Source of the DNA: Candidatus Nitrosotenuis uzonensis
Lineage (GTDB): Archaea > Thermoproteota > Nitrososphaeria > Nitrososphaerales > Nitrosopumilaceae
Assembly (NCBI RefSeq): GCF_000723185.1
Contig: NZ_CBTY010000009.1
Coordinates: 1 to 64,000 of the forward strand
DNA length: 64,000 bases
Direction: 5' to 3'
In this document: one piece after another, positions 1 through 64,000 of the stretch
Layout: each line of letters starts with the position of its first letter
Numbering within the stretch: the stretch's first letter is position 1
Position numbers and translations under genes: made by a program
Notes under the pieces: model-generated
What the model was told of the DNA's origin: nothing
Seen by the model: the letters and a program-made list of their open reading frames with translations, nothing else
The model's database searches: none

Positions 1-119
1 GTGGTTTTTGTTGTGGTTTTTGTTGTGGTTTTTGTTGTGGTTTTTGTTGTGGTTTTTGTTGTTGTGGTTTTTGTTGTTGTGGTTTTTGTTGTTTTTGTTG
101 TGGCTTTTGTTGTTTTTGT
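1..119 (-). repeat. 12-15 bp tandem repeat coding a Pro-Gln-Gln-Lys tail
   Basis: On the plus strand this reads as repeats of gtggtttttgtt, four exact copies at 1-48, followed by longer and imperfect variants. In the reading frame of the aldolase gene on the minus strand each unit encodes Pro-Gln-Gln-Lys, so this is coding DNA for a low-complexity, basic C-terminal tail. It continues beyond the left edge of the window, so its full copy number is unknown. Repeats of this kind change length easily by slippage. Confidence 0.9.
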
Positions 120-952
120 GGAAGTCTTGCAGTAAGAGGCTGTGAATTTCTATTGTTTTGAGGATATTCTTTACAAAGTTTTTTGAACAAGTCGTATGCT
201 TGATTCAGGTTATAATTGGAATGAACTATCGCGCGTACGGCTCTGATCATAGGTATTGGGAATTGTGATTGCCAAATATTGCGTCCCATGTCAACTCCTG
301 CAGCACCTGCTTTAAGCGCATTGTATGTCAATGCTAGTGCGTCACGTTCAGGCAGTTTAGGTCCTCCTGCAATGATTACAGGAACTGGACAGCTGTTTAC
401 CACTTTCTCAAAATTGTCACAATAGTACGTCTTGACCATATGTGCACCAAATTCGGCGGCGATTCTGCATGAAAGCGATAAGTATCGTGCGTCACGCTTT
501 TCAAGTTCTTTACCAACTGCTGTCACTGCTAGAACTGGTAAACCGTATTCTTCTGCTTCATTTACCAGATTTCCAAGGCCCACCAAGGAATTGTGTTCGT
601 ATTTTGCGCCTACAAATATTGACATAGCAAGAGCGCTTGCGTTTATTCTTATGGCATCTTTTATGCTAGTAGTTATTTTTTCATTAGATAGATCTTCTCC
701 AATTATGCTAGAGCCTCCAGAGACTCGTAGTACTATTGGAACAGGATATGTAGCGTCAACAGATGTCCTCACTACACCTCGTGTAACCATCAACGAATCA
801 CAGTACTTTAAGAGCGGTGCAATTGTCTTTCGTGGAACCTCAAGCTTCTCTGTAGGCCCAAGAAAATAGCCATGATCTACGGCAAGCATAACTCCACGAT
901 TGTTCTGCGGTTTGATTATACTTGAAATTCTGTTTTTTAAACCCCAATCCAT
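1..952 (-). CDS. LsrF-like class I (DhnA-family) aldolase/thiolase with PQQK tail, 3' end outside window
   Basis: The gene reads open from an ATG at 952 to the window edge, so the C-terminus is missing. The start MDWGLKNR, the AVDHGYFLGPTE block, AEFGAHMVKTYY and GVDMGRNIWQ match the LsrF branch of the class I aldolase family, which includes the 3-hydroxy-5-phosphonooxypentane-2,4-dione thiolase of AI-2 breakdown. The Asp-His pair and the Schiff-base Lys of MVKTYY are present. The catalytic domain ends near residue 265 and is followed by the Pro-Gln-Gln-Lys tail, which the bacterial enzyme lacks. It lies 107 bases behind a zinc alcohol dehydrogenase on the same strand and may share a pathway with it. 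The true substrate in archaea is not shown by the sequence; a sugar-phosphate aldolase role is equally possible. Confidence 0.85.
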   Translation of the reverse strand, partial: MDWGLKNRISSIIKPQNNRGVMLAVDHGYFLGPTEKLEVPRKTIAPLLKYCDSLMVTRGVVRTSVDATYPVPIVLRVSGGSSIIGEDLSNEKITTSIKDAIRINASALAMSIFVGAKYEHNSLVGLGNLVNEAEEYGLPVLAVTAVGKELEKRDARYLSLSCRIAAEFGAHMVKTYYCDNFEKVVNSCPVPVIIAGGPKLPERDALALTYNALKAGAAGVDMGRNIWQSQFPIPMIRAVRAIVHSNYNLNQAYDLFKKLCKEYPQNNRNSQPLTARLPQKQQKPQQKQQKPQQQKPQQQKPQQKPQQKPQQKPQQKP

Positions 953-1059
953 ATGTATCGCATTTGGGAAATTTTGGACCCTTCTTAATCTTTTCTCAAG
1001 CAGGTTCTGTCAAATTTTGGCTTGATTCACGAATAAAATAACACAGATGCGTCATAGGT

Positions 1060-2085
1060 CTAACTATGAATAATGATCTTCATGGCGTTCTGACCAGTAT
1101 GGGCATGTTCAAATGCTTTTTGTGATTCTGCAAGAGAATATCGATGGGTAATTAGCTTTTTTACATCAACTTTACCGGTCGCGATTAGTTCTAATGCTTG
1201 TTTGGTGTCAATGTCAGACGCTGCGTATGTCGGAACCAATGTGAGTTCTTTTGCATAAATGATACTCATATCAATGTTCATAGTGGCTCCTTTTGTTGGC
1301 ACACCAAACAGTATAATCGTGCCTCCTTTTCTTGTGCATGCAATAGCATCTGTTATAGCGCCAAGATGGCTAGTGGCAATTATCGATACGTCCACTCCAT
1401 GCCCCTGAGTATTTGACGTTAGGGTTTCAATCGAGTTTTCACTACCTGATTTTAATGGTAACGCACCAAGCTGCCTTGCAAAGTCCAATCTAAAGTCATT
1501 TACATCAAAGCAAAAAACTTGAGAAAATCCATTTGACTGTGCGATCATAGCATGCATCACTCCAGTTGGACCAGTACCGAATATGGCAGCTGAATCGCCA
1601 AGCCTATGCGAAAATTTATTCCAGGCCCGAACACAGCATGCCAAAGGCTCTATCATCGCTGCCTCATCAAATGACATATGATCCGGGATTTTCAATACCC
1701 CACCATGAGATACATTCCATTCAGGCACGATATATTCTTCTGACAGTCCGCATGGATTCAAGTTACTATCAGAATATCTCTGACACATTGTCTCATTACC
1801 ATGAACACAAAAATGGCATGAATAGCAAGGTACATGATGATGTGTGAAGACTCTATCTCCTACCTTGAATTCACTAATCTTATCACCCACAGCAATTATT
1901 ATTCCAGCAGGTTCGTGTCCAAGGCGCATTGATGGTTGTCCGTATTTGCCAAACACCTTTTCAACGTCAGAACCGCATATCCCACAAGATTGCATTTTTA
2001 CCAATATCTCACCAGGGGCAAGTTTCGATATTGTTGATTCTACAACTTCAACGCTTGAAGGGCCTTTTACGAATGCTGTTTTCAT
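1060..2085 (-). CDS. zinc-dependent medium-chain alcohol/sorbitol dehydrogenase
   Basis: This 341-residue protein belongs to the medium-chain dehydrogenase/reductase family, soluble NAD(P)-dependent alcohol or polyol dehydrogenases. The catalytic zinc site is visible as CGICGSD near residue 36 followed by GHE near 60. The structural zinc loop is CYSCHFCVHGNETMC (four cysteines) near residues 90-105. The nucleotide-binding loop FGTGPTG is near residue 170. Length is normal. It is upstream of the LsrF-like aldolase and probably in one transcript with it, which suggests oxidation of a hydroxylated intermediate that the aldolase then cleaves or condenses (inference). The substrate cannot be read from the sequence. 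Confidence 0.88.
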   Translation of the reverse strand: MKTAFVKGPSSVEVVESTISKLAPGEILVKMQSCGICGSDVEKVFGKYGQPSMRLGHEPAGIIIAVGDKISEFKVGDRVFTHHHVPCYSCHFCVHGNETMCQRYSDSNLNPCGLSEEYIVPEWNVSHGGVLKIPDHMSFDEAAMIEPLACCVRAWNKFSHRLGDSAAIFGTGPTGVMHAMIAQSNGFSQVFCFDVNDFRLDFARQLGALPLKSGSENSIETLTSNTQGHGVDVSIIATSHLGAITDAIACTRKGGTIILFGVPTKGATMNIDMSIIYAKELTLVPTYAASDIDTKQALELIATGKVDVKKLITHRYSLAESQKAFEHAHTGQNAMKIIIHS

Positions 2086-2213
2086 GTGTGATTTTTACCA
2101 GATCTGTGCTATATTTACATTGACTGATTTTTGACGGTTCGTAAAAAAAATTAAACATTCCGTTCAGATCGAACATAAAATCGATTATTATCAAAATCAA
2201 TTCACTGTACTCA

Positions 2214-2921
2214 ATGTCACGGTGGGATAGTTCCAATTATGAGGGATTTGATGAGGAAGAAGAATCAAGATTGCTTAAGAAATTTTATGATTATGCAGAA
2301 ATTGAGAAGAAAGAATCCGAGAGACGTCGATTTCTAGAAGTTTCCGATAAGAAAAGACCTAGCATATGGGGAAATCGTTTTGTTGTATCTGCCATCATCC
2401 AGAGCTCAATAATAACAGGTTTGACAGTTTCGCTCATTTTAATGCAAGTAATGTTTTCAGACATCAGCATAATTCAATTCCTATCACTATCACTTGATGG
2501 TCCTGCCAAATGGTTCTTTTTCGGATACTTTATGTATATCACACTAGTCGTAGCAATAGCTATTACTGCAATATTCTATAATCATTTAGAATCAAATTTA
2601 GACCGTCCAATTCGGGGTGCAAAGAACTATTTGGTATGGATTCATCTGATTGGAACGAATGTAGGCGGGGCGGCAACCACGATTTTGTTAATAATCACTG
2701 GCTTTGTAGGGGCAGGGTTTACAAATTCAATAACAGGTGTGACAAATATGCAAGAAACAATAATCGAGACAGTAAAGATGCCGATCATGTCATTTGCCGT
2801 GTTGTTTGCCGCAGGAATAATTTGTGGTGGTATTGCGTATATTGGAACCTACGTAAATACGAAAAGAGGGCCTAAGTTAGATAAGAACAAATTTGAGGAT
2901 GCAAAATACGATAGACTTTAG
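2214..2921 (+). CDS. conserved multi-spanning membrane protein, unknown function
   Basis: I do not recognise this 235-residue protein. It has a charged, soluble N-terminal 50 residues rich in Glu, Lys and Arg, then four hydrophobic segments at about residues 59-82, 100-124, 140-166 and 187-212, and a short basic-acidic tail. The start ATG lies about 130 bases from the divergent dehydrogenase gene, and no strong Shine-Dalgarno sequence is visible, so a leaderless message is likely. The stop overlaps the stop region of the convergent ATP synthase F gene by four bases. No catalytic motif is evident. Confidence 0.7.
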   Translation: MSRWDSSNYEGFDEEEESRLLKKFYDYAEIEKKESERRRFLEVSDKKRPSIWGNRFVVSAIIQSSIITGLTVSLILMQVMFSDISIIQFLSLSLDGPAKWFFFGYFMYITLVVAIAITAIFYNHLESNLDRPIRGAKNYLVWIHLIGTNVGGAATTILLIITGFVGAGFTNSITGVTNMQETIIETVKMPIMSFAVLFAAGIICGGIAYIGTYVNTKRGPKLDKNKFEDAKYDRL

Positions 2922-3238
2922 ACGCCCAAGATTGTCTTGAGCATCTTTCTGTAATCAACTTCTTGCTTGGCCGAGCCAGCTGATGGAAGCGAGAATATCA
3001 GGGGCTTTGATTTGGTCGCACGTAGTTTTGTAAGATCCATGTTAATAGGAGTTGAAATATCTTCACTTACAAGCACCAACCCCACATCCGGATCATCAGA
3101 TAATTTTTTTATCTCGGAAAATGCGGTTTGTGGATTGTCTGCTATAATACCTTGAACGCCAGCAAGTTGAAAGGACGTCACGAATATTCGACTTCCAACT
3201 GTTACTATTTTCACACTTGTGCATGTTTCAGGTACCAA
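2918..3238 (-). CDS. atpF: A-type ATP synthase subunit F
   Basis: The 106-residue product has the compact Rossmann-like fold signature of the central-stalk F subunit of archaeal/vacuolar ATPases: VKIVTVGSR at the start of strand one, LAGVQGIIADNPQTAF, then VGLVLVSEDIS and a C-terminal segment with KPLIFSLPS. F subunits couple rotation between the A3B3 head and the D-subunit shaft. Length is typical. The other A-ATPase genes are not adjacent, which differs from the usual archaeal operon. The first eight residues before VKIV could be an over-extension, but no better in-frame start is evident. Confidence 0.8.
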   Translation of the reverse strand: MVPETCTSVKIVTVGSRIFVTSFQLAGVQGIIADNPQTAFSEIKKLSDDPDVGLVLVSEDISTPINMDLTKLRATKSKPLIFSLPSAGSAKQEVDYRKMLKTILGV

Positions 3239-3296
3239 TTTAACCGTTTTTCCAACTCAGAAACATTGATTTAACATCATTTGATATCAATCGCAG

Positions 3297-3593
3297 ATGT
3301 CACAAATAGACACGACAAAAGATGTCTATCTTTTTGTTCATGGGAGAATGGATCTGCTTCAGAAATCAGTTGATGCCCTAATAGCAAACGGATTCCAACG
3401 TGAAAAAATAGTCACTGCGGTACCAAATAAAGTAGGTAGTGTAGGAGATTACATGGCAATGTTGTGGATGCCTCCCAACCCAGATCATATCAAGATACAA
3501 AAAATAACCAAAGTGGAACCGGCCGAACCGGTCGGCATGATTGGGTTATGGAAAGGAGTAACAAAAGAAGACATACTCAAAATACAGATCTGA
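3297..3593 (+). CDS. conserved hypothetical protein, 98 aa
   Basis: I do not recognise a family. The protein is small, soluble and mixed alpha/beta (YLFVHGRMDLLQKSVDALIANGF, then KIVTAVPNK and a proline-rich middle with MLWMPPNPDHIKIQK). It has no cysteines or transmembrane segment. The ATG is preceded by a run with TATA-like character (ttgatttaacatcatttgat), and it is divergent from the ATP synthase F gene, so it probably has its own leaderless promoter. Codon use is like that of its neighbours. Confidence 0.65.
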   Translation: MSQIDTTKDVYLFVHGRMDLLQKSVDALIANGFQREKIVTAVPNKVGSVGDYMAMLWMPPNPDHIKIQKITKVEPAEPVGMIGLWKGVTKEDILKIQI

Positions 3594-3668
3594 AAATACC
3601 CACATCTGAAATGATGAGTTAACATTGTAGAACAAAGGTTATAAACCAATAATTTTTTTTCAGCTTTG

Positions 3669-3863
3669 ATGACAATAAAACTTTCATGTAATGACTATGG
3701 ATTTGAGTGTGGTTTTGTTCTGGAAGGACAGAAAAGCTTGTCATTAATAAAGAAACTCAGAGACCACTTTGAAAGTGAACATGGAATAGACTACTCGGTG
3801 GATGCCATAATACAAATGATAGTCAACAAGGGTCATTCCAGAGACTCTATAAAAAATGAATAG
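3669..3863 (+). CDS. DUF1059-like small protein
   Basis: The 64-residue product carries a cysteine pair in the form SCNDYGFECGF near the N-terminus, followed by a helix with HFESEHGID and a final helix DAIIQMIVNKG. That arrangement is characteristic of DUF1059 proteins, whose function is unknown. An in-frame TTG lies one codon upstream; I prefer the ATG at 3669. A TATA-like AT-rich tract ending in a run of T lies just upstream. It is convergent with the SWIM zinc-finger gene. Confidence 0.65.
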   Translation: MTIKLSCNDYGFECGFVLEGQKSLSLIKKLRDHFESEHGIDYSVDAIIQMIVNKGHSRDSIKNE

Positions 3864-3870
3864 TAAGAAA

Positions 3871-4167
3871 TTACAATTCTGCAAGAAGGCTTTTTAAAAA
3901 ATCATAGTACTCTGAATCTGAGAATGTGATCACTTCTATGTTATTTGCCCGATTTGCTTCTTTTATTGAATCAAGATGATAGCACATCTTCTTGTTCTTT
4001 AATCTGCCAAAATAATATCCTTCACATGAGCAATAGTCAAGATCAGGATCAATCCAATATTCTTTTCCCATTCCCACTATTGTCCATATCTGTCTCCTGC
4101 TAGGTGCAAAAATGTGTAGTTTTACTCTTTTTTCTGATATGATGATGTCCTTTTTGTCTTTGCCCAC
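3871..4167 (-). CDS. SWIM-type zinc finger protein
   Basis: This 98-residue protein has the SWIM zinc-binding pattern C-x-C-xn-C-x-H: DYCSCEGYYFGRLKNKKMCYH, at about residues 44-65. SWIM domains bind DNA or protein, and stand-alone archaeal versions are common. Upstream are two beta strands (VKLHIFAPS, IWTIVGMGKEYWID) and downstream a helix with KEANRANNIEVITFSD. It is divergent from the metallophosphoesterase gene and separated from it by about 30 bases. The partner is unknown. Confidence 0.75.
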   Translation of the reverse strand: MGKDKKDIIISEKRVKLHIFAPSRRQIWTIVGMGKEYWIDPDLDYCSCEGYYFGRLKNKKMCYHLDSIKEANRANNIEVITFSDSEYYDFLKSLLAEL

Positions 4168-4198
4168 AAGAATTTAATGTTAAACGAACTCTATATTT

Positions 4199-4951
4199 TT
4201 GGTGGCAACAACTAGGCCAATACCATCAAAACCAGCACTGATGTTAGAAGGAACAAGAAAATATTTGATTGTTACTGACATGCACATAGGTTTTGAAGCA
4301 GAACTGGCTCAGAAAAAAATCTTTGTGGGTAGAAATACAATACTGCAGGAACTGTTAGACGAGATGCATGACATCATCAAATCGCAAAAACCAGATGAGG
4401 TCATACTCTTAGGTGATATCAAATCAAGTATAAGCAGAATTTCAAATAACGAGTGGGACGAGGTTCCCAAATTTTTAAAGGAATTAAGCAATATGGCCGA
4501 CGTTTCCATCATACCAGGAAATCATGATGGTAATATACAGCAGCTTATTCCAGAAAATATCAATCTAATAAGCTCAGCAGGCATGATAATTGAGAATACG
4601 TTATTAACACATGGGCATACATTGCCATCAGAAAACTTTGCAGAAGTAGATAAAATAATCATAGGTCATGTTCACCCTGTCTTCTTTGACGAGAATTCAA
4701 TCCTCAATGGCCAGCAAATATGGATTTCGTTGAAAACAAAAAAAGAAAACTTGTTTCCATCAAAGAGTGGTCAGCTTGAAATCATCATAGTTCCTTCTTT
4801 TAACAGATATTTTTATGCGACTAAGAAAACACAGTATAGAAAATCGATTTCTCCCATAATAGAAAAGATCCGAAGTTCAGTATCTGCCAAGCTTGTCACG
4901 TTAGATGGTACCATAATTGGCGATGAATCGTTATTACCGCAAGTTTTATGA
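4199..4951 (+). CDS. archaeal metallophosphoesterase (calcineurin-like)
   Basis: The 250-residue protein has the metal-binding motifs of calcineurin-like phosphoesterases in order: VTDMHIGFE (D-x-H), LLGDIK (GD), IIPGNHDGN (GNHD), LLTHGH and IIGHVHP (H-x-H). This is the archaeal family related to SbcD/YfcE, often annotated only as a phosphoesterase acting on nucleotides or nucleic acid. The first in-frame start is TTG at 4199, with GTG at 4202 as the alternative. The C-terminal third (NRYFYATKK onward) is less conserved in type. It lies next to a possible nuclease on the other strand. Confidence 0.8.
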   Translation: MVATTRPIPSKPALMLEGTRKYLIVTDMHIGFEAELAQKKIFVGRNTILQELLDEMHDIIKSQKPDEVILLGDIKSSISRISNNEWDEVPKFLKELSNMADVSIIPGNHDGNIQQLIPENINLISSAGMIIENTLLTHGHTLPSENFAEVDKIIIGHVHPVFFDENSILNGQQIWISLKTKKENLFPSKSGQLEIIIVPSFNRYFYATKKTQYRKSISPIIEKIRSSVSAKLVTLDGTIIGDESLLPQVL

Positions 4952-4962
4952 GTAGTTTAAAG

Positions 4963-5352
4963 TCAGAAGCCTATTACGTGTATGTTTTTTCTGCTGTCTA
5001 GTTTGTAATCACGCAAAGTCTGAGGAATTTTGGACTCGCATTCATGTGGAACAGCAATAAAAAGAGGTAATTTTACACGTTCGGATTTCCCACTTTTCAT
5101 CAACTTGTTTGAAAAGTCTTCAAACTGTTCTCTTGTTGTTTGCTCTACAAGCTCAGAACATGTTTTTACCTCTCCAATGTAGCCAAGTTGATTCTGACGG
5201 TCAAATGCAATAATGTCTGGAGCATGTCTGTTAATCACAAACGGTTTTTCATACCCATCATAATTTGCGTACTGAATTTCAAGCCCGTTGCTAGTGAAAT
5301 GATCAATTAGACTCTTAACTAGCGATGTATGGTCTTGTCGCGATTTTGGCAT
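4963..5352 (-). CDS. PD-(D/E)XK nuclease-like protein
   Basis: From the ATG at 5352 the product is about 129 residues. It shows the core of the restriction-endonuclease fold: HAPDIIAFD followed by GYIGEVKTC, which gives the catalytic Asp and E-x-K on adjacent strands, and a later strand LPLFIAVPHEC. Such small proteins may be archaeal resolvase-like or orphan endonucleases. I chose 5352 rather than the longer frame start at 5424 because an AAGGT Shine-Dalgarno element lies about seven bases upstream and the extra residues look non-coding. No methylase is adjacent, so a restriction system is unlikely. Confidence 0.6.
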   Translation of the reverse strand: MPKSRQDHTSLVKSLIDHFTSNGLEIQYANYDGYEKPFVINRHAPDIIAFDRQNQLGYIGEVKTCSELVEQTTREQFEDFSNKLMKSGKSERVKLPLFIAVPHECESKIPQTLRDYKLDSRKNIHVIGF

Positions 5353-5456
5353 GCATTTACCTTGCACGATGTCTAATAATTGTTGGCATGAAGAAAACAA
5401 CGTCAAAATTCGATATAAATACAATCATTCTTATTGAGTGTACATATGAGCTAATC

Positions 5457-5606
5457 ATGTCATACGACAGAAAATTGTACCCGTGTACTTGTTCTGACTG
5501 CGGTAAACAGTCCGAGGTACCTTTTGAACCAAAACCAGACAGACCAGTCTATTGTAGAGAGTGTTTTCCAAAGCACCAAAAACCACGATTTCAGAGAAGA
5601 TATTAA
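5457..5606 (+). CDS. small CxxC-x17-CxxC zinc-binding protein (copy 1)
   Basis: This 49-residue protein contains CSDC, exactly 17 residues, then CREC, which fits the CxxC-x17-CxxC zinc-ribbon family of small archaeal and bacterial proteins. The N-terminus is MSYDRKLYPC and the tail is basic (KPRFQRRY), which suggests nucleic acid binding. A second, closely similar gene lies at 63580-63723. I prefer the ATG at 5457 because homology to the second copy begins at once; the frame is open further upstream but looks non-coding. The role is unknown. Confidence 0.8.
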   Translation: MSYDRKLYPCTCSDCGKQSEVPFEPKPDRPVYCRECFPKHQKPRFQRRY

Positions 5607-5681
5607 CATTAAACAATATTTTTACTGAATTTTTATTTTTTAATGCAAAAGAGCAAAATAGTATACGAGCACAGTACAACT

Positions 5682-6116
5682 ATGTTCAAACACATTTTAG
5701 TAGTTTTTGTAGGGCCTAAAATAAAAGCAAAATCATTTCTTGTAGGACTGGGGATCGCTAAAAAGTTCAACTCTAATATTTTTGCTGTCGATTGTGTGTA
5801 TAAACACCCGCCACGATTTCACTTCTTTGAAACTAAAGCAGACAAAGAAAGTGTTGCCAAACAAAAGGCAAAATCATTAGAATCCCTCAAAAAATTGCAA
5901 ACGTTTGCCAATAACGCGAATGTGCAGGTCACTACCAAGCTCGTGCTAACTGATGCAATAACTGACTGGGTCACAGACTATGTAAAATCAAACAGGATAG
6001 ACCTGCTAATAATGGATTACCCTCATGAACCACAATATGACATAGACCTTTCTGCAGATATCATACGGGCAATACTTGAAAAAGTAAGCGTTCCTGTTCT
6101 CTCGCTTAGAGATTAG
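5682..6116 (+). CDS. universal stress protein (UspA family)
   Basis: The product has the Usp alpha/beta nucleotide-binding fold: FKHILVVFVGP at strand one, IFAVDCVYKHPP at strand two, a long helix, VQVTTKLVLTDA, then IDLLIMDYPHE and the end VPVLSLRD. The canonical G-x2-G-x9-G-S ATP-binding loop is not present; PHEPQYDIDLSADI takes its place, so it may not bind ATP. I chose the ATG at 5682 because strand one begins there; an alternative ATG at 5643 adds 13 residues and lies directly behind a T-rich tract that could be a leaderless promoter. Confidence 0.75.
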   Translation: MFKHILVVFVGPKIKAKSFLVGLGIAKKFNSNIFAVDCVYKHPPRFHFFETKADKESVAKQKAKSLESLKKLQTFANNANVQVTTKLVLTDAITDWVTDYVKSNRIDLLIMDYPHEPQYDIDLSADIIRAILEKVSVPVLSLRD

Positions 6117-6130
6117 ACAGACTGCACTTG

Positions 6131-6796
6131 TCAACTAACCCAGCCACGCTCAAGTAGTTTGGCTTTTGTTCCCGGTTTCATACACGAGGGATTTCCATTG
6201 CTAGTCTTTATAGCGATGACAAAGCCTTCCTTGCAAGTAATATCTTCAGGAGCGATTCCAGCCCGCATCTGCTTTAGCGGCGGTAGAGATTTCAGATGAT
6301 CTTGATTGTTTGTCACAGGAGGAATTATTGGGGTGCTTTGTTGGCCTATTTCCATTAAAACAGAATCAATCCATCCACTTTCATAATAATTTCCTTCATC
6401 ATCAGTTCCAGCAAAATACACACTGATGAATATATTATTGAGATAGAATTCCGAATCAACAGTAATTGCATTTGTGATTGTTCCAGTACTACCACGAGTA
6501 AGTCGGTCGATGGAACCTTCTTCTATTCTTACAAAAGAGGTTACACTCTCAGGATAAAAAGAAAATATTGGCTTGGCGTTAAATATTTCATTAGGCCCTA
6601 CATCATATTGTATGTTTATCTGAAAAATTGATGAATTGTCAAGCTGTGTCGATGCAAGACTTTCAAACTCAGATGAGCCATAAAAGAGATTTTCTGTTGC
6701 GTGTGCATATGGTAGCAAACCATACAGATATTCTCCAGTAGTAAGTCCAGCTACCGATGTTATCATCACCATGAAAACAAGTAAGGCGTATTTCAA
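6131..6796 (-). CDS. secreted protein with thaumarchaeal C-terminal CKEG...C repeat domain
   Basis: The 221-residue product starts with a signal peptide or anchor (LLVFMVMITSVAG) and has a mostly beta extracellular body. The C-terminal 45 residues (GIAPEDITCKEGF ... PSCMKPGTKAKLLERGW) form a motif with two cysteines that recurs at the end of many exported thaumarchaeal proteins (established from memory of such genomes). The motif is probably a cell-surface or disulphide-closed module. Codon use is ordinary. No enzymatic motif is seen. The gene lies behind the RNA candidate at 6.85 kb on the minus strand. Confidence 0.75.
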   Translation of the reverse strand: MKYALLVFMVMITSVAGLTTGEYLYGLLPYAHATENLFYGSSEFESLASTQLDNSSIFQINIQYDVGPNEIFNAKPIFSFYPESVTSFVRIEEGSIDRLTRGSTGTITNAITVDSEFYLNNIFISVYFAGTDDEGNYYESGWIDSVLMEIGQQSTPIIPPVTNNQDHLKSLPPLKQMRAGIAPEDITCKEGFVIAIKTSNGNPSCMKPGTKAKLLERGWVS

Positions 6797-6854
6797 AGCG
6801 CAATTAGAAATGCATTCAATATTTGATAAATCCTTCTAATCATTTGTATGAAAG

Positions 6855-6916
6855 TGAGGGACTCGCCAGAGGTTGAAGAGCAGTGTTAAGACTCTGGCGA
6901 GTGGTCGTCGCCCTCA
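6855..6916. ncRNA. structured RNA candidate (nested inverted repeats)
   Basis: In the 249-base gap between carB and the secreted-protein gene, an exact 11-bp inverted repeat (actcgccagag at 6861-6871, ctctggcgagt at 6892-6902) encloses a 20-base loop. It is itself enclosed by a 6-bp pair (tgaggg 6855-6860 with ccctca 6911-6916), with a one-sided 8-base bulge. The DNA is much more GC-rich than the surrounding gap. Read on the minus strand, a TATA-like tttaaa lies at 6959-6964, about 25 bases before a possible start near 6935. On the plus strand, gatttt follows the helix. Orientation, product and function are unresolved; a processed ncRNA or a carB 3' structure both fit. Confidence 0.5.
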
Positions 6917-7045
6917 GATTTTCTGTACGATCCGTGAGCAAATACTGTAATTATCGGCTTTAAATGGTTTGAAAATAACGTACCCGTCTGTGTTTTTTTG
7001 AGCTCATGTGTAGTTGCATGTATTGAAGTGCATATTCAATAACAT

Positions 7046-10000
7046 CTACAGTGGGTCGTATGGCTCCAATGGTTTTTTGGTGGTTTCGTTGTGATGCAAC
7101 CAATCTAGTGTCTTAACGAATGATTCTGCCAGTTCAGTGGTAGTAAGAACTGGAATTCCAAGCTCAATTGCTTTCCTACGAATTTGATATTCATCATACA
7201 ACATGCCCACGTATTTTTCAAGCGTAGATGTGGAAGGAATGTTTATTATAAAATTGATTTTCCTCTGATAGAGAAGATCAGAAATGTTCGGCTTGCGTTC
7301 AGGTTCGCTTATTTTGTATACTATCTCTACGTCCGATATGTTCTTCTCCGATAGAAACTCGGCAGTGTGTTCTGTTGCCAATATTTTGAATCCAAGACTC
7401 TTCAATAAAGCCATGGTTTGAAGCAACTTTTCTTTATTTTCGGCACCACCTATTGTTATAAGTGCCGTCCCTTGTTTTGGCATGTTATATCCAACCGAAA
7501 TTAAGCCTTTTGAGAGTGCGTCGTAAAAACTATCACCAAAACAGGCTGCCTCTCCCGTAGACTGCATTTCAACCCCAAGAACAATATCGGCCCCATCAAG
7601 CTGCATAAATGAGAACTGAGGTACCTTGATTCCATAAGTGTGTGTTTTTTTCCATTTATCCGACGGTATGTCCGGTAGTTCTTTTCCAAGAACTGCAGTT
7701 GCAGCTAGATTGATAAGATTTGTTTTGATAAGTTTTGAGACAAACGGCATTGAACGTGATGCACGTATGTTAAGCTCTATTACATATACTTGATCATTAT
7801 TTATCAGAAACTGCAAGTTAAACGGCCCTTTAATATTGAATGATTTGGCAATCTTGTTTGCATAATCAGTTATTGTTTCAACTTGTTTGTTGGACAGTCT
7901 CCATGGCGGGATAACCATCATAGCATCACCAGAATGCACCCCCGCTGCATCAATATGTTCCACTATTGCGCCTATTATAACTCGCTTACCATCAGATACC
8001 CCATCCACATCAACTTCAAGTGAGTTAAGCATGAATTTAGAAATCACGACAGGATGATCTGGAGACAACGTAGTTGCATTAGTCACATATTTTGTTAGCT
8101 CTTCTTGTGACCAGACCACTTTCATTGCAGCACCAGACAGAACGTACGACGGCCTAACTAGAACAGGATACCCTACTTTTGTGGCAAATGATTTTGCTTC
8201 TGAAAAATTTGTGAATGCTTGCCATGGTGGCTGTTTTATGTGTAGTTTATCAAGCACACTGCTGAATTTTGAGCGGTCTTCTGCCCTATCAACATCATCT
8301 GCCGAGGTGCCCAAGAGACGTATTCCATATTTTGCAAGATTTGGAGTAAGATTGTTTGCAGTTTGCCCTCCAACTGAAGTCACTATGCCTTTCGGACTCT
8401 CAAACTCTGCAATGTCCAAGATTCTCTCAAGAGTAAGTTCCTCAAAATACAGCCTGCTACATATATCGTAATCAGTCGATACTGTTTCAGGATTACAGTT
8501 TACCACGACCACATTATCTTCCCCATTATCCTTTAGTCCCCAGACCATGTTGACCGTACCCCAATCAAATTCCACACTACTACCTATTCTATATGGTCCT
8601 GCTCCCAGAACTATAACTCCACGTTGATCCGGAGTTACAGAGATATCGTTTTCATTTCCACCATACGTCAGGTAAAGATAGTTTGTCTTTGCTGGCCATT
8701 CTGCTGCCAGGGTATCGATCTGTTTGATGACAGGCAACACTCCGAGATCTTTTCTAACCTTTCTTATCTCCAACTCATCTTTACTTTTTGCTCTTCCAAT
8801 CTGCCTGTCAGAAAATCCCATCTGTTTTGCTCTCTTGAGAAGATCTTTTGTTAGATCATTTTCTGTCAGCTCTGATTCCATATTCACGATGTTTTTGATT
8901 TTTTCTATGAACCATGGGTCAATTGCCGATAATTTGTATATTTTTTCAACAGATATGCCTTTCTTTATTGCAGCGGCCACATAGTACAGAATATGATCAT
9001 TAGGATTCAATAGATGGTTTTCGATATCTTCCACATCATACGTATTGCCATTCATACGGTTTAGCACAAGGCCGTCGTTACCGATTTCAAGCATTCGTAT
9101 TGCCTTTTGTAGTGATTCTTCGAATGTTCTTCCTATTGCCATTACTTCACCTACAGACTTCATGGTTGGACCGAGCTTGCGGTTTGCCATTTCAAACTTG
9201 GTAAAGTCCCATCTTGGATGCTTTATTACCACATAGTCAAGGGATGGTTCAAAACAGGCAGTAGTTGTCTTTGTGATACTGTTCACAAGTTCCGGAAGAG
9301 AGTGTCCAAGACCGATTTTTGCAGACATGTATGCGAGTGGATAACCAGTAGCTTTGCTTGCAAGCGCAGAAGATCTTGAGAGTCTAGGGTTGATCTCGAT
9401 TGCGACATATCTTTCTGACTGTGGATCAAGTGCAAACTGTATGTTACACTCGCCTATAATTCCAACATGTTTTGTTCCACGAAGTGCAGCTGAGCGCAGC
9501 ATGTGATATTCTCGGTTGTTTATCGTTTGCGATGGCGCAATCACAACGTTATCTCCTGTGTGCACTCTCATGGAAAACACGTTTTCCATATTACATACAA
9601 TGACGTTATTTCCTTCGTAATCTTGCATTACCTCGTATTCTATCTGCTTCCAGTGGCCGATGTACTCTTCAATTAGAACCTGATGCACAAGACTTGCATT
9701 GAGGCCTCGTTCAACAATCTCATGCAGCTCATATTCATTGTGTGCTACACCACCACCCTTGCCGCCTAGAGTATATGCTACCCGGATTATTACAGGATAC
9801 CCTAGTTCGTCAGCTGCTTTTTTTGCATCCTCGAATGTGTTAACAGTTTTACTTCTCAGAACAGGTACATTGCATTGTATCATCGAATCCTTGAATAGTT
9901 GCCTGTCTTCTGTTTTTTGAATGCCAGGAATTTGAGTTCCAAGTACACGGACGTTATATTTGTCCAAAATACCCTGTTCGCTCAATTTTACACCACAGTT

Positions 10001-10299
10001 TAATGCGGTCTGCCCACCATAACCCAACATTATTCCATCAGGGCGTTCTGCCTCGATTATTGAGCTTACATACTCTACAGTAACAGGCAGTAAGTACACT
10101 TTATCCGCAAATCTTGTGTCAGTCTGAATCGTTGCTATATTCGGATTGATAAGTACACTTTTCAGACCGTCTTCGCGAATGGCTTTGAGGCACTGGCTAC
10201 CGGAGTAGTCGAATTAGCGGTCGTTTTTGCGACTTTCGCCTGCTTCTCCGATTTTGATTGCCCCACTACCCAACACCAAAATTTTCTTTAGTTGCTCAT
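7046..10299 (-). CDS. carB: carbamoyl-phosphate synthase large subunit; 5' end disrupted
   Basis: CarB makes carbamoyl phosphate from ammonia, bicarbonate and two ATP with CarA. Both ATP-grasp halves are intact in the long open frame, which begins at 10099 (VYLLPVTVEYV onward) and contains two GGQTA..N motifs and a C-terminal MGS-like allosteric domain. The N-terminal ~75 residues are present but broken. The ATG at 10299, overlapping the carA stop as ATGA, meets a stop after three codons. One base later the frame reads LKKILVLGSGAIKIGEAGE, then a 21-base insertion with TAA (10214-10234), then FDYSGSQC and onward in frame. As written, no full-length protein can be made. A sequencing error, a real lesion or an RNA-level correction are all possible. 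Confidence 0.9.
10214..10234 (-). other. 21-base insertion with in-frame stop inside carB
   Basis: Between the conserved GEAGE and FDYSGSQC blocks of CarB there are seven extra codons, the last being TAA. Removing exactly these 21 bases restores the family sequence without a frame change. The insert can form a 4-bp hairpin (gtcg/cgac around caaaaa). Its flanks can pair too (cgaa/ttcg, and further out cggag/ctccg), giving a nested helix. The bulges are asymmetric (1 and 6 bases), so it is not a canonical archaeal bulge-helix-bulge splice site. Confidence 0.75.
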
Positions 10300-11433
10300 T
10301 TTTTATTAGTCTCCCCCTCCTTTATGAGATTGTCAAGCTCCTCGAACACATACTTGCAATCATATGGTCCTGGAGAAGCTTCCGGATGGAACTGTACTGC
10401 AATGATCTTTTTGTTTTTATGTCGAATGCCTTCAACGGTATCATCGTCTGCGTTGGTAAACCATAAATCAAAATCAGTGTTCTTGAGGGAATTTGGATCA
10501 ATTCCATAACCGTGGTTTTGGCTGGTTACATAAACTTGGTTGTTGCTAAGATTTACACAGGATTTATTCTGGCCTCTGTGACCGTATTTGAGCTTGTACG
10601 TAGTTGCTCCTCCAGCAAGTCCTATTATCTGTGCCCCAAGACAGATTCCAAGTGTCGGTATATTCTTTTCAATCAGTTGTTTTGCTGTTTGAATTGTCTG
10701 AGGGCATTTTTCTGGATCACCCGGGCCGTTACTCAGTATAACCCCTTTTGGATTGTATGATAACACTTGATCAATTGTTGCATTCCAAGGAAGCTTCACT
10801 ACTTTGTATCCAAGATTGCGCACGTTTCGCAATATGGCGTTCTTAACACCAGTGTCTATAATGACTACACAGTCTTTTTCAGTGCCAAATATCTGTGGTT
10901 GTTTTATCGATACAGTATCCATGAATTGTTCTGAGGTGTACGGATTTGCTTGTGAGAGTTGCTCTTTAACTGTATCCACGTCTATTTCAGAATCTGACAC
11001 TGCTAATGCGGCCATCATGACACCACTGGTTCGTAGTTTTTTAGTTAAACTGCGGGTATCTATTCCAGATATGCCTGGAACGCCTTGTTTGTATAACCAT
11101 TCATCAAGCGTCATTTTCAGATTCCAGTGACTTGCTATTTCAGAGAGCTCGTGGATGACAAGGCCTCGTGCCTGAATTCTGTCAGATTCGAAAAACTCAG
11201 GTATGCCCGACTCGTCAGTCACGTCTGGATCTGGGACGCCATAGTTACCGATCAGTGGATATGTTAAAGTCAGTATTTGGCCTGCGTATGATGGATCCGT
11301 CAGGGTTTCTGTATAACCTACCATACCCGTATTAAACACAAGTTCGCCAAAGATGGTCTTTGGGTATCCAAATCCCAACCCGTCAAAAACGGTACCATCT
11401 GCTAAAACCAGTTTTCCGTGTTTGTTTGCCCAT
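10296..11433 (-). CDS. carA: carbamoyl-phosphate synthase small (glutaminase) subunit; start out of frame
   Basis: CarA hydrolyses glutamine and passes ammonia to CarB. The frame open from 11378 contains the substrate domain (GYTETLTDPSYAGQILT) and the class I amidotransferase domain with nucleophile Cys in LGICLGAQIIG and the catalytic His-Glu in VQFHPEASPGP. Length and order are normal. In the full frame the only usual start codon is TTG at 11378, which cuts off the conserved KLVLADGTVFDG stretch that precedes it. An ATG at 11433 gives MGKQTRK and would join that stretch if the aaaa run at 11412-11415 were one base shorter. The stop overlaps the carB start, so the two are cotranscribed. Confidence 0.92.
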
Positions 11434-11520
11434 TGGGCTTTTTTTACTGAAATTGTGACCCTCGAAATGTGGATTTACTTGTAAATTTAAGTTTTATGTG
11501 TTGTGATCGCACTAAAAACG

Positions 11521-12720
11521 CTATAATGCTTTGAATTGTTCACTCCACTTGTAGTAAGCTCGGATCATATCCATCGAAACGCTTGGCTTTCGTCTAGTCA
11601 TTATCTCCCTAAAGTCAGTCATGTTAAGCTCTCTTGGTTGTGGAGGCGCTTCACCTGCTACGGGTTCGTGGTATGCTGGGTTGCTGAACAATTCATTTAC
11701 TATTCTTAATTGTGCACCCTGACAAATATCCTTAATATCAGATGCTGAATAACCATCAAAGATCTTTGCTAGCTCTGATGGTCTTACCCTATCATCCTTT
11801 TTCAGCTGCGCAGTATACAACTCAAAAAGAGCTTCCCTTGCCTCAAGTGTCGGAAGCGGTACGTAAACCCTCTTTTGGAATCTCCTTAAGAATGGCCAAT
11901 CAAGGCTCCATGGTTTGTTAGTAGCCCCAATCACGTATAGTTTAATGTCTTTGCCCTTGCCATTTATTCCGTCCATTTCTGTGAGAAATTGGTTTTTTGT
12001 TCTAACCTCGCCTCCGACTTCAGAATTTCTGTTGCCAAGAAGTGAATCAATTTCATCTATAAACAATATTACAGGTTTGTTTTCTTTTTCGGCATAACCT
12101 CTAGCAAGTCTGAACACCTTAGATACGTTCTTTTCTGCTTCGCCTAGCCATTTGCTCATCATCGAGGCTGCATCAACTACAATAAAGTAGCCGTCAATTT
12201 CGTTGGCAGTTGCAGCGGCCAATACCGTCTTTCCGCAGCCAGGAGGGCCATACAGTAGTATGCCACGCGGCCATCCAAGCGGGAATAAATCCGGCCTTTG
12301 GGTTGGATATACTATTGATTCACGTAAAGCAGTTTTTGCATCGTCAAGTCCTATCACTTCTTTCCATGTTACGTCTGGCTTTTCCTTCATTATCATATCA
12401 TCAAAGTCATCTTCGTCCTTTTTCTTCTCAAGCTGAGCCTTTTGTTCGGCTGGTGTTGCTTTGGGGTCCACAGCAGGCTCGATGTCTACACCATGTGTCA
12501 TCTGAAGTGCTTTTATTCGATTTTCGTATGATCTGCATCGTTCCGTATAGACCTTGTTTAATTTGTTATCAGGATACAAGTGGATTAATTTTACAAGAGC
12601 GTCGATAGCTTTTTGGTAGTTTGCAATTGCCATACCTCTTGCCCCTTGGGAATCAAGTCGTATTGCATCAGATGCGTACTTGCTTGCATTGTTTTCTAAT
12701 TCTTGTGGTGCTAGACTCAT
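11521..12720 (-). CDS. cdvC: Cell division protein CdvC, Vps4-like AAA ATPase
   Basis: CdvC disassembles or remodels ESCRT-III-like CdvB polymers during cytokinesis. Residues 1-75 form an N-terminal MIT three-helix domain (ASKYASDAIRLDSQGARGMA). A charged linker follows, then the AAA core with Walker A GPPGCGKT near residue 158, Walker B ILFIDEIDSL near 217, and an FLRRFQKR arginine-finger region near 280. The C-terminal Vps4-type helices end in MDMIRAYYKWSEQFKAL. The 399-residue length is normal. The ATG at 12720 follows the stop of the upstream helical-protein gene by one base, so the three genes 13782-11521 form one operon. Confidence 0.93.
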   Translation of the reverse strand: MSLAPQELENNASKYASDAIRLDSQGARGMAIANYQKAIDALVKLIHLYPDNKLNKVYTERCRSYENRIKALQMTHGVDIEPAVDPKATPAEQKAQLEKKKDEDDFDDMIMKEKPDVTWKEVIGLDDAKTALRESIVYPTQRPDLFPLGWPRGILLYGPPGCGKTVLAAATANEIDGYFIVVDAASMMSKWLGEAEKNVSKVFRLARGYAEKENKPVILFIDEIDSLLGNRNSEVGGEVRTKNQFLTEMDGINGKGKDIKLYVIGATNKPWSLDWPFLRRFQKRVYVPLPTLEAREALFELYTAQLKKDDRVRPSELAKIFDGYSASDIKDICQGAQLRIVNELFSNPAYHEPVAGEAPPQPRELNMTDFREIMTRRKPSVSMDMIRAYYKWSEQFKAL

Positions 12721-12721
12721 T

Positions 12722-13210
12722 TTACACTACCTGCTCATATTGGGCTTGAGGATTTTGTAGGTATTCTGGTGTGTAAACAGGTGTAACAGATTTTGTTAAA
12801 TTTATTGTACCATTATTTGCAGTTTGTGCACAGTGTTTTTTGCGCTCAAGTGAGAGGCTTGATGAAACATCATTTTGAACAGTCTTGATTTCAGATACAG
12901 AATATTGGGCTGAAATTATAAGTTCATTAATTGAATCGTTTATACCCTCTAAAGAACACGACCAATTCCTCATCATCTCTGTGAATTCCTTGAGGAGCGC
13001 GTACGTGTCCTTTTTTTGTTGGTATTTCATCAGGATTTGCTCCGCCAGGCACAGAATAGTATCAAAATCCTCCAATTCTTCATTCGTGAGATTATTGATT
13101 TTACGCTCATATCTTGGATTTGATTCGAGTATTCTTTTCTTTACAAGATTTGAGAGCTGCCTGATCTTTTCCACATCCTGTTCTAGGCGACCTGTTTCAA
13201 AGGATTTCAT
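12722..13210 (-). CDS. helical protein of the cdv cluster, unknown
   Basis: This 162-residue protein is mostly alpha-helical (residues 1-125) with an unstructured tail that includes VTPVYTPEYLQNPQAQY. I do not recognise a family. Its place between an ESCRT-III-like gene and cdvC, with a 14-base gap upstream and one base downstream, argues for a role in the Cdv machinery. The proline-containing tail could be a MIT-interacting motif that docks on CdvC (inference). An AAGGT Shine-Dalgarno element lies about nine bases before the ATG. It could also be a strongly divergent ESCRT-III subunit. Confidence 0.7.
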   Translation of the reverse strand: MKSFETGRLEQDVEKIRQLSNLVKKRILESNPRYERKINNLTNEELEDFDTILCLAEQILMKYQQKKDTYALLKEFTEMMRNWSCSLEGINDSINELIISAQYSVSEIKTVQNDVSSSLSLERKKHCAQTANNGTINLTKSVTPVYTPEYLQNPQAQYEQVV

Positions 13211-13224
13211 AATGATAGACCTTT

Positions 13225-13782
13225 TTACAAATTTAGATTAGGGTATGAGGTGCGGATTTTAGATTCCACTATCAAATTTACTTCAGCAAGTATTTGTTTA
13301 GATTCCAGATTGGTCTGCTTAAAGTCAAATTTGGCTTCAATCAGACTTCCTGAATCCATCACTATGCTGCCCAAAAGCCCGGAAAGCTCTATAAGATCCT
13401 GGCTGACATGTGGCATTTTAAGATAGAGATTAGAGTTAACCATACGTATCACAGATATTAAAGGTGAGACGGTTTGAGCAAGATTGCTCATCTGAGACAC
13501 AGATGCAAGCTTTTGTCTTATTAGTTTGACCACCTCTACTGACATGGTGACGGTGACTTCATGTTCAACCTGTCGTTTTAGCTGAGCATTATCCCTCCAA
13601 GACGTTACTTCATGATATAATGCTTGATTAGACTCTTGTATTTGGTTTTGCTCTCTGTAGAGTTTTTGTAGTATTGAATCAGCCAAAAACGAAGAATATT
13701 GAAGACGGGGCTTTATTGTCAATGCGTATGGATTTGGGAGAATCTGAACTTTGTTATTTACAAATACCGAGCTTGCGACCAT
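13225..13782 (-). CDS. divergent ESCRT-III-like (CdvB-type) protein
   Basis: The 185-residue protein follows the layout of CdvB/Snf7 proteins: a basic N-terminal stretch (IKPRLQYSSFLADSILQKL), a long helical hairpin with alternating charged residues, then SPLISVIRMVNSNL and a terminal segment NLESKQILAEVNLIVES. That segment resembles the C-terminal helix of thaumarchaeal CdvB as I remember it. It lacks the PRC-barrel N-terminus expected of CdvA and the extended C-terminus with a winged helix seen in crenarchaeal CdvB. It is the first gene of the operon with cdvC. Most likely it is a CdvB paralogue; confidence in the fold is moderate. Confidence 0.65.
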   Translation of the reverse strand: MVASSVFVNNKVQILPNPYALTIKPRLQYSSFLADSILQKLYREQNQIQESNQALYHEVTSWRDNAQLKRQVEHEVTVTMSVEVVKLIRQKLASVSQMSNLAQTVSPLISVIRMVNSNLYLKMPHVSQDLIELSGLLGSIVMDSGSLIEAKFDFKQTNLESKQILAEVNLIVESKIRTSYPNLNL

Positions 13783-13942
13783 GTCTGATCACATACAGGG
13801 TTTATCTATATTAGAGCGGTGTACCAAGTTTTAGGTTAACCGCAGTAACAATACGCTGCGGTTACATCTGGAGTTTTTTTTCAAGGTTTTGTTCAATGAA
13901 ATTGACAATGGATTTTACCTAATAATCTTCAAAGAAAACGTG

Positions 13943-15100
13943 ATGGCAAAAGAACATGGGCTAACCGTGAGTTTAGAAGAATTTGGACTATCAAAATACG
14001 AGGCAAGAGCATATGTTGCACTTATAACGCATGGGACAATTTCGGCTAGCGAAGTTGCATATTATGCCGAACTTCCTAGAACCAAAGTCTATCCAGTATT
14101 ACTAAAGCTGCAGCAGAAAAAACTTGCAATTATATCAAAAAGTAAGCCTGTCATGTGCACCGGTATTGCGCCAGAGGATGCATTTGATGAAATTGTTCAT
14201 GAACAGATAAACAAAGTTGATGCAATGAATACCCTTGTATCAAAACTCAAGAAAATAAGCGAGGAGAGTAAAAAGGCAAGAGGAGCTGAGGAGAAAAGGT
14301 ACTTTCATCTTCATTCAAACTATGTTGTAAAGCAGCTAAGAACGATGATTGGTGGCGCAAAATCATCAATGTGTATAACCACGGATGCGTGGGGCATGAG
14401 TATATTAGCAGAATGTAAAGAAGAACTCTTATCAGTACTCAGAAGAGATTTGGACGTGCGTCTGATTATTCCAACCCAAGTAATTGGAAGTGAATCATTC
14501 AGGGCAATGCCGGAAGGAATCAAGATTAGATCTTCTGAGATTATTCAGAATTGTTTTATCTTCGATGATACGGAGCTATTGTTGATTGACAATACAAATG
14601 GCAGAGGGGCGGTGTTTTCATCTACAGACGTCTTGGGCGCAAATCAGACAAGATTGTTTGATCAGATATGGAAAGATGCACTCAAAATTGATAATTTGAC
14701 TGAGATGACAAAGAGTCAAGCGCTTGAAGTGTGTAGAATAATCAACATCGTAAACGAGAATGGTTTGGGATTCACGCTCAACTCCATCATAGGTTCCAAA
14801 ATAAAACTCGTCGATTATGTAAAATTTTTAGAAAAAAATGGTATCTCATTAAAAGATAAAACGTTTGAACAGATTCTTGATCTGGTAAACTCTACGCTAG
14901 AAATAACATGTTCAGGAAGTGCCCAGTATGACGAAAGATCAAAAAACATCATACTAGAATCGAAACTTAACAGTGGACATTCACTACCGTGGGCAATGCT
15001 ACTTGAGAACTATCTTGAACAAAAAGGATACCATTCAAAGTTGATCTATCGTTCCGACTCCCATAGAGGCGAATTTGTGCACATAAAGATAGACCAATAA
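13943..15100 (+). CDS. TrmB-family transcriptional regulator with C-terminal sensor domain
   Basis: From the ATG at 13943 the product is 385 residues. The N-terminal winged helix is of TrmB type: LTVSLEEFGLSKYEARAYVALITHG, then SASEVAYYAELPRTKVYPVLLKLQQKKL as the recognition helix. A coiled-coil linker follows, and then a phospholipase-D-like ligand domain (HSNYVVKQLRTMIGGAKSSM). The last ~130 residues form an extra domain I do not recognise. TrmB proteins typically sense sugars or metabolic state and bind near promoters. An upstream in-frame ATG at 13889 would add 18 residues of poor coding character, so I prefer 13943. Confidence 0.8.
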   Translation: MAKEHGLTVSLEEFGLSKYEARAYVALITHGTISASEVAYYAELPRTKVYPVLLKLQQKKLAIISKSKPVMCTGIAPEDAFDEIVHEQINKVDAMNTLVSKLKKISEESKKARGAEEKRYFHLHSNYVVKQLRTMIGGAKSSMCITTDAWGMSILAECKEELLSVLRRDLDVRLIIPTQVIGSESFRAMPEGIKIRSSEIIQNCFIFDDTELLLIDNTNGRGAVFSSTDVLGANQTRLFDQIWKDALKIDNLTEMTKSQALEVCRIINIVNENGLGFTLNSIIGSKIKLVDYVKFLEKNGISLKDKTFEQILDLVNSTLEITCSGSAQYDERSKNIILESKLNSGHSLPWAMLLENYLEQKGYHSKLIYRSDSHRGEFVHIKIDQ

Positions 15101-15131
15101 AACTAAAAACCATACAAGACACACACATCTT

Positions 15132-15593
15132 GTGATTGAAGACAATCTAAAGAGACTTGGAATTGTTTTACCAATCCCTCCAAAACCGGCAGGCTCGTAT
15201 GTGCCCGTGGTAGTATCTGGGAATCTTGCATTTGTGTCAGGACAGATTCCAATACAAGACGGAAAAGTGATGTTTACAGGCAGAGTCCCCACGGAGAAAT
15301 CCATACAAGAGGCCCAACAAGCAGCCAGACTCTGTGCAATCAACATCTTGGCTCAGTTAAAGGCAAACCTGGGCAGCTTGGAGAGAATTACAAGAATTCT
15401 CAGAGTGTCAGGATTTGTAAATTCCGATGCAGGTTTTTCAGAACAGCCAAAGATAATCAATGCCGCATCTGATTTTCTATTTGAGATTTTTGGAGAGAGT
15501 GGAAAACATTCAAGAATTGCAATAGGTGCATCGAGTTTGCCGCTTAATTCCACCGTAGAAATTGATATGATAGCCGAGATTTCTACTGGTTAA
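15132..15593 (+). CDS. RidA/YjgF-like enamine deaminase
   Basis: The 153-residue protein belongs to the YjgF/YER057c/UK114 superfamily, trimeric deaminases that remove reactive enamine/imine intermediates. The fold markers are LAFVSGQIPIQDG, LCAINILAQLKANLGSLERI and a C-terminal strand VEIDMIAE. It belongs to the longer YjgF-like subgroup (about 150 residues, with IVLPIPPKPAGSYVPVV at the front) rather than classical RidA. The arginine that binds the carboxylate in RidA is not clear here. The start is GTG at 15132. The stop overlaps the convergent DHH gene by 11 bases. Confidence 0.8.
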   Translation: MIEDNLKRLGIVLPIPPKPAGSYVPVVVSGNLAFVSGQIPIQDGKVMFTGRVPTEKSIQEAQQAARLCAINILAQLKANLGSLERITRILRVSGFVNSDAGFSEQPKIINAASDFLFEIFGESGKHSRIAIGASSLPLNSTVEIDMIAEISTG

Positions 15594-16590
15594 GTTTTGT
15601 GTTAAGGGCCTTGATAAATGATATGATTTTGTCTTTTGGTATGACTGCACCACATGCTTTATCGTGACCTCCTCCTGAACCGCCAAAATCCTGAGCAAGC
15701 GAGTTTACAAGTCGGCCAAGATGAATGGAGCACGATTTCGAACCCCTAATCGATACGGCATAGATTCCATGATCAACTCTTTCTTTGTACGCCACACCTA
15801 CATCTTTCCCAGATAAGCCCAATACAAAATTCACGGCTCCACTTGCACCAGCATCAATGATTTCCATATAACCAAGATTCTTCATTTTCTTAAGAGATTT
15901 TTTGACCTTCTCTATCATGGTGGCTAACTTTTCAACTTGAATTTGTGCAAACTCAAAAGAGTTTGGAATTTCATGCGGATATTTTGATTCACTAAGCATT
16001 TCTACAAGGTACAACAGATAGTCAGGATCCTTTTGGTGTCCAACTATGTTGTACGTAAGAACTGTTGCAGATATTAATGCAAACTGTCGGTCATAAATCT
16101 GTAGTAGCCTAGATCCCTTCGGCCTATCTTCCATATAGTCAGTTATTGCAGCGCATGCAGCTATGAACGCGGCGTGATCAGATAGTTTAGATTTGAATGC
16201 ACCGTATACTTGAACCGTAGTACATTCATTAACATCGTGAATTATTTTGATTTTTGCCTTTTGTAATTTCTTTACAATCTCCGGATCAATGTCATGATGA
16301 TCAACATATGTTATAGCCACCTTTTTCTTTTTTAACGAAGACAGAATTTCTACAAATTGATCTTGATTGTTTTTGCTCAAACCAAGGTCACATATGTATA
16401 ACGACTTGAGTTTTTCATCATGTTCAAGGGCTTCAAGTGCAGGCATTAATCCAGGATAATCCACCAAAACGGTTTCACCGCCAAATGCTTGGCGAATAAG
16501 TGCGGCAGAGCTAATTCCGTCTGCATCTTCCATGTGCGATAAGCACAGGATTTTAGATCTTGTAGATTTTGAGGTTTTTTTCGCTACCAC
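15583..16590 (-). CDS. DHH/DHHA1 phosphoesterase (RecJ/NrnA-like)
   Basis: The 335-residue protein has the DHH phosphoesterase motifs in order: LSHMEDADGISSAAL near residue 17 (motif I), ICDLG, VDHHD near 115 (motif III) and ACAAITDYMED. A DHHA1 domain follows with FGGSGGGHDKACG near residue 306. The family contains single-strand nucleases, nanoRNases and cyclic-dinucleotide phosphodiesterases. The archaeal single-polypeptide forms are often called RecJ-like. The start is GTG at 16590. It has no OB-fold extension, so NrnA-like cleavage of short RNA or DNA is plausible. Confidence 0.85.
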   Translation of the reverse strand: MVAKKTSKSTRSKILCLSHMEDADGISSAALIRQAFGGETVLVDYPGLMPALEALEHDEKLKSLYICDLGLSKNNQDQFVEILSSLKKKKVAITYVDHHDIDPEIVKKLQKAKIKIIHDVNECTTVQVYGAFKSKLSDHAAFIAACAAITDYMEDRPKGSRLLQIYDRQFALISATVLTYNIVGHQKDPDYLLYLVEMLSESKYPHEIPNSFEFAQIQVEKLATMIEKVKKSLKKMKNLGYMEIIDAGASGAVNFVLGLSGKDVGVAYKERVDHGIYAVSIRGSKSCSIHLGRLVNSLAQDFGGSGGGHDKACGAVIPKDKIISFIKALNTKLNQ

Positions 16591-16631
16591 ACGTGCAATC
16601 TTTAACTACTATATTTAAACCCAAAAGCTGA

Positions 16632-16829
16632 TTAGTCTTTTTTTGGATGATTATTTGCAACCAAAATTTGTTTATCTTTTTCCGACAAAAGTAAATAGAC
16701 ATCATAGAATGTCAGTGTCGAGAGTTGATTTCTTTTGTCCATTTCTGCCAGCATGGCAAGAGTTTCCGCTGAGGCCTCCAATATCAATTTGTCCACATGT
16801 GCCATAAAGTCGCGTTCTACTTTTGTCAT
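16632..16829 (-). CDS. small conserved hypothetical protein, 65 aa
   Basis: The product is an acidic helical protein (ERDFMAHVDKLILEASAETLAMLAEMDKRNQL, then FYDVYLLLSEKDKQILV). I do not recognise it. A longer overlapping frame at 16702-16902 shows no coding character. The gene sits between the DHH phosphoesterase (41 bases downstream on the same strand) and the divergent citrate synthase gene and could be cotranscribed with the former. Confidence 0.55.
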   Translation of the reverse strand: MTKVERDFMAHVDKLILEASAETLAMLAEMDKRNQLSTLTFYDVYLLLSEKDKQILVANNHPKKD

Positions 16830-16937
16830 GATAACAAATGACGAATAAGACTATACCAACTAGCTTTGTCATATTAGACCAAATGCTAAATTCAGAGTGC
16901 AAAACTTAATAGGAAATTTCAAGGCAGAAATATAGAA

Positions 16938-18104
16938 TTGGATACAAAAAACATTGGCCTCCGAGACATTGAGGTGGCAGATACAAAAATATCAGATATA
17001 GACGGCGAGAGAGGAAAGCTGATCTACCGCGGCTATGATATTTTAGATTTGACAAAAAATTCGACCTTTGAGGAAACTAGTTATCTTCTTTTGAATGACG
17101 ACCTGCCGACAAGGACTGAGCTTGAGGAATTCAAACAGAGATTGATTGATGCTCGAGACATGCCGCGTCAGATGCAATCAAACATGAGAAACTGGCGTAA
17201 GAATGCAGATCCTATGGTAATGCTACAGGCATTCGTCGTTGCATTAGCAGGATACTATGACGATAAGGGTGAAAACGATGAGCAGATCAACTATCAAAGC
17301 GCCATAAACCTTATTTCAAAAATGCCTACCATAGTAGCAAGCTGGGAACGTGTAAGGACGGGCAAGGACATTGTGGATCCAGATCCAAGACTATCACATG
17401 CGGCAAACTTTCTTAACATGCTCGTTGGGGAAAAACCAGATGCCGAAACCGAGAGAATTTTCGATATTTGTCTAATTTTACACGCAGATCACACATTCAA
17501 TGCGTCAACTTTTGCAGCACGTGAGGTAGCATCGACTGGAGCACATATGTACTCAGCGGTTAGTGCGGCAATCGGCGCTCTGTCAGGCCCTCTACATGGA
17601 GGCGCAAATCACGAAGTGATGAAAATGTTACTTGAGATAAAAAGTGTCGACAATGCAGAATCGTGGGTAAAAGAGAGGTTGAACAGAGGAGAGAAGATAA
17701 TGGGCATGGGACATGCAGTATACAAAACGTATGATCCTAGGGCTCAAGTTCTAAAGGAGCTTTCAAAGAGGCTTGCCAAGAAAACAGGACAGCCATGGTA
17801 TGACATTACAGAAGTTGTTGAAGAGACCACTATAAGAGAAATGAAAAAACAGAAAGGCATAGACATCTATCCAAATGTTGACCTTTATAGTGCATCGTTA
17901 TACTATATGCTAAAGATTCCTCCAGATCTCAATACTCCGATATTTGCCATATCTCGTGTTGCAGGATGGACATCGCATGTAATTGAGGAGAAATTTGCAC
18001 GTGCTGCTCCAAAACCTGTTTTGTATAGGCCAAAGGCAACATATGTAGGAAAATATTGTGGACCACAAGGATGCGAATACAAGCCGATAGAATTGCGTCA
18101 ATAA
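16938..18104 (+). CDS. gltA: citrate synthase
   Basis: Citrate synthase condenses oxaloacetate and acetyl-CoA at the entry of the TCA cycle. The 388-residue product has the small-domain substrate motif GPLHGGANHEV near residue 215 with the catalytic His, the second His in MGMGHAVYKTYDPR near 255, and the catalytic Asp in YPNVDLYSASLYY near 310. The length is typical of the archaeal/type I short form. The start is TTG at 16938. The C-terminal KYCGPQGCEYKP is a small addition with two cysteines. The protein could in principle be a 2-methylcitrate synthase. Confidence 0.93.
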   Translation: MDTKNIGLRDIEVADTKISDIDGERGKLIYRGYDILDLTKNSTFEETSYLLLNDDLPTRTELEEFKQRLIDARDMPRQMQSNMRNWRKNADPMVMLQAFVVALAGYYDDKGENDEQINYQSAINLISKMPTIVASWERVRTGKDIVDPDPRLSHAANFLNMLVGEKPDAETERIFDICLILHADHTFNASTFAAREVASTGAHMYSAVSAAIGALSGPLHGGANHEVMKMLLEIKSVDNAESWVKERLNRGEKIMGMGHAVYKTYDPRAQVLKELSKRLAKKTGQPWYDITEVVEETTIREMKKQKGIDIYPNVDLYSASLYYMLKIPPDLNTPIFAISRVAGWTSHVIEEKFARAAPKPVLYRPKATYVGKYCGPQGCEYKPIELRQ

Positions 18105-18120
18105 GAAGAGGCCATCAGTT

Positions 18121-18291
18121 ATGGTTTGGATCAAATGGGAAGATTATGGGAAAAAACCAAGAAAGCAAAAGAATGTAAAAAAACAGAAAGCAAAACCCAA
18201 GGTAGAACCCCCAGTGAAGATAATCCCTGGGAAACATAAAGTTGAATTCAGAAAAGCGAGTGAGTTATTCACAGATCGAAGAGCAAACTAG
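18121..18291 (+). CDS. small Lys-rich protein, 56 aa
   Basis: This short ORF begins 16 bases behind the citrate synthase stop. It encodes a highly basic protein (MVWIKWEDYGKKPRKQKN, then a KKQKAKPKVEPPVK stretch and ELFTDRRAN). A GAAGAGG purine run lies about ten bases upstream of the ATG. It has no known domain. The close spacing suggests a shared transcript with citrate synthase. High lysine and proline content suggests a flexible, nucleic-acid-binding or ribosome-associated peptide, but that is inference. Confidence 0.5.
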   Translation: MVWIKWEDYGKKPRKQKNVKKQKAKPKVEPPVKIIPGKHKVEFRKASELFTDRRAN

Positions 18292-18339
18292 TATTTATCC
18301 ATGGTTAGGACATTTAGAATGCAATCGGACAGATTCGAA

Positions 18340-18546
18340 TTAGTTTCTTGAATTAAGCCACTGTTTTGCACGTGAGGATACGTCATGCTTGTACAGAACC
18401 TGAAATACCATCTCATAAAACGATATTCCTTTTTTCTGGGCTTGCGAGTCAAGCCATTTTATTCCCTCAGCAAGCTCAGGGTCAGAATCCGAGAATTGAA
18501 CTAATTCATCAACCATACGTGTAAAGAATACAAATGACTTTTGCAT
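18340..18546 (-). CDS. small hypothetical protein, 68 aa
   Basis: From the ATG at 18546 the product is a soluble helical protein (MQKSFVFFTRMVDELVQF, then DPELAEGIKWLDSQAQKKG and VLYKHDVSSRAKQWL). The frame is open to 18630, but the longer version would overlap the start of the divergent gene and its extra residues look non-coding. I do not recognise it. The sequence between the two divergent starts (18547-18621) is AT-rich and probably holds both promoters. Confidence 0.5.
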   Translation of the reverse strand: MQKSFVFFTRMVDELVQFSDSDPELAEGIKWLDSQAQKKGISFYEMVFQVLYKHDVSSRAKQWLNSRN

Positions 18547-18621
18547 CAGTGTTATGTTTTTTGATTTATTATTCAGACCTGAATTCAAATTATATAGACA
18601 AGCCACGACTTTTTGATTGAC

Positions 18622-19011
18622 ATGGAACACATCTTGTATTCTGACGGAAACTCAAAGAGGATCTCATGGCTTATCAAAACTGCCGACTCGATAAAAAAAC
18701 AGTTCAGAGAACAGGCAGATATCTATCGGGACAAGGTTACTGTTCTTCAATCAAAATACATAGCATTGCATGTTGGGATCTTTTGGAGTATTGGAGTATT
18801 TATTATAAAAAACCAAGATACCGTACGAGTCAAATTGGATTCTAGTGAGATGTTAAATCATCTAGCTGAAAAAGAAACTACAGCAGATGAATTTGCTAAG
18901 AAGCGTAAGTTATTCATAGACCAACTTGCAAGACAAAGAAATCTCAACTTGATATATGAGAAAATAGATCCTAGTGAGAATTTTGCATCATCGCTTCTTT
19001 CAGAACATTAA
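18622..19011 (+). CDS. conserved hypothetical protein, 129 aa
   Basis: The protein starts MEHILYSDGNSKRISWLIKTADSI and has a long charged helix (REQADIYRDKVTVLQSKYIALHVGIFW), a strand pair (GVFIIKNQDTVRVKLD) and a C-terminal helix (LFIDQLARQRNLNLIYEKI). I do not recognise a family. No metal ligands or membrane segments are seen. TTG at 18613 is an alternative start three codons upstream. The last four bases overlap the convergent small zinc-finger gene. Confidence 0.6.
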   Translation: MEHILYSDGNSKRISWLIKTADSIKKQFREQADIYRDKVTVLQSKYIALHVGIFWSIGVFIIKNQDTVRVKLDSSEMLNHLAEKETTADEFAKKRKLFIDQLARQRNLNLIYEKIDPSENFASSLLSEH

Positions 19012-19139
19012 ACACCATGTTCAGTGCCAATATGAAATATTAGATGAGGCAGTGTTATTTTTTTGCCACAATGACTGCATGTGACTTCGAATTGTTCTGC
19101 TTCTTTTTTAGATATATTTTCAACACTTTTAAGATTCAT
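19008..19139 (-). CDS. tiny zinc-finger protein, 43 aa
   Basis: This ORF encodes MNLKSVENISKKEAEQF, then a finger-like end: VTCSHCGKKITLPHLIFHIG followed by TEHGV. The pattern C-x2-C-x7-H-x3-H (with a further His four residues on) could bind one zinc as a C2H2-type mini-finger. An AT-rich promoter-like region precedes it. The protein is close to the minimum size for a folded finger. It is convergent with the 18622 gene (4-base overlap). The function is unknown. Confidence 0.5.
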   Translation of the reverse strand: MNLKSVENISKKEAEQFEVTCSHCGKKITLPHLIFHIGTEHGV

Positions 19140-19220
19140 GCTCCAATAGTAACGATATTACATAAGTAGATCTGTTTGTTTATTTTAAACTAATAGGAAG
19201 GTATGATCATAAGACAGTAG

Positions 19221-20465
19221 CTACTCACTTAAAATCAACCCAATATCCATCAAATTAGTATGAGTTGGTCCTGTCAATATAAGTCCACCATATTTTCTAA
19301 AAAACGAATTGGAGTCATTATTTTTAAGATATGTTGCGATGTGATTTTTTGATGCAGATGAGAATACCGCACCGGCATGTTTTGTGTTACCATCAATTCC
19401 ATCGGTTCCAACAGATGCAACCACAACATTGTCTTTGATATTTCCAGCAATACGCAATACAAGTTCTTGATTGCGTCCGCCTTTACCAGCACCGTGTACA
19501 AATACTGTTGGTTCGCCACCAAAAACGAGACATGATTTTTTCTTAAATGAGAAGGTTTCAATAATTTTCTTTGCGGTTATGTTTACTGGGCCATGTACTG
19601 AATGCAATATTTTTGTATCATATCCAAGCAATTTTGCTTTATAGGCCATAGCTTCCAAGCAATCAGCATTTGTTGCCACAATTATATTTGGGATTTTTGG
19701 CCTCTTTGGAGTTTCGGGAAGTAATCCTTTCACGCCAGCATTGAGATGCCTCATTACAGAAGGAGGAAGACGTTTTTCGAGCCCGTATTTTGTAACTATT
19801 TTTAAGCAATCAGCATATGTACTGTTGTCACAGTATGTAAGACCGGACGCTATGACGTTCAAATCATCGCCAACCACATCGGACATTACATATGAGGCTG
19901 CTTGGCACTTAAGATGCTGCAGTATTTGACCTCCCTTGATTGCAGAAATGTGTTTTCTTACAGCGTTGACTTCATGAATTGATGCGCCCGATTTTAAAAG
20001 AATTTCAGTCGTTTTCTTTTTTTGGTTCAAGTCCACCCCCCATGGCAACGCCAATAGTGACGATGTACCACCAGATATCAAAAACACTACGAAATCATCT
20101 GGGTTCAAAGACTGTAATAATTTGATCACAAAAGTTGCAGCCATCACACTGCAACGATCTGGGATTGGGTGGGATGCATGTATGATGTCGATGTTTTTTC
20201 CAATATGTTTTACTTTGTAATTTTTAGGAATGATGGTAATACCACCATCAAAATTTATTTTTGTGCAAGCAAATTCTGTCATGCTATCTGCAGCTTTACC
20301 AACTGAAACCAAGTAAATGCGGCGAAATTTTGAAAGAGATATGGTTTTAGATCTTACCAAAAGCTTGTTTTTCTTTATGAATTTTCTAAGAAAATATTTT
20401 GGTTGTGCAGCCACAAGACCAGCGTCTATTATTTCAAGCGCATCGCTTGTTTTATTATCGCACAT
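19221..20465 (-). CDS. glycerate 2-kinase (MOFRL family)
   Basis: The product carries the two domains of class II glycerate kinase: a DUF4147 N-terminal domain (IYLVSVGKAADSM, LISGGTSSLLALPWG) and a C-terminal MOFRL domain (CLVFGGEPTV, GGRNQELVLRIAG, ASVGTDGIDGNTKHAGA). The enzyme phosphorylates D-glycerate to 2-phosphoglycerate, linking serine or sugar-acid breakdown to lower glycolysis. The frame is open to 20534, but the ATG at 20465 gives MCDNKTSDALEIIDAGLVAA, which resembles the family start better. Length (about 414) is normal. Confidence 0.88.
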   Translation of the reverse strand: MCDNKTSDALEIIDAGLVAAQPKYFLRKFIKKNKLLVRSKTISLSKFRRIYLVSVGKAADSMTEFACTKINFDGGITIIPKNYKVKHIGKNIDIIHASHPIPDRCSVMAATFVIKLLQSLNPDDFVVFLISGGTSSLLALPWGVDLNQKKKTTEILLKSGASIHEVNAVRKHISAIKGGQILQHLKCQAASYVMSDVVGDDLNVIASGLTYCDNSTYADCLKIVTKYGLEKRLPPSVMRHLNAGVKGLLPETPKRPKIPNIIVATNADCLEAMAYKAKLLGYDTKILHSVHGPVNITAKKIIETFSFKKKSCLVFGGEPTVFVHGAGKGGRNQELVLRIAGNIKDNVVVASVGTDGIDGNTKHAGAVFSSASKNHIATYLKNNDSNSFFRKYGGLILTGPTHTNLMDIGLILSE

Positions 20466-20600
20466 ACGTATTTTGTTTTTAATCACAAAACATTGAGTAC
20501 TCAATACAAATTTAAGATCATCTGTGACATACATGAATTCATATGAGATTTTCAGAAAGAGTTATTTCCTGACTTTCTTGTAGGTAATCTGCAATTCGGT

Positions 20601-21464
20601 GTGAAAAAAGGCAAAAAAGATCTCAAAATCTGCTGGGCAAACGCCAAAAGTATTGAACAATCAGATATCATAGTAATAGGAATACCTGATGAATCAGGTT
20701 CACACTCTGTGCAGATGGGTACTGCAATGGCCCCAGACACGATACGAAAAATATCAAATACAAGAGATGTCTATTATGAGAAAGAATTCCTGTGTCTTGC
20801 TCACCCGGTAAATGGACTTGGGTCGGCTGAGATTTATGACTATGGGAATATCAAGAAAAGCCACATAGCACAGACCTTTGAGAGTATTCTTTCATTCCCA
20901 AAAATACCGATATCTATCGGGGGTGATCATTCCATTACTACCCACATTCTTAAGGCATTTGCTAAAAAATATGGTAAAATATCATTAGTTTATTTCGATG
21001 CACATCCAGATTTTGTCTCACATACACGCAATTATTATGGCTCTGTAATCACAGATTCGTTAGATTACATAGATGTAAAAACTAGCCTGCAGATAGGCAT
21101 CAGGAGCCCAGAAGAAGAAGAGATAACTAACCTGAAAAAATCTGGGCTCAATGTGATTACACCCTTTGATATTGTAGAAAAAGGGGTAGATTATACTTCA
21201 AAACTAATCTCAGATACAATAAAAGAGAATACATACATCTCATTTGACATGGACTGCCTGGATCCGGCGTACGCTCCAGGAGTTTCAGTACCCGTTCCAA
21301 TGGGTCTCCACACACAGGATGCCGTGTATTTTATCAAGAAAATTACCTCTAAAATGATTGGAATGGATATAATGGAGGTATGTCCTGCACACGATCTGAA
21401 CAATGTAACCTCACATCTTGCATCAAGGCTGATTGGTGAGACTATTTCTTCGTGTAAGGTATAA
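20601..21464 (+). CDS. agmatinase/arginase-family ureohydrolase
   Basis: The binuclear manganese motifs of ureohydrolases are all present: SIGGDHSIT near residue 112, YFDAHPDF near 132, and ISFDMDCLDPAYAPG near 214, with the closing MDIMEVCPAHD near 256. Archaeal members mostly cleave agmatine to putrescine and urea; arginase or guanidinobutyrase activity cannot be excluded. The in-frame start is GTG at 20601. Upstream, an ATG at 20543 is one base out of frame; with one T fewer in the run at 20549-20552 it would add MRFQKELFPDFLVGNLQFG, which looks coding. The iron alcohol dehydrogenase follows after 24 bases. Confidence 0.85.
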   Translation: MKKGKKDLKICWANAKSIEQSDIIVIGIPDESGSHSVQMGTAMAPDTIRKISNTRDVYYEKEFLCLAHPVNGLGSAEIYDYGNIKKSHIAQTFESILSFPKIPISIGGDHSITTHILKAFAKKYGKISLVYFDAHPDFVSHTRNYYGSVITDSLDYIDVKTSLQIGIRSPEEEEITNLKKSGLNVITPFDIVEKGVDYTSKLISDTIKENTYISFDMDCLDPAYAPGVSVPVPMGLHTQDAVYFIKKITSKMIGMDIMEVCPAHDLNNVTSHLASRLIGETISSCKV

Positions 21465-21488
21465 TAGTATAAAACGCCAGACCCAATT

Positions 21489-22433
21489 ATGCACACAATC
21501 AAAATTCCAAAAATTATTCATTTTGGAGAAAACGCACTCTCAGAAGCAGAATATCCACGAAATGCACTTGTGGTAACAACTGCACCACCGCCAATATCTG
21601 AAAAATGGTTAGGCAAGATGGGAATCAAAGACTACATGTTGTTTGACAAAGTAGAGCCAGAACCGTCAATTGAAACAGTAAAAACGGTAATATCACAGTT
21701 CAAGGACAAAAACCCATCGTGTGTAATAGGTCTTGGTGGCGGCAGCTCACTAGATGTTGCAAAATACTCTGGAGCCGAGATGAAGTTAGAGAAAATACTA
21801 ATTCCGACTACTTTTGGAACAGGTGCAGAGATGACAACATACTGCGTGCTCAAGTTTGACGGAAAGAAAAAACTTCTTCGTGAAGATCGATTTCTTGCAG
21901 ACAGAGCAGTAGTAGATGCATATTTCATGGAGGGAACACCCGAACAAATAATCAAGAACTCAGTATGCGATGCATGTGCACAAGCGACCGAAGGATACGA
22001 TAGCAAACTTGGCAATGAATTCACTCGAACTATGTGTAAGGAAGCATTCGAAGTTCTTTATGATGCAATCATGAACGACAAGCCTGAAAACTATCCATAC
22101 GGTTCAATGATATCTGGAATTGGATTTGGTAATTGTTCTACCACGCTAGGACATGCTCTATCATACGTGTTCTCAAATGAGGGAGTTCCACATGGCTACT
22201 CACTGTCATCGTGTACTACAGTAGCGCACAAGTTCAACAAGTCTATTTTCTATGATAGATTCAAGGAGGTTGTTGAAAAGCTAAAGTTCGACAGACTTAC
22301 CCTGAAGACACCACTTGATCAGGCAGCAGATGTAGTTATGACAGACAGAGGTCATCTTGATCCAAACCCAAGGCCAGTTTCAAAAGAAGACGTCATTCAG
22401 TGCCTTAAAGACATAGTAGAAGGAAGGCTCTAA
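21489..22433 (+). CDS. iron-containing alcohol dehydrogenase; candidate semialdehyde reductase
   Basis: The 314-residue protein is a short group III (Fe-dependent) alcohol dehydrogenase. The NAD(P) motif is GLGGGSSLDVAKY near residue 78, and the metal/substrate region includes PTTFGTGAEMT near 101, DACAQATEGYDSK and the His pair GHALSYVF ... VPHGYS near 220. Thaumarchaea use enzymes of this family for malonic or succinic semialdehyde reduction in the 3-hydroxypropionate/4-hydroxybutyrate cycle, so that role is plausible here, but the assignment rests on family and organism, not on a diagnostic residue. Glycerol-1-phosphate dehydrogenase is less likely by sequence. Confidence 0.8.
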   Translation: MHTIKIPKIIHFGENALSEAEYPRNALVVTTAPPPISEKWLGKMGIKDYMLFDKVEPEPSIETVKTVISQFKDKNPSCVIGLGGGSSLDVAKYSGAEMKLEKILIPTTFGTGAEMTTYCVLKFDGKKKLLREDRFLADRAVVDAYFMEGTPEQIIKNSVCDACAQATEGYDSKLGNEFTRTMCKEAFEVLYDAIMNDKPENYPYGSMISGIGFGNCSTTLGHALSYVFSNEGVPHGYSLSSCTTVAHKFNKSIFYDRFKEVVEKLKFDRLTLKTPLDQAADVVMTDRGHLDPNPRPVSKEDVIQCLKDIVEGRL

Positions 22434-22509
22434 CCCTTTCTTTTATTTGGACGCAATATTTCGTTTTTTCTTCTAAACTTAAATACCGCAAAATCTGACC
22501 AGAGGAAAG

Positions 22510-23595
22510 ATGCTCAAGTTCGGAATACAGAACGGCTTAAACGTGGCTCGTGCAGGATTTAGTGAAGATCAGATTCTTACAGCGTGTATTCTTGCTGACA
22601 GGACAGGTTACGATTCAATTTGGTATATGGATCATTCTAATGTTCCACAATGGTCAAAAGCTACAGTCCTTGATCCTTGGGTAATGCTTTCTGCAATAGC
22701 TGCAACTACGCAAAAAGTGGAACTTGGGACTTGTGTTACAGATGCAATTAGAAGACATCCGTCAAATATTGCACTTGCTGCAATTACACTAGATAGAATA
22801 TCAAAGGGCAGGGGCACGTTAGGAATAGGTGCAGGTGAAGCTCAAAATCTAAAAGAATTCAACATACCATTTGACAATCCAGTAAGCAAGTGGGAAGAAC
22901 AGCTTCAAGTAATCAAGCTGTTGTATGGGTCATCGCCTGAACACCGGGTTGATTTTGAAGGTAAATACTATAAACTAACACAGGCATGTCTTCAAGCGAA
23001 GCCAATTAGAAAACCACACCCACCAATATACATGGCGGCAGGGGGTCAACGTACATTAAAGATGACAGGAAAGTATGGAGATGGCTGGCTACCAATAGGA
23101 TATACACCAGAACTATTCGAAGACCATGCAAAAACAATCAAAGCATCCATGAAGGAAGAAGGTAGAACGCAAGAAGAACAAGATAATTTCCAATATGCCT
23201 TGGATATCGATGTGTATTTTTCAGAAGATGCTGAAGAATCATGGGCAAAAATGAAAGAAGCCGTGAAGGTTAGTCTCTTCAAGCCAGAAGTGTTACGGGT
23301 TCACAACATAAAACAAATAGAGGGATTTGATTTTAAGAAATACTTTACCGAGTACTCGATGTCAAATCAAGATTGGATTATAAAAATGCGTGAGGGGGCA
23401 ACCACGATTCCAGATGCAGTGGCAAGATCATCAGTAGCGGTAGGAACCCCAGATGACGTAATTCCAGTATTTGAGAGATTCATAAAAGCTGGAGTGAATC
23501 ACTTTGTGATCAGGTTCTGGGGTTCAAATTATTTTGGTTCTATTGACAAGTTTGCCTCAAAAGTAATGCCATACTTTAAAGAAAAGCACAAGTAA
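22510..23595 (+). CDS. LLM-class (F420-dependent) oxidoreductase
   Basis: The 361-residue protein has the bacterial-luciferase-like TIM barrel: MLKFGIQNGL, DSIWYMDHSNVPQ, LGTCVTDAIRRHPSNIALAA, RGTLGIGAGEAQNLKEF and PPIYMAAGGQRTLKMTGKYGDGW. These features place it with the Mer/F420-dependent glucose-6-phosphate dehydrogenase group rather than FMN monooxygenases. It presumably oxidises or reduces a substrate with coenzyme F420, which thaumarchaea make. The substrate is not evident. The 14-base gap to the next gene suggests a shared transcript. Confidence 0.85.
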   Translation: MLKFGIQNGLNVARAGFSEDQILTACILADRTGYDSIWYMDHSNVPQWSKATVLDPWVMLSAIAATTQKVELGTCVTDAIRRHPSNIALAAITLDRISKGRGTLGIGAGEAQNLKEFNIPFDNPVSKWEEQLQVIKLLYGSSPEHRVDFEGKYYKLTQACLQAKPIRKPHPPIYMAAGGQRTLKMTGKYGDGWLPIGYTPELFEDHAKTIKASMKEEGRTQEEQDNFQYALDIDVYFSEDAEESWAKMKEAVKVSLFKPEVLRVHNIKQIEGFDFKKYFTEYSMSNQDWIIKMREGATTIPDAVARSSVAVGTPDDVIPVFERFIKAGVNHFVIRFWGSNYFGSIDKFASKVMPYFKEKHK

Positions 23596-23609
23596 ACGCT
23601 TTCTTGTAG

Positions 23610-24119
23610 TTGACAATACTTGAGGATGCCGAATCATTTGCACGTATCAGAAATGCAGATATTCCATTCTGTAAAAGCATAGTGTTCAGGCTCAAGTCCG
23701 TAGGAGTAGGTGATGAAAAGATACTATGTACTGCTTATTTACAGAATACAGGGTCAAATTTTGAGGAGATTTTTCAGAGATTTGGACGAGAGGTAGCAAT
23801 TATTGTGGCATCCATAGCAAAAGACAAGTCTTTGCCTAAAGCAGTGCAAGAAGAGCAATATGTAAAACAGCTACAAAATGCACCGTGGGAATCTGTTTTA
23901 GTCAAACTTTGCGAGATATCAGCAAACATGAAATTCATAAAAGAATCAGACATGTCACGAACTAAACGTACCAAATTACTTAAGCAAAACATGCACCATT
24001 TGAGCATACTTAGAAAACAGATCATTAAGAATCGCGCTAGAACCCCAGGTATTGAAAAACTCCTTGACGGCGTGAATGAGACGTTACTGTACTTTAAGCA
24101 AAGGCCACTATCAATATAA
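23610..24119 (+). CDS. RelA/SpoT HD-fold protein lacking catalytic residues
   Basis: The 169-residue protein follows the helical layout of the ppGpp-hydrolase HD domain: EEIFQRFGREVAIIVASIAKDK corresponds to the family's E-I-x3-FG-x-EVA-x-LV segment, and VLVKLCEISANMKFI to the KL-x-D-x-x-x-N segment. The metal ligands are missing: the HD pair is replaced by QN (in AYLQNTG) and the later Asp by Glu. Hydrolysis is therefore unlikely, and a regulatory or binding role is more probable. The start is TTG at 23610, close behind the LLM oxidoreductase. Confidence 0.65.
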   Translation: MTILEDAESFARIRNADIPFCKSIVFRLKSVGVGDEKILCTAYLQNTGSNFEEIFQRFGREVAIIVASIAKDKSLPKAVQEEQYVKQLQNAPWESVLVKLCEISANMKFIKESDMSRTKRTKLLKQNMHHLSILRKQIIKNRARTPGIEKLLDGVNETLLYFKQRPLSI

Positions 24120-24196
24120 TAAATTCAAAAAGTACACTTGTAGATCAGATTTTCTTTGCAGGCTTATCTTAAATCCAGACTAGATCAACGCCAATC

Positions 24197-24607
24197 ATGA
24201 AAGGAGACATATTATTGCAGAATGTTCAGGTAAGAGGATTCATTCCTGCAACCATAGGGAAGAATGCTAAAGAAGGTAAAAAGAAGATCAAAATTGCGAT
24301 AGAAAAAAAACTTGGAAAGAACATAGACAGTGTAAGAAAACGATGTGAGGGTAAACCATTATGGATAAGCGTAACTTTCTATCTAAAGAAGGATTCTGCA
24401 CATGCAAAAAAGGATCTCGATTCTCTTTCAAATGTGCTGCTTGCAGTTCTCTCAAAAGAAATGTCATCTGGCAAAGACGCTGAACCCGGACTTGACATAA
24501 TAAAGGATGATTCCACAGTGTACAGGATCATATTTGAGAAGAAGGTAATTGATTCGGAAAGTGATGAAGGATTTACATTTTCAATTTACGAATGGTCGTA
24601 TTCGTAA
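24197..24607 (+). CDS. RusA-like endodeoxyribonuclease
   Basis: The 136-residue protein resembles the RusA Holliday-junction resolvase fold. The diagnostic portion is KKDLDSLSNVLLAVLS followed by IIKDDSTVYRIIFEKKV, which matches the RusA core KPDxDN...DA...xxxDDxQV with its aspartates. The N-terminus has VRGFIPATIGKN where RusA has its first strand. RusA genes are usually phage-derived, but related stand-alone genes occur in archaeal chromosomes. No phage genes are nearby. Resolvase activity is inferred. Confidence 0.7.
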   Translation: MKGDILLQNVQVRGFIPATIGKNAKEGKKKIKIAIEKKLGKNIDSVRKRCEGKPLWISVTFYLKKDSAHAKKDLDSLSNVLLAVLSKEMSSGKDAEPGLDIIKDDSTVYRIIFEKKVIDSESDEGFTFSIYEWSYS

Positions 24608-24633
24608 ACATGCTGACAAATCATACGCAATTG

Positions 24634-24755
24634 TTTTATTTGTAAAATCAAATGTAAGTCATTACGAGTTTAGCAGACTCTAAGCCAACCAACACCTGTA
24701 CCCAGTGGCTTGGGGAATTCCCCAAGCCAATTCATTTGTAAGGGTTAGATTTTTT
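24634..24755 (+). promoter_or_regulatory. long leader with competing stem-loops before the FMN-binding protein gene
   Basis: A TATA-like tttattt near 24634-24641 would place a start near 24663. The leader then holds a small hairpin (gagt/actc) and three copies of one 6-base element. aagcca at 24682-24687 and aagcca at 24724-24729 can each pair with the single tggctt at 24706-24711. The second pairing is part of a perfect 24-bp palindrome (24706-24729, centred on ggggaattcccc). A run of six T follows at 24750-24755, then the GTG at 24779. Mutually exclusive stems before a T run resemble an attenuator, but a simple terminator of the RusA-like gene is also possible. Confidence 0.45.
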
Positions 24756-24778
24756 ATGAAGAAAGAATGGATTAGAGC

Positions 24779-25411
24779 GTGCAGCTTTTAGGCAGATTGG
24801 AGATAAAATCAAAGCAGAAAATAATAGAATTTCTCAATAAAGAGCACATAGGTAGAATTGCATCAATGGATAGAGATGGCTTTCCACAAATAATACCAAT
24901 GAATTTTGTTTTTGTCAATGATGCCATCTACATGCATTCGCATACGCGTGGTGAGAAAATTGAGAACATAAAACGCGATCCAAAAGTTGGGTTTGAGATA
25001 GATCGAGAGCTAGAATTTCTTCCATCATATTTTAGCTCCCCTACAGATGCATCACAAGCAGACACACTATACATCAGTGTGGTCATCAAAGGTTATGGAA
25101 CTATAGTGTCAAAAAATGATGAGAAATCCATGGCTCTAAACGCATTGATGGAAAAATATCAGCCTGAAGGGGGTTATGAGAGGATAACACCAGACATGCC
25201 AGTTGTTGACGAAGTTGCCATCATCAAGGTTGTGCCTCAAACTATGAGAGGAAAGTACAAGATAGGACAGCATTTGGATAAAAATGCGAGAAAGAATCTT
25301 GCAAAAAAAATCTTTGAGCGAAATTCTTCAACCGCGTTAGAGACATTGCAAATCATGGGTTTCAAGGTTACAGAAAGCAATCTTGAAATGGTAGAAGAGC
25401 CAGTTTGGTAA
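24779..25411 (+). CDS. pyridoxamine 5'-phosphate oxidase-related FMN/F420-binding protein
   Basis: The 210-residue protein has the split-barrel flavin fold: IIEFLNKEHIGRIASMDRDGFPQIIPMNFVFVNDAIYMHSH, followed by NIKRDPKVGFEID, with a second barrel strand set (YISVVIKGYGTIVS). Such proteins bind FMN, F420 or heme and reduce diverse substrates. The C-terminal ~45 residues are an extra helical extension. The GTG at 24779 is the first in-frame start; a stop lies just upstream. An out-of-frame ATG at 24757 precedes it. A structured leader lies upstream. Confidence 0.8.
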   Translation: MQLLGRLEIKSKQKIIEFLNKEHIGRIASMDRDGFPQIIPMNFVFVNDAIYMHSHTRGEKIENIKRDPKVGFEIDRELEFLPSYFSSPTDASQADTLYISVVIKGYGTIVSKNDEKSMALNALMEKYQPEGGYERITPDMPVVDEVAIIKVVPQTMRGKYKIGQHLDKNARKNLAKKIFERNSSTALETLQIMGFKVTESNLEMVEEPVW

Positions 25412-25412
25412 A

Positions 25413-26111
25413 TCACGATGTTAGCGTGCCAGTGAGATTCAGTTTGTATGGGATATCTTTGTTAACAATATAAAATGGCTGATCATGTAGTAGAACATTT
25501 TGTCTATTGTTATTATCTGATAAAATTTTTTCACTAATTTGTGCCCTTACGAAATATTCGCCTTTATTGGTAGAGCCTATAATCAACACCATATCATGGT
25601 CTACAATTTTCACTGTTATCAGATTTAAGTTCATTGCAGTACTATCGAGAATTAATCTCGCCTCACTTACTTTGAATTCTTCAAGATTCATTCCCGCTAC
25701 AGGTCTCATTTTTATTAACAATGACGCATCTTTTAACATTGTTGATGGGCTTGCAAGCGCAGTTCCGCTCATCTCAAGTTTGAATTCTTTTGCTTCAAAT
25801 TCACTCAGTCGCGATTTTTCGGATCTTTGTTGCTGTACTGTACGATCTAATGTTGTGATTTTATCCAAACTGCCATAAGATGATCGAGGAAAGTCATTAG
25901 ATGATGGTGATGTGGAATCAGATGACAAACTGACACCAGATGATTGCACACCATATGTTTCAGATATTATAGACTCCGGTGTTTGAATTTCGTTCACAAT
26001 AGTTGTTCTTGTGGACATCTTGTCTTCAAATCCAAAAACCCAAAACGCAGAAATCACAGAAACAGCTATTAATGCAACACCTACATGATGTACGTTAGGT
26101 TTGCCTTGCAC
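25413..26111 (-). CDS. membrane-anchored extracellular protein, unknown
   Basis: The 232-residue protein has one N-terminal membrane segment (VGVALIAVSVISAFWVFGF), a Ser-rich linker (SSGVSLSSDSTSPSSND) and a beta-rich C-terminal domain (residues ~105-232) ending LNLTGTLTS. The domain resembles a generic extracellular beta sandwich; I do not recognise a family. The Ser/Thr-rich linker is likely glycosylated (inference). The stop nearly abuts the convergent FMN-binding gene. Confidence 0.65.
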   Translation of the reverse strand: MQGKPNVHHVGVALIAVSVISAFWVFGFEDKMSTRTTIVNEIQTPESIISETYGVQSSGVSLSSDSTSPSSNDFPRSSYGSLDKITTLDRTVQQQRSEKSRLSEFEAKEFKLEMSGTALASPSTMLKDASLLIKMRPVAGMNLEEFKVSEARLILDSTAMNLNLITVKIVDHDMVLIIGSTNKGEYFVRAQISEKILSDNNNRQNVLLHDQPFYIVNKDIPYKLNLTGTLTS

Positions 26112-26221
26112 TAAAATTTGTTTTCATAAATTACTTAAAAGAAATCCTCATAAATTATCAGTATGGAATATAGTAGATAACATAATCACCATGCCTTATA
26201 TTTCGATTTGAGCGATCGTAT

Positions 26222-28174
26222 ATGTTGCAGCAGATACATAGATTTTATCTAGAATCAGACTTCAAGCCCACTGGTGATCAACCTCAAGCAATATCAAAGC
26301 TTGTAGAAGGAATAAGAAAAAACAAGACACAGACCTTGTTGGGGGTTACTGGAAGTGGCAAGACGTTCACCATTGCAAACGCAATCGCAAATACTGGGAA
26401 GAATACACTTGTCATATCTCATAACAAGACCCTTGCGGCACAGCTATACTCTGAGTTAAAGCAATTCTTCCCAAAAAACAACGTGGGGTATTTTGTATCA
26501 TATTATGACTACTATCAGCCAGAAAGCTACATTCCTCAGACAGACACATACATAGAAAAAGATACGCAGATAAACGAAAAAATCGAGAAAATGCGTCTTG
26601 AAGCCACCGCTATGCTTCTTTCTGGCGAGCCTACAATTATTGTTGCAACAGTTTCCTGCATCTATTCACTTGGCTCACCAAAAGATTGGGAAGAAATGGC
26701 CACTACAATAAGTATTGAGAATCAGAATTCTCGTACAGAGATAATTAAAAGACTGATTAATGCCAGGTACGAACGGAATGATACTGAATTAGCCCCAGGC
26801 AATTTTAGAGTGAAAGGAGATACCATAGATATCATTCCAGCATATTCTGAAGATGTCATTAGAATTTCTATGTTTGGGGATAAAGTAGAAAAGATCACTG
26901 TACTTGACCACATAACATTAAAGGAAAAGCGTAAGTTACAGTCAATCAAAATATTTCCTGCAAAACATTATCTAATTGCAAATGATGTGAGACAAAAAGC
27001 TATCAAATCAATTAGAGATGAGCTTAAAGAACGACTTCCACAACTAAACGAGCTTGAACGACAGCGATTGGAAATGCGCACTAAATTTGACTTGGAGATG
27101 ATTGAAGAATTAGGATATTGTTCAGGAATTGAAAATTATTCACGGCATTTTGATGGAAGAAAACCTGGTGAGAAAGCATTTTGTTTATTAGATTTTTTCG
27201 GAAATGATTTTTTGCTAGTAATTGACGAATCACATGTCACAATACCACAACTACACGCCATGTATGGGGGCGACTATACTAGAAAAAAATCTCTCGTAGA
27301 GTATGGTTTCAGACTACCAAGTGCTTTTGACAATAGACCACTAAAGTTTGAAGAATTTGAACAATATATTCAAAACTGTATTTTTGTTTCAGCTACACCA
27401 TCAGAATATGAAAAAGAAAAATCATCGCAGATTGTCGAACAGCTAGTCAGACCCACAGGACTTATAGATCCACAAGTACAAGTAAAGCCAACAAAAAATC
27501 AAATGGATGATCTCATATCTGAAATCATCGAACGCGTGAAAAAGAATCAGCGTGTGCTTGTAACAACACTTACAAAAAGAATGGCAGAGGATTTAGCAGA
27601 ATATTTCTCAAAAAAAGAAATCAAAGTAAGATACCTTCACTCTGAAATTGAAGGATTGCAAAGAACAGAATTGATAAGGCAGTTAAGACTAGGCGAATTT
27701 GATGTTCTAGTAGGCATAAATCTGTTGAGAGAGGGCCTAGATATTCCTGAAGTTTCCCTTGTTGCGATACTTGATGCCGATAAGGAAGGATTTCTAAGAA
27801 ACTATACTAGTCTGATCCAAACTTTTGGTAGAGCTGCCAGAAATGTCAATGGTTCCGTCATACTGTACGCAGACATTATGACGAGATCAATGAAAGCTGC
27901 AATTGATGAAACAGAACGCAGGCGGGCAAAACAGATAGAGTATAATAAAAAACACAAGATAACGCCAAAGACCATAATAAAGTCAATACCAAAACAAGTT
28001 ACGTCATTTGACGATTTAAAGAACAAGACCCAGCATGATTTGAATAGAGATGCAATAGAAATCGAAGCCATGATGAAAAAATATGCCGAGGAGCTTGATT
28101 TTGAGAGAGCCATAGAGTGCAGAGACAGGCTACGAAGGATACAGATAGAGGTGGAAAAAAAGAATGCACGATAG
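26222..28174 (+). CDS. uvrB: UvrABC system protein B
   Basis: UvrB is the damage-verifying helicase of nucleotide excision repair. The 650-residue product has Walker [11 protein letters not shown] near residue 41, the beta-hairpin region [21 protein letters not shown] near 92, the helicase motifs [22 protein letters not shown] and [26 protein letters not shown], and a C-terminal UVR domain ([20 protein letters not shown]) for UvrC binding. The start is ATG at 26222. It is the first gene of the operon uvrB-uvrA-uvrC; uvrA starts inside its last codons (11-base overlap). Archaea that have these genes are believed to have obtained them from bacteria. Confidence 0.97.
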
Positions 28175-30977
28175 ACTAAAGATCCGCGGCGCAAGACATC
28201 ATAATCTAAAAAATCTCAATCTAGATATCCCGAAGAACAAGCTAGTAGTAATATCAGGATTATCAGGATCAGGCAAATCCACTCTTGCGTTTGATACCAT
28301 ATATGCTGAAGGGCAGAGAAGATATGTCGAATCTTTGTCTGCATACGCAAGACAGTTTTTGGAAATGATGGATAAGCCTGATGTCGATTCTATAGAAGGG
28401 CTCTCACCCGCAATATCAATTCAGCAGAAGACGACCTCAAAGAACCCACGTTCCACGGTTGGTACCACTACAGAAATTTATGATTACCTCAGATTGCTGT
28501 ATGCAAGAATTGGCATTCCACATTGTCCAAAATGTGGCAGAAAAATATCAAACCAGTCTATCGAGTCAATATGCGAATCAATTTTCAAAGATTTTGCAGA
28601 AAGACAGATTCTGATATTAGCACCGCTAGTTCAAAGAAAAAAAGGAACTTATGAGAAACTCTTTGAACAAATAAAAAAAGACGGTTATTCTCGTGCACGA
28701 GTAGACAGTCAGATCATACTCTTGGAAGATGAAATACCTTCACTAGACAGACAAAAATGGCACAATATTGAGATAATAGTAGATAGGCTGACCGCATCAA
28801 AGTCTGAAAAATCGCGGCTTTTTGAAGCGATACAAACTGCACTAAAGGCAGCAAAAGGCTCCGTTCTCATTTCATCCGAAAAAGAAGAAAGAATATTCTC
28901 GCAGAATAATGCCTGTCCATATTGTGGGATAACAATTGGAGAGATAGAGCCAAGGACATTTTCCTTTAATTCACCATTTGGCTCATGTAAGGCATGTCAT
29001 GGCCTTGGAATAAAGATGGAGTTTGACGCAGATCTTGTTATACCAGATAAAAACAAGTCAATACTCGATGGAGCGATAGTTCCATGGAATGGCAGATTTT
29101 CATCATTTAGAAAACAGGAGCTGAAGGCAGTAGGAAAAAAATTTGGCTTCGATTTGATGACCCCAATCAACAAAATGACAAAAGAACAAATTCATGCAAT
29201 ACTATACGGAACCGATCAACGAATTCATTTTCAGTATGAATCGCAGTCAAGTGACTCCTTTTGGGAGTATACTAACGCTTTTGAAGGCGTACTTAACACA
29301 CTGCACAGATTGTTTATGGATACAGATTCCGAATCAAAAAGAGACTGGCTCAAACAATTCATGCGCGACATACCATGTAACGAATGCAATGGGAGAAAAC
29401 TAAAACCCGAAGCATTAGCAGTTAAGATAAACGGAGTTGGGATTTTTGATGTATGCGATATGTCAATTGATGAATGTTATGATTTTTTCAAGACAATAAA
29501 ATTAACGGAAACTGAAAAATACATAGCAAAAGATGTTTTGAAAGAGATCATAGAAAGACTAGAATTTCTAAAAAATGTAGGATTGAACTATCTTACTTTG
29601 AACAGACAAAGCAGTACACTTTCTGGAGGTGAATCTCAAAGAATAAGACTTGCAACTCAAATTGGCTCTAATTTAACTGGAGTATTGTATGTACTTGACG
29701 AACCTACAATAGGACTGCATCAGAGAGATAACGCACGTTTGATAAAGACGTTGATAAAGTTAAGGGATCTTGGCAATACAATTATCGTAGTAGAACACGA
29801 TGAAGAAGTCATACGTAATGCGGATTGGATAATTGATTTGGGTCCTGGTGCAGGCATTCACGGCGGTAATGTTGTCTTTGAAGGAACTGTAGAACAGATC
29901 TTAAACAACCACAAGTCAGTGACAGGGGATTATCTAAAAGACAAAAATCTAATAAGACTAGCGAATAAAACTCGCAATCAGAGCGGCAAGATAATAGTGA
30001 AGGGCGCCGCAGAAAACAATCTAAAAAATATAACAGTAGAATTCCCACTAGGACTTCTTGTTACGGTTACAGGCGTTTCAGGCTCTGGAAAATCCACTTT
30101 AGTGAACGAAATTCTGTTAAAGGCACTTACTGCACAATTTTATAAAACAACCGAAAAGCCTGGAAAGCATGCAGGAATATCAGGTACAGAAAACATTGAC
30201 AAGGTCATCGCAATAGATCAATCCCCAATAGGCAGAACGCCAAGATCAAACCCAGCTACGTACATTGGTGTGTTTACACACATACGAGACCTGTTTGCCA
30301 ATACAGAAATTGCAAAGGAACGCGGATATTTGCCAGGCCAGTTTTCATTCAATGTGGCAGATGGCAGATGTTTTGCGTGTGAGGGAGACGGTGTTAAAAA
30401 AATCGAGATGCAATTTCTATCAGATGTCTATGTAAGATGCGATGAATGTAAAGGTAAACGATACAATTCAGAAACATTATCTGTGCTATACAAGGGCAAG
30501 AGCATTGCCGATGTATTAGATATGACAGTCGAGGAAGCACTGTCATTTTTTGAAAACATTCCATCGATTAAGAGAATGTTGCAAACGATATTCGATGTCG
30601 GGCTTGGTTACATTAAGCTCGGACAATCATCTACTACGCTCTCAGGAGGTGAAGCGCAAAGAGTCAAGCTTGCATCAGAACTATCAAAACGCGATACTGG
30701 TAAGACGTTATACATCCTAGATGAGCCCACCACAGGACTACATTTTGCGGATGTACAGAAGCTATTAGACGTATTGAACAGATTAGCAAATCTTGGAAAC
30801 ACGGTGGTGGTGATCGAACACAATATGGATATAATCAGAAACTCTGATTGGATAATTGATTTAGGTCCAGAGGGAGGGGATAAAGGTGGCAGTGTAATTG
30901 CCGCCGGTCCACCGCATGAAGTTGCAAAAAATCCTAAAAGCTACACAGGCAGATACCTCAAGAAATTGATAAATTGA
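28164..30977 (+). CDS. uvrA: UvrABC system protein A
   Basis: UvrA is the damage-recognition ATPase. The 937-residue protein contains two ABC modules. The first Walker A is GLSGSGKST near residue 34 with signature [12 protein letters not shown] near 487; the second is GVSGSGKST near 640 with [12 protein letters not shown] near 827. Zinc-finger cysteines occur as CPYCGI ... CKACHG and, in the second half, CFACEGDG ... [20 protein letters not shown] links to the latter. Length is normal. It overlaps uvrB by 11 bases and uvrC by four, so expression is coupled. Confidence 0.97.
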
Positions 30978-32557
30978 CATTTAGTATCAAAAGCATAAAC
31001 ATACCGGATCATCCAGGCATCTATCTGATGAAGGATAAAGAGAATAAGATAATTTACATTGGAAAGGCAAAGAGTCTCAGAAATCGAGTTAGATCATACT
31101 TTTTGAAAAATCAGAATTACAAAACACAAAAACTCATAGAACGTATAACAGACATAGAATTTGTTCTAACAGATAATGAGAGTGAGGCATTCTTGCTCGA
31201 ATCTAATATGATAAAACAATACAGACCCATCTTCAATATAGAATTAAAAGACCAACAAAGATACACTTACTTGAGGCTTAGCGACGAAAAGTATCCAAGA
31301 TTAGTTGTTGCAAGAAGAACCAGAAATGGAAGATTTCTGGGGGGTGGAAAGATATTTGGCCCTTTTACTCAAGGAAGTTCAAAGTTATTAACAATAGGAT
31401 CATTGCGAAAAACATTCAAAATAAGAATTTGTAAACGATTACCGAAAAAGGCCTGTCTTGAGTACCATCTTGGAAATTGTGAAGCACCATGCGAGTTTGA
31501 AGAAGCCAGAACAAGATATGAAAAACATGTATCAAATCTAGAAGCAATACTTAGGGGCAAAGACCTTCACGCATATATAAAAACACTCGAGGCGGAGATG
31601 CGTGAAGCATCAGAAAAACTTCAGTTTGAACGTGCACGTGAGATACGCGATACGCTACACCGACTTGGAAGTTTGAATACAAGGCAGAAAATGGAAAGCG
31701 TCAGAATGATAGATGAAGAATATTTTGGCATATTAACGTACGAGCAAGTGGCTACAGTGATGAATTTTAAGAAAATAAATGGCGTCATAAGAGACAGCAA
31801 TAGATTTTCATTTGATCTTGTTGGAGATAATTCTTTTTCAAACTTTTTATTTCAATATTATACAACAAATCAGATTCCTTCTCACATAATAGTTAATGAG
31901 ATGCCAGATAATGCAAACATACTCGAAGAGCTACTAACAAAAAGAGCAGGATACAAAGTAAGCATTCAAGTTCCAACTGTAGGAAAGAGAAAAGAAATGA
32001 TAGACCTTATTCTGAAGAATATCGAATTATTACAGGCAAAAGGTATAGATCCTGCTCTAATAGAACTACAAAAAATACTCAATCTTCCGAAAGTACCAAA
32101 AATAATAGAATGTTTTGACATATCAAATCATGGAAGAGACTATGCTGTTGGCTCTATGTCTAGATTTGTAGATGGATTACCCAATAAAGATGGATATAGA
32201 AAATTCAAAATCAGAACTGTCAAAAGTCAAGATGACTTTGCTATGATTAATGAAATCATAAAGCGAAGATATTTCAGACTTGATGAAGAAAAATTCCAGA
32301 TGCCAGATTTGGTATTAATAGATGGCGGCAAGGGTCAATTAAACGCAGCAGTAACAGCACTGACAGAGCTAGGACTACATTTACCATGCATATCTCTCGC
32401 AAAAGAAGATGAATTGATATTCATACCAAAAAGTAGAGAGCCCATTATGATCGAAAAAACAAAACGAGCACTAAAAATTTTGCAATTTGCAAGGGATGAA
32501 GCACATAGGTTTGGTCTTGCATACAATCGTGCGCTACGTATTCCAAGATCAGATTAA
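30974..32557 (+). CDS. uvrC: UvrABC system protein C, without the C-terminal HhH domain
   Basis: UvrC makes the two incisions around a lesion. The 527-residue protein has an N-terminal GIY-YIG nuclease ([29 protein letters not shown]), cysteines in [21 protein letters not shown], a UVR motif ([17 protein letters not shown] near residue 220) and the RNase H-like nuclease ([29 protein letters not shown]). It stops at [10 protein letters not shown], where bacterial UvrC continues for about 60 residues with a tandem helix-hairpin-helix domain. No HhH remnant is visible in the 120 bases downstream in any frame. The TTG start overlaps the uvrA stop. Confidence 0.95.
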
Positions 32558-32683
32558 CAAATACAAGATAGATAAAGATGTAATTGAACAAATTTTTAAT
32601 TTTTTAATAACCCATGATAAATACGTCAAAGTGATTATTTGACAATATGAAATTGAAAAGACATATTTTAATGAGGAATTCAA

Positions 32684-32923
32684 ATGGCAGTTGCATATGT
32701 ATTAATTAATTGTGAGCTCGGTTCCGAACAAACGGTCATAAATCAAGTAAAACAGATAGCCGAAGTAAAGGAAGTTAGAGGAGTGTTTGGAGCATATGAT
32801 ATTCTTGTAAAAATAGAAACTGCATCAGTGGAAAGATTACGTGAGATAATTACTTGGAAAATACGGAAAATTGATAAAATACGATCTACACTAACGCTGA
32901 TGGGTGTAGAAGGACAGGCATAG
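32684..32923 (+). CDS. stand-alone Lrp/AsnC ligand-binding (RAM) protein 1
   Basis: The 79-residue protein is a bare RAM (regulation of amino acid metabolism) domain: VAYVLINCELGSEQTVINQVKQ, then VRGVFGAYDILVKIETAS and RSTLTLMGVEG. It lacks the helix-turn-helix that full Lrp regulators carry, so it cannot bind DNA by itself and may act as an effector-sensing partner. It is the first of three tandem genes; the next starts directly after its stop. Confidence 0.85.
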   Translation: MAVAYVLINCELGSEQTVINQVKQIAEVKEVRGVFGAYDILVKIETASVERLREIITWKIRKIDKIRSTLTLMGVEGQA

Positions 32924-33175
32924 TTGCCAACAGCTTATTTTTTAGTCAATACAAAGATGAAACATGAATTAGACGTAATAAACAAAATAAAATCAATACT
33001 TAGTCAAACACAACTTCCACATGAAGTACAAGGAGTGTTTGGTGTCTATGACATAGTAAGCAAAATCACAGCTACAACAGATGAGGAGCTTCGTAACATA
33101 GTTTTAGAAAAGCTCAGAAAAATTGAGCATATAGAATCAGCAATTACCATGATGGTGAATGAGGGTTCAAAATAA
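32924..33175 (+). CDS. stand-alone Lrp/AsnC ligand-binding (RAM) protein 2
   Basis: The 83-residue RAM domain begins with TTG immediately behind the stop of the first copy: PTAYFLVNTKMKHELDVINKIKS, then QGVFGVYDIVSKITATTDEELRNIVLEKLRKI. Compared with its neighbours it has a short insert (SILSQTQLPHE) before the VFG turn. The sequence differs enough from the other two to rule out a recent duplication. Likely dimer or octamer partner of RAM 1 and 3. Confidence 0.85.
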   Translation: MPTAYFLVNTKMKHELDVINKIKSILSQTQLPHEVQGVFGVYDIVSKITATTDEELRNIVLEKLRKIEHIESAITMMVNEGSK

Positions 33176-33423
33176 TGCCAACTGCATTCGTAATAATTCA
33201 TTGTGAGCCAGATCAAACATACTATGTCATACGTAATTTGAAAAACTTGCCAGGAGTGAAATCAGCAGATGATGTGTTCGGTTATTACGAGATAGTATGT
33301 AAGGTAGAGTCAGATACACATTCAGAATTAGAAAAAATAATCACTGGAAAAATTAGAAAAATTGAGCACATAATAAGTACCATGACTCTAACTGTAGTTG
33401 AGGGGCAGGGGCAAACAATGTAA
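33175..33423 (+). CDS. stand-alone Lrp/AsnC ligand-binding (RAM) protein 3
   Basis: The 82-residue domain shares the last base of the previous stop (TAATG), so translation is coupled. It reads PTAFVIIHCEPDQTYYVIRNLKNLPGVK, then VFGYYEIVCKVESDT and ISTMTLTVVEGQGQ. The VFGYYEI turn keeps the RAM consensus. The end of this gene is the end of the tandem set; the next 160 bases have only doubtful coding sequence. Confidence 0.85.
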   Translation: MPTAFVIIHCEPDQTYYVIRNLKNLPGVKSADDVFGYYEIVCKVESDTHSELEKIITGKIRKIEHIISTMTLTVVEGQGQTM

Positions 33424-33584
33424 AATCATTCATTTGTATACAGTATTGACAAACATTTGTTAGATTTGTAAGCAGATAGTTTTATCTTGTTTTTTGCAAA
33501 AGTAATGTTCTGGCGATTGCAAGTATATACAAGGCAATTTATGAAGCACGTTTAGACTCAAGACTTGAAGAATTACTCACAAAT

Positions 33585-33845
33585 ATGCTAAGATTTGACT
33601 CTTCCGTGAATGTTCAAGAGCCAATTCGCATATTTTTGTACAACTATCAAATCATGTCAGATAATTTTTGGGCTCAATACAAATATGCAAAATCATGTGA
33701 AGATGTCTTGGAATGTTATTACCAGTTTTCAAAAAACCAATGCACCATAATAGAGACTTTGCTTGAAAATTTACGACTAGTAAAAAACCAGGATCATTTT
33801 AAAGAAGACATACATTTGATGTTAAAAGATGCGTTTACATTTTAA
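33585..33845 (+). CDS. hypothetical protein, 86 aa, start uncertain
   Basis: The product is helical (RIFLYNYQIMSDNFWAQYKYA, ECYYQFSKNQCTIIETLLENL) and unrecognised. The frame stays open and looks coding upstream of the ATG at 33585: VLAIASIYKAIYEARLDSRLEELLTN. A good upstream ATG at 33505 is one base out of this frame; one extra base near 33507 would give a protein of about 113 residues. It lies directly before a HEPN-like gene, with 24 bases between them, and could be its partner. Confidence 0.5.
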   Translation: MLRFDSSVNVQEPIRIFLYNYQIMSDNFWAQYKYAKSCEDVLECYYQFSKNQCTIIETLLENLRLVKNQDHFKEDIHLMLKDAFTF

Positions 33846-33869
33846 GGCACAAAACAAAACACAGCAAAT

Positions 33870-34472
33870 ATGCCAGAAAATAGCAAATTGCGTCAAAAAG
33901 TGGATCCGTTGACTTTTAAAATTACGGCTGCAAATCATGTTCTAACAAACATAGCAAAAAAATTGCCCAAGAATATTGCAGAAAAAAACAATCTGGAATT
34001 ACACGTACAGGAATTCTTGTTTTTTGCATCAGGCGCAATTGAAGTAATAAAAAGAGAGATAAATTCAAGATTTGAAATATTTGACAAAGAAAATGTCTTT
34101 TACATATACGGATTAAAAAAACGCTTACTAGATGACGGAATACAGGGAAAAATTAAAGAAACAATTTCTAATTATTTTTCAACCCCAGAATACAACTACG
34201 AATTGGATACAAAAAATAGTAGTCTTTGGCGCCTTCAGACATTAAGAAACCAAGCAATGCACGGAAACATAATCAAGATAATACGAAATAAACTGCACTT
34301 CAAATACACTATACGAGCAGACAAAGAACGTGTCATTATATTTGTAGAATCAACAGAGAATCCATACAGATATTTTAAGCAGTTATTTGACGAGCTATGT
34401 AATTTTATAATCAAAACAAAAAAAATTATGAATCCAAATTATAAAATAAAGATAAAACCACTTCAGATATAG
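33870..34472 (+). CDS. HEPN-like protein
   Basis: The 200-residue protein is mostly helical with a motif LWRLQTLRNQAMHGN near residue 130. Arg-Asn-x3-His on a helix is the hallmark of HEPN domains, many of which are RNases in toxin-antitoxin, CRISPR and defence systems, although others are non-catalytic. N-terminal residues 20-60 (VLTNIAKKLPKNIAEKNNLELHVQEFLFFASGAIEVIKREI) would form the other helices of the bundle. The DNA is AT-rich relative to most of the window. It could be a toxin with the 33585 gene as antitoxin, or a host regulatory protein. The stop overlaps the convergent permease. Confidence 0.55.
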   Translation: MPENSKLRQKVDPLTFKITAANHVLTNIAKKLPKNIAEKNNLELHVQEFLFFASGAIEVIKREINSRFEIFDKENVFYIYGLKKRLLDDGIQGKIKETISNYFSTPEYNYELDTKNSSLWRLQTLRNQAMHGNIIKIIRNKLHFKYTIRADKERVIIFVESTENPYRYFKQLFDELCNFIIKTKKIMNPNYKIKIKPLQI

Positions 34473-35764
34473 GAGTACAACAGTAAAAACATTCCAAGTA
34501 TAGCCATGGTTACAACAGTCACAATAGAGCCTATTTTGAAGAATTCCCAGAATGAAAATGCCTCAGTTTTGTGTTTTTCTGCAGCCTCTAAAATTATGAT
34601 ATTACTAGCAGCTCCAAGTATAGTCAGATTTCCTGCCAAGGTACTTGCTGAAGCAAGCGCAATCCACAATAAAGTATCCGTACTAGAGACCCCCAGATTC
34701 TGCATTATTTGAAGATAGACTGCAACAAATGGGACGTTACTCATTATTTGACTCAGACCTGCACTCGTGGAAATAATGGCAAAAATTGCGGCCAGTTCGT
34801 CTGATGAGGTTAATGTTGGAAACACTGATGCAAAGACGTCTATTACTTTGCCGTTCCACATTGCAGCCATAAAAATGAACATTGAGACAAAAAAAGCAAT
34901 TATTTTCCAATTAATTTGTAAAAATATCTTCTTTCGTTGTTTAGTAATTACTAGGAGTAACAAGCCACCTACAAGTGCAGGATAACTAAAATTGATGTCA
35001 GTATCAACCCCAATTGTTTTGATAAATCCGATCAAAAAGAATCCTGCTATTACAGACAATGTTATAATCAAAGAAATTCTTGCTAATGTTGGATTTTCTA
35101 TTATATTTTCAGATGTTAGACTAGGCGGGATCATAGAATTATCAAATTCTTTTTTATAAAACTTTGATAATATCAGATACGTTACTGCAAGACATGCGAA
35201 AGTTGGAACGCCAAGATAGAACATAAAGTTCAAAAAAGGATTATCCATGCCACTATTCAGAGAAACAAGAAGATTTTGTGGATTTCCAATAGGAGTCAGC
35301 ATACTGCCTATCGTTACTCCAAAAGCAAGGGTTATCAAAAGCGGCACAGGTCTAATCTTCATTTGAGTGGCAAGTCCTATAACTATTGGAGTGGCCACAA
35401 GAGCAATTGTATCGTTGATAAGAAATGCAGATAATAATCCTAGAATCAAGAGAATGAATCCAAGTATTCTATTTGGAGTTCTTGCACGTTCGAGAATTTT
35501 GATTGTAATATATTTGAGCAAACCTGATGATTCCAATCCAGATACTAACACAAACATTCCAAAAAGAAAAAAAATAATTTCAAAATTTATTGCCTTAAGG
35601 GCCTGCTCAAATGTGATAAGTTGTAACATCAAAGACAGTAGTGCGCCTATAGACATTATTGCCCATATAGGTAGTCGAATTCCACGTACATTACGGGTTA
35701 TTATAAGGCCATACACAAGTCCGAAGAGAATGAATGCCGGAACGCTGGAATCTACAGATAACAT
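34463..35764 (-). CDS. ion transporter of the ArsB/NhaD (IT) superfamily
   Basis: From the ATG at 35764 the protein has about 433 residues and 10-12 hydrophobic segments. The first lies near residue 10 (VPAFILFGLVYGLII). A paired, inverted hairpin signature GNPQNLL (near residue 164, in MLTPIGNPQ) and its counterpart late in the protein (LGAASNIIILEAAEKH) are typical of the ion transporter superfamily (arsenite, citrate, Na+/H+, dicarboxylates). The substrate cannot be fixed. The frame opens 18 residues further upstream, but the ATG at 35764 gives a better membrane start. Confidence 0.8.
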   Translation of the reverse strand: MLSVDSSVPAFILFGLVYGLIITRNVRGIRLPIWAIMSIGALLSLMLQLITFEQALKAINFEIIFFLFGMFVLVSGLESSGLLKYITIKILERARTPNRILGFILLILGLLSAFLINDTIALVATPIVIGLATQMKIRPVPLLITLAFGVTIGSMLTPIGNPQNLLVSLNSGMDNPFLNFMFYLGVPTFACLAVTYLILSKFYKKEFDNSMIPPSLTSENIIENPTLARISLIITLSVIAGFFLIGFIKTIGVDTDINFSYPALVGGLLLLVITKQRKKIFLQINWKIIAFFVSMFIFMAAMWNGKVIDVFASVFPTLTSSDELAAIFAIISTSAGLSQIMSNVPFVAVYLQIMQNLGVSSTDTLLWIALASASTLAGNLTILGAASNIIILEAAEKHKTEAFSFWEFFKIGSIVTVVTMAILGMFLLLYSYI

Positions 35765-35853
35765 TGATTTTTGATGACAAGTGACCATAATTTGGGTATT
35801 GACAGGTAAAAAATGCAATTAGCTTTATTTACCGTTTAAATGCCACAAGCGGC

Positions 35854-36432
35854 ATGACAGCCGCAGATAAATTCGGCATCGCTTTTTCAATAGGATTCAC
35901 TGTTGCGTTAGTGGCAGTTGCAATGTCATTTGCTGGAATGAGTCAGACTACTTTAGTCCAGCCAGCTCCAGCTCCGGCACCAACGCCAGCTCCAGCTCCG
36001 GCACCAACGCCAGCTCCAGCTCCGGCACCAACGCCAGCTCCAGCTCCGGCACCAACGCCAGCTCCAGCTCCGGCACCAACGCCAGCTCCAGCTCCGGCAC
36101 CAACGCCAGCTCCAGCTCCGGCACCAGCAATGTCTGCCAAGGTGTCAATACCAAGTGGGTCATCAGTACCAGGTTGTGAAGCTACAAACGAATGCTACAT
36201 ACCAGCTGAAGTAACAATAGGAATAGGTGGCACCGTAACGTGGACAAACGATGACACCGCAGCACACACAGTAACAAGTGGGAATATCAACGCAGGTGGA
36301 CCAGATGGAGTGTTTGACAGCAGCATATTCATGGCCGGCAAGACATTCGAGCATACCTTTGATGAAGCAGGTGAGTACGACTACTTCTGTATCGTCCACC
36401 CATGGATGACAGGTAAAGTAATAGTGGAATAA
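35854..36432 (+). CDS. membrane-anchored type I copper protein (plastocyanin-like) with Pro-Ala repeat linker
   Basis: The 192-residue protein has an N-terminal signal/anchor helix (IAFSIGFTVALVAVAMSFAG), a linker of seven PAPAPTPA-type units, and a C-terminal cupredoxin domain. The copper ligands are visible: His in AAHTVTSG, then Cys-His-Met in YFCIVHPWMTG. Two further cysteines (CEATNEC) probably form a disulphide. Small blue copper proteins of this type are thought to carry electrons in thaumarchaeal ammonia oxidation. The rigid linker would hold the domain away from the membrane. A second cupredoxin lies at 44673. Confidence 0.9.
   Translation: MTAADKFGIAFSIGFTVALVAVAMSFAGMSQTTLVQPAPAPAPTPAPAPAPTPAPAPAPTPAPAPAPTPAPAPAPTPAPAPAPTPAPAPAPAMSAKVSIPSGSSVPGCEATNECYIPAEVTIGIGGTVTWTNDDTAAHTVTSGNINAGGPDGVFDSSIFMAGKTFEHTFDEAGEYDYFCIVHPWMTGKVIVE
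35961..36128 (+). repeat. seven 24-bp tandem repeats in the cupredoxin gene
   Basis: The unit gccagctccagctccggcac + caac repeats seven times without interruption (35961-36128); the last copy differs by one base. Each unit encodes eight residues of an Ala-Pro/Thr-Pro linker. The identical DNA copies indicate recent expansion or constant turnover by slippage. GC content is far above that of the surroundings. Confidence 0.95.
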
Positions 36433-36459
36433 ATCCACAAATCAAATTTTTTAGTTTTT

Positions 36460-37014
36460 TTAATTTAGTTTCGAAATGTTCTGTTCAAGATCATCCGTCA
36501 TTTTTTCATAATCTGCACGTGTTTTTCCTAATTGAATTAGTTTTTTAGACTCCACATCATCGAGTTGAGCAGTGATTTCTTCTGTTAATCCCTGTAATCG
36601 CATCTCTGCCATCACAAACAGACGATTGTTTTCTTTCCAAAGATGTGCTGAAACATGCTCTATGTAATCAGATATGTCATGTACGAGTTGTTCAGAAGAA
36701 CCAGACCTTAGGTATTCTTTAGATGACGCATCCATTCTTTGGACTATCTGTTTTGTCACTTGATGTTCCATCAGCATTACTGCAATCGGTCCCATATGGC
36801 GCGGCATTCCAGCTCTTTCCAAGGCGGGAAAAAGCGATTCTTCCTCTTTGCCATGATGACACACATCGGTAAAGTTCTTAGAAAAATCAACGACAGGTAC
36901 AAGTATGCTCTCAGGTATCTTCTTACCAGATCTCAAGAGTTCCAATGTAACTTGCATTGATTTAAGTACCTTCTCTATTAACAGATGATCTTTTCTTAAT
37001 GACTCAGTGGACAC
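36460..37014 (-). CDS. hemerythrin HHE domain protein
   Basis: The 184-residue protein has the helical hemerythrin-type iron site: KDHLLIEKV near residue 8, DVCHHGKEEESLF near 50 (H-H-x3-E), LMEHQ near 80 and EHVSAHLWKENNRLF near 120. Such HHE proteins bind a di-iron centre and O2, NO or iron. Its C-terminal 40 residues (ITAQLDDVESKKLIQL onward) form an extra helix. NO handling would fit an ammonia oxidiser, but this is inference. Confidence 0.85.
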   Translation of the reverse strand: MSTESLRKDHLLIEKVLKSMQVTLELLRSGKKIPESILVPVVDFSKNFTDVCHHGKEEESLFPALERAGMPRHMGPIAVMLMEHQVTKQIVQRMDASSKEYLRSGSSEQLVHDISDYIEHVSAHLWKENNRLFVMAEMRLQGLTEEITAQLDDVESKKLIQLGKTRADYEKMTDDLEQNISKLN

Positions 37015-37052
37015 TATTGAAAAGCAGACTAGTTCTCATTTAAATTTTTGAT

Positions 37053-38015
37053 TCAAATGAAATTATCAAGGCTATTCTCGCTCAAAGGCTTGGCATCATA
37101 ACCCATTTTGACTAGATCAGAGGCAAACTCGGTAACAAAACCATGTACCGTATAGATCTTTTCTGCTCCAGATCTCTTCACTAGATCAATCAGTTCATTA
37201 TAATCACAATGATCTGAAAGTGGTACTGCGTAGTCGTTATTTCTTGCAAATGGCATGCTTTGAGATTTAGCCCATCCAGAAAAGCCTATTGTTACTGCTC
37301 CATATCTTGACTTCATGTCTTTTACAAAGGTGGCGTTATCAGACATCATTGGGCATACCATTACCCAAGGCTTTTTATCAAGCAGTCCTTTGTTTTGCGC
37401 ATCTGTATGGCCAATACCATCTTTTAGTGATACGCCAAGCTTGCGATGAAGATCGTTCATCTGTTTCACAGAATCATGATAATAAAGCGGTTCCCAATGA
37501 CCAAACAAATGAGTGATGGTTTGTGCTTTGCCTAACGGATACCCCAAAAGCAAGACAGGGCGGCCTTTGTGATATAGTTCAGAAATCAACTCATTTACTT
37601 TTTTTAAAATCTCATCCAAACTAGGAAAGATAAATTCGGGCCTGCCAAACGTGCATTCGGTTATGAGAACTTTACATTTTGGGATTGTCGCTCCCTTCAG
37701 AAAACCTCTATGACGCGTGCATATATCGCCAGTATAAAATAGATCTTCAAAGAGCAATCCTCTTGATCCTAGTATATGTCCAGAATCATAAAGGCCGAAT
37801 TCATCAAGATATTCCACGTGATTTGAGAGATCTTTTCCTCTCAGTGTTGCAATTTCCCTTGTCTCCAGTGTAGTGAGAACCACACCATCACTACGGCTGG
37901 GAAGGTGATCAGAATGAGCATGCGATACAAAATTAATTGAACCCGACAAAGCAGTTTTGGGATCAATATTAACAGTTTTACCGTCAGAAATGCAAGTAAT
38001 ACCGTTTTTTGTCAT
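37053..38015 (-). CDS. beta-lactamase-fold exonuclease, mRNA 3'-end processing type
   Basis: From the ATG at 38015 the product has about 320 residues. It shows the metallo-beta-lactamase motifs FVSHAHSDHLP near residue 34 (H-x-H-x-D-H), LYDSGHILGSRG near 70, LFYTGD near 92 and, C-terminally, VPLSDHCDYNE and IYTVHGF (the beta-CASP-like His motifs). This group of archaeal proteins is annotated as exonucleases of the beta-lactamase fold involved in RNA processing; the closely related bacterial proteins are DNA-repair exonucleases. The frame remains open upstream through the structured RNA, but MTKNGITCISDG looks like the true start. Confidence 0.8.
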   Translation of the reverse strand: MTKNGITCISDGKTVNIDPKTALSGSINFVSHAHSDHLPSRSDGVVLTTLETREIATLRGKDLSNHVEYLDEFGLYDSGHILGSRGLLFEDLFYTGDICTRHRGFLKGATIPKCKVLITECTFGRPEFIFPSLDEILKKVNELISELYHKGRPVLLLGYPLGKAQTITHLFGHWEPLYYHDSVKQMNDLHRKLGVSLKDGIGHTDAQNKGLLDKKPWVMVCPMMSDNATFVKDMKSRYGAVTIGFSGWAKSQSMPFARNNDYAVPLSDHCDYNELIDLVKRSGAEKIYTVHGFVTEFASDLVKMGYDAKPLSENSLDNFI

Positions 38016-38111
38016 TCTGATCTTCAAGCTATATCTCAGACAATAAACAGGTGATTTAAGCCACAGGTTTAACCGAATGTTGACTAGAAGGAAAACGATT
38101 TTTGTAGAAAT

Positions 38112-38125
38112 CAAAGAAAAAAGGA
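38112..38125 (-). terminator. T-rich terminator of the minus-strand RNA
   Basis: Directly after the closing helix of the RNA at 38131-38234, the minus strand reads ctgcatccttttttcttt, a run of six T with more T following. Archaeal RNA polymerase stops at T runs, so this fits a 3' end a few bases past the helix. The exonuclease gene begins about 100 bases further on. Confidence 0.5.
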
Positions 38126-38130
38126 TGCAG

Positions 38131-38234
38131 AGTGTCCCGTCGTCTCGTTCCGGGATTCGAATCGACACCATTGTGTCTTGGTGTAAGAGAATACAAGGTT
38201 GACTTGTACCCGGCAAGCGACGCCGCTGGACACT
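38131..38234 (-). ncRNA. tRNA-like structured RNA, unclassified
   Basis: On the minus strand this 104-base segment is enclosed by a perfect 7-bp helix (agtgtcc/ggacact), then 5-bp (cgtcg/cgacg) and 5-bp (ccggg/cccgg) helices. At the apex are two hairpins: 5-bp with a 7-base loop (38192-38208) and 6-bp with an 8-base loop (38165-38184). Half of a tRNA can also be drawn: 7-bp end helix, a 4-bp arm with 7-base loop, and a 5-bp/7-base hairpin with U33 and CAA. A T-loop-like TTCGAAT lies downstream. The T-stem does not form, the D-loop lacks GG and the discriminator would be C, so it is not an ordinary tRNA. It is GC-rich and followed by a T run. Confidence 0.6.
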
Positions 38235-38276
38235 CTATTTTCCCTTACATTTTCGAATCGTCTGATATACGAGTTC

Positions 38277-38289
38277 AAAATATTTAATG
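38277..38289 (-). promoter_or_regulatory. TATA-like element upstream of the structured RNA
   Basis: Read on the minus strand the sequence is cattaaatatttt, an AT-rich element similar to thaumarchaeal TATA boxes. It would place a start near 38256, about 20 bases before the first helix of the RNA. Evidence is compositional only. Confidence 0.35.
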
Positions 38290-38433
38290 TCGATCGTTAA
38301 TTCCCTGAATATTTGTTTGGAAAAATAGCCGTTTGAATCAATTTTGCAAAAAATCTTTAGAATAACAATACGAATTCTTAACGTTCATTTAATGAGCAAA
38401 CATACAGAAGACATCTTAAATATCAGAATTGCA

Positions 38434-39036
38434 TTATGTGCAAGTAGCAAGGACAGTACTGGCCTCATAATCGTGGTTTGCCAGATGGATTGAAATTGTT
38501 ATTTTGTTCTTGACTATATCGATTTTTACGTTATCAAATATGGTTCTGTATTTTGAAACTTTTTTGCCATCAGGCATAGACACGTAACCATCCATAGTAA
38601 GCAGGCCATCGTTTATGAGTGCGTTTATCTTTCTATACCCAGACGTTTGTGGCATACGACATGATTCTATTATCTGAGATATAATCATCGATTCGCCATT
38701 CAAGGTAGTCAGTATGTTTTTTTTGTCATCATCACCAAATGAATCCAAGATTATTTCAGTAAGTTTTTGATTTTCTATAGTAACCCATTTGTCGCCGTCG
38801 ATAAGCTTGATGTCACACGCACTTTTGAAGAACTTTTGCTCAATTCCATCTGCGCCAGCACCGAAAAATTCTCTTAATACAGCATCAAGTTTTTGGAATT
38901 GCTCTATTGACTGGGTAAGAGACAGCCCATATTTTTCAAATAGTCTGGCTTCAATTTTTTGTACTGTTTTTTCGCCAAGATTCTCCCTGATAGTGGTGTC
39001 AAGGGACTTTGCCAGAAGCCGGTCAAGACCAGACAT
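38434..39036 (-). CDS. winged-helix regulator with conserved N-terminal domain
   Basis: The 200-residue protein has an N-terminal helical domain (residues 1-60, LLAKSLDTTIRENLGEKTVQKIEARLFEKYG) and a middle segment FGAGADGIEQKFFKSACDIK. A C-terminal winged helix follows (ILTTLNGESMIISQIIESCRMPQTSGYRKINALINDGLL). That arrangement is known from thaumarchaeal regulators with a sensor-like N-terminal domain linked to an ArsR-like HTH. Effector and targets are unknown. It is divergent from the HEAT-repeat gene. Confidence 0.65.
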   Translation of the reverse strand: MSGLDRLLAKSLDTTIRENLGEKTVQKIEARLFEKYGLSLTQSIEQFQKLDAVLREFFGAGADGIEQKFFKSACDIKLIDGDKWVTIENQKLTEIILDSFGDDDKKNILTTLNGESMIISQIIESCRMPQTSGYRKINALINDGLLTMDGYVSMPDGKKVSKYRTIFDNVKIDIVKNKITISIHLANHDYEASTVLATCT

Positions 39037-39117
39037 ATATCTATTCTTCCCATCATACTATATTACCATTTCCATCATTGGGCATAAGAGTTTAATAGCA
39101 TAAACACGTTTCCAAAT

Positions 39118-39621
39118 ATGGTATTGGCGCTTCTCATTTTTGATGATGACAATATTAGACAGTTACCTGTAGCTGAGAGATTAGCACAATGTGAGAGGAT
39201 TATCAAAAACGACCAAGATGAATCAAAACGCTGGGATGCCACATGGCTTGCTGGTGAAATTGCTGAAAATCGAAATGACAAGGATCCCATTTTTAATCAG
39301 GTGGCAGATTTGATGGGATGGATACTAGAAAACGATGATAACAATGTGGTAAAACATGAAGCATGTTACCAGATTGCAGCAAGGAACATGAGAAGCAAGA
39401 TTCCGCACCTTATCAATTCAGCATTAAACGATGAAAGTGGCCTTACAAAGCATGAGGCGCTAGAATCGCTCGGTTTGATGCGGGCTACAGAAGCAATAGG
39501 ACTTATCAATGACGCCCTTAACGATCCAAACGAAGACGTAAGACAGACTGCGGCATTTGTGATAAAGAGATTAAAACGTATGCAAGAGTCAGGTGACTAC
39601 AAGCCTTCCTCAATCATCTAA
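39118..39621 (+). CDS. HEAT-repeat protein
   Basis: The 167-residue protein is a chain of helical pairs: KRWDATWLAGEIAENR, VVKHEACYQIAARNMRSKIPHLINSALND, TKHEALESLGLMRATEAIGLINDALNDPNEDVRQTAAFVIKRLKRM. These are HEAT repeats of the PBS-lyase/deoxyhypusine-hydroxylase type. The metal-binding HE pairs of deoxyhypusine hydroxylase are partly present (KHEA twice), so an enzymatic role is possible but unproven. One base separates it from the response regulator, so both are in one transcript. Confidence 0.75.
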   Translation: MVLALLIFDDDNIRQLPVAERLAQCERIIKNDQDESKRWDATWLAGEIAENRNDKDPIFNQVADLMGWILENDDNNVVKHEACYQIAARNMRSKIPHLINSALNDESGLTKHEALESLGLMRATEAIGLINDALNDPNEDVRQTAAFVIKRLKRMQESGDYKPSSII

Positions 39622-39622
39622 A

Positions 39623-39976
39623 ATGGTTACTGCAATCGTAGTTGATGACGATGTAGATACGGTGGACGTGTTCTGCGACTATTTACGAATAAAAAATGTC
39701 ACGATATTAGGAAGGGGATATAATGGAAAAGAAGCTGTGCAGCTATACAAAACTCATATGCCGGACATCGTATTTCTAGACTTGATGATGCCAGAATATG
39801 ATGGTTTTTACGCATTAGAGAACATACGCAAGATAAATCAAGATTCCAAAATAGTAGTTGTAACTGCAGATCTGCGCGAGCATACTGCAAAGAGGCTAGA
39901 GATCTTAAAACCTACAGAGATATTCATCAAGCCCTACGATATGGAAAGAATAAACCAGCTGCTAAGTACCATCTAA
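39623..39976 (+). CDS. single-domain response regulator (CheY-like)
   Basis: From the ATG at 39623 the product is 117 residues. The acidic pocket is VVDDD near residue 6, the phospho-acceptor Asp lies in IVFLDLMMPEYDG near 50, the conserved Thr in VVVTADLRE near 80, and the Lys in IFIKPYD near 101. There is no output domain, so signal is passed by protein contact. It follows the HEAT-repeat gene by one base, and the orphan DHp gene overlaps its end on the opposite strand. Confidence 0.88.
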   Translation: MVTAIVVDDDVDTVDVFCDYLRIKNVTILGRGYNGKEAVQLYKTHMPDIVFLDLMMPEYDGFYALENIRKINQDSKIVVVTADLREHTAKRLEILKPTEIFIKPYDMERINQLLSTI

Positions 39977-40137
39977 ACCTGCATTATTTTTCCTATTTTA
40001 TCCAATGCGGATTGAATTCTCTTTATTTCCATGTCAATCTGTTCGTCAGATTTGCGTTGTTTTATTATTTGAATAGACGCGCTAATCACAAAAAGCGGAT
40101 CTCGCATCATAGTTATTTTTTCTTCGGTTTGAGTCAA
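39973..40137 (-). CDS. orphan histidine-kinase DHp fragment without the phospho-His
   Basis: A short ORF (TTG at 40137, 54 residues; ATG at 40110 gives 45) encodes MMRDPLFVISASIQIIKQRK, then SDEQIDMEIKRIQSALDKIGK. It aligns with the DHp helices of the two kinases in this window (HDLRNPLSVIKN, HDLQNPLTIIKN), but His is replaced by Thr. No ATPase domain follows. It could act as a scaffold or phosphorelay decoy for the response regulator that it overlaps by three bases. Being so short, it could be a remnant; conserved DHp-type spacing argues for a real protein. Confidence 0.5.
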   Translation of the reverse strand: MTQTEEKITMMRDPLFVISASIQIIKQRKSDEQIDMEIKRIQSALDKIGKIMQV

Positions 40138-40215
40138 TTGGCAGTAATCAGCACCCTTTGTATAAAAAAACTCCCTACCAAATTTGGAAACAATTCAGAA
40201 AAACGCGCGTGCCAG

Positions 40216-40998
40216 CTACCTAGAATAACTCTCTTTCCTGAAAAGCCCAAGATGGCTATAAACGCCAAATGAAAGTAGAATGTAATTCCAGTAGAATGGA
40301 ATTTCCAGTGGATTTCCAGTATAATAGGTATCATCATTTTGCCCAAGTAAGAATGCAGTATCTGCAGTAAAAACGCAAATTGCACCAAAACAAATCAAAG
40401 TCCACATAAGATTGACCTTTCCTTTGAAAAATAGCCCTACTCCTAACAATGCCGGTATTATTATCATCGAATCAAAAGCAGGATACGCCGTAGCTATGAC
40501 CATCATAAAGAGATCGTCAGTAGTTCCATGTCCAAGCGTCAGATATAGTCCAAGTACCAGTATGCCAACTGCAAAGACAGTCGACGTCGCAAACATTTTT
40601 TTTGTTATATTCACCTTAACGGGCTGCAGGTATGCAACAAAGAACATTAAAAGAAACGGATACCCAATAATATAGAAAATATCTGCTGCTGATGGGAACG
40701 GATCGATGTTAAGATACAATTCCTGTACTATCCAGAGCATTTCTGCCACAAACCAGGATACCGAATAACATGCAAAAGCAAACCATGCAACTCCATGATA
40801 TCCAGACGTTCCAAAACGGACTAGCATCAATATTGCCAGAATTAGGAGAGTCCCAGATGTCGGAATGTAAAGTAGATTCCCAATAATTATTGCAGATTCG
40901 ACTCCAAGATAATTAGAAAGAAGAACTAATGCAGTGCACGTAACAAGTGACGCTATAAGATATTTTTTTTCAAAAAGAGTATCAAATACGGTCTGCAT
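40216..40998 (-). CDS. multi-spanning membrane sensor-like protein
   Basis: The 260-residue protein has seven or eight transmembrane helices, with the loop NIDPFPSAADIFYIIGYPF. That loop motif (PS-x-AD-x-FY-x-x-GYP) is typical of the membrane sensor domain found in front of bacterial GGDEF and kinase proteins. Here no cytoplasmic output domain is attached, so it may signal through the adjacent small proteins. A gene on the same strand ends two bases upstream. The C-terminus is short and basic (RKESYSR). Confidence 0.7.
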   Translation of the reverse strand: MQTVFDTLFEKKYLIASLVTCTALVLLSNYLGVESAIIIGNLLYIPTSGTLLILAILMLVRFGTSGYHGVAWFAFACYSVSWFVAEMLWIVQELYLNIDPFPSAADIFYIIGYPFLLMFFVAYLQPVKVNITKKMFATSTVFAVGILVLGLYLTLGHGTTDDLFMMVIATAYPAFDSMIIIPALLGVGLFFKGKVNLMWTLICFGAICVFTADTAFLLGQNDDTYYTGNPLEIPFYWNYILLSFGVYSHLGLFRKESYSR

Positions 40999-41000
40999 TG

Positions 41001-41285
41001 TTATTCCAATGCGACAAGGAATTTTTGAACAGGAGTTTGATGGGAGAATTCCCTAAGACTCTCTTTAATTGACGAGATTATCGCAGTATGTGCATTCCCA
41101 TACAGATCAGCAAGAACCCTTTTTAGATATTCTGGATGGTCGTAACAATCAGGGACATAGCAATTGTAGTCGTTCTTTAGTATTTCAGTTACCTTTTGAA
41201 ATACTGGTTCGCCCATTTCAAGTAATGCCTTTTCTATAGAAAAGGCCACCAAAGCCTTCTTTATTTGAACATCATCTATATCCAT
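41001..41285 (-). CDS. conserved small protein of the signalling block, 94 aa
   Basis: The protein is helical and acidic with a central DYNCYVPDCYDHPEYLKRVL motif and the helix NAHTAIISSIKESLREF. It resembles stand-alone output modules that thaumarchaea attach to two-component proteins, but I cannot name the family with confidence. Its stop is two bases before the membrane sensor start, so the two genes are cotranscribed. The pair of cysteines is not in a metal-site pattern. Confidence 0.55.
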   Translation of the reverse strand: MDIDDVQIKKALVAFSIEKALLEMGEPVFQKVTEILKNDYNCYVPDCYDHPEYLKRVLADLYGNAHTAIISSIKESLREFSHQTPVQKFLVALE

Positions 41286-41411
41286 AGATATTACTTGTTT
41301 ATTCCAGTATAATTAATGAGTGTCGATTTTGACTCATGCGATTGGTTCAAACTTGTACTGTTTGTATAGTACAAACGAACTCAAATAATCTAACGAATAA
41401 CATAGTATTGT

Positions 41412-42419
41412 ATGCATTATGAAGAAAGTGGGCATAAAAAGAAGAGTGTTAATGATGCCGAGCGGCTGTTAAAAAACGCCCATGAAGACGCCGAGCGTAT
41501 GATAAGAATCGCACGAGAAGATGCCGAGCGGCTGTTAAAAAACGCCCATGAAGACGCCGAGCGTATGATAAGAATCGCACGAGAAGATGCCGAGCGGCTG
41601 TTAAAAAACGCCCATGAAGACGCCGAGCGTATGATAAGAATCGCACGAGAAGATGCCGAGCGGCTGTTAAAAAACGCCCATGAAGAATCGATGCAGGAAA
41701 ATGTCAAAGAAACTAAGCAGCCAAACCAACAAGATGAGAGCGGTATGTCGTTAAAGAAGGACAAACTTCATACTGTAGGCGAAATGGCATCAAGACTTGC
41801 ACATGATTTACAAAATCCCCTCACCATAATTAAGAATACAGTAGAAATTCTAAAGATACAACAGCCAAATTTGGATGTAAAAACCAAAGATCATTATGAG
41901 AAAATTGAACGAGCAGTAACCAAAATGACACAGCAGATAAAGGATGTCCTCAATTATGTCAGGACCAGTAATCTGCAAGCTGAATATGTATCACTTTTGA
42001 GCATACTAAAAAACGTCCTCAATGATCTTAAGATACCTGAGTACATCAAAATCATACTTCCTGATGAAGATGTTATGTTATATGGAGATCCAAAACAGCT
42101 TGAAATAGTTTTTTCAAATCTTATCTTGAATTCCATACAGGCAATAGAGAAAAAAGGAAAAGTTATGATTCAAGCGTCCGACAATGAATATTTTACTGCA
42201 ATAGATATAATCGATAATGGACACGGTATTGAAAAGGATAATTTGTCGCACATTTTTGAGCCATTATTTACAACAAAGCAGACTGGCACAGGTCTTGGTC
42301 TAGCAAGTTGCAAAGCTATAATAGAGAACCACGGTGGGAACATAGACTGCTCAAGTATAGTAGGAAAAGGTACTGTGTTTACAGTCAAACTCCCCAAGAC
42401 TGAAGGCATAAAACAGTGA
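41412..42419 (+). CDS. soluble histidine kinase with N-terminal hendecad coiled coil
   Basis: The 335-residue kinase has no transmembrane segment. Residues 15-91 are 22-residue repeats (DAERLLKNAHEDAERMIRIARE) that form two 11-residue coiled-coil units each. Then come the DHp box ASRLAHDLQNPLTIIKN with the phospho-His near residue 131, N-box LILNSIQAIE, D-box DIIDNGHGI, F-box IFEPLFTTKQ and G-box GTGLGLAS. It is thus complete for autophosphorylation. The coiled coil probably sets dimer geometry or senses stress along its length. Neighbouring response regulator and sensor genes are candidate partners. Confidence 0.9.
   Translation: MHYEESGHKKKSVNDAERLLKNAHEDAERMIRIAREDAERLLKNAHEDAERMIRIAREDAERLLKNAHEDAERMIRIAREDAERLLKNAHEESMQENVKETKQPNQQDESGMSLKKDKLHTVGEMASRLAHDLQNPLTIIKNTVEILKIQQPNLDVKTKDHYEKIERAVTKMTQQIKDVLNYVRTSNLQAEYVSLLSILKNVLNDLKIPEYIKIILPDEDVMLYGDPKQLEIVFSNLILNSIQAIEKKGKVMIQASDNEYFTAIDIIDNGHGIEKDNLSHIFEPLFTTKQTGTGLGLASCKAIIENHGGNIDCSSIVGKGTVFTVKLPKTEGIKQ
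41454..41685 (+). repeat. 66-bp perfect tandem repeat in the kinase gene
   Basis: Three exact 66-bp copies (41454-41519, 41520-41585, 41586-41651) and a 34-base partial copy (41652-41685). Identity at silent positions shows that expansion is recent or that copies are kept uniform. The unit encodes 22 residues, so copy number changes preserve the frame and the coiled coil. Confidence 0.97.
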
Positions 42420-42445
42420 TATTACAGGTATGAGCAGAGTTTTTG

Positions 42446-43072
42446 ATGAATCTTGGAATTTTGATTTCTGGGCGGGGAAGCAATATGGAGGCCATTTTAA
42501 AAGCAGTCAAAAAACAGAAAATTCCCATAAAACCTGCGGTTGTAATTTCAAATAATCCAAATGCCGTCGGGCTTGAAATAGCTCAAAAATTAGGAGTCAG
42601 TACAGAAACAGTCGAAAGTAGAGGATTTTCAGGCACACGCTGGGAGTATGACCAAAGGATAATCAAAATATTATACAAGTATGGCGTTACTGAAAAGGAC
42701 GGACTTGTATGCCTTGCAGGATTTATGAGAATAATTAGCCCCGAATTCATCAGAAAATACAAGAACCGGATACTCAACATACATCCTGCAATACTACCAT
42801 CTTTTCCTGGATTACACTCTCAAAGACAGGCAGTAGAATACGGCGTAAAATATTCTGGGTGCACGGTACACTTTGTGGATGAAGGCGTAGATACAGGACC
42901 CATAATTTTGCAATCAATAGTTCCTGTCAGAGATAATGATACCGAAGAAACACTATCAAGAAGAATTCTAGCAAAAGAACACAAGATTTACCCACAGGCA
43001 ATTAAACTTGTGGCAGAGGGAAAAGTAAAGATTGTTGGGAGACGTACCGTAATCACAAATCAGGACCGCTGA
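42446..43072 (+). CDS. purN: phosphoribosylglycinamide formyltransferase
   Basis: PurN transfers a formyl group from 10-formyl-THF to GAR in purine synthesis. The 208-residue protein has LGILISGRGSNMEAI at the N-terminus, the active-site block NIHPAILPSFPGLHSQRQAV near residue 110 (Asn-His), and VHFVDEGVDTGPIILQ with the catalytic Asp near 144. The in-frame TTG at 42443 precedes the ATG by one codon; I prefer the ATG. The FolD and PurD genes lie about 3-5 kb downstream, so purine/folate genes are loosely clustered. Confidence 0.93.
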   Translation: MNLGILISGRGSNMEAILKAVKKQKIPIKPAVVISNNPNAVGLEIAQKLGVSTETVESRGFSGTRWEYDQRIIKILYKYGVTEKDGLVCLAGFMRIISPEFIRKYKNRILNIHPAILPSFPGLHSQRQAVEYGVKYSGCTVHFVDEGVDTGPIILQSIVPVRDNDTEETLSRRILAKEHKIYPQAIKLVAEGKVKIVGRRTVITNQDR

Positions 43073-43373
43073 AAAAATAAACGACTACAAGATCCATCTT
43101 GTTGCCAAAAAACTTGTGCGGTACTTGCTTTTGTACATAATATGCCATGCCCTCTGAAACACGGTATTCTTTGTTGTTTATTCTAAGAAAGCCATCACCG
43201 CGAACCACATAGTAGATTTCATCAGAGTCGTGCGGTGTTTGTGTGTCTTCTTGTCCTGGTTCGAGTACCAAAATCCCAGCCGCAATATTATCTCTATTGA
43301 TAAAAGTATGAAAATAATTGCTGGATTCTTTGATTTTCCCGATATATTGTTTTGTGTCAAATTCTAGTTTCAT
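43053..43373 (-). CDS. cupin-domain protein
   Basis: The 106-residue protein is a single small-barrel cupin: the first motif is GQEDTQTPHDSDEIYYVVRGDGFLRIN (His, Glu, the later Glu/Gly), the second EGMAYYVQKQVPHKFFGN with His. The metal ligands are mostly kept. Cupins of this kind are metal-binding enzymes or sensors. The ATG at 43373 sits four bases behind the stop of the upstream secreted-protein gene; the longer frame start at 43403 would overlap it. The gene overlaps the end of the convergent purN. Confidence 0.8.
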   Translation of the reverse strand: MKLEFDTKQYIGKIKESSNYFHTFINRDNIAAGILVLEPGQEDTQTPHDSDEIYYVVRGDGFLRINNKEYRVSEGMAYYVQKQVPHKFFGNKMDLVVVYFFSGPDL

Positions 43374-43377
43374 ATTA

Positions 43378-44319
43378 TCACTTTGTTTTACGCTTTTTAC
43401 CACTTTTTTTCTTTTGTAGACGATGAACCAGTATTGAGAAGAGTGTCCCTGCAGGTATGCCTACCAATGTTCCTATACTCACATATGGAGCAAGGAAAAA
43501 CCCACCAATCCAGACACCCCCATCTGTTGTGAATTCCATAAGGGTTCTAGGCCTTAGGAGTAATGAAACAGTCTTTGAGGTAGTCTTCTCCTTACCAACA
43601 TCATCGGTATAACTAACCACCACCTCGAATGGTACTTTGTGCTCAGATGTAATTTCGACATCTTCTGTAATAATTTGGGAATGAATTTGTAATGATTCAC
43701 CTCTTGATATGAAAGAAAAAGTATGTGTTGATTGCCCTCTGAACGTAACATCGTCAGGAGCAATTATTTTGACGGTAACATCCCTTAGATCTATATCAGA
43801 TGAAAGTATATTCACATCAAAGGGGAATTCTGCATTAGGAAATATTGCGGACGGCACTATCGTGTTAATCTGAATCTTGGGTTCGTTTCTTATTTCTATT
43901 GGAATTGCTATGTTTTTCGAATTCAGCGGAGTTGGTATTTCATTGTTGCTCAAAAGCACTTGTGAGTATAACATGTTAAGATAGTGTGTTCCCGGCTTGG
44001 CATCAGAGGCTACAGTGAACTTGATTGTACTTCCGTAAGAGCTGCCTTTGGAGAGCCGTTCGATTGAAACAGTGTTGTTTTTTATCAGAATTGACTCGTC
44101 TTGACTAGTAATTACAAATCGAATATCTTGTTTGTCTTCCCAACCATTATTTTGGACAAATACGGTTAGCTCAAAATCTCTTCCAGACATAACGATGTCA
44201 GGATAACTCATAGAGATATCCATTGCACCGTCCATAGTGTGTTTTATAGTTGCACCTTCAGTCGCCTGTATTATTGCAGGCAATGCCATCAAGGTCAGCA
44301 TCAACAGGATTTTTTTCAT
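43378..44319 (-). CDS. exported Ig-like (CARDB-type) protein with C-terminal membrane anchor
   Basis: The 313-residue protein has a signal peptide (MKKILLMLTLMALPAIIQA), tandem beta-sandwich domains of CARDB type (SGRDFELTVFVQNNGWEDKQ and the later IPIEIRNEPKIQ), and a C-terminal helix (FLAPYVSIGTLVGIPAGTLFSIL) followed by a basic stop-transfer tail (KKKSGKKRKTK). It therefore faces the outside with its C-terminus anchored. It may be a surface or adhesion component. A tiny gene starts just upstream and the cupin follows, forming a likely three-gene operon. Confidence 0.75.
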   Translation of the reverse strand: MKKILLMLTLMALPAIIQATEGATIKHTMDGAMDISMSYPDIVMSGRDFELTVFVQNNGWEDKQDIRFVITSQDESILIKNNTVSIERLSKGSSYGSTIKFTVASDAKPGTHYLNMLYSQVLLSNNEIPTPLNSKNIAIPIEIRNEPKIQINTIVPSAIFPNAEFPFDVNILSSDIDLRDVTVKIIAPDDVTFRGQSTHTFSFISRGESLQIHSQIITEDVEITSEHKVPFEVVVSYTDDVGKEKTTSKTVSLLLRPRTLMEFTTDGGVWIGGFFLAPYVSIGTLVGIPAGTLFSILVHRLQKKKSGKKRKTK

Positions 44320-44326
44320 CTATCTT

Positions 44327-44461
44327 TTACCGCATAGACTGTATGTGTTTTTGTTTGAGTTCTTTTTGTCTTTTAGCAAATTCGTTGATTTTTTCGGATT
44401 CTTTTTTAAGTTCTGTAAAGAACAAGTCTGGATGTTTATCATCGTGTTTTTCTTTGCTCAA
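44327..44461 (-). CDS. small charged helical protein, 44 aa
   Basis: This ORF starts with TTG at 44461 and encodes MSKEKHDDKHPDLFFTELKK, then ESEKINEFAKRQKELKQKH. It is a single charged amphipathic helix. A TATA-like tttaaattta lies about 25-30 bases upstream of the start, which would give a leaderless message beginning at the TTG. It ends eight bases before the secreted-protein gene, so it leads that operon. No family is recognised. Confidence 0.55.
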   Translation of the reverse strand: MSKEKHDDKHPDLFFTELKKESEKINEFAKRQKELKQKHIQSMR

Positions 44462-44672
44462 TTCAAAACAGATTATAATTTCTTAAATTTAAACTGATTT
44501 AAAGTGCGTTCGTGCATAACCAGAATTGAACGAGAATATCAATTATTTATCACATATGGGATGGTGCAACAGATATAATTAAAATGCATATGCGTAAATC
44601 TGCTATCCCTACCTTGATCATAGTTAACTATGTTAATTATTCGTTATATATTCAAGGACATGATTTAGGGTA

Positions 44673-45134
44673 TTGAAAAAAAGTACATACTCGAGTAGAT
44701 CGTTTCGTAAGATATTATTGCCAGGATTAGTTGCAGTCGTACTAGTTGCAGTTGGATATTTTGCAGTGGTATCAACAATACCTGTTAATTCCACACATCC
44801 TGTGTTTGGAGCCCCATCAAACCACTACATTAAGGTGATAGACTCTAAAAACGGTCCAATTTTTGTTACAACATCTACAAAAGGTGCTAAAAAAAACATC
44901 GAGCCCACATACAAGCCAATAATACATGCCAGAGTTGGGGAGCTTATTTCACTGCACATAATAAATGAAGATCATGATAAACATAATCTTAACTTGGATG
45001 AATTCAACGTACACACCAACGACATTGGGTACTTTGGAACCCAATCAATTACATTTGTTGCAGATAAGGCAGGACAGTTTTACTTCCATTGCACTCTGCA
45101 CCCAGAAATGACAGGTAGTATAACGATCGAGTAA
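44673..45134 (+). CDS. membrane-anchored cupredoxin
   Basis: The 153-residue protein has an N-terminal anchor (ILLPGLVAVVLVAVGYFAVV) and a type I copper domain. The ligands are His in DHDKHNLNL, and Cys-His-Met in FHCTLHPEMTG near the C-terminus. Unlike the cupredoxin at 35854 it has no Pro-rich linker. The start is TTG at 44673, and a TATA-like ttatatattc lies about 25 bases upstream, so the message is probably leaderless. Such proteins are thought to carry electrons at the outer membrane face in thaumarchaea. Confidence 0.85.
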   Translation: MKKSTYSSRSFRKILLPGLVAVVLVAVGYFAVVSTIPVNSTHPVFGAPSNHYIKVIDSKNGPIFVTTSTKGAKKNIEPTYKPIIHARVGELISLHIINEDHDKHNLNLDEFNVHTNDIGYFGTQSITFVADKAGQFYFHCTLHPEMTGSITIE

Positions 45135-45175
45135 TATGAAATACATCACATATGCTTTTTTTATTGTAAGAGGAA

Positions 45176-45562
45176 TTGACGTTGTCAGATAATGACTCAA
45201 GAAATGGAGTATTGGAGATAATAGAATCTTTTGTAGACAAAATACAGAAGATTAGAATGCTTCTTGTTGGAATTTCAATATCTGCGTTGATTTTAGCGCC
45301 GTTTGCAATAGGCATGTCAGTATATCTAATTACGCATGAACAGTTTTACTTCATACTTGATGAATATGATGAATTTGGTATGTTTCTTTCTGCTCTGCTT
45401 GGCACTGTAATAGTAATTTCCATAGTGTGGTTGATGCTAGGAATTAGACAGTACATTATGCTAAAATCATGGAATGAAAGATATGCAAAGTACATCAAAC
45501 GGAAAGAAGAGATCGATGAGAAGATATCATCTCAATTCAAACTAGATGAGGATGATGAGTAG
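45176..45562 (+). CDS. two-TM membrane protein, unknown
   Basis: The 128-residue protein has hydrophobic segments at about residues 28-50 and 68-92, a cytoplasmic charged tail (SWNERYAKYIKRKEEIDEKISSQFKLDEDDE) and an acidic N-terminus. I do not recognise it. TTG at 45176 follows a GAGGAA purine stretch; TTG at 45182 is an alternative. It follows the cupredoxin by 41 bases and could be cotranscribed. Confidence 0.6.
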   Translation: MTLSDNDSRNGVLEIIESFVDKIQKIRMLLVGISISALILAPFAIGMSVYLITHEQFYFILDEYDEFGMFLSALLGTVIVISIVWLMLGIRQYIMLKSWNERYAKYIKRKEEIDEKISSQFKLDEDDE

Positions 45563-45868
45563 ATTGTTTTGTGTTCCTGACGGCTTTCTTGGAAACAGTT
45601 CTTCGTAAGGCTCAATTATATTCCTGCAAAAGTCTAGTCCTTTTGAAGTTACCTTGTAAATTGTTATTATGCGCTTACCATCTTCTACTATTGATTTTGC
45701 GATCATTCCGTTGGATTCCAGTTCTTCCAGTATATGCTTATGTTTTTTTAGATTAAGACCACTATAACTTACAAGCGCGGTCTGATTGAGATGACCATGC
45801 TGGGCAAGCAGTACAATTATGTCCTTTACTATGTAGATTTTATCCCTGTATCTCTTTGTGACCGTCAT
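45542..45868 (-). CDS. winged-helix transcriptional regulator
   Basis: The 108-residue protein is a compact archaeal winged helix: IYIVKDIIVLLAQHGHLNQTALVSYSGLNLKKHKHILEELESNGMI followed by the wing GKRIITIYKVTSKGLDFCRNI. Such HTH_45-like proteins are typical archaeal single-domain regulators, many binding DNA as dimers. No ligand domain is attached. The C-terminus overlaps the convergent two-TM gene by 21 bases. It is divergent from folD; an operator in the 87-base gap is likely. Confidence 0.75.
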   Translation of the reverse strand: MTVTKRYRDKIYIVKDIIVLLAQHGHLNQTALVSYSGLNLKKHKHILEELESNGMIAKSIVEDGKRIITIYKVTSKGLDFCRNIIEPYEELFPRKPSGTQNNLLIILI

Positions 45869-45955
45869 TAATTTTTAGAATTTGAAGTTCTAATTAAGCA
45901 TAAGACCAAATTTCCATTTGATTACATTAAATACAATTAATCTTACAGACAGATA

Positions 45956-46822
45956 TTGGTCGGCACCAAAATTGACGGAGTTCTAGTTTCAAACATAGTA
46001 AAAGAACGAGTAAAAAAGGCAGTTGAAGAATTACGATCACAAGGTATACAGCCATGTCTTGCAACTGTTTTAATCGGCGATGATCCTGCTTCTGCCACAT
46101 ACGTGAGAAACAAACAAAAAGCATGCGCTGATGTCGGAATAAAAACAAAGGATCACAAGCTAGAGAGGACCTTGACTCAGATTGAGATTAATACGCTTAT
46201 CGACAAACTAAACGCGGATATTGAGGTTCATGGAATTTTAGTGCAGCTTCCTCTACCACAACAACTTGATGAGTTTGAGACAACCTCAAGAATATCACCG
46301 CTAAAGGACGTAGATGGACTTACTCCACACAATGCAGGACTGCTTTCCATGAAAAAAGCAGTTCTTAAAGCATGTACACCCTCAGGAATCATGGAACTGT
46401 TAGATCATTATAGAATAGACGTTAACGGAAAGAATGCAGTAATAATAAACAGGAGTAATCTTCTTGGAAAACCGTTGTATCATTTACTGCTTGAAAGAGA
46501 TGCAACGGTAACAACTTGTCACTCAAAAACAAAAAACCTCAAGGAGATCTGCAGACAGGCAGACATAATCATAACAGGTGTAGGAGACAGAGCTAAATTT
46601 ACTTTAACTGAGGATATGATAAAAGAAGGTGCAGTCGTCATTGATGTGGCCACAGCAAGATTGAATGGAAAGTTAGTCGGTGATTGTGACTTTGATAGTA
46701 TCATACAAAAGGCAGCATTTGCGTCACCTGTGCCAGGAGGTGTTGGCCCCATGACAATTGCAATGCTTTTAAAAAACACAGTCACTGCAGCATCAATGAG
46801 TGCCAGATTTGCAAGAAGATAA
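45956..46822 (+). CDS. folD: bifunctional methylene-THF dehydrogenase/cyclohydrolase
   Basis: FolD interconverts 5,10-methylene-THF and 10-formyl-THF. The 288-residue protein has the active-site block ATYVRNKQKAC near residue 44 (Tyr and Lys), LVQLPLPQQL near 94, PLKDVDGLTPHN near 120, and the NADP loop NRSNLLGKPLYHLL near 165, ending ASPVPGGVGPMTIAMLL. The start is TTG at 45956. The next gene, the formyl-THF cyclo-ligase, starts 23 bases before the end of folD, so translation is coupled. Confidence 0.94.
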   Translation: MVGTKIDGVLVSNIVKERVKKAVEELRSQGIQPCLATVLIGDDPASATYVRNKQKACADVGIKTKDHKLERTLTQIEINTLIDKLNADIEVHGILVQLPLPQQLDEFETTSRISPLKDVDGLTPHNAGLLSMKKAVLKACTPSGIMELLDHYRIDVNGKNAVIINRSNLLGKPLYHLLLERDATVTTCHSKTKNLKEICRQADIIITGVGDRAKFTLTEDMIKEGAVVIDVATARLNGKLVGDCDFDSIIQKAAFASPVPGGVGPMTIAMLLKNTVTAASMSARFARR

Positions 46823-47369
46823 GGAAAAATCTAGTCTTCGTAGGCTGTTATTACAAAAACGCGACACCATATCAGCTGACTATATTAGTATAGCAAGTAA
46901 GCAGATTCAAAAAAATCTGAAAAAAATTGAAGTCTATCGGGTTGCAAAAAAAATTGCGGGGTATTATTCTATCGGAAGTGAAGTAAAGACAGGCAGCATA
47001 ATACAAGAGATATTAGCAGACGGCAAGACGGTTGCACTTCCTCGAGTGGTAGAAGATGAGATTGTCTTTTGTGAGGTAAGAAGCTTTGACGAATTGGAAA
47101 AAGGCGAATTCGGTATAATGGAGCCAAAGCTAAGTTGCCCTATAACTAACAACTTTGACATCATACTGGTGCCGGCCATCGCAATGACAAAAGAAGGTCA
47201 AAGGTTAGGGTACGGAATGGGATATTATGACAGATTTCTAGCAAACACAACTGCAACAACAATTGCGTTAACATATTCAAAGCTATTAGTAAAGAGCATT
47301 CCAAGATCAAAGCACGACATAACCATACAATGGATAGTCACAGAAGACGATGTGATAAACACATCATAG
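46800..47369 (+). CDS. 5-formyltetrahydrofolate cyclo-ligase
   Basis: The enzyme converts 5-formyl-THF to 5,10-methenyl-THF with ATP, rescuing the inactive folate. The 189-residue protein has an N-terminal basic helix (SSLRRLLLQKRDTIS), the middle strand GYYSIGSEVKT, and the family signature RLGYGMGYYDRFL near residue 145 with PSKxD-like continuation. The start is GTG at 46800, inside folD. Its stop overlaps the end of the convergent purD by six bases. Confidence 0.88.
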   Translation: MPDLQEDKEKSSLRRLLLQKRDTISADYISIASKQIQKNLKKIEVYRVAKKIAGYYSIGSEVKTGSIIQEILADGKTVALPRVVEDEIVFCEVRSFDELEKGEFGIMEPKLSCPITNNFDIILVPAIAMTKEGQRLGYGMGYYDRFLANTTATTIALTYSKLLVKSIPRSKHDITIQWIVTEDDVINTS

Positions 47370-48629
47370 ATAGGCAAGGCCCTTTTTTCCAATATCGTTT
47401 CTACAGTACTTGTTATCCCATGTGATCTTGGCCACGGCAGAATAGGCGTTTGTGATTGCGTCTTGCAGCGTATCCCCAAGTGCAGTAACGCCAAGAACCC
47501 GTCCGCCATTTGTCAATATTTTACCATTTTCCCTTTTAGTGCCTGCATGAAACACCATAATATTATTTCCAGATATATTTTCCAAGCCAGATATTGGCTC
47601 ATTTTTTGAGTAAGAGTCAGGATACCCCTTGGATGCCAAGACCACACAGACAGCAGTTTGTTTTTTCCACGATATTGGTGGCAGATTATCAAGACTTCCA
47701 TCTGAGCTTGCTTTAAGATACTCATACAAATCAGAATCCATACGCATCAATATGGGCTGACATTCTGGGTCACCCATTCTTGTGTTGAATTCAAGAACGT
47801 ATGGTTTTCCGCCACTGATCATTATGCCTGCATACAAAAAGCCTTTGAACTGGATCCCTTCTTTTTTCATAGATTCCACAGTTCTATCAATTACATCTTG
47901 TTGTATTACATCTGCTAGGTCTTGATCTATGACTCCCGTAGGAGAATATGCGCCCATGCCGCCAGTATTTGGTCCTTTATCATCATCAAAGATGCGTTTA
48001 TGATCTTGGCTTGTCGCCATCGGTATTGCCACATTGCCATCAGATAATGCAATATACGATGCCTCTACACCATCAATTTTTTTTTCGATTATGATTTTTT
48101 TTCCTGCATTTCCAAACGTTTGCTTTATCAGCATCGTGTCTATTGCCTCAAATGCTTCGTTTTTACTAGAGCATACAATTACACCCTTTCCTGCCGCAAG
48201 TCCGTCTGCTTTGATTACCACATCATAATCCAAGGATTTAACATAGTTTTTTGCCTTGTCGGCATTATCAAATACTGCAAAAGGCGCAGTTGGGATGCCA
48301 TACTTTTTCATGAATTCTTTTGCCCATATTTTACTTGATTCCAGCTGAGCTGCTGCCTTTGTGGGCCCAAATATGTTCAATCCTTCACCGATAAACTTGT
48401 CAACTATACCAAGAGATAGAGGCACTTCTGGTCCTACTACAGTAAAGCAGTCATTTTTCTTTGCAAACTCTGCCAACCTGTCTATGTCTTCCGCAGATAT
48501 TGCGACGTTGTTTGTAGTTCCCCCATTCCCAGGTGCAAAAAAGATCTTATCTACCAGTCTTGATTGAGATAGCTTCCAGCCTAGGGCGTGTTCACGTCCT
48601 CCCGATCCAACTACAAGAATATTTCTCAA
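47364..48629 (-). CDS. purD: phosphoribosylamine-glycine ligase (GAR synthetase)
   Basis: PurD joins phosphoribosylamine and glycine with ATP, making the GAR used by PurN. The 421-residue protein has the N-terminal MRNILVVGSGGREHALGWKL, the ATP-grasp core with DVVIKADGLAAGKGVIVC near residue 136, NTGGMGAYSPTGVI near 222 and VLEFNTRMGDPECQPILMR near 285. Length is typical. The gene runs against folD/cyclo-ligase, so regulation is separate. Confidence 0.95.
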   Translation of the reverse strand: MRNILVVGSGGREHALGWKLSQSRLVDKIFFAPGNGGTTNNVAISAEDIDRLAEFAKKNDCFTVVGPEVPLSLGIVDKFIGEGLNIFGPTKAAAQLESSKIWAKEFMKKYGIPTAPFAVFDNADKAKNYVKSLDYDVVIKADGLAAGKGVIVCSSKNEAFEAIDTMLIKQTFGNAGKKIIIEKKIDGVEASYIALSDGNVAIPMATSQDHKRIFDDDKGPNTGGMGAYSPTGVIDQDLADVIQQDVIDRTVESMKKEGIQFKGFLYAGIMISGGKPYVLEFNTRMGDPECQPILMRMDSDLYEYLKASSDGSLDNLPPISWKKQTAVCVVLASKGYPDSYSKNEPISGLENISGNNIMVFHAGTKRENGKILTNGGRVLGVTALGDTLQDAITNAYSAVAKITWDNKYCRNDIGKKGLAYL

Positions 48630-48753
48630 TAATGCGAGTTTTTGAATCTCGTATATTAATCCAAGTTGTCTTCAAAGCAATGTCAGATGAGTTGTTTAGA
48701 AACAATTCGCATGTGTCTAGCTTTATAAAATCAGATCAAACATCAAATCAGTA

Positions 48754-51700
48754 TTGCAGTTAGCAAGAGATTTTGACTCAAAAAAAATTGAAGATGAGAT
48801 CAGAGCCCATTTAAAAAACGCCGATTTACGCAAAATTATTTGGGATTCTAAAAAACAGGGCGAAATAGTCTTCATTGAAGGGCCTCCAACTATGAATGGA
48901 ATCCCGCATGCAGGTCATCTCAGAGGACGAGTCATCAAGGATTTATGGTACAGGTACATGACGCTAAAAGGTTACAGAGTTAGATTTAACGCAGGATGGG
49001 ATACGCAGGGCTTGCCAGTAGAATTGCAGGCAGAAAAAGAGCTCGGAATAACAGGCGGAAAATCAGAGATTCTAAAAACGGTAGGAATTGAAAAATTAGT
49101 GGCAGAATGCAAAAGGATAGTTCACAAGTACAACGAAAAATGGGTCCAGGTAGACAGGCTGCTTGGTATGTCATTTGACCAAGATAATGCATATTGGACT
49201 TACAAAGACGAATTCATAGAACGTGAATGGCAATTCTTGAAAAAAGCGCATGAGACAGGCATTCTGACAGAAGGGTATAGAGTAGTCGCATACTGTCCAA
49301 GCTGTCAGACATCACTCAGTCATGGGGAAGTAAACCAAGGATACGATATAGTTCAAGACCCGTCACTTTACTACAAGGTAAAGCTTGCAAATGATGATGT
49401 CTATCTTATAATTTGGACTACCATGCCGTTTACTCTTGTAACGGATGCAATGGTTGGGCTTAACCCAGATGAAGATTATCATTATGTAAAAGTAGAAAAT
49501 GAGACATGGGTTGTAGGGCAAAAAAGACTTGAAGAATTAATGAAGGAAGTAAAAATTGATAACTATCAAATAATCAAGACGCTCAAAGGAGCAGAATTTG
49601 ATGGAGTGAAATACATTCATCCTCTTCTTGATAAGATTCCAAAATTAAAGGAAATGTCCAAACAGTCCACGATTCACCTTGCAGTTGCCGAATCGTTTGT
49701 GGATGCAAATACTGGCAGTGGGCTTGTCCATCTCTCGCCTGCAAACGGCGAGGATGATTATGAGATTGCAAAAAAAAGAGGCGTGCCTATCTTTAGTCCT
49801 ATTGATGATGAGGTAAAGTTCACGGATGATGCAGGCTCTTATTCAGGAATGTTTGTGAGAGATGCCGACAGGCAGATTGTTGAAGATCTAAAAAATGCCG
49901 GCGCTCTTGTTAGAATAGGCAGAATAAAACACAAATATCCACTGTGCTGGCGTTCAAAACATCCAATAGTGTGGTTGGCAAGAAGAGAATTCTTTTACAT
50001 GTTAGATAGACTCGGCGAGAAAGCAGTCGAGGCTGCATCAAATGTGGAGTATTTTTTTGATCAGCCAAAAAATAGATTCCTAGCCATAATAAAAGAAAAG
50101 CACCCATGGTGTATCTCACGAGAGCGATTCTGGGGCTGCCCATTGCCAATATGGAATTGTAAGAACTGTGGTCATATTGAGCGACTCTATTCAAGAAAGG
50201 AAATAGTTGCAGCAGCCTCAGATCTTCCTGACGGTCCAAATTTTGAGTTGCATAGACCATGGATTGACAGGGTTTTAATCAAATGTAGAAAATGCAGTAC
50301 CCAAATGGAACGAGAAAAATTTGTTCTGGATACTTGGCATAACAGCGGTTCAGCCCCCTACTCCTCACTCACAGATGAGGAATACAAAAAAGGGATTCCC
50401 GCTCCGTTTCTTACCGAAGGCATAGATCAAACCAGAGGTTGGGCATACACATTGTTAATTGAGAACGTCATACTAAATGACAAGCCCATCTCGCCATTCA
50501 AGTCATTTTTGTTTCAAGGACATGTTCTTGACAAAAACGGAAACAAGATGAGCAAGAGCCTAGGCAACGTAATGGACGCTGAGGAAATGCTTACAAAATA
50601 CTCCGTAGATCTGGTAAGGTTTTACTTTATTTGGAAATCAAGTCCGATAGAGCCCATCAATTTTAGCACCGATGAGATGATGTCAAGGCCATATCAAATC
50701 CTCAATACGCTATATCATCTGCACTTGTACTTCAAACAGAACAGCGAATATGACAAGTTTGATAATTCCAAGACGCCCGTATCATGGGCGCATCAAAACA
50801 GGCTCCTCGAAACTCCAGATAGATGGATTTTATCCAAGCTACAAAAGATTGTGTTAGACATACAAGAAAATAACGACAGATGCAGATTTCACGAATCTGC
50901 AAGGTCTATTGAAGATTTTGTAATAAATTTGCTCAGTCAGGTATACATACCAATCACTAAGGCAGAGCTCTGGGACGAAGATAGTTCAAAGGGTAACCGA
51001 CGTCTTGCCATCTATGCAGTTTTGCATGAAGTGCTCAGAACTCTAGACATACTCATACACCCATTATGTCCTTACACCAGCGAATACTTGTATCTGTGTA
51101 CATTTGATGATACGAGTATTCTACTGCAGGACTGGCCGACTGTAAGGCATGAGCTGCTTGATGAGCAACTTGAGGAGTCATTTGATCTGATGAAAGAAGT
51201 AGTTTCAATTTCTGCTGCAGCAAGAATGAAGGCTAAGCTAAAACGAAGATGGCCGCTCGATGAGGCAATAATCTGCTTAAGAAAGGGGCAGAAGACAAAA
51301 TTGGAATTACTCAGAGACCTCATGATGTCCCAGATGAACGTAGAGGAGGTAAAAATAGTCGAGATTGAAAGCAAGACAGGGCTGGAGTTGTTATCAGAGC
51401 TACAAAAAATAGGCGCCCCAATCAAACCTATTGTAGAATTGGAAAGAAAAAGAATCGGGCCAAAGGCAAAGCAGCATATGGAATTGTTGCTGTCCAAGTT
51501 TTCAGCCACCCAGCCAGAAACCATAGTTTCCAGCCTATTGAGCGGAGGCGCCTACACCTTTGAGATAGGAGATACGAAAATCACACTTGATAAGGAAGAC
51601 TTTATAGTCAGTTTCGATTCAAAAGACGGTTACGCATTCTCGCAAAGAGACAATTTCATGGTGTTTATCTCTACCACAAGAAATCGTGAAATGATGGCAC

Positions 51701-51948
51701 GCGGTTTAGTAAAGGATCTGGCAAGAAGACTACAGACATTAAGGAAGGAAAGAGGCTACAATCCGACAGATATTTTGCACACTGCGTCTATTCTGGAACT
51801 TGATCAAGAATCCTTGGAGATGGTCAAGGAAAGATCAGATGAATTGGCATTTTTGGTGAGAGTAAAACAGATCGACTTTACTGGAATTGGTAAAAACTAC
51901 AAAGATGACGACATTGATGGTCAAAAAATCCGAATTACAGTAGAGTGA
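48754..51948 (+). CDS. ileS: isoleucyl-tRNA synthetase
   Basis: The 1064-residue class I synthetase charges tRNA-Ile. The HIGH-type motif is GIPHAGHLRG near residue 50, the CP1 editing domain spans ~190-400 (WTTMPFTLVTDAMVGL, VHLSPANGEDDYEIAKKRG), the zinc-binding cysteines occur in CKNCGH ... CRKCST, and KMSKS is seen in NKMSKSLGN near 604. The C-terminal anticodon-binding domain is long, as in archaeal/eukaryotic-type IleRS. The start is TTG at 48754; the first residues MQLARDFDSKKIEDEI fit archaeal enzymes. Confidence 0.96.
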   Translation: MQLARDFDSKKIEDEIRAHLKNADLRKIIWDSKKQGEIVFIEGPPTMNGIPHAGHLRGRVIKDLWYRYMTLKGYRVRFNAGWDTQGLPVELQAEKELGITGGKSEILKTVGIEKLVAECKRIVHKYNEKWVQVDRLLGMSFDQDNAYWTYKDEFIEREWQFLKKAHETGILTEGYRVVAYCPSCQTSLSHGEVNQGYDIVQDPSLYYKVKLANDDVYLIIWTTMPFTLVTDAMVGLNPDEDYHYVKVENETWVVGQKRLEELMKEVKIDNYQIIKTLKGAEFDGVKYIHPLLDKIPKLKEMSKQSTIHLAVAESFVDANTGSGLVHLSPANGEDDYEIAKKRGVPIFSPIDDEVKFTDDAGSYSGMFVRDADRQIVEDLKNAGALVRIGRIKHKYPLCWRSKHPIVWLARREFFYMLDRLGEKAVEAASNVEYFFDQPKNRFLAIIKEKHPWCISRERFWGCPLPIWNCKNCGHIERLYSRKEIVAAASDLPDGPNFELHRPWIDRVLIKCRKCSTQMEREKFVLDTWHNSGSAPYSSLTDEEYKKGIPAPFLTEGIDQTRGWAYTLLIENVILNDKPISPFKSFLFQGHVLDKNGNKMSKSLGNVMDAEEMLTKYSVDLVRFYFIWKSSPIEPINFSTDEMMSRPYQILNTLYHLHLYFKQNSEYDKFDNSKTPVSWAHQNRLLETPDRWILSKLQKIVLDIQENNDRCRFHESARSIEDFVINLLSQVYIPITKAELWDEDSSKGNRRLAIYAVLHEVLRTLDILIHPLCPYTSEYLYLCTFDDTSILLQDWPTVRHELLDEQLEESFDLMKEVVSISAAARMKAKLKRRWPLDEAIICLRKGQKTKLELLRDLMMSQMNVEEVKIVEIESKTGLELLSELQKIGAPIKPIVELERKRIGPKAKQHMELLLSKFSATQPETIVSSLLSGGAYTFEIGDTKITLDKEDFIVSFDSKDGYAFSQRDNFMVFISTTRNREMMARGLVKDLARRLQTLRKERGYNPTDILHTASILELDQESLEMVKERSDELAFLVRVKQIDFTGIGKNYKDDDIDGQKIRITVE

Positions 51949-52004
51949 GAAGCTAGCTTTTAGCAAATCAGGCAGGTTAAATATCAAAATTGAGTATAAC
52001 AGGT

Positions 52005-52334
52005 ATGGTAAAACAGATAAGCCTAGATGCATGGCAGGTTCAACACCTTGAGGAATTGTTGAAAAAGGCATCGGGCATAGTCTCCAAGACCGGCTCGCCA
52101 ATCGTGCTTTACAGGCAGGTATTAGAAGAAGAGGACAGCTCATATGAGGAGATCGTATGCACTCTGGCAGAAAGATATGTCATAGAACAGCTTGTGATAT
52201 CAGGCGGCATTGTTCCACCTACGTTCAGGCAACAGATTATCTACACGTTCGACGAGTTTCCCCCTAGATTGCTACGAAAAAGCAAGGATCTGTTTTTGCA
52301 GACAATAGAACTTCTTGAAGAACAGATGAGCTAA
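52005..52334 (+). CDS. small conserved hypothetical protein, 109 aa
   Basis: From the ATG at 52005 the protein is acidic and helical: MVKQISLDAWQVQHLEELLKKASG, RQVLEEEDSSYEEIVCTLAERYVIEQLVISGG, and IYTFDEFPPRLLRKSK. I do not recognise a family. TTG at 51990 is an alternative. It lies between ileS and sucC on the same strand (gaps of 56 and 32 bases), so it may be cotranscribed with either. Confidence 0.6.
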   Translation: MVKQISLDAWQVQHLEELLKKASGIVSKTGSPIVLYRQVLEEEDSSYEEIVCTLAERYVIEQLVISGGIVPPTFRQQIIYTFDEFPPRLLRKSKDLFLQTIELLEEQMS

Positions 52335-52366
52335 CAGAATATAAAGACCTGTAAAAAAATTTGTCC

Positions 52367-53479
52367 ATGCGACTTTTAGAATACCAAGCAAAAGAGCTCT
52401 TTGGTCAGTTCGGCATAAAGACTCCAAGAGGCATGGCATCAAAGAACATCGAAGAGGCAAGAAAGCATGCTCAAGAGCTTGGATTTCCGTTTGTAATCAA
52501 GGCTCAGGTTCCCGTAGGCGGGCGCGGCAAGGCAGGAGGCATCCAAAAGTGCCACAATACGGACGAATTTGAGCTAAAATATCCGCAAATTCTCGGGATG
52601 TCAATAAAAGGTGAGAAAACCCGTGCAATACTACTTGAAAAGATGGCGGAGTATGAAAAAGAGATTTACCTCTCGCTGTTTTTGAATCGAAGTAAACGCT
52701 GCTACACCGTTATAGCATCAGGCGAGGGTGGTGTAGAAATAGAGTCTGTCAAAAACCAGGTAATTCGAGAGGTCGGTCTAGGAGACGTAAGTCCGGCACT
52801 TGCAGAGGAGATTGCAAAGCAGATAGGATTGGAAGGGAGAGCGATTTCAGATTTTGTGGACATGTTGCAAAAGCTATCAAAGCTTACTATCGAAAAGGAA
52901 GCCGAGCTTGCAGAGATAAATCCGGTTGCACTTCTCAAAGATGGTTCACTTTTAGCACTTGATGGCAAGGTGATAACGGATGATAATTCTAATTTCAGAC
53001 ATCCTGAAATGGGCAAGTATCAAGAAAAAACAGAGCTTGAAGAACGTGCTGAAAAGAGCGGATTTACACTTGTGGAACTAGATGGCAACATTGCAGTCGT
53101 TGGAAATGGCGCTGGCCTCGTCATGTCAACATTAGATATGCTGGCAGATAACGGTGGAAAACCAGCATGTTTCCTTGATGTTGGAGGAGGAGCAACAACA
53201 GAATCAGTTTATGAGGCACTCACGCTAATCAGCAAAATGAAAAAAGTGAAAGCAATTCTTGTGAATTTGTATGGTGGCATTGTAAAGACTACCACTGTTG
53301 CATCTGCATTTATCAAAGCGTATGATGACAAGCTGATTGATCTTCCAGTTTATGCAAGACTCATGGGCTCAGAATCGGAAAAGTCAAAAGAAATGTTAAA
53401 GAACACGAAAACACGCATGTTTGATTCCGTAGAAGATGCAATAAACGGCGTAGTAATGGAGGTAAGCAAGCGTGGCTAA
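52367..53479 (+). CDS. sucC: succinyl-CoA synthetase subunit beta
   Basis: SucC is the ATP-grasp subunit of succinyl-CoA synthetase (TCA cycle). The 370-residue protein has the N-terminal block LLEYQAKELFGQFGIKTPRG, PVGGRGKAGGIQKC near residue 50, EINPVALLKDGSLLALDGKV near 186 and the C-terminal CoA-ligase region FLDVGGGATTESVYEALTLI. Start: ATG at 52367, with an in-frame TTG two codons earlier. The next gene overlaps by eight bases. Confidence 0.94.
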   Translation: MRLLEYQAKELFGQFGIKTPRGMASKNIEEARKHAQELGFPFVIKAQVPVGGRGKAGGIQKCHNTDEFELKYPQILGMSIKGEKTRAILLEKMAEYEKEIYLSLFLNRSKRCYTVIASGEGGVEIESVKNQVIREVGLGDVSPALAEEIAKQIGLEGRAISDFVDMLQKLSKLTIEKEAELAEINPVALLKDGSLLALDGKVITDDNSNFRHPEMGKYQEKTELEERAEKSGFTLVELDGNIAVVGNGAGLVMSTLDMLADNGGKPACFLDVGGGATTESVYEALTLISKMKKVKAILVNLYGGIVKTTTVASAFIKAYDDKLIDLPVYARLMGSESEKSKEMLKNTKTRMFDSVEDAINGVVMEVSKRG

Positions 53480-54395
53480 CATTTATGAAATTCTACGTGG
53501 CAACAAAGATTCAAACGGTAATTATCAGAGAATGCCCGTGATTGTGCAGGGAATAACAGGCACTTTTGGTTCGCTTCATGCAAGAGCCATGCTAGATTAT
53601 GGTACAAACATCGCAGCAGGAGTTACACCGGGTAAAGGCGGACAAAAGTTTGATGATAGAGTACCAATTTACAACACCGTCAAAGAGGCAGTCGATGCAA
53701 CCGGTGCCAAAATTTCAATAGTATTTGTTCCAGCCAAGTTCTTTTTGGGCGCTGCAAAAGAAGCTCTTGATGCAGGAATAAAGCTGCTGGTAGCAATCCC
53801 AGAACACGTTCCAATCAGAGATACAATGCAAGTGCTAGAGATCGCAAAACAAAAAGATGCAATAATGATAGGCCCCAACACGCCAGGCGTGATGATTCCA
53901 GGACTTATAAAGATCGGAATCATGCCGGCAAGCCCGTTCAAACCAGGCAATATTGCAGTACTCTCAAAGAGTGGCACTTTGCTCTACGAGATATCAAACA
54001 CATTGACAAAAGCCGGCTTTGGACAATCAATAACAATTGGTATTGGAGGAGACCCAGTAAATGGGACTCGTCTCATAGACGCCTTTGATATGGTCAAAGA
54101 TGACGCAGGTCTTGAAGGCATGGTAATAGTAGGAGAGATAGGCGGAGACTCTGAAGAGATTTTGGCTCAGCATATAATTGACACCAATTTCAAAAAACCG
54201 ATTGTTGCATACATTGCAGGCCGCCGTGCACCAAAGGAAAAAAGAATGGGTCATGCAGGCGCAATTGTAATGGGAACGTATGGTTCAGCAGAATCAAAGA
54301 TTGCCATGTTTAACAAGGCCAACATACCAGTGGCTAAAAGGCCTAACGAAGTTGCCATTTTGCTTGCAGGCAAGCTGGAAAAATCCAAAGACTAA
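53472..54395 (+). CDS. sucD: succinyl-CoA synthetase subunit alpha
   Basis: SucD binds CoA and carries the active-site His, here in KRMGHAGAIVMG near residue 258. Other family blocks are VQGITGTFGSLHARAMLDYGTN near 24, IMIGPNTPGVMIPG, and LSKSGTLLYEISN. Length (307) is typical. The GTG start lies within the end of sucC, so the subunits are translated together. Unlike the fused acyl-CoA synthetases (ADP-forming) used by thaumarchaea for hydroxyacids, these are separate subunits. Confidence 0.94.
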   Translation: MANIYEILRGNKDSNGNYQRMPVIVQGITGTFGSLHARAMLDYGTNIAAGVTPGKGGQKFDDRVPIYNTVKEAVDATGAKISIVFVPAKFFLGAAKEALDAGIKLLVAIPEHVPIRDTMQVLEIAKQKDAIMIGPNTPGVMIPGLIKIGIMPASPFKPGNIAVLSKSGTLLYEISNTLTKAGFGQSITIGIGGDPVNGTRLIDAFDMVKDDAGLEGMVIVGEIGGDSEEILAQHIIDTNFKKPIVAYIAGRRAPKEKRMGHAGAIVMGTYGSAESKIAMFNKANIPVAKRPNEVAILLAGKLEKSKD

Positions 54396-54423
54396 AAAGT
54401 ACATCATTGAGGTCTAAATTAAG

Positions 54424-54591
54424 ATGCCAATAACTGATCCAGAAAAGAAGAGAATCGCACAAGCAGCACGACTTCATATGAAGATCTGCCTAAACTGCGG
54501 GGTCAGAAATTCACTGGCAGCATCAAGATGCAGAAAATGCCATGGAAGCTTTCTGAGGCTGAAGAACAGAACACTTGGCGCCAAAAAGTAG
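54424..54591 (+). CDS. rpl40e: 50S ribosomal protein L40e
   Basis: The 55-residue protein (MPITDPEKKRIAQAARLHMK onward) has the four cysteines of the zinc ribbon, CLNC ... CRKC, and a basic end (FLRLKNRTLGAKK). This is ribosomal protein L40e, present in archaea and eukaryotes. In eukaryotes it is fused to ubiquitin; here it stands alone, as expected. It follows sucD by 28 bases. Confidence 0.95.
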   Translation: MPITDPEKKRIAQAARLHMKICLNCGVRNSLAASRCRKCHGSFLRLKNRTLGAKK

Positions 54592-54614
54592 CTTCGGGCA
54601 AGTATTCTTTTTAG

Positions 54615-55556
54615 CTAATCTCTGTGTCTGCGCGCCCTTACAAATGATAGTGCAAGTGCTATTCCAAGGATGCCCATCACGACAGAAAGCGATAATACTG
54701 TAGGAATCTCGATTTTTTCTGCAACAATCATCTTAACACCTATGAACAGAAGTATTGCTATCAGGCCAGGTTTTAGATAGTAGAATTTTTCCATTATGCC
54801 CGCTAAAAGAAAATACAGGCTTCTTAATCCCAAGATGGCAAATATGTTAGATGTAATTACAATGAATGAGTCAGTAGTTATGGCCAGGATCGCAGGTATT
54901 GAATCCAAGGCAAACAACAAGTCGGTAAACTCTATTATTACAAGGGCGACTATAAGAGGAGTTGCATATCTTACGCCATCTTTTACTATGAAGAATTTGG
55001 GAGACTTTACCTCATAGTCTACAGGCATTATCTTTTTGAGTGCGCGAATGGCAAGATTCTTTTCAACCTCAATCTTCTTTTCCTTTCTTTGCATCAGCAT
55101 CCTGATTGCGGTGGCGATAAGAAACGCCCCGAATAGATAGATCATCCAATGGAATGTTTCAAGAAGGGCAACGCCGGCAAGGATTAGAGGTATCCTCATT
55201 GCAATTGCTCCAAGAATACCCATTGAGAGTACACGGTGCTGGAATTTATGGGGGATATTCAGCGATGTGAAGATCAGCAAAAATACAAACATGTTATCAA
55301 CACTCAATGATTTCTCTAGTGCGTAGCCAGTGACAAACTCCACTAGTTTTTCTTCTCCCATGTCAAAGTAAATTATTCCAGCAAACACTCCTGCTAGTGA
55401 AATCCACACTATAGTCCAAGTTAGCGCAGTTTTGAATGGTGGGGTGTCATGTTCCGGTTTATTTTTGCGTAGTTTGGAAAATACGCCAAGATCTATTGCC
55501 AAAGAGATGCCAACAAATAGGGAGAACAGTATCCACAGCAAGCCGATATCGTTCAT
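54615..55556 (-). CDS. TerC-family membrane protein
   Basis: The 313-residue protein has about nine membrane helices. TerC markers are the acidic membrane motifs EKSLSVDNMFVFLLIF near residue 81 and FTDLLFALDSIPAILAIT near 210, with two conserved Asp clusters that may bind metal. TerC/Alx proteins are linked to tellurite resistance and to manganese export at the membrane. Length is normal. It is convergent with rpl40e. Confidence 0.85.
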   Translation of the reverse strand: MNDIGLLWILFSLFVGISLAIDLGVFSKLRKNKPEHDTPPFKTALTWTIVWISLAGVFAGIIYFDMGEEKLVEFVTGYALEKSLSVDNMFVFLLIFTSLNIPHKFQHRVLSMGILGAIAMRIPLILAGVALLETFHWMIYLFGAFLIATAIRMLMQRKEKKIEVEKNLAIRALKKIMPVDYEVKSPKFFIVKDGVRYATPLIVALVIIEFTDLLFALDSIPAILAITTDSFIVITSNIFAILGLRSLYFLLAGIMEKFYYLKPGLIAILLFIGVKMIVAEKIEIPTVLSLSVVMGILGIALALSFVRARRHRD

Positions 55557-55639
55557 GTATCAAATCAGTCAGATAGGAGACACATAATATACATTGGTTA
55601 CAGATCGAGTGGTTAAGTTGGGGATCAGGGGCGGGTTTT

Positions 55640-56713
55640 TTACATATTTGCCAGTTTTTGAATTATGATAGAATGCCATCCCGTAGAATAACCTTCAAAT
55701 CCTTGAGAATGTGCGTGGGCAAGGCATGCATCATAGCCCATATATTCCGAAAAAAGATAGTTCTTGTTTTCCGCATAGAGGCTTGTTTTCTTGTCAAACT
55801 GGATCTTATCTTTGAGCATCTTGCCATCAGAGTCCGCCAGAATTAATCCATCATCATCAGTAATACAAATTCTGGTTTTCTTTTTTTCTTCGTCATCTAT
55901 AGGCGTTTGTTGTATGATGGTTTGTGCAAGAGACTCCCATTTGAAAATCACGCCCAAAACCCCAATTATACCACCTTTTGTATTGCCGCCTTCCCTCACA
56001 GCACATGAATAGACAAGTGCAAGGTTGTTACTTACCAGAGGAGAATGGTGAACTGATTCGAAACCGAATTCGTTGCCACTTTTTGTCTTCATAGCACTTG
56101 TAAACCATTTAGAGTCAGCAACGGAAAGATTTGTTGATGAGTATTTTTCTGGACTGCCATTTGCCACTATTTTTCCATCAGTATCGGCTAGAACGAGATC
56201 ATAGTACACCGTATACGCCTGCAGGATCACACCAAGGCGTTTTGATGCACAATCATATGATTCGGCATTCTTTTTTGTAAGGGCATCAACTACACTGCCA
56301 TCAGTGGCCCACCATCTGACATCAGCAGTTCTTTCATAGAGATTCCTATCAATCAAATCTATGTTAACAAGCGCCAGATCAGAAAGTCTGTTTCCTCTGT
56401 AGTCTTTTGCCTGTACTTTTATCATTGCCCCCACATTTAGGATTTCTTTTGTATCATTTCGCATCTTTTCAGTGATTTTGGTGGTCTCTTCTGAGAGCTC
56501 ACTCATATTAGTTGCAACTATTCCAAATGGTCGCCCGTATGTTCCAGCTCTGGCAGCTTCTATAGACGCATTTACTGAGAGAACGTGTGTTTTGTGATTT
56601 ATGTTGTCTACCTTGTCTATTGCATTGTTGAGTTTTTCAGCAATCAAGTCGGTGAATTGGACTACCTCTTCAAGCGTGAATTTTTTTCCTTGCTGTAGTT
56701 CGGATTGTTGCAC
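55640..56713 (-). CDS. soluble chemoreceptor-like protein: signalling tip then Cache-type sensor
   Basis: The 357-residue protein has no transmembrane helix or signal peptide. Residues ~30-85 match the MCP hairpin tip (HVLSVNASIEAARAGTYGRPFGIVATNMSELSEET). Residues ~95-345 form a Cache/PDC-like sensor (YYDLVLADTDGKIVANG, ICITDDDGLILADSDGKML). The order is thus inverted and the coiled coil short. It may modulate the membrane chemoreceptor or CheA as a cytoplasmic adaptor, but no family function is known to me. The region 56714-56888 upstream is AT-rich and non-coding. Confidence 0.75.
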   Translation of the reverse strand: MQQSELQQGKKFTLEEVVQFTDLIAEKLNNAIDKVDNINHKTHVLSVNASIEAARAGTYGRPFGIVATNMSELSEETTKITEKMRNDTKEILNVGAMIKVQAKDYRGNRLSDLALVNIDLIDRNLYERTADVRWWATDGSVVDALTKKNAESYDCASKRLGVILQAYTVYYDLVLADTDGKIVANGSPEKYSSTNLSVADSKWFTSAMKTKSGNEFGFESVHHSPLVSNNLALVYSCAVREGGNTKGGIIGVLGVIFKWESLAQTIIQQTPIDDEEKKKTRICITDDDGLILADSDGKMLKDKIQFDKKTSLYAENKNYLFSEYMGYDACLAHAHSQGFEGYSTGWHSIIIQKLANM

Positions 56714-56888
56714 GAGTATACTTGGACAAACCCAATAGAATATTTTGTATTGTTATTTTAAACAAACACTGTGTTTTATAAGCAAATTTTGTAGAAATTT
56801 CACAAGACTGCAAGTAACAAAAGCATAATTGCAACACTTGCTGCAGACTGTGGTAAGTTTGTTTTTGTTATTTGCGTCTAAAAAACTT

Positions 56889-57302
56889 CTATGTCCTACA
56901 TATTATGCAAAGACTGTTTTCCTGCTCAATTAGATGATATTTTCCAGTTCCAAACAAATCATCAAATGCTGCCCTGAAAAACATGTTACCTACAAGCCCT
57001 AATTTGTGGTTTATTTCTATGTAGGCCCTTCCAGCTCTGAAATAATATTGCAGAACAGAAGAGCCGATACCTGATGCAATTATTGAGACCATTTTAAATG
57101 ATTTATCTGTAAGTGATGCATCCTGTAATAACAGATTAGCTGCGCGTGTTGCTGCATCAGATGCCTTGTTTTCTACAATGTGTTTTAGTTGAGTAGGCGA
57201 ATGAGATGAGGCGATCGTTTCAATTGTAAGATGGTCTGGCAACAGGCTGATTTTTTTGAACTCAGAATTGGTGTGAAGAGATTCCAAACATGCACGATTC
57301 AT
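56889..57302 (-). CDS. hypothetical protein, 137 aa
   Basis: The protein has helical N-terminal residues 1-60 and a mixed C-terminal part with GSSVLQYYFRAGRAYIEINHKLGLVGNMFFRAAFDDLFG and a final CIICRT. I do not recognise it. Its place between a soluble chemoreceptor-like gene and a histidine kinase on the same strand suggests a signalling role, for example as a ligand-binding or output module. It ends 175 bases before the chemoreceptor-like gene. Confidence 0.5.
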   Translation of the reverse strand: MNRACLESLHTNSEFKKISLLPDHLTIETIASSHSPTQLKHIVENKASDAATRAANLLLQDASLTDKSFKMVSIIASGIGSSVLQYYFRAGRAYIEINHKLGLVGNMFFRAAFDDLFGTGKYHLIEQENSLCIICRT

Positions 57303-57359
57303 AAAACCCTCGTATTAGGACGTGTTTGTAGAAAACACACATACAACAAATATGCAAAA

Positions 57360-57494
57360 TTATAGTGCCTTCATCGATTTTGTGAAAAGCATGGAGGTTT
57401 TAAAGTGAGATTCGAATTCATCCCCGTCCTTCTTGCCATCATCCATTCTCTTATGTCCACGGCGAAATGAGTCAGTGGAATCATGCTGGCACAT
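57360..57494 (-). CDS. small charged protein, 44 aa
   Basis: This ORF encodes MCQHDSTDSFRRGHKRMDDG then KKDGDEFESHFKTSMLFTKS. It is charged, with no recognisable domain. The reading frame uses the ATG at 57494, about 25 bases behind a TATA-like aaattttatattc, so a leaderless message is likely. It fills most of the 229-base gap between the 137-residue gene and the histidine kinase. The kinase stop lies 38 bases before its start. Confidence 0.5.
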   Translation of the reverse strand: MCQHDSTDSFRRGHKRMDDGKKDGDEFESHFKTSMLFTKSMKAL

Positions 57495-57531
57495 AATATT
57501 ATTCCGATTGGTGAGAATATAAAATTTAGAT

Positions 57532-59085
57532 TTAAGAGAGGCGTGGAAGTGTAATGGTGAATGTAGTGGGGTTGTTTTTTACAGTGATTGTCCCATTGTG
57601 TTGTTCTACAATGTTTTTGCAGCTTGAAAGCCCAAGGCCGGTTCCAGTCTGTTTTGTTGTAAACAAGGGTTCAAATATTTTTGGAAGAATATCTTCGGGA
57701 ATTCCAGGACCGGAATCAGATATTTCTATGCTGACATGCTTTGTGTAGCCTTTGATTTTTATGCTTATTGTGCCTATTCCGCCCATTGCCTGAACGCTGT
57801 TTAGGACTATATTAGAGACCACAGTACGTATTTTTTGCTCGTCACAGTTGATCTTCTCATCGTTGTTTGGTAGGTTTATCGTTACATTTTTCTGTATTTG
57901 CAAGTCTTCAATCGAACGCAATATTATGTCTTTTAATGAAACGACCTCCCTTTGTATCGGGGTGTTTCTAACATAGTTCAGGACATCGTCTATTTGGTGG
58001 GACATTCTCTGTATGGAGTTTTCCATCCTCATAACATGCTCTTGAATTTTAGGATCTTTTTGCCCATATTGCATTTTCATTATTTCGCATACATTTTTGA
58101 TGACAGAAAGCGGGTTTCTAAGATCGTGAGCAATTCGTGCGGCAAGCTCACCTATAGCAGTAAGTTTTTCTGTCTTTAATTTTTCTTGCGCCAAAGTCAG
58201 CTGTAACTCGGTTTCAAGCGCAGCCCTAAATGATCGTACCATTGACTCCATTCTCTTTGCAAGATCTCCTATCTCATCTGTTCTGTTCTTTGGGAATTCC
58301 ACATCATAATTCCCACCAGATATCTTCTCAACTGTCTGTTTTAGTTGATTTATTGGTGTGGCAAGGGATTTGAATATATAATAACTCAACAATATCGCAA
58401 TTAACAATACTATCGGAATTCCCACATAGAGTAACGATTTTGCCTCAGCAAGAACTAGCCCCACATCACGTATGGAATTTTCCAAATTAGCTGTTGACAT
58501 ATCATACGCGTTATCATATTCAAAGCCCTTGATTTTTGCATATCTTTCAAGCGTGTTTTTGTACATGTCCTTGTGTTGCCAGTATTCTTGACTTTCCAGT
58601 AATGTGACAGCCTGCTCAGGTTTTCCTTCCATTCTAAGCTGGATTGCTTTATGTTCAAGATCCACCAGAGCAGAATTCGCATCGCCTATATTTGTAAAAA
58701 TTAATCTCTCTTGCTCATCTCCTATTGATATGGCCTCCTTGATTATCCTATTCAGCTCTGGTTCAGTATCAAAATAAAGATTCGACCACTTCTCGTTGCC
58801 TGTAAAGGCATAGTTTCTTGCAGCCTGTGTCAACACCTCATCATAATATTTCATGTGAATGGCCAGATTGTTAAGGTGAGACGCAGTTTTGACGTCATGT
58901 AGATTTATGAAAATGTCGTTTTCGATTTTTGTGAGGCTTTGTTCAACTTTGAGATATCCTATTACTCCATTAGGGATGGTTATTGCAATTATTATAAGAA
59001 AGCCAAGTAACAGTTTATGTCTTATCAGCACGCTAACGGTTCCTCGATATCGTTTTAAAAACACTTGATAAATGAAATTGGACAC
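57532..59085 (-). CDS. membrane histidine kinase with four-helix sensor and HAMP
   Basis: The 517-residue kinase has a transmembrane helix near residues 25-45, an extracytoplasmic four-helix-bundle sensor (~45-215), a second helix near 220-240 and a HAMP domain. The DHp box is AARIAHDLRNPLSVIKN, with the phospho-His near 318, followed by N-box NIVLNSVQAMGG, D-box DSGPGIPEDI and G-box TGTGLGLSS. All catalytic boxes are present. The cognate regulator is not adjacent; the single-domain regulator at 39623 and others are candidates. It is divergent from the chemoreceptor with ~110 bases between. Confidence 0.92.
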   Translation of the reverse strand: MSNFIYQVFLKRYRGTVSVLIRHKLLLGFLIIIAITIPNGVIGYLKVEQSLTKIENDIFINLHDVKTASHLNNLAIHMKYYDEVLTQAARNYAFTGNEKWSNLYFDTEPELNRIIKEAISIGDEQERLIFTNIGDANSALVDLEHKAIQLRMEGKPEQAVTLLESQEYWQHKDMYKNTLERYAKIKGFEYDNAYDMSTANLENSIRDVGLVLAEAKSLLYVGIPIVLLIAILLSYYIFKSLATPINQLKQTVEKISGGNYDVEFPKNRTDEIGDLAKRMESMVRSFRAALETELQLTLAQEKLKTEKLTAIGELAARIAHDLRNPLSVIKNVCEIMKMQYGQKDPKIQEHVMRMENSIQRMSHQIDDVLNYVRNTPIQREVVSLKDIILRSIEDLQIQKNVTINLPNNDEKINCDEQKIRTVVSNIVLNSVQAMGGIGTISIKIKGYTKHVSIEISDSGPGIPEDILPKIFEPLFTTKQTGTGLGLSSCKNIVEQHNGTITVKNNPTTFTITLPRLS

Positions 59086-59205
59086 ATAAAGACAAATAAT
59101 GTTATGATAACCTAGGAAGATAATAAAAGCGAATCATCATACTTTCATAGTTGTTTGGCTCGAACAAGCATGAGCCTATAATTACAAAAACTAAAGGGTG
59201 TGATA

Positions 59206-61290
59206 ATGAAGAATATACTGACACGCTCACTGAATGTGAAGCTCATCTGTCTGTTTCTTACTGTGGCAATGATTCCAATGGTAGTAATCTCGGTAATCAG
59301 CTTCAGTAATTCTCAGGAATCGCTAGAGCAGAGAGCATCAGACCAGCTAAAAACACTCACAAATGACAGAGCAAAGTCTCTTGAACAGCTTAACGTATTT
59401 AGAATACAACAGCTAGTTCAAGCAGCCCAGACGCCGGAAATAATAGATGCGGCCCTAGGATCAGAGGATCCGACTGCATTGGATAACGTATTGAATCGCA
59501 TCAGAGAATCCACGGGAGGAGAAAGCGGATACCATAACTTCAGAATAGTCTCAATTGACGGGGATGTGCTGTATGCTCAGGATCGTTCAATGATAGGCCA
59601 GAGCTACTTTTCTAACAAGTTCTTCCAAATGGGCCTTGAGCGACCATACCGAGAATATACACAAGATAGTCAAAAAAGAGTGGCAGTGACAACAGTTCCA
59701 ATCTTTGATCAGCAAAACAAAAAGATTGGGGTTCTAATTGCGCAAACCGGTGTTCCAGCACTTGACCAAGTATTGTTAGATAGAGAAGGATTGGGCGAGA
59801 CTGGTGAGACATACATAGTCAACTTTGACAAAGTGATGATAAGTCCATCCAGGTTCAGCGAGGGTCTGGAATTTGTCCAAAGAGTAGACACACTTCCTGT
59901 AAAAGAATGCGTTGAGAGAGGCAAGGACATCTCGGCTTTGATCTATCCAGATTACAGAGGAGTTCCGATATTTGGCACGTCAAAATGTGAACCAGAATTA
60001 GGATTTGTTGTAATAGCTGAATTTGATGTGGCCGAGATTGTAGCTCCAGTTGTAGCATTGCAAAACATGTATGTTATTACAGGAAGTATTATTGCAGCAG
60101 TAGTTGGAACATTTGCATTCTTTATGTCCAAATCAATTTCAAGACCAATCAGAGATGCAGCAGATGTTGCAAAGAAGATAAGTGAAGGCAACCTAACAGC
60201 TACAATACCAGAGTCAAAGGCAAAAGATGAGATAGGAATTCTTGTCAATTCCGAAAGACAGATGGTAGAGAATCTCAAAAAGGTTCTAGGTGAGGTGCAG
60301 ATTGCATCGCAGTCAGTCTCATCAAGCGCACAACAATTTTCAGCCTCAGGAACAGAATTGAACTCGGCAATACAGCAGATTGCAACTACTGTGGACCAAG
60401 TATCAAGAGGCTCTCAGACTCAGGCGCAGCGTATAGAGAAATCCAAGCACGTAGTAGAGGAGCTGGCCAAATCCATGAACGATCTGTCAACTAACGCAAA
60501 AGAATCAGTTGAAATTTCAAATCAGGTAGGATTGCTCTCAGAAAAAGGTACCGAGTCAGCAAAGGAAGCAGGTGAGCGAATGAACAAAATAATTCGCGTA
60601 ACCAACGAATCTGCACAAAAAGTAAAGGCACTTGCAGAAAAGACCAATGAAATAACTGCAGTGCTAGAGGTAATCAAACAGATCGCAGATCAGACCAACC
60701 TATTGGCGCTTAATGCTGCAATCGAGGCTGCAAGAGCGGGTGAAGCAGGACGAGGATTTGCTGTTGTGGCAGATGAAGTTCGACGTTTAGCTGAGAGCTC
60801 TGCAAGATCATCTGATGAGATAGATTCCAAACTAAAGCAAATACAAGAACATGCTCAACAAGTAGTAGGAGAAATTGAGACTAGTGCAAACGAAGTAAAT
60901 CAGGGAAAGATGGTAATTGACTCTTCGTTAAAAACACTGCACGACATAGCTGCGAACATCAGGAATGTTTCAGATACAGTAAGGAATCTTTCAGAATCCA
61001 CATATCAGCAGATGATAAAAGTCAAGACTGTTTCAGAGGACGTAGTAGAAATTGCCGCAGTTTCTGAAGAAAATGCAGCGGCAACAGAAGAAGCATCTGC
61101 TGCAGTTGAAGAACAAACATCACAGACGCATGAGATTTCCAACGCAGCAAACCAGTTGGCAGATCTTGCAATGCAGTTACAATCGACAGTAGCAAAATTC
61201 AAGCTGGAATTAAATGAGAATTCAGAAGAGCGAAAGCAGGCACCGAATCAACAGTCAATACTGGCAAAGATAAGATTGACTAAAAACTAA
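59206..61290 (+). CDS. methyl-accepting chemotaxis protein
   Basis: The protein (about 694 residues) has an N-terminal helix ([21 protein letters not shown]), a dCache-like extracellular sensor (~residues 40-270, e.g. [18 protein letters not shown]), a second helix near 280-305 and a HAMP domain with [22 protein letters not shown]. The cytoplasmic signalling hairpin has the tip [35 protein letters not shown]. Chemoreceptors imply a CheA/CheY system and swimming or other directed behaviour in this organism, though no cheA lies in the window. GTG at 59200 is an alternative start. Confidence 0.93.
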
Positions 61291-61300
61291 TCCCCTTTTT

Positions 61301-62320
61301 TTAATTTCGATACTCATCACCACAGTCTCCTATTAGATCAAACAAATTATTTGACAGTGCTGAAAATTCATCTATTTGTGCCTGGTCATCAGGATTAAGC
61401 TGAAAATCAAATGTTTTTGCATTATCAGTAATATGTTCTGAAATGCCAAGTCTTGCTCCTATTATCACACCAGATACATGAGGCTTATCAAGAATGTACC
61501 TTGTTGCAACGTTTGCTATGCTTACACCGTGTTTTTTCGCTATTATAGACAACGTTCTTAACAACTGTTGGAATAAGTCCCAGCCTCCCCAAACATCAAT
61601 AATGTGTTTGTATTTTTGAAGGGACGCCGTGTTCAGATCAGACCATGATGGCTCTGGCCTTCCAAGATATTTTTCTGAGAAAAATCCTCCTGCCAATGTA
61701 CCATAGGCTAAAAGACCGACCTTGTTTTTCTTACAAAACTGTTCCATTTGGACCGCAGGTCTTTGGTCAAGTATTGAATACTGGACTTGATTTGAGACAA
61801 ATCTGAGTCCTGCATCAGATATCTCCTGCATTCTTTGGGTATCAAAATTGGTCAGCCCCAAATGGCGTAAAAGTCCAGCATGCTTTAGATCGTCAAGATG
61901 TCTTAGAGCGTCAAGATAGCTAGAATTCTGATAATCCCACCAATGAAACTGGATCAGATCCAGTATGGAAACATGCATTCTTTGCAGAGATCGTCTAACT
62001 GCGTTCTCAACAAGACGTTTTGTCATTGTAACTGGATGGGGGACAAATTTTGTCAGTCCAGTTAATTTTGTAGTCTCGACATCGTTTCTTGATGCTAGCA
62101 CATCATTGAATCTACCAAAAAGCATTTCAGCAGGACCATAGATATCAGCCATGTCCCAGCTTGTAAAGCCGCAATCATGGTATTTGATCATCTCGTTTAA
62201 CGCAGTCATCATGTTTATACTGCCATGAGAGCCGGAGACTTGCCACATTCCATTTAATATCCTACAAATTTGCAGATTATCAGCTAGTTTATGCATTTCA
62301 ATTGTTGTAGCCATACGCAT
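61301..62320 (-). CDS. aldo/keto reductase
   Basis: The 339-residue TIM-barrel protein carries the aldo/keto reductase tetrad: Asp-Tyr in WDMADIYGPAEMLFG near residue 57, Lys in LTGLTKFVPH and His in IQFHWWDYQ near 124. NADPH-binding residues follow near the C-terminus (SGVIIGARLG). Length is typical. The substrate is not indicated; members of this group act on sugars and aldehydes. It is convergent with the chemoreceptor gene with a 10-base gap. Confidence 0.85.
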   Translation of the reverse strand: MRMATTIEMHKLADNLQICRILNGMWQVSGSHGSINMMTALNEMIKYHDCGFTSWDMADIYGPAEMLFGRFNDVLASRNDVETTKLTGLTKFVPHPVTMTKRLVENAVRRSLQRMHVSILDLIQFHWWDYQNSSYLDALRHLDDLKHAGLLRHLGLTNFDTQRMQEISDAGLRFVSNQVQYSILDQRPAVQMEQFCKKNKVGLLAYGTLAGGFFSEKYLGRPEPSWSDLNTASLQKYKHIIDVWGGWDLFQQLLRTLSIIAKKHGVSIANVATRYILDKPHVSGVIIGARLGISEHITDNAKTFDFQLNPDDQAQIDEFSALSNNLFDLIGDCGDEYRN

Positions 62321-62481
62321 ACATACATGTTGAAAAACAAAAACGTAGTGATTTGCTAGATTGACATTAGTTTCTTGTGGGAGTTTTGATGTTCAATCAA
62401 TTTGTGCGATATTATAACCGCATAAAACATATTGTGTAGAAAATAATTTCGTCCACCATATTATTGAATGTTGTAAGTTTG

Positions 62482-63429
62482 TTAGCCTCTGAATCCATAA
62501 CCTACAAGAACCGAATAGCATCCAAGGCCACAGTCCTCGCATATAGGTTTCATCGAATCTTTTTCTGCACTACCAATGCAGCATGGGCGCTTTTCTCTTC
62601 CCATGTGATCCACGGACAGTATTGCCCAAGTTGGGCAGTCAATGGGTGTTGTTCCGTGCCCTCCCCAATTTTTCTTCATTAACTCGAGCTGCTTTGTCGG
62701 ATTTATAATGTAATCCGGATATTTGTTCTTCATAGATATTATACTGTCTATGACTTGCGTACGTTCTGGACCAAACGGCATCCATAGTGGATCACCTTTG
62801 GCAAAAGGAGTGTGGAATTGGAATCCTATTTTGTTAGAATACTGACGCCATTCTTTTATTACGTCACTTACAGTATGATAGTTTAGTGAGTTAATGGTCA
62901 TTGTAATCCAGATGTCCTTGTATGCTTTACTGCCGTTTTTTTGTACATAGTCCATTACGTTTTTCCTTGTTGCAGAATATGCACCGTGTCCGCGTATTTT
63001 ATCGTGTATTTCTTGTGTCCCGTCAATTGATATCCAATAAAAGTAGATGTCATTGTATTTTTTTAGCGGTTTTGTTCCATTTGTTACAAGGCACACCCGC
63101 TTTGGAAATTCCTTTATGAATAGTTCTACGACGTCGGGTCGCAATGTTGGCTCGCCGCCAACTAACGTTATGATAAACACGTGTTGTCTTTTGAATTTGT
63201 TATCGATCACCTCTTTCCATTCCTCTAAAGTCATCTCTTCGTTTTCCTTTCTGTTTAGCCACCAATAGCAATGTGTGCAATGGAGGTTGCAGACATTGAT
63301 TATATCAGCAGAGCCATAAAGTGGGCTTTTTTTGCCAAATAGTCTATACGCCAAAAATTTGGAAAATATATGAAAATAGCAAGGAGATTCTTGAAGAATT
63401 TGCTTAAGGCCGCGACCCATTATTTCCAT
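62482..63429 (-). CDS. radical SAM protein with Cys-rich C-terminus
   Basis: The 315-residue protein has the radical SAM [4Fe-4S] motif VCNLHCTHCYWW (C-x3-C-x2-C) near residue 47 and the SAM-binding LVGGEPTLRPD near 90. The C-terminal region has seven more cysteines (DCPTWAILSVDHMGREKRPCC, then CEDCGLGC) that could hold auxiliary clusters, as in SPASM-like proteins. The general layout resembles HpnH-type radical SAM enzymes, but the substrate is not known. No precursor peptide gene is visible nearby. The start MEIMGRG has an alternative ATG three codons later. Confidence 0.85.
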   Translation of the reverse strand: MEIMGRGLKQILQESPCYFHIFSKFLAYRLFGKKSPLYGSADIINVCNLHCTHCYWWLNRKENEEMTLEEWKEVIDNKFKRQHVFIITLVGGEPTLRPDVVELFIKEFPKRVCLVTNGTKPLKKYNDIYFYWISIDGTQEIHDKIRGHGAYSATRKNVMDYVQKNGSKAYKDIWITMTINSLNYHTVSDVIKEWRQYSNKIGFQFHTPFAKGDPLWMPFGPERTQVIDSIISMKNKYPDYIINPTKQLELMKKNWGGHGTTPIDCPTWAILSVDHMGREKRPCCIGSAEKDSMKPICEDCGLGCYSVLVGYGFRG

Positions 63430-63579
63430 GGTAACTTAACTACATAGTGACAAAAAAACCATACGCATGTCATATTGCTACTCCACCACACTAAGATCAA
63501 CAAGCATTCAATAATAAGACAGGATTGGTGATTTTTTTAGAACTAATGGTTATTATGTGGCCCAGAGGGGTGAAGGCCA

Positions 63580-63723
63580 ATGGACAATCCAGATAGAAAA
63601 ATGTACCCATGTACTTGCTCAGACTGTGGCAAACAAGCAGAGGTACCTTTTGAACCAAAGGAAGGAAGGCCAGTTTACTGTCGCGAATGTTTGCCAAAAC
63701 ACAGAACACAAAGAAGATTTTAG
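63580..63723 (+). CDS. small CxxC-x17-CxxC zinc-binding protein (copy 2)
   Basis: The 47-residue protein (MDNPDRKMYPCTCSDCGKQA ... CRECLPKHRTQRRF) is about 75% identical to the gene at 5457-5606 over the zinc ribbon, with the same 17-residue spacing. A gaggggtgaagg Shine-Dalgarno-like tract precedes the ATG. The basic tail suggests a nucleic acid contact. The two copies lie 58 kb apart on the same strand and could be paralogues with overlapping roles. Confidence 0.8.
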   Translation: MDNPDRKMYPCTCSDCGKQAEVPFEPKEGRPVYCRECLPKHRTQRRF

Positions 63724-63771
63724 GGTTTTAAAGACTAGAAGTAATTTTTGTGTCTAAATTTTTTCTGCATT

Positions 63772-63999
63772 CTATTCTAATGACTTGAATTTTTTTAACG
63801 AATTGGCAAAGTCGCTCATAGGCACTATTTTTACAGTACTTATTGCAGATATTCCTACTTCGATGCAGAATTTTTCTATGTCGTGTGCATCTTTTGCATC
63901 CATCATTATCACCCATTGATGTTCAAGTACTGACATGTAAAATCCGATTATCTTTGCGATTCTGAATTTTCTCTGAGCGCTTTTAAGCTTGCCGCCCAT
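63772..63999 (-). CDS. small hypothetical protein, possibly truncated at the window edge
   Basis: The frame reads MGGKLKSAQRKFRIAKIIGFYMSVLEHQWVIMM and on to ISTVKIVPMSDFANSLKKFKSLE. The ATG lies at the very last bases of the window, so a longer N-terminus cannot be excluded. It looks like a small ferredoxin-like (Dabb/DUF3303-type) alpha-beta domain: strand, helix with KDAHDIEKFCIEVG, strand VKIVPM. The family assignment is tentative. Confidence 0.5.
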   Translation of the reverse strand: MGGKLKSAQRKFRIAKIIGFYMSVLEHQWVIMMDAKDAHDIEKFCIEVGISAISTVKIVPMSDFANSLKKFKSLE

Positions 64000-64000
64000 C

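Follow-up and report, generated by a model that had tools for sequence, protein, structure and literature searches.

A putative structured noncoding RNA of Candidatus Nitrosotenuis encoded upstream of an MBL-fold exonuclease gene

The locus and the proposed RNA gene

The window, a stretch of 64,000 nucleotides from Candidatus Nitrosotenuis uzonensis (contig NZ_CBTY010000009.1, positions 1 to 64,000), contains a minus-strand gene for an MBL-fold exonuclease. Upstream of it, on the same strand, an earlier note had drawn a folded RNA of 104 bases. The helices of that drawing are present on the minus strand, but the unit is larger; the transcript probably begins at 38259, and the fold takes in a leader at 38259-38240. 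The proposed ncRNA gene and the elements around it are as follows.

37053-38018 (-): exonuclease gene
38053-38060 (-): TATA-like box of the exonuclease gene itself, CTTAAATC, not part of the ncRNA; two genomes without the RNA retain CTTAAAT
38117-38259 (-): proposed ncRNA gene of about 143 nt; predicted start at G38259, T-run included
38117-38122 (-): T6 run, probable archaeal terminator; T5 or longer follows helix P3 in 12 of 12 homologs
38281-38288 (-): TATA box ATTAAATA, at -29; AWTAARTA stands at -29 in 11 homologs and at -30 in the twelfth
38292-38295 (-): promoter element GATC, at -36; position fixed in all but one of the 12 homologs, where it is shifted by one
38311-38318 (-): promoter element AAACAAAT (AAACARAT), at -59; equal distance in 11 of 12 homologs, 1 nt off in the twelfth

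Among 41 related genomes, a search at the DNA level turned up a single clear relative. Using the downstream exonuclease gene as an anchor, 14 loci of the same genus were collected, and 12 of these carry the ncRNA at the same place. The ncRNA thus occurs in 12 of 17 Ca. Nitrosotenuis genomes, and in each of them it precedes the same exonuclease gene. Two covariance models, R1 and R2, both recover exactly those 12 of the 17. For R2, the E-values lie between 3e-16 and 2e-23, and the match in the window's copy covers 38130-38259 (-). G014 and G015, which have the gene and lack the RNA, are nested among RNA-bearing species in the exonuclease tree, and so have probably lost the ncRNA. In the remaining three genomes without the ncRNA, no exonuclease gene was detected either; two of these genomes, at 61% and 70%, are clearly incomplete, and the third has a listed completeness of 91%. 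Searches with R2 of 400 genomes of the order and 400 of the class gave no match outside the genus, under filters strict enough that very diverged relatives could escape, and the core pattern, sought in viral contigs, likewise gave nothing outside the genus. A family-wide match (L089, E 0.094) was inspected and rejected as chance. At the loci examined in other genera, the ncRNA is absent upstream of the exonuclease gene, and the neighbour there is often a purN-like reading frame.

The exonuclease gene adjoins the purN-like frame in G015 and in many other genera. Here (37053-43072), about 4.4 kb separates the two and holds the RNA and genes for HTH-like, HEAT-repeat, response regulator, and histidine kinase proteins, which suggests either insertion or repeated loss. 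At its N-terminus, the histidine kinase-like protein (41412-42419, +) carries tandem copies of a unit of about 24 residues (NAHEDAERMIRIAREDAERLLK), and a related repeat is found in another species' locus (L038). The frame at 35854-36432 (+) encodes a putative protein resembling cupredoxins, in which a PAPAPTPAPA repeat makes up a long linker.

The TATA-like element and the T6 run that had been pointed out earlier are indeed present, at 38288-38281 and 38122-38117, and both can be read by the general rules for archaeal promoters and for termination at T-runs. Promoter distances were counted by taking the leader's first purine as +1. In the twelfth homolog, all three promoter elements are one base further away, and the sequence between the elements is variable. 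A pyrimidine/purine step is found at -1/+1 in all 12 homologs, the purine being leader base 1. This near-rigid geometry places the likely transcript start at the first base of the leader, G38259. Together with the leader start and the T-runs, it defines the unit from 38259 to about 38117 as an independent RNA gene. As read from these signals, then, the ncRNA is a gene of its own, predicted to be transcribed, whose promoter and terminator are kept alongside the RNA in all 12 homologs.

Each of six genomes has the exact full promoter pattern at one site. Other sites, with two or three mismatches, were inspected and set aside; they lead into protein genes, such as an rpoH-like gene, and do not match the RNA. 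In two sister species (L156 and L157), a partial promoter with three mismatches precedes a putative membrane-protein gene.

Helices of the core and pairing of the leader

The segment folds with a minimum free energy of -44 kcal/mol, compared with -30.1 +/- 3.45 for dinucleotide shuffles (z -4.03), and none of 200 shuffles was as good. The core is made of four helices, as follows.

38228-38236 (-): helix P3, 5' strand, AGAGUGUCC; pairs with 38137-38129
38129-38137 (-): helix P3, 3' strand, GGACACUCU; pairs with 38236-38228
38210-38213 (-): helix P4 core, 5' strand, CCGG; CUAG in most homologs
38150-38153 (-): helix P4 core, 3' strand, CCGG; compensatory changes
38192-38208 (-): hairpin P5, UACAAG-UCAAC-CUUGUA, the anticodon-like hairpin of the earlier note; compensatory A-U/G-C changes
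38164-38177 (-): hairpin P6, GACAC-AAUG-GUGUC; 5 of 5 pairs in 12 of 12 homologs

The outer helix had been drawn with 7 bp; it exists, as AGAGUGUCC/GGACACUCU, with a length of 9 bp, and its GUGUCC/GGACAC is nearly invariant in the 12 genomes. The inner helix, CCGGG/CCCGG, is present as drawn (38213-38209 with 38154-38150), as are both apical hairpins. In P4, the window's CCGG/CCGG is replaced in most species by CUAG/CUAG, a compensatory change on both sides. The loop of P5 is not conserved among the homologs. In P6, double changes are found at two pairs (A-U/G-C and C-G/U-A), so that GACAC/GUGUC becomes GGCAC/GUGCC and GGUAC/GUACC in homologs. An alternative second hairpin, ACACC/GGUGU, which agrees with the original drawing, shares a strand with P6 and is fully paired in 10 of the 12 sequences; P6, with full pairing in all 12, is the better supported of the two.

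The final pair count was made on the 12 untrimmed sequences in an alignment fitted to the model (A9); in the alignment from which R2 was built (A8), a few linker bases had been trimmed. In the untrimmed alignment, 95.1% of cells pair. Changes on both sides are found at 11 pairs, in 27 cells, compared with 12.3 +/- 3.0 in shuffled alignments, of which 0 of 500 reach this value. The covariation score is 0.204, against 0.147 for shuffled alignments (0 of 500) and 0.029-0.082 for slid controls. RNAalifold alone recovers P3, P4, P5, and P6, from an input alignment that was already fitted to these helices. The homolog alignment that had been proposed as a check has thus yielded compensatory changes across 12 genomes. 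The structured segment is real and had been understated, since its fold beats the shuffles and since homologs with compensatory changes exist.

The first 18-20 bases of the predicted transcript, RAUUCGAA-AA(U)-GUAAGRG, lie just outside the segment folded originally. In every homolog, this leader is complementary to CUCUURC and UUCGAAU within the core, over about 15-18 bases, with single mismatches in some. Two further helices result.

38252-38259 (-): helix B, 5' strand, GAUUCGAA, the extreme 5' end of the RNA; pairs with 38161-38154
38154-38161 (-): helix B, 3' strand, UUCGAAUC, earlier read as a T-loop; perfect complement of the RNA 5' end here
38240-38249 (-): helix A, 5' strand, UGUAAGGGAA; core GUAAGRG at 38248-38242
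38182-38191 (-): helix A, 3' strand, UUCUCUUACA; CUCUURC conserved in 12 of 12 homologs

Helix B has 7-8 bp, and an equivalent pairing is found in all homologs; helix A has 7-10 bp, and all seven pairs of its core are formed in 12 of 12 sequences. The leader pairing adds -12.7 to -17.4 kcal/mol in each of the 12 genomes (z -4.0 to -6.2), and between 0 and 2 of 300 shuffled leaders per genome do as well. In one homolog (L044), the leader pairing appears unprompted in the minimum free energy structure. Helices A and B are almost invariant. Their variation is one-sided only, mostly G-U/A-U exchanges, and none of their pairs is changed on both sides; hence, the support for A and B is complementarity and conservation rather than covariation.

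With hairpin P6, helices A and B make a second three-way junction. Since A and B are interleaved with P3 and P4, the combination would be a pseudoknot. The two sets of helices have almost no nucleotides in common, which suggests that they form together; the 3' strand of helix B directly abuts the 3' strand of P4, and in the window's copy C38154 is claimed by both. Their coexistence is uncertain because a linker of only about 3-8 nt joins helix A to P3. The description of the fold as a three-way junction was therefore right in part, the full structure probably being pseudoknotted, with the second junction made through the leader.

The conserved 5' end of the RNA invites another proposal, that the ncRNA acts in trans by base-pairing with mRNAs, the leader pairing serving as an on/off latch; its UUCGAA is self-complementary, so that dimers are possible as well. 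Nevertheless, the conserved segments are paired internally, and no conserved unpaired seed was seen, so that we regard an antisense role as rather improbable.

Relation to the exonuclease gene and to known RNA classes

The neighboring gene had been described as an RNA-processing exonuclease. Its position downstream of the RNA is as stated; a function in RNA processing is not established, and the link between RNA and gene is positional only. The protein has an MBL fold and an RMMBL domain. Its best family is the ligase-associated DNA exonuclease TIGR04122, at 143 bits, below the cut-off of 325; similarity to aCPSF1 and CPSF73 is weaker. It is only loosely assignable, with the ligase-associated DNA damage response exonuclease scoring best. 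The exonuclease frame is open upstream into the ncRNA gene (38216-38019, -), here and in some other genomes, such as G016, and automatic annotation may add a false N-terminal extension (387 aa rather than 321).

Could the RNA instead be a cis-acting 5' leader? As an attenuator or riboswitch, it would control the exonuclease gene when transcription reads through the T-run. The RNA is on the same strand in all 12 homologs, 105-116 nt upstream of the start region of the exonuclease gene, though the gene on its other side differs by species (HTH-like, response regulator, or another). This constant neighbor is compatible with a link in cis and is also explained by synteny. In addition, P6 and ACACC/GGUGU are partly exclusive, with one strand in common, an arrangement that is switch-like. 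Against this, a conserved TATA-like element lies between the RNA and the gene, even where the RNA is absent, and TTTATATC is found at the matching place upstream of the exonuclease gene in other genera. As this promoter is kept in two genomes where the RNA is missing, as well as in other genera, a switch in cis is unlikely; the T-run after the ncRNA and the retention of the exonuclease gene without the ncRNA in G014 and G015 also speak against it.

The RNA had also been called tRNA-like. The window's copy has a 7-9-bp, acceptor-like end helix, a 7-nt loop with U33, and the heptamer TTCGAAT, and these features could be taken for a degenerate, intron-bearing, or permuted tRNA gene. As such, the anticodon-like and T-loop-like features are not kept in the homologs. 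The U33/CAA loop of the anticodon-like hairpin differs in other species, and TTCGAAT, which has no local T-stem, is a helix strand paired with the 5' leader in all homologs. Unlike a tRNA, the ncRNA has neither a D-arm nor a T-arm. ARAGORN found no tRNA or tmRNA in the window and no tRNA in any of the 12 homologs, and there was no Rfam tRNA match. Intron-bearing and permuted arrangements were tried as well; none worked, and the homologs lack the tRNA-like features. A tRNA origin can hardly be entertained.

No credible Rfam family emerged from the recommended screens. Near the locus, Rfam 15 gave nothing above chance-level matches (E<=10) and none over the whole window at gathering scores. A cmscan of the 12 homologs against all Rfam families at E<=10 returned no tRNA, no ribozyme, and chance matches only. 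For C/D or H/ACA guide RNAs, the sole match was to snoR144 (E 8.8; 16.3 bits, where the cut-off is 100), and no conserved C/D boxes were seen by eye in the homolog alignment. A missing housekeeping RNA was considered and rejected; archaeal RNase P RNA (RF00373) and SRP RNA (RF01857), which are likewise independent and highly structured, are located elsewhere in the genome, at separate loci. The judgment that the RNA is no standard tRNA and belongs to no family that can be named holds, given the compensatory changes in 12 genomes and the absent tRNA and Rfam matches.

The proposed nested pseudoknot brings to mind the ribozymes of the HDV/CPEB3 group. In HDV, the strand order is P1 5', P2 5', hairpin P3, P1 3', hairpin P4, joining strand, P2 3'. 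Helix A can be mapped onto P1, P4 onto P2, P5 onto P3, and P6 onto P4, in an order that would be compatible if the helices coexist; the core of helix A has 7 bp, and in most copies CGAAU, which also occurs in the HDV/CPEB3 joining strand, directly precedes the 3' strand of P4. On the other hand, the extra helix B joins the 5' end to the joining strand, so that the C of CGAAU is paired, and the outer P3 is additional. The P5 loop and its spacing to helix A vary, so that there is no conserved P1.1-like pairing, and no Rfam ribozyme was matched at E<=10 in the 12 homologs. A self-cleaving ribozyme or ligand-binding RNA of HDV-like topology is, accordingly, very improbable. It is tempting to imagine a new catalytic or ligand-binding class in ammonia-oxidising archaea, with the joining strand of an HDV-like nested pseudoknot masked by the RNA's own 5' end; this would be a long shot. 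As key features of the core are unconserved, the likeness in strand order may serve as a lead only.

Proposed role and significance

We consider it probable that this is a structured ncRNA family previously unlisted and without an Rfam description, restricted to Ca. Nitrosotenuis. Searches of the open-access literature turned up no account of the ncRNA, nor any non-housekeeping RNA for the genus Nitrosotenuis. Among archaeal intergenic sRNAs, Methanosarcina sRNA162 and Haloferax sRNA132 are reported to be linked to mRNA targets (PMC3510493, PMC6560208). All are archaeal small RNA genes, with the difference that here the conserved bases are paired.

The reading that we favor, with reasonable though limited confidence, is that of a dedicated gene, specific to Ca. 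Nitrosotenuis, for a structured ncRNA of about 143 nt that acts in trans as a protein-bound compact scaffold or decoy. The established part of this model, on comparative grounds, is the RNA's own promoter, the T-run, the compensatory changes in P3-P6, and the complementarity of the leader. The further steps are proposed as follows. Helices A and B of the leader and the outer P3 and P4 would form together, giving a nested pseudoknot. The 5' end would then be buried between helix B and helix P4, and this protected end may stabilise the RNA. Nearly all of the conserved bases being paired, there is no obvious exposed antisense seed, and it is for this reason that we consider a scaffold or decoy bound by protein likelier than antisense regulation or a switch acting on the gene that follows. 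The range within a single genus and the two apparent losses indicate that the ncRNA is dispensable.

The interest of the locus lies in the comparative support for the fold, in a start and an end that are predicted to the nucleotide, and in an unusual promoter found once per genome. For annotators, it carries the warning that the exonuclease frame extends open into the ncRNA in some species. To our knowledge, few non-housekeeping RNAs have been described in ammonia-oxidising archaea. If transcribed, the ncRNA adds a new RNA family, and the pseudoknot, if it indeed buries the 5' end, would offer a simple model for how an archaeal RNA may protect itself or present a protein-binding surface.
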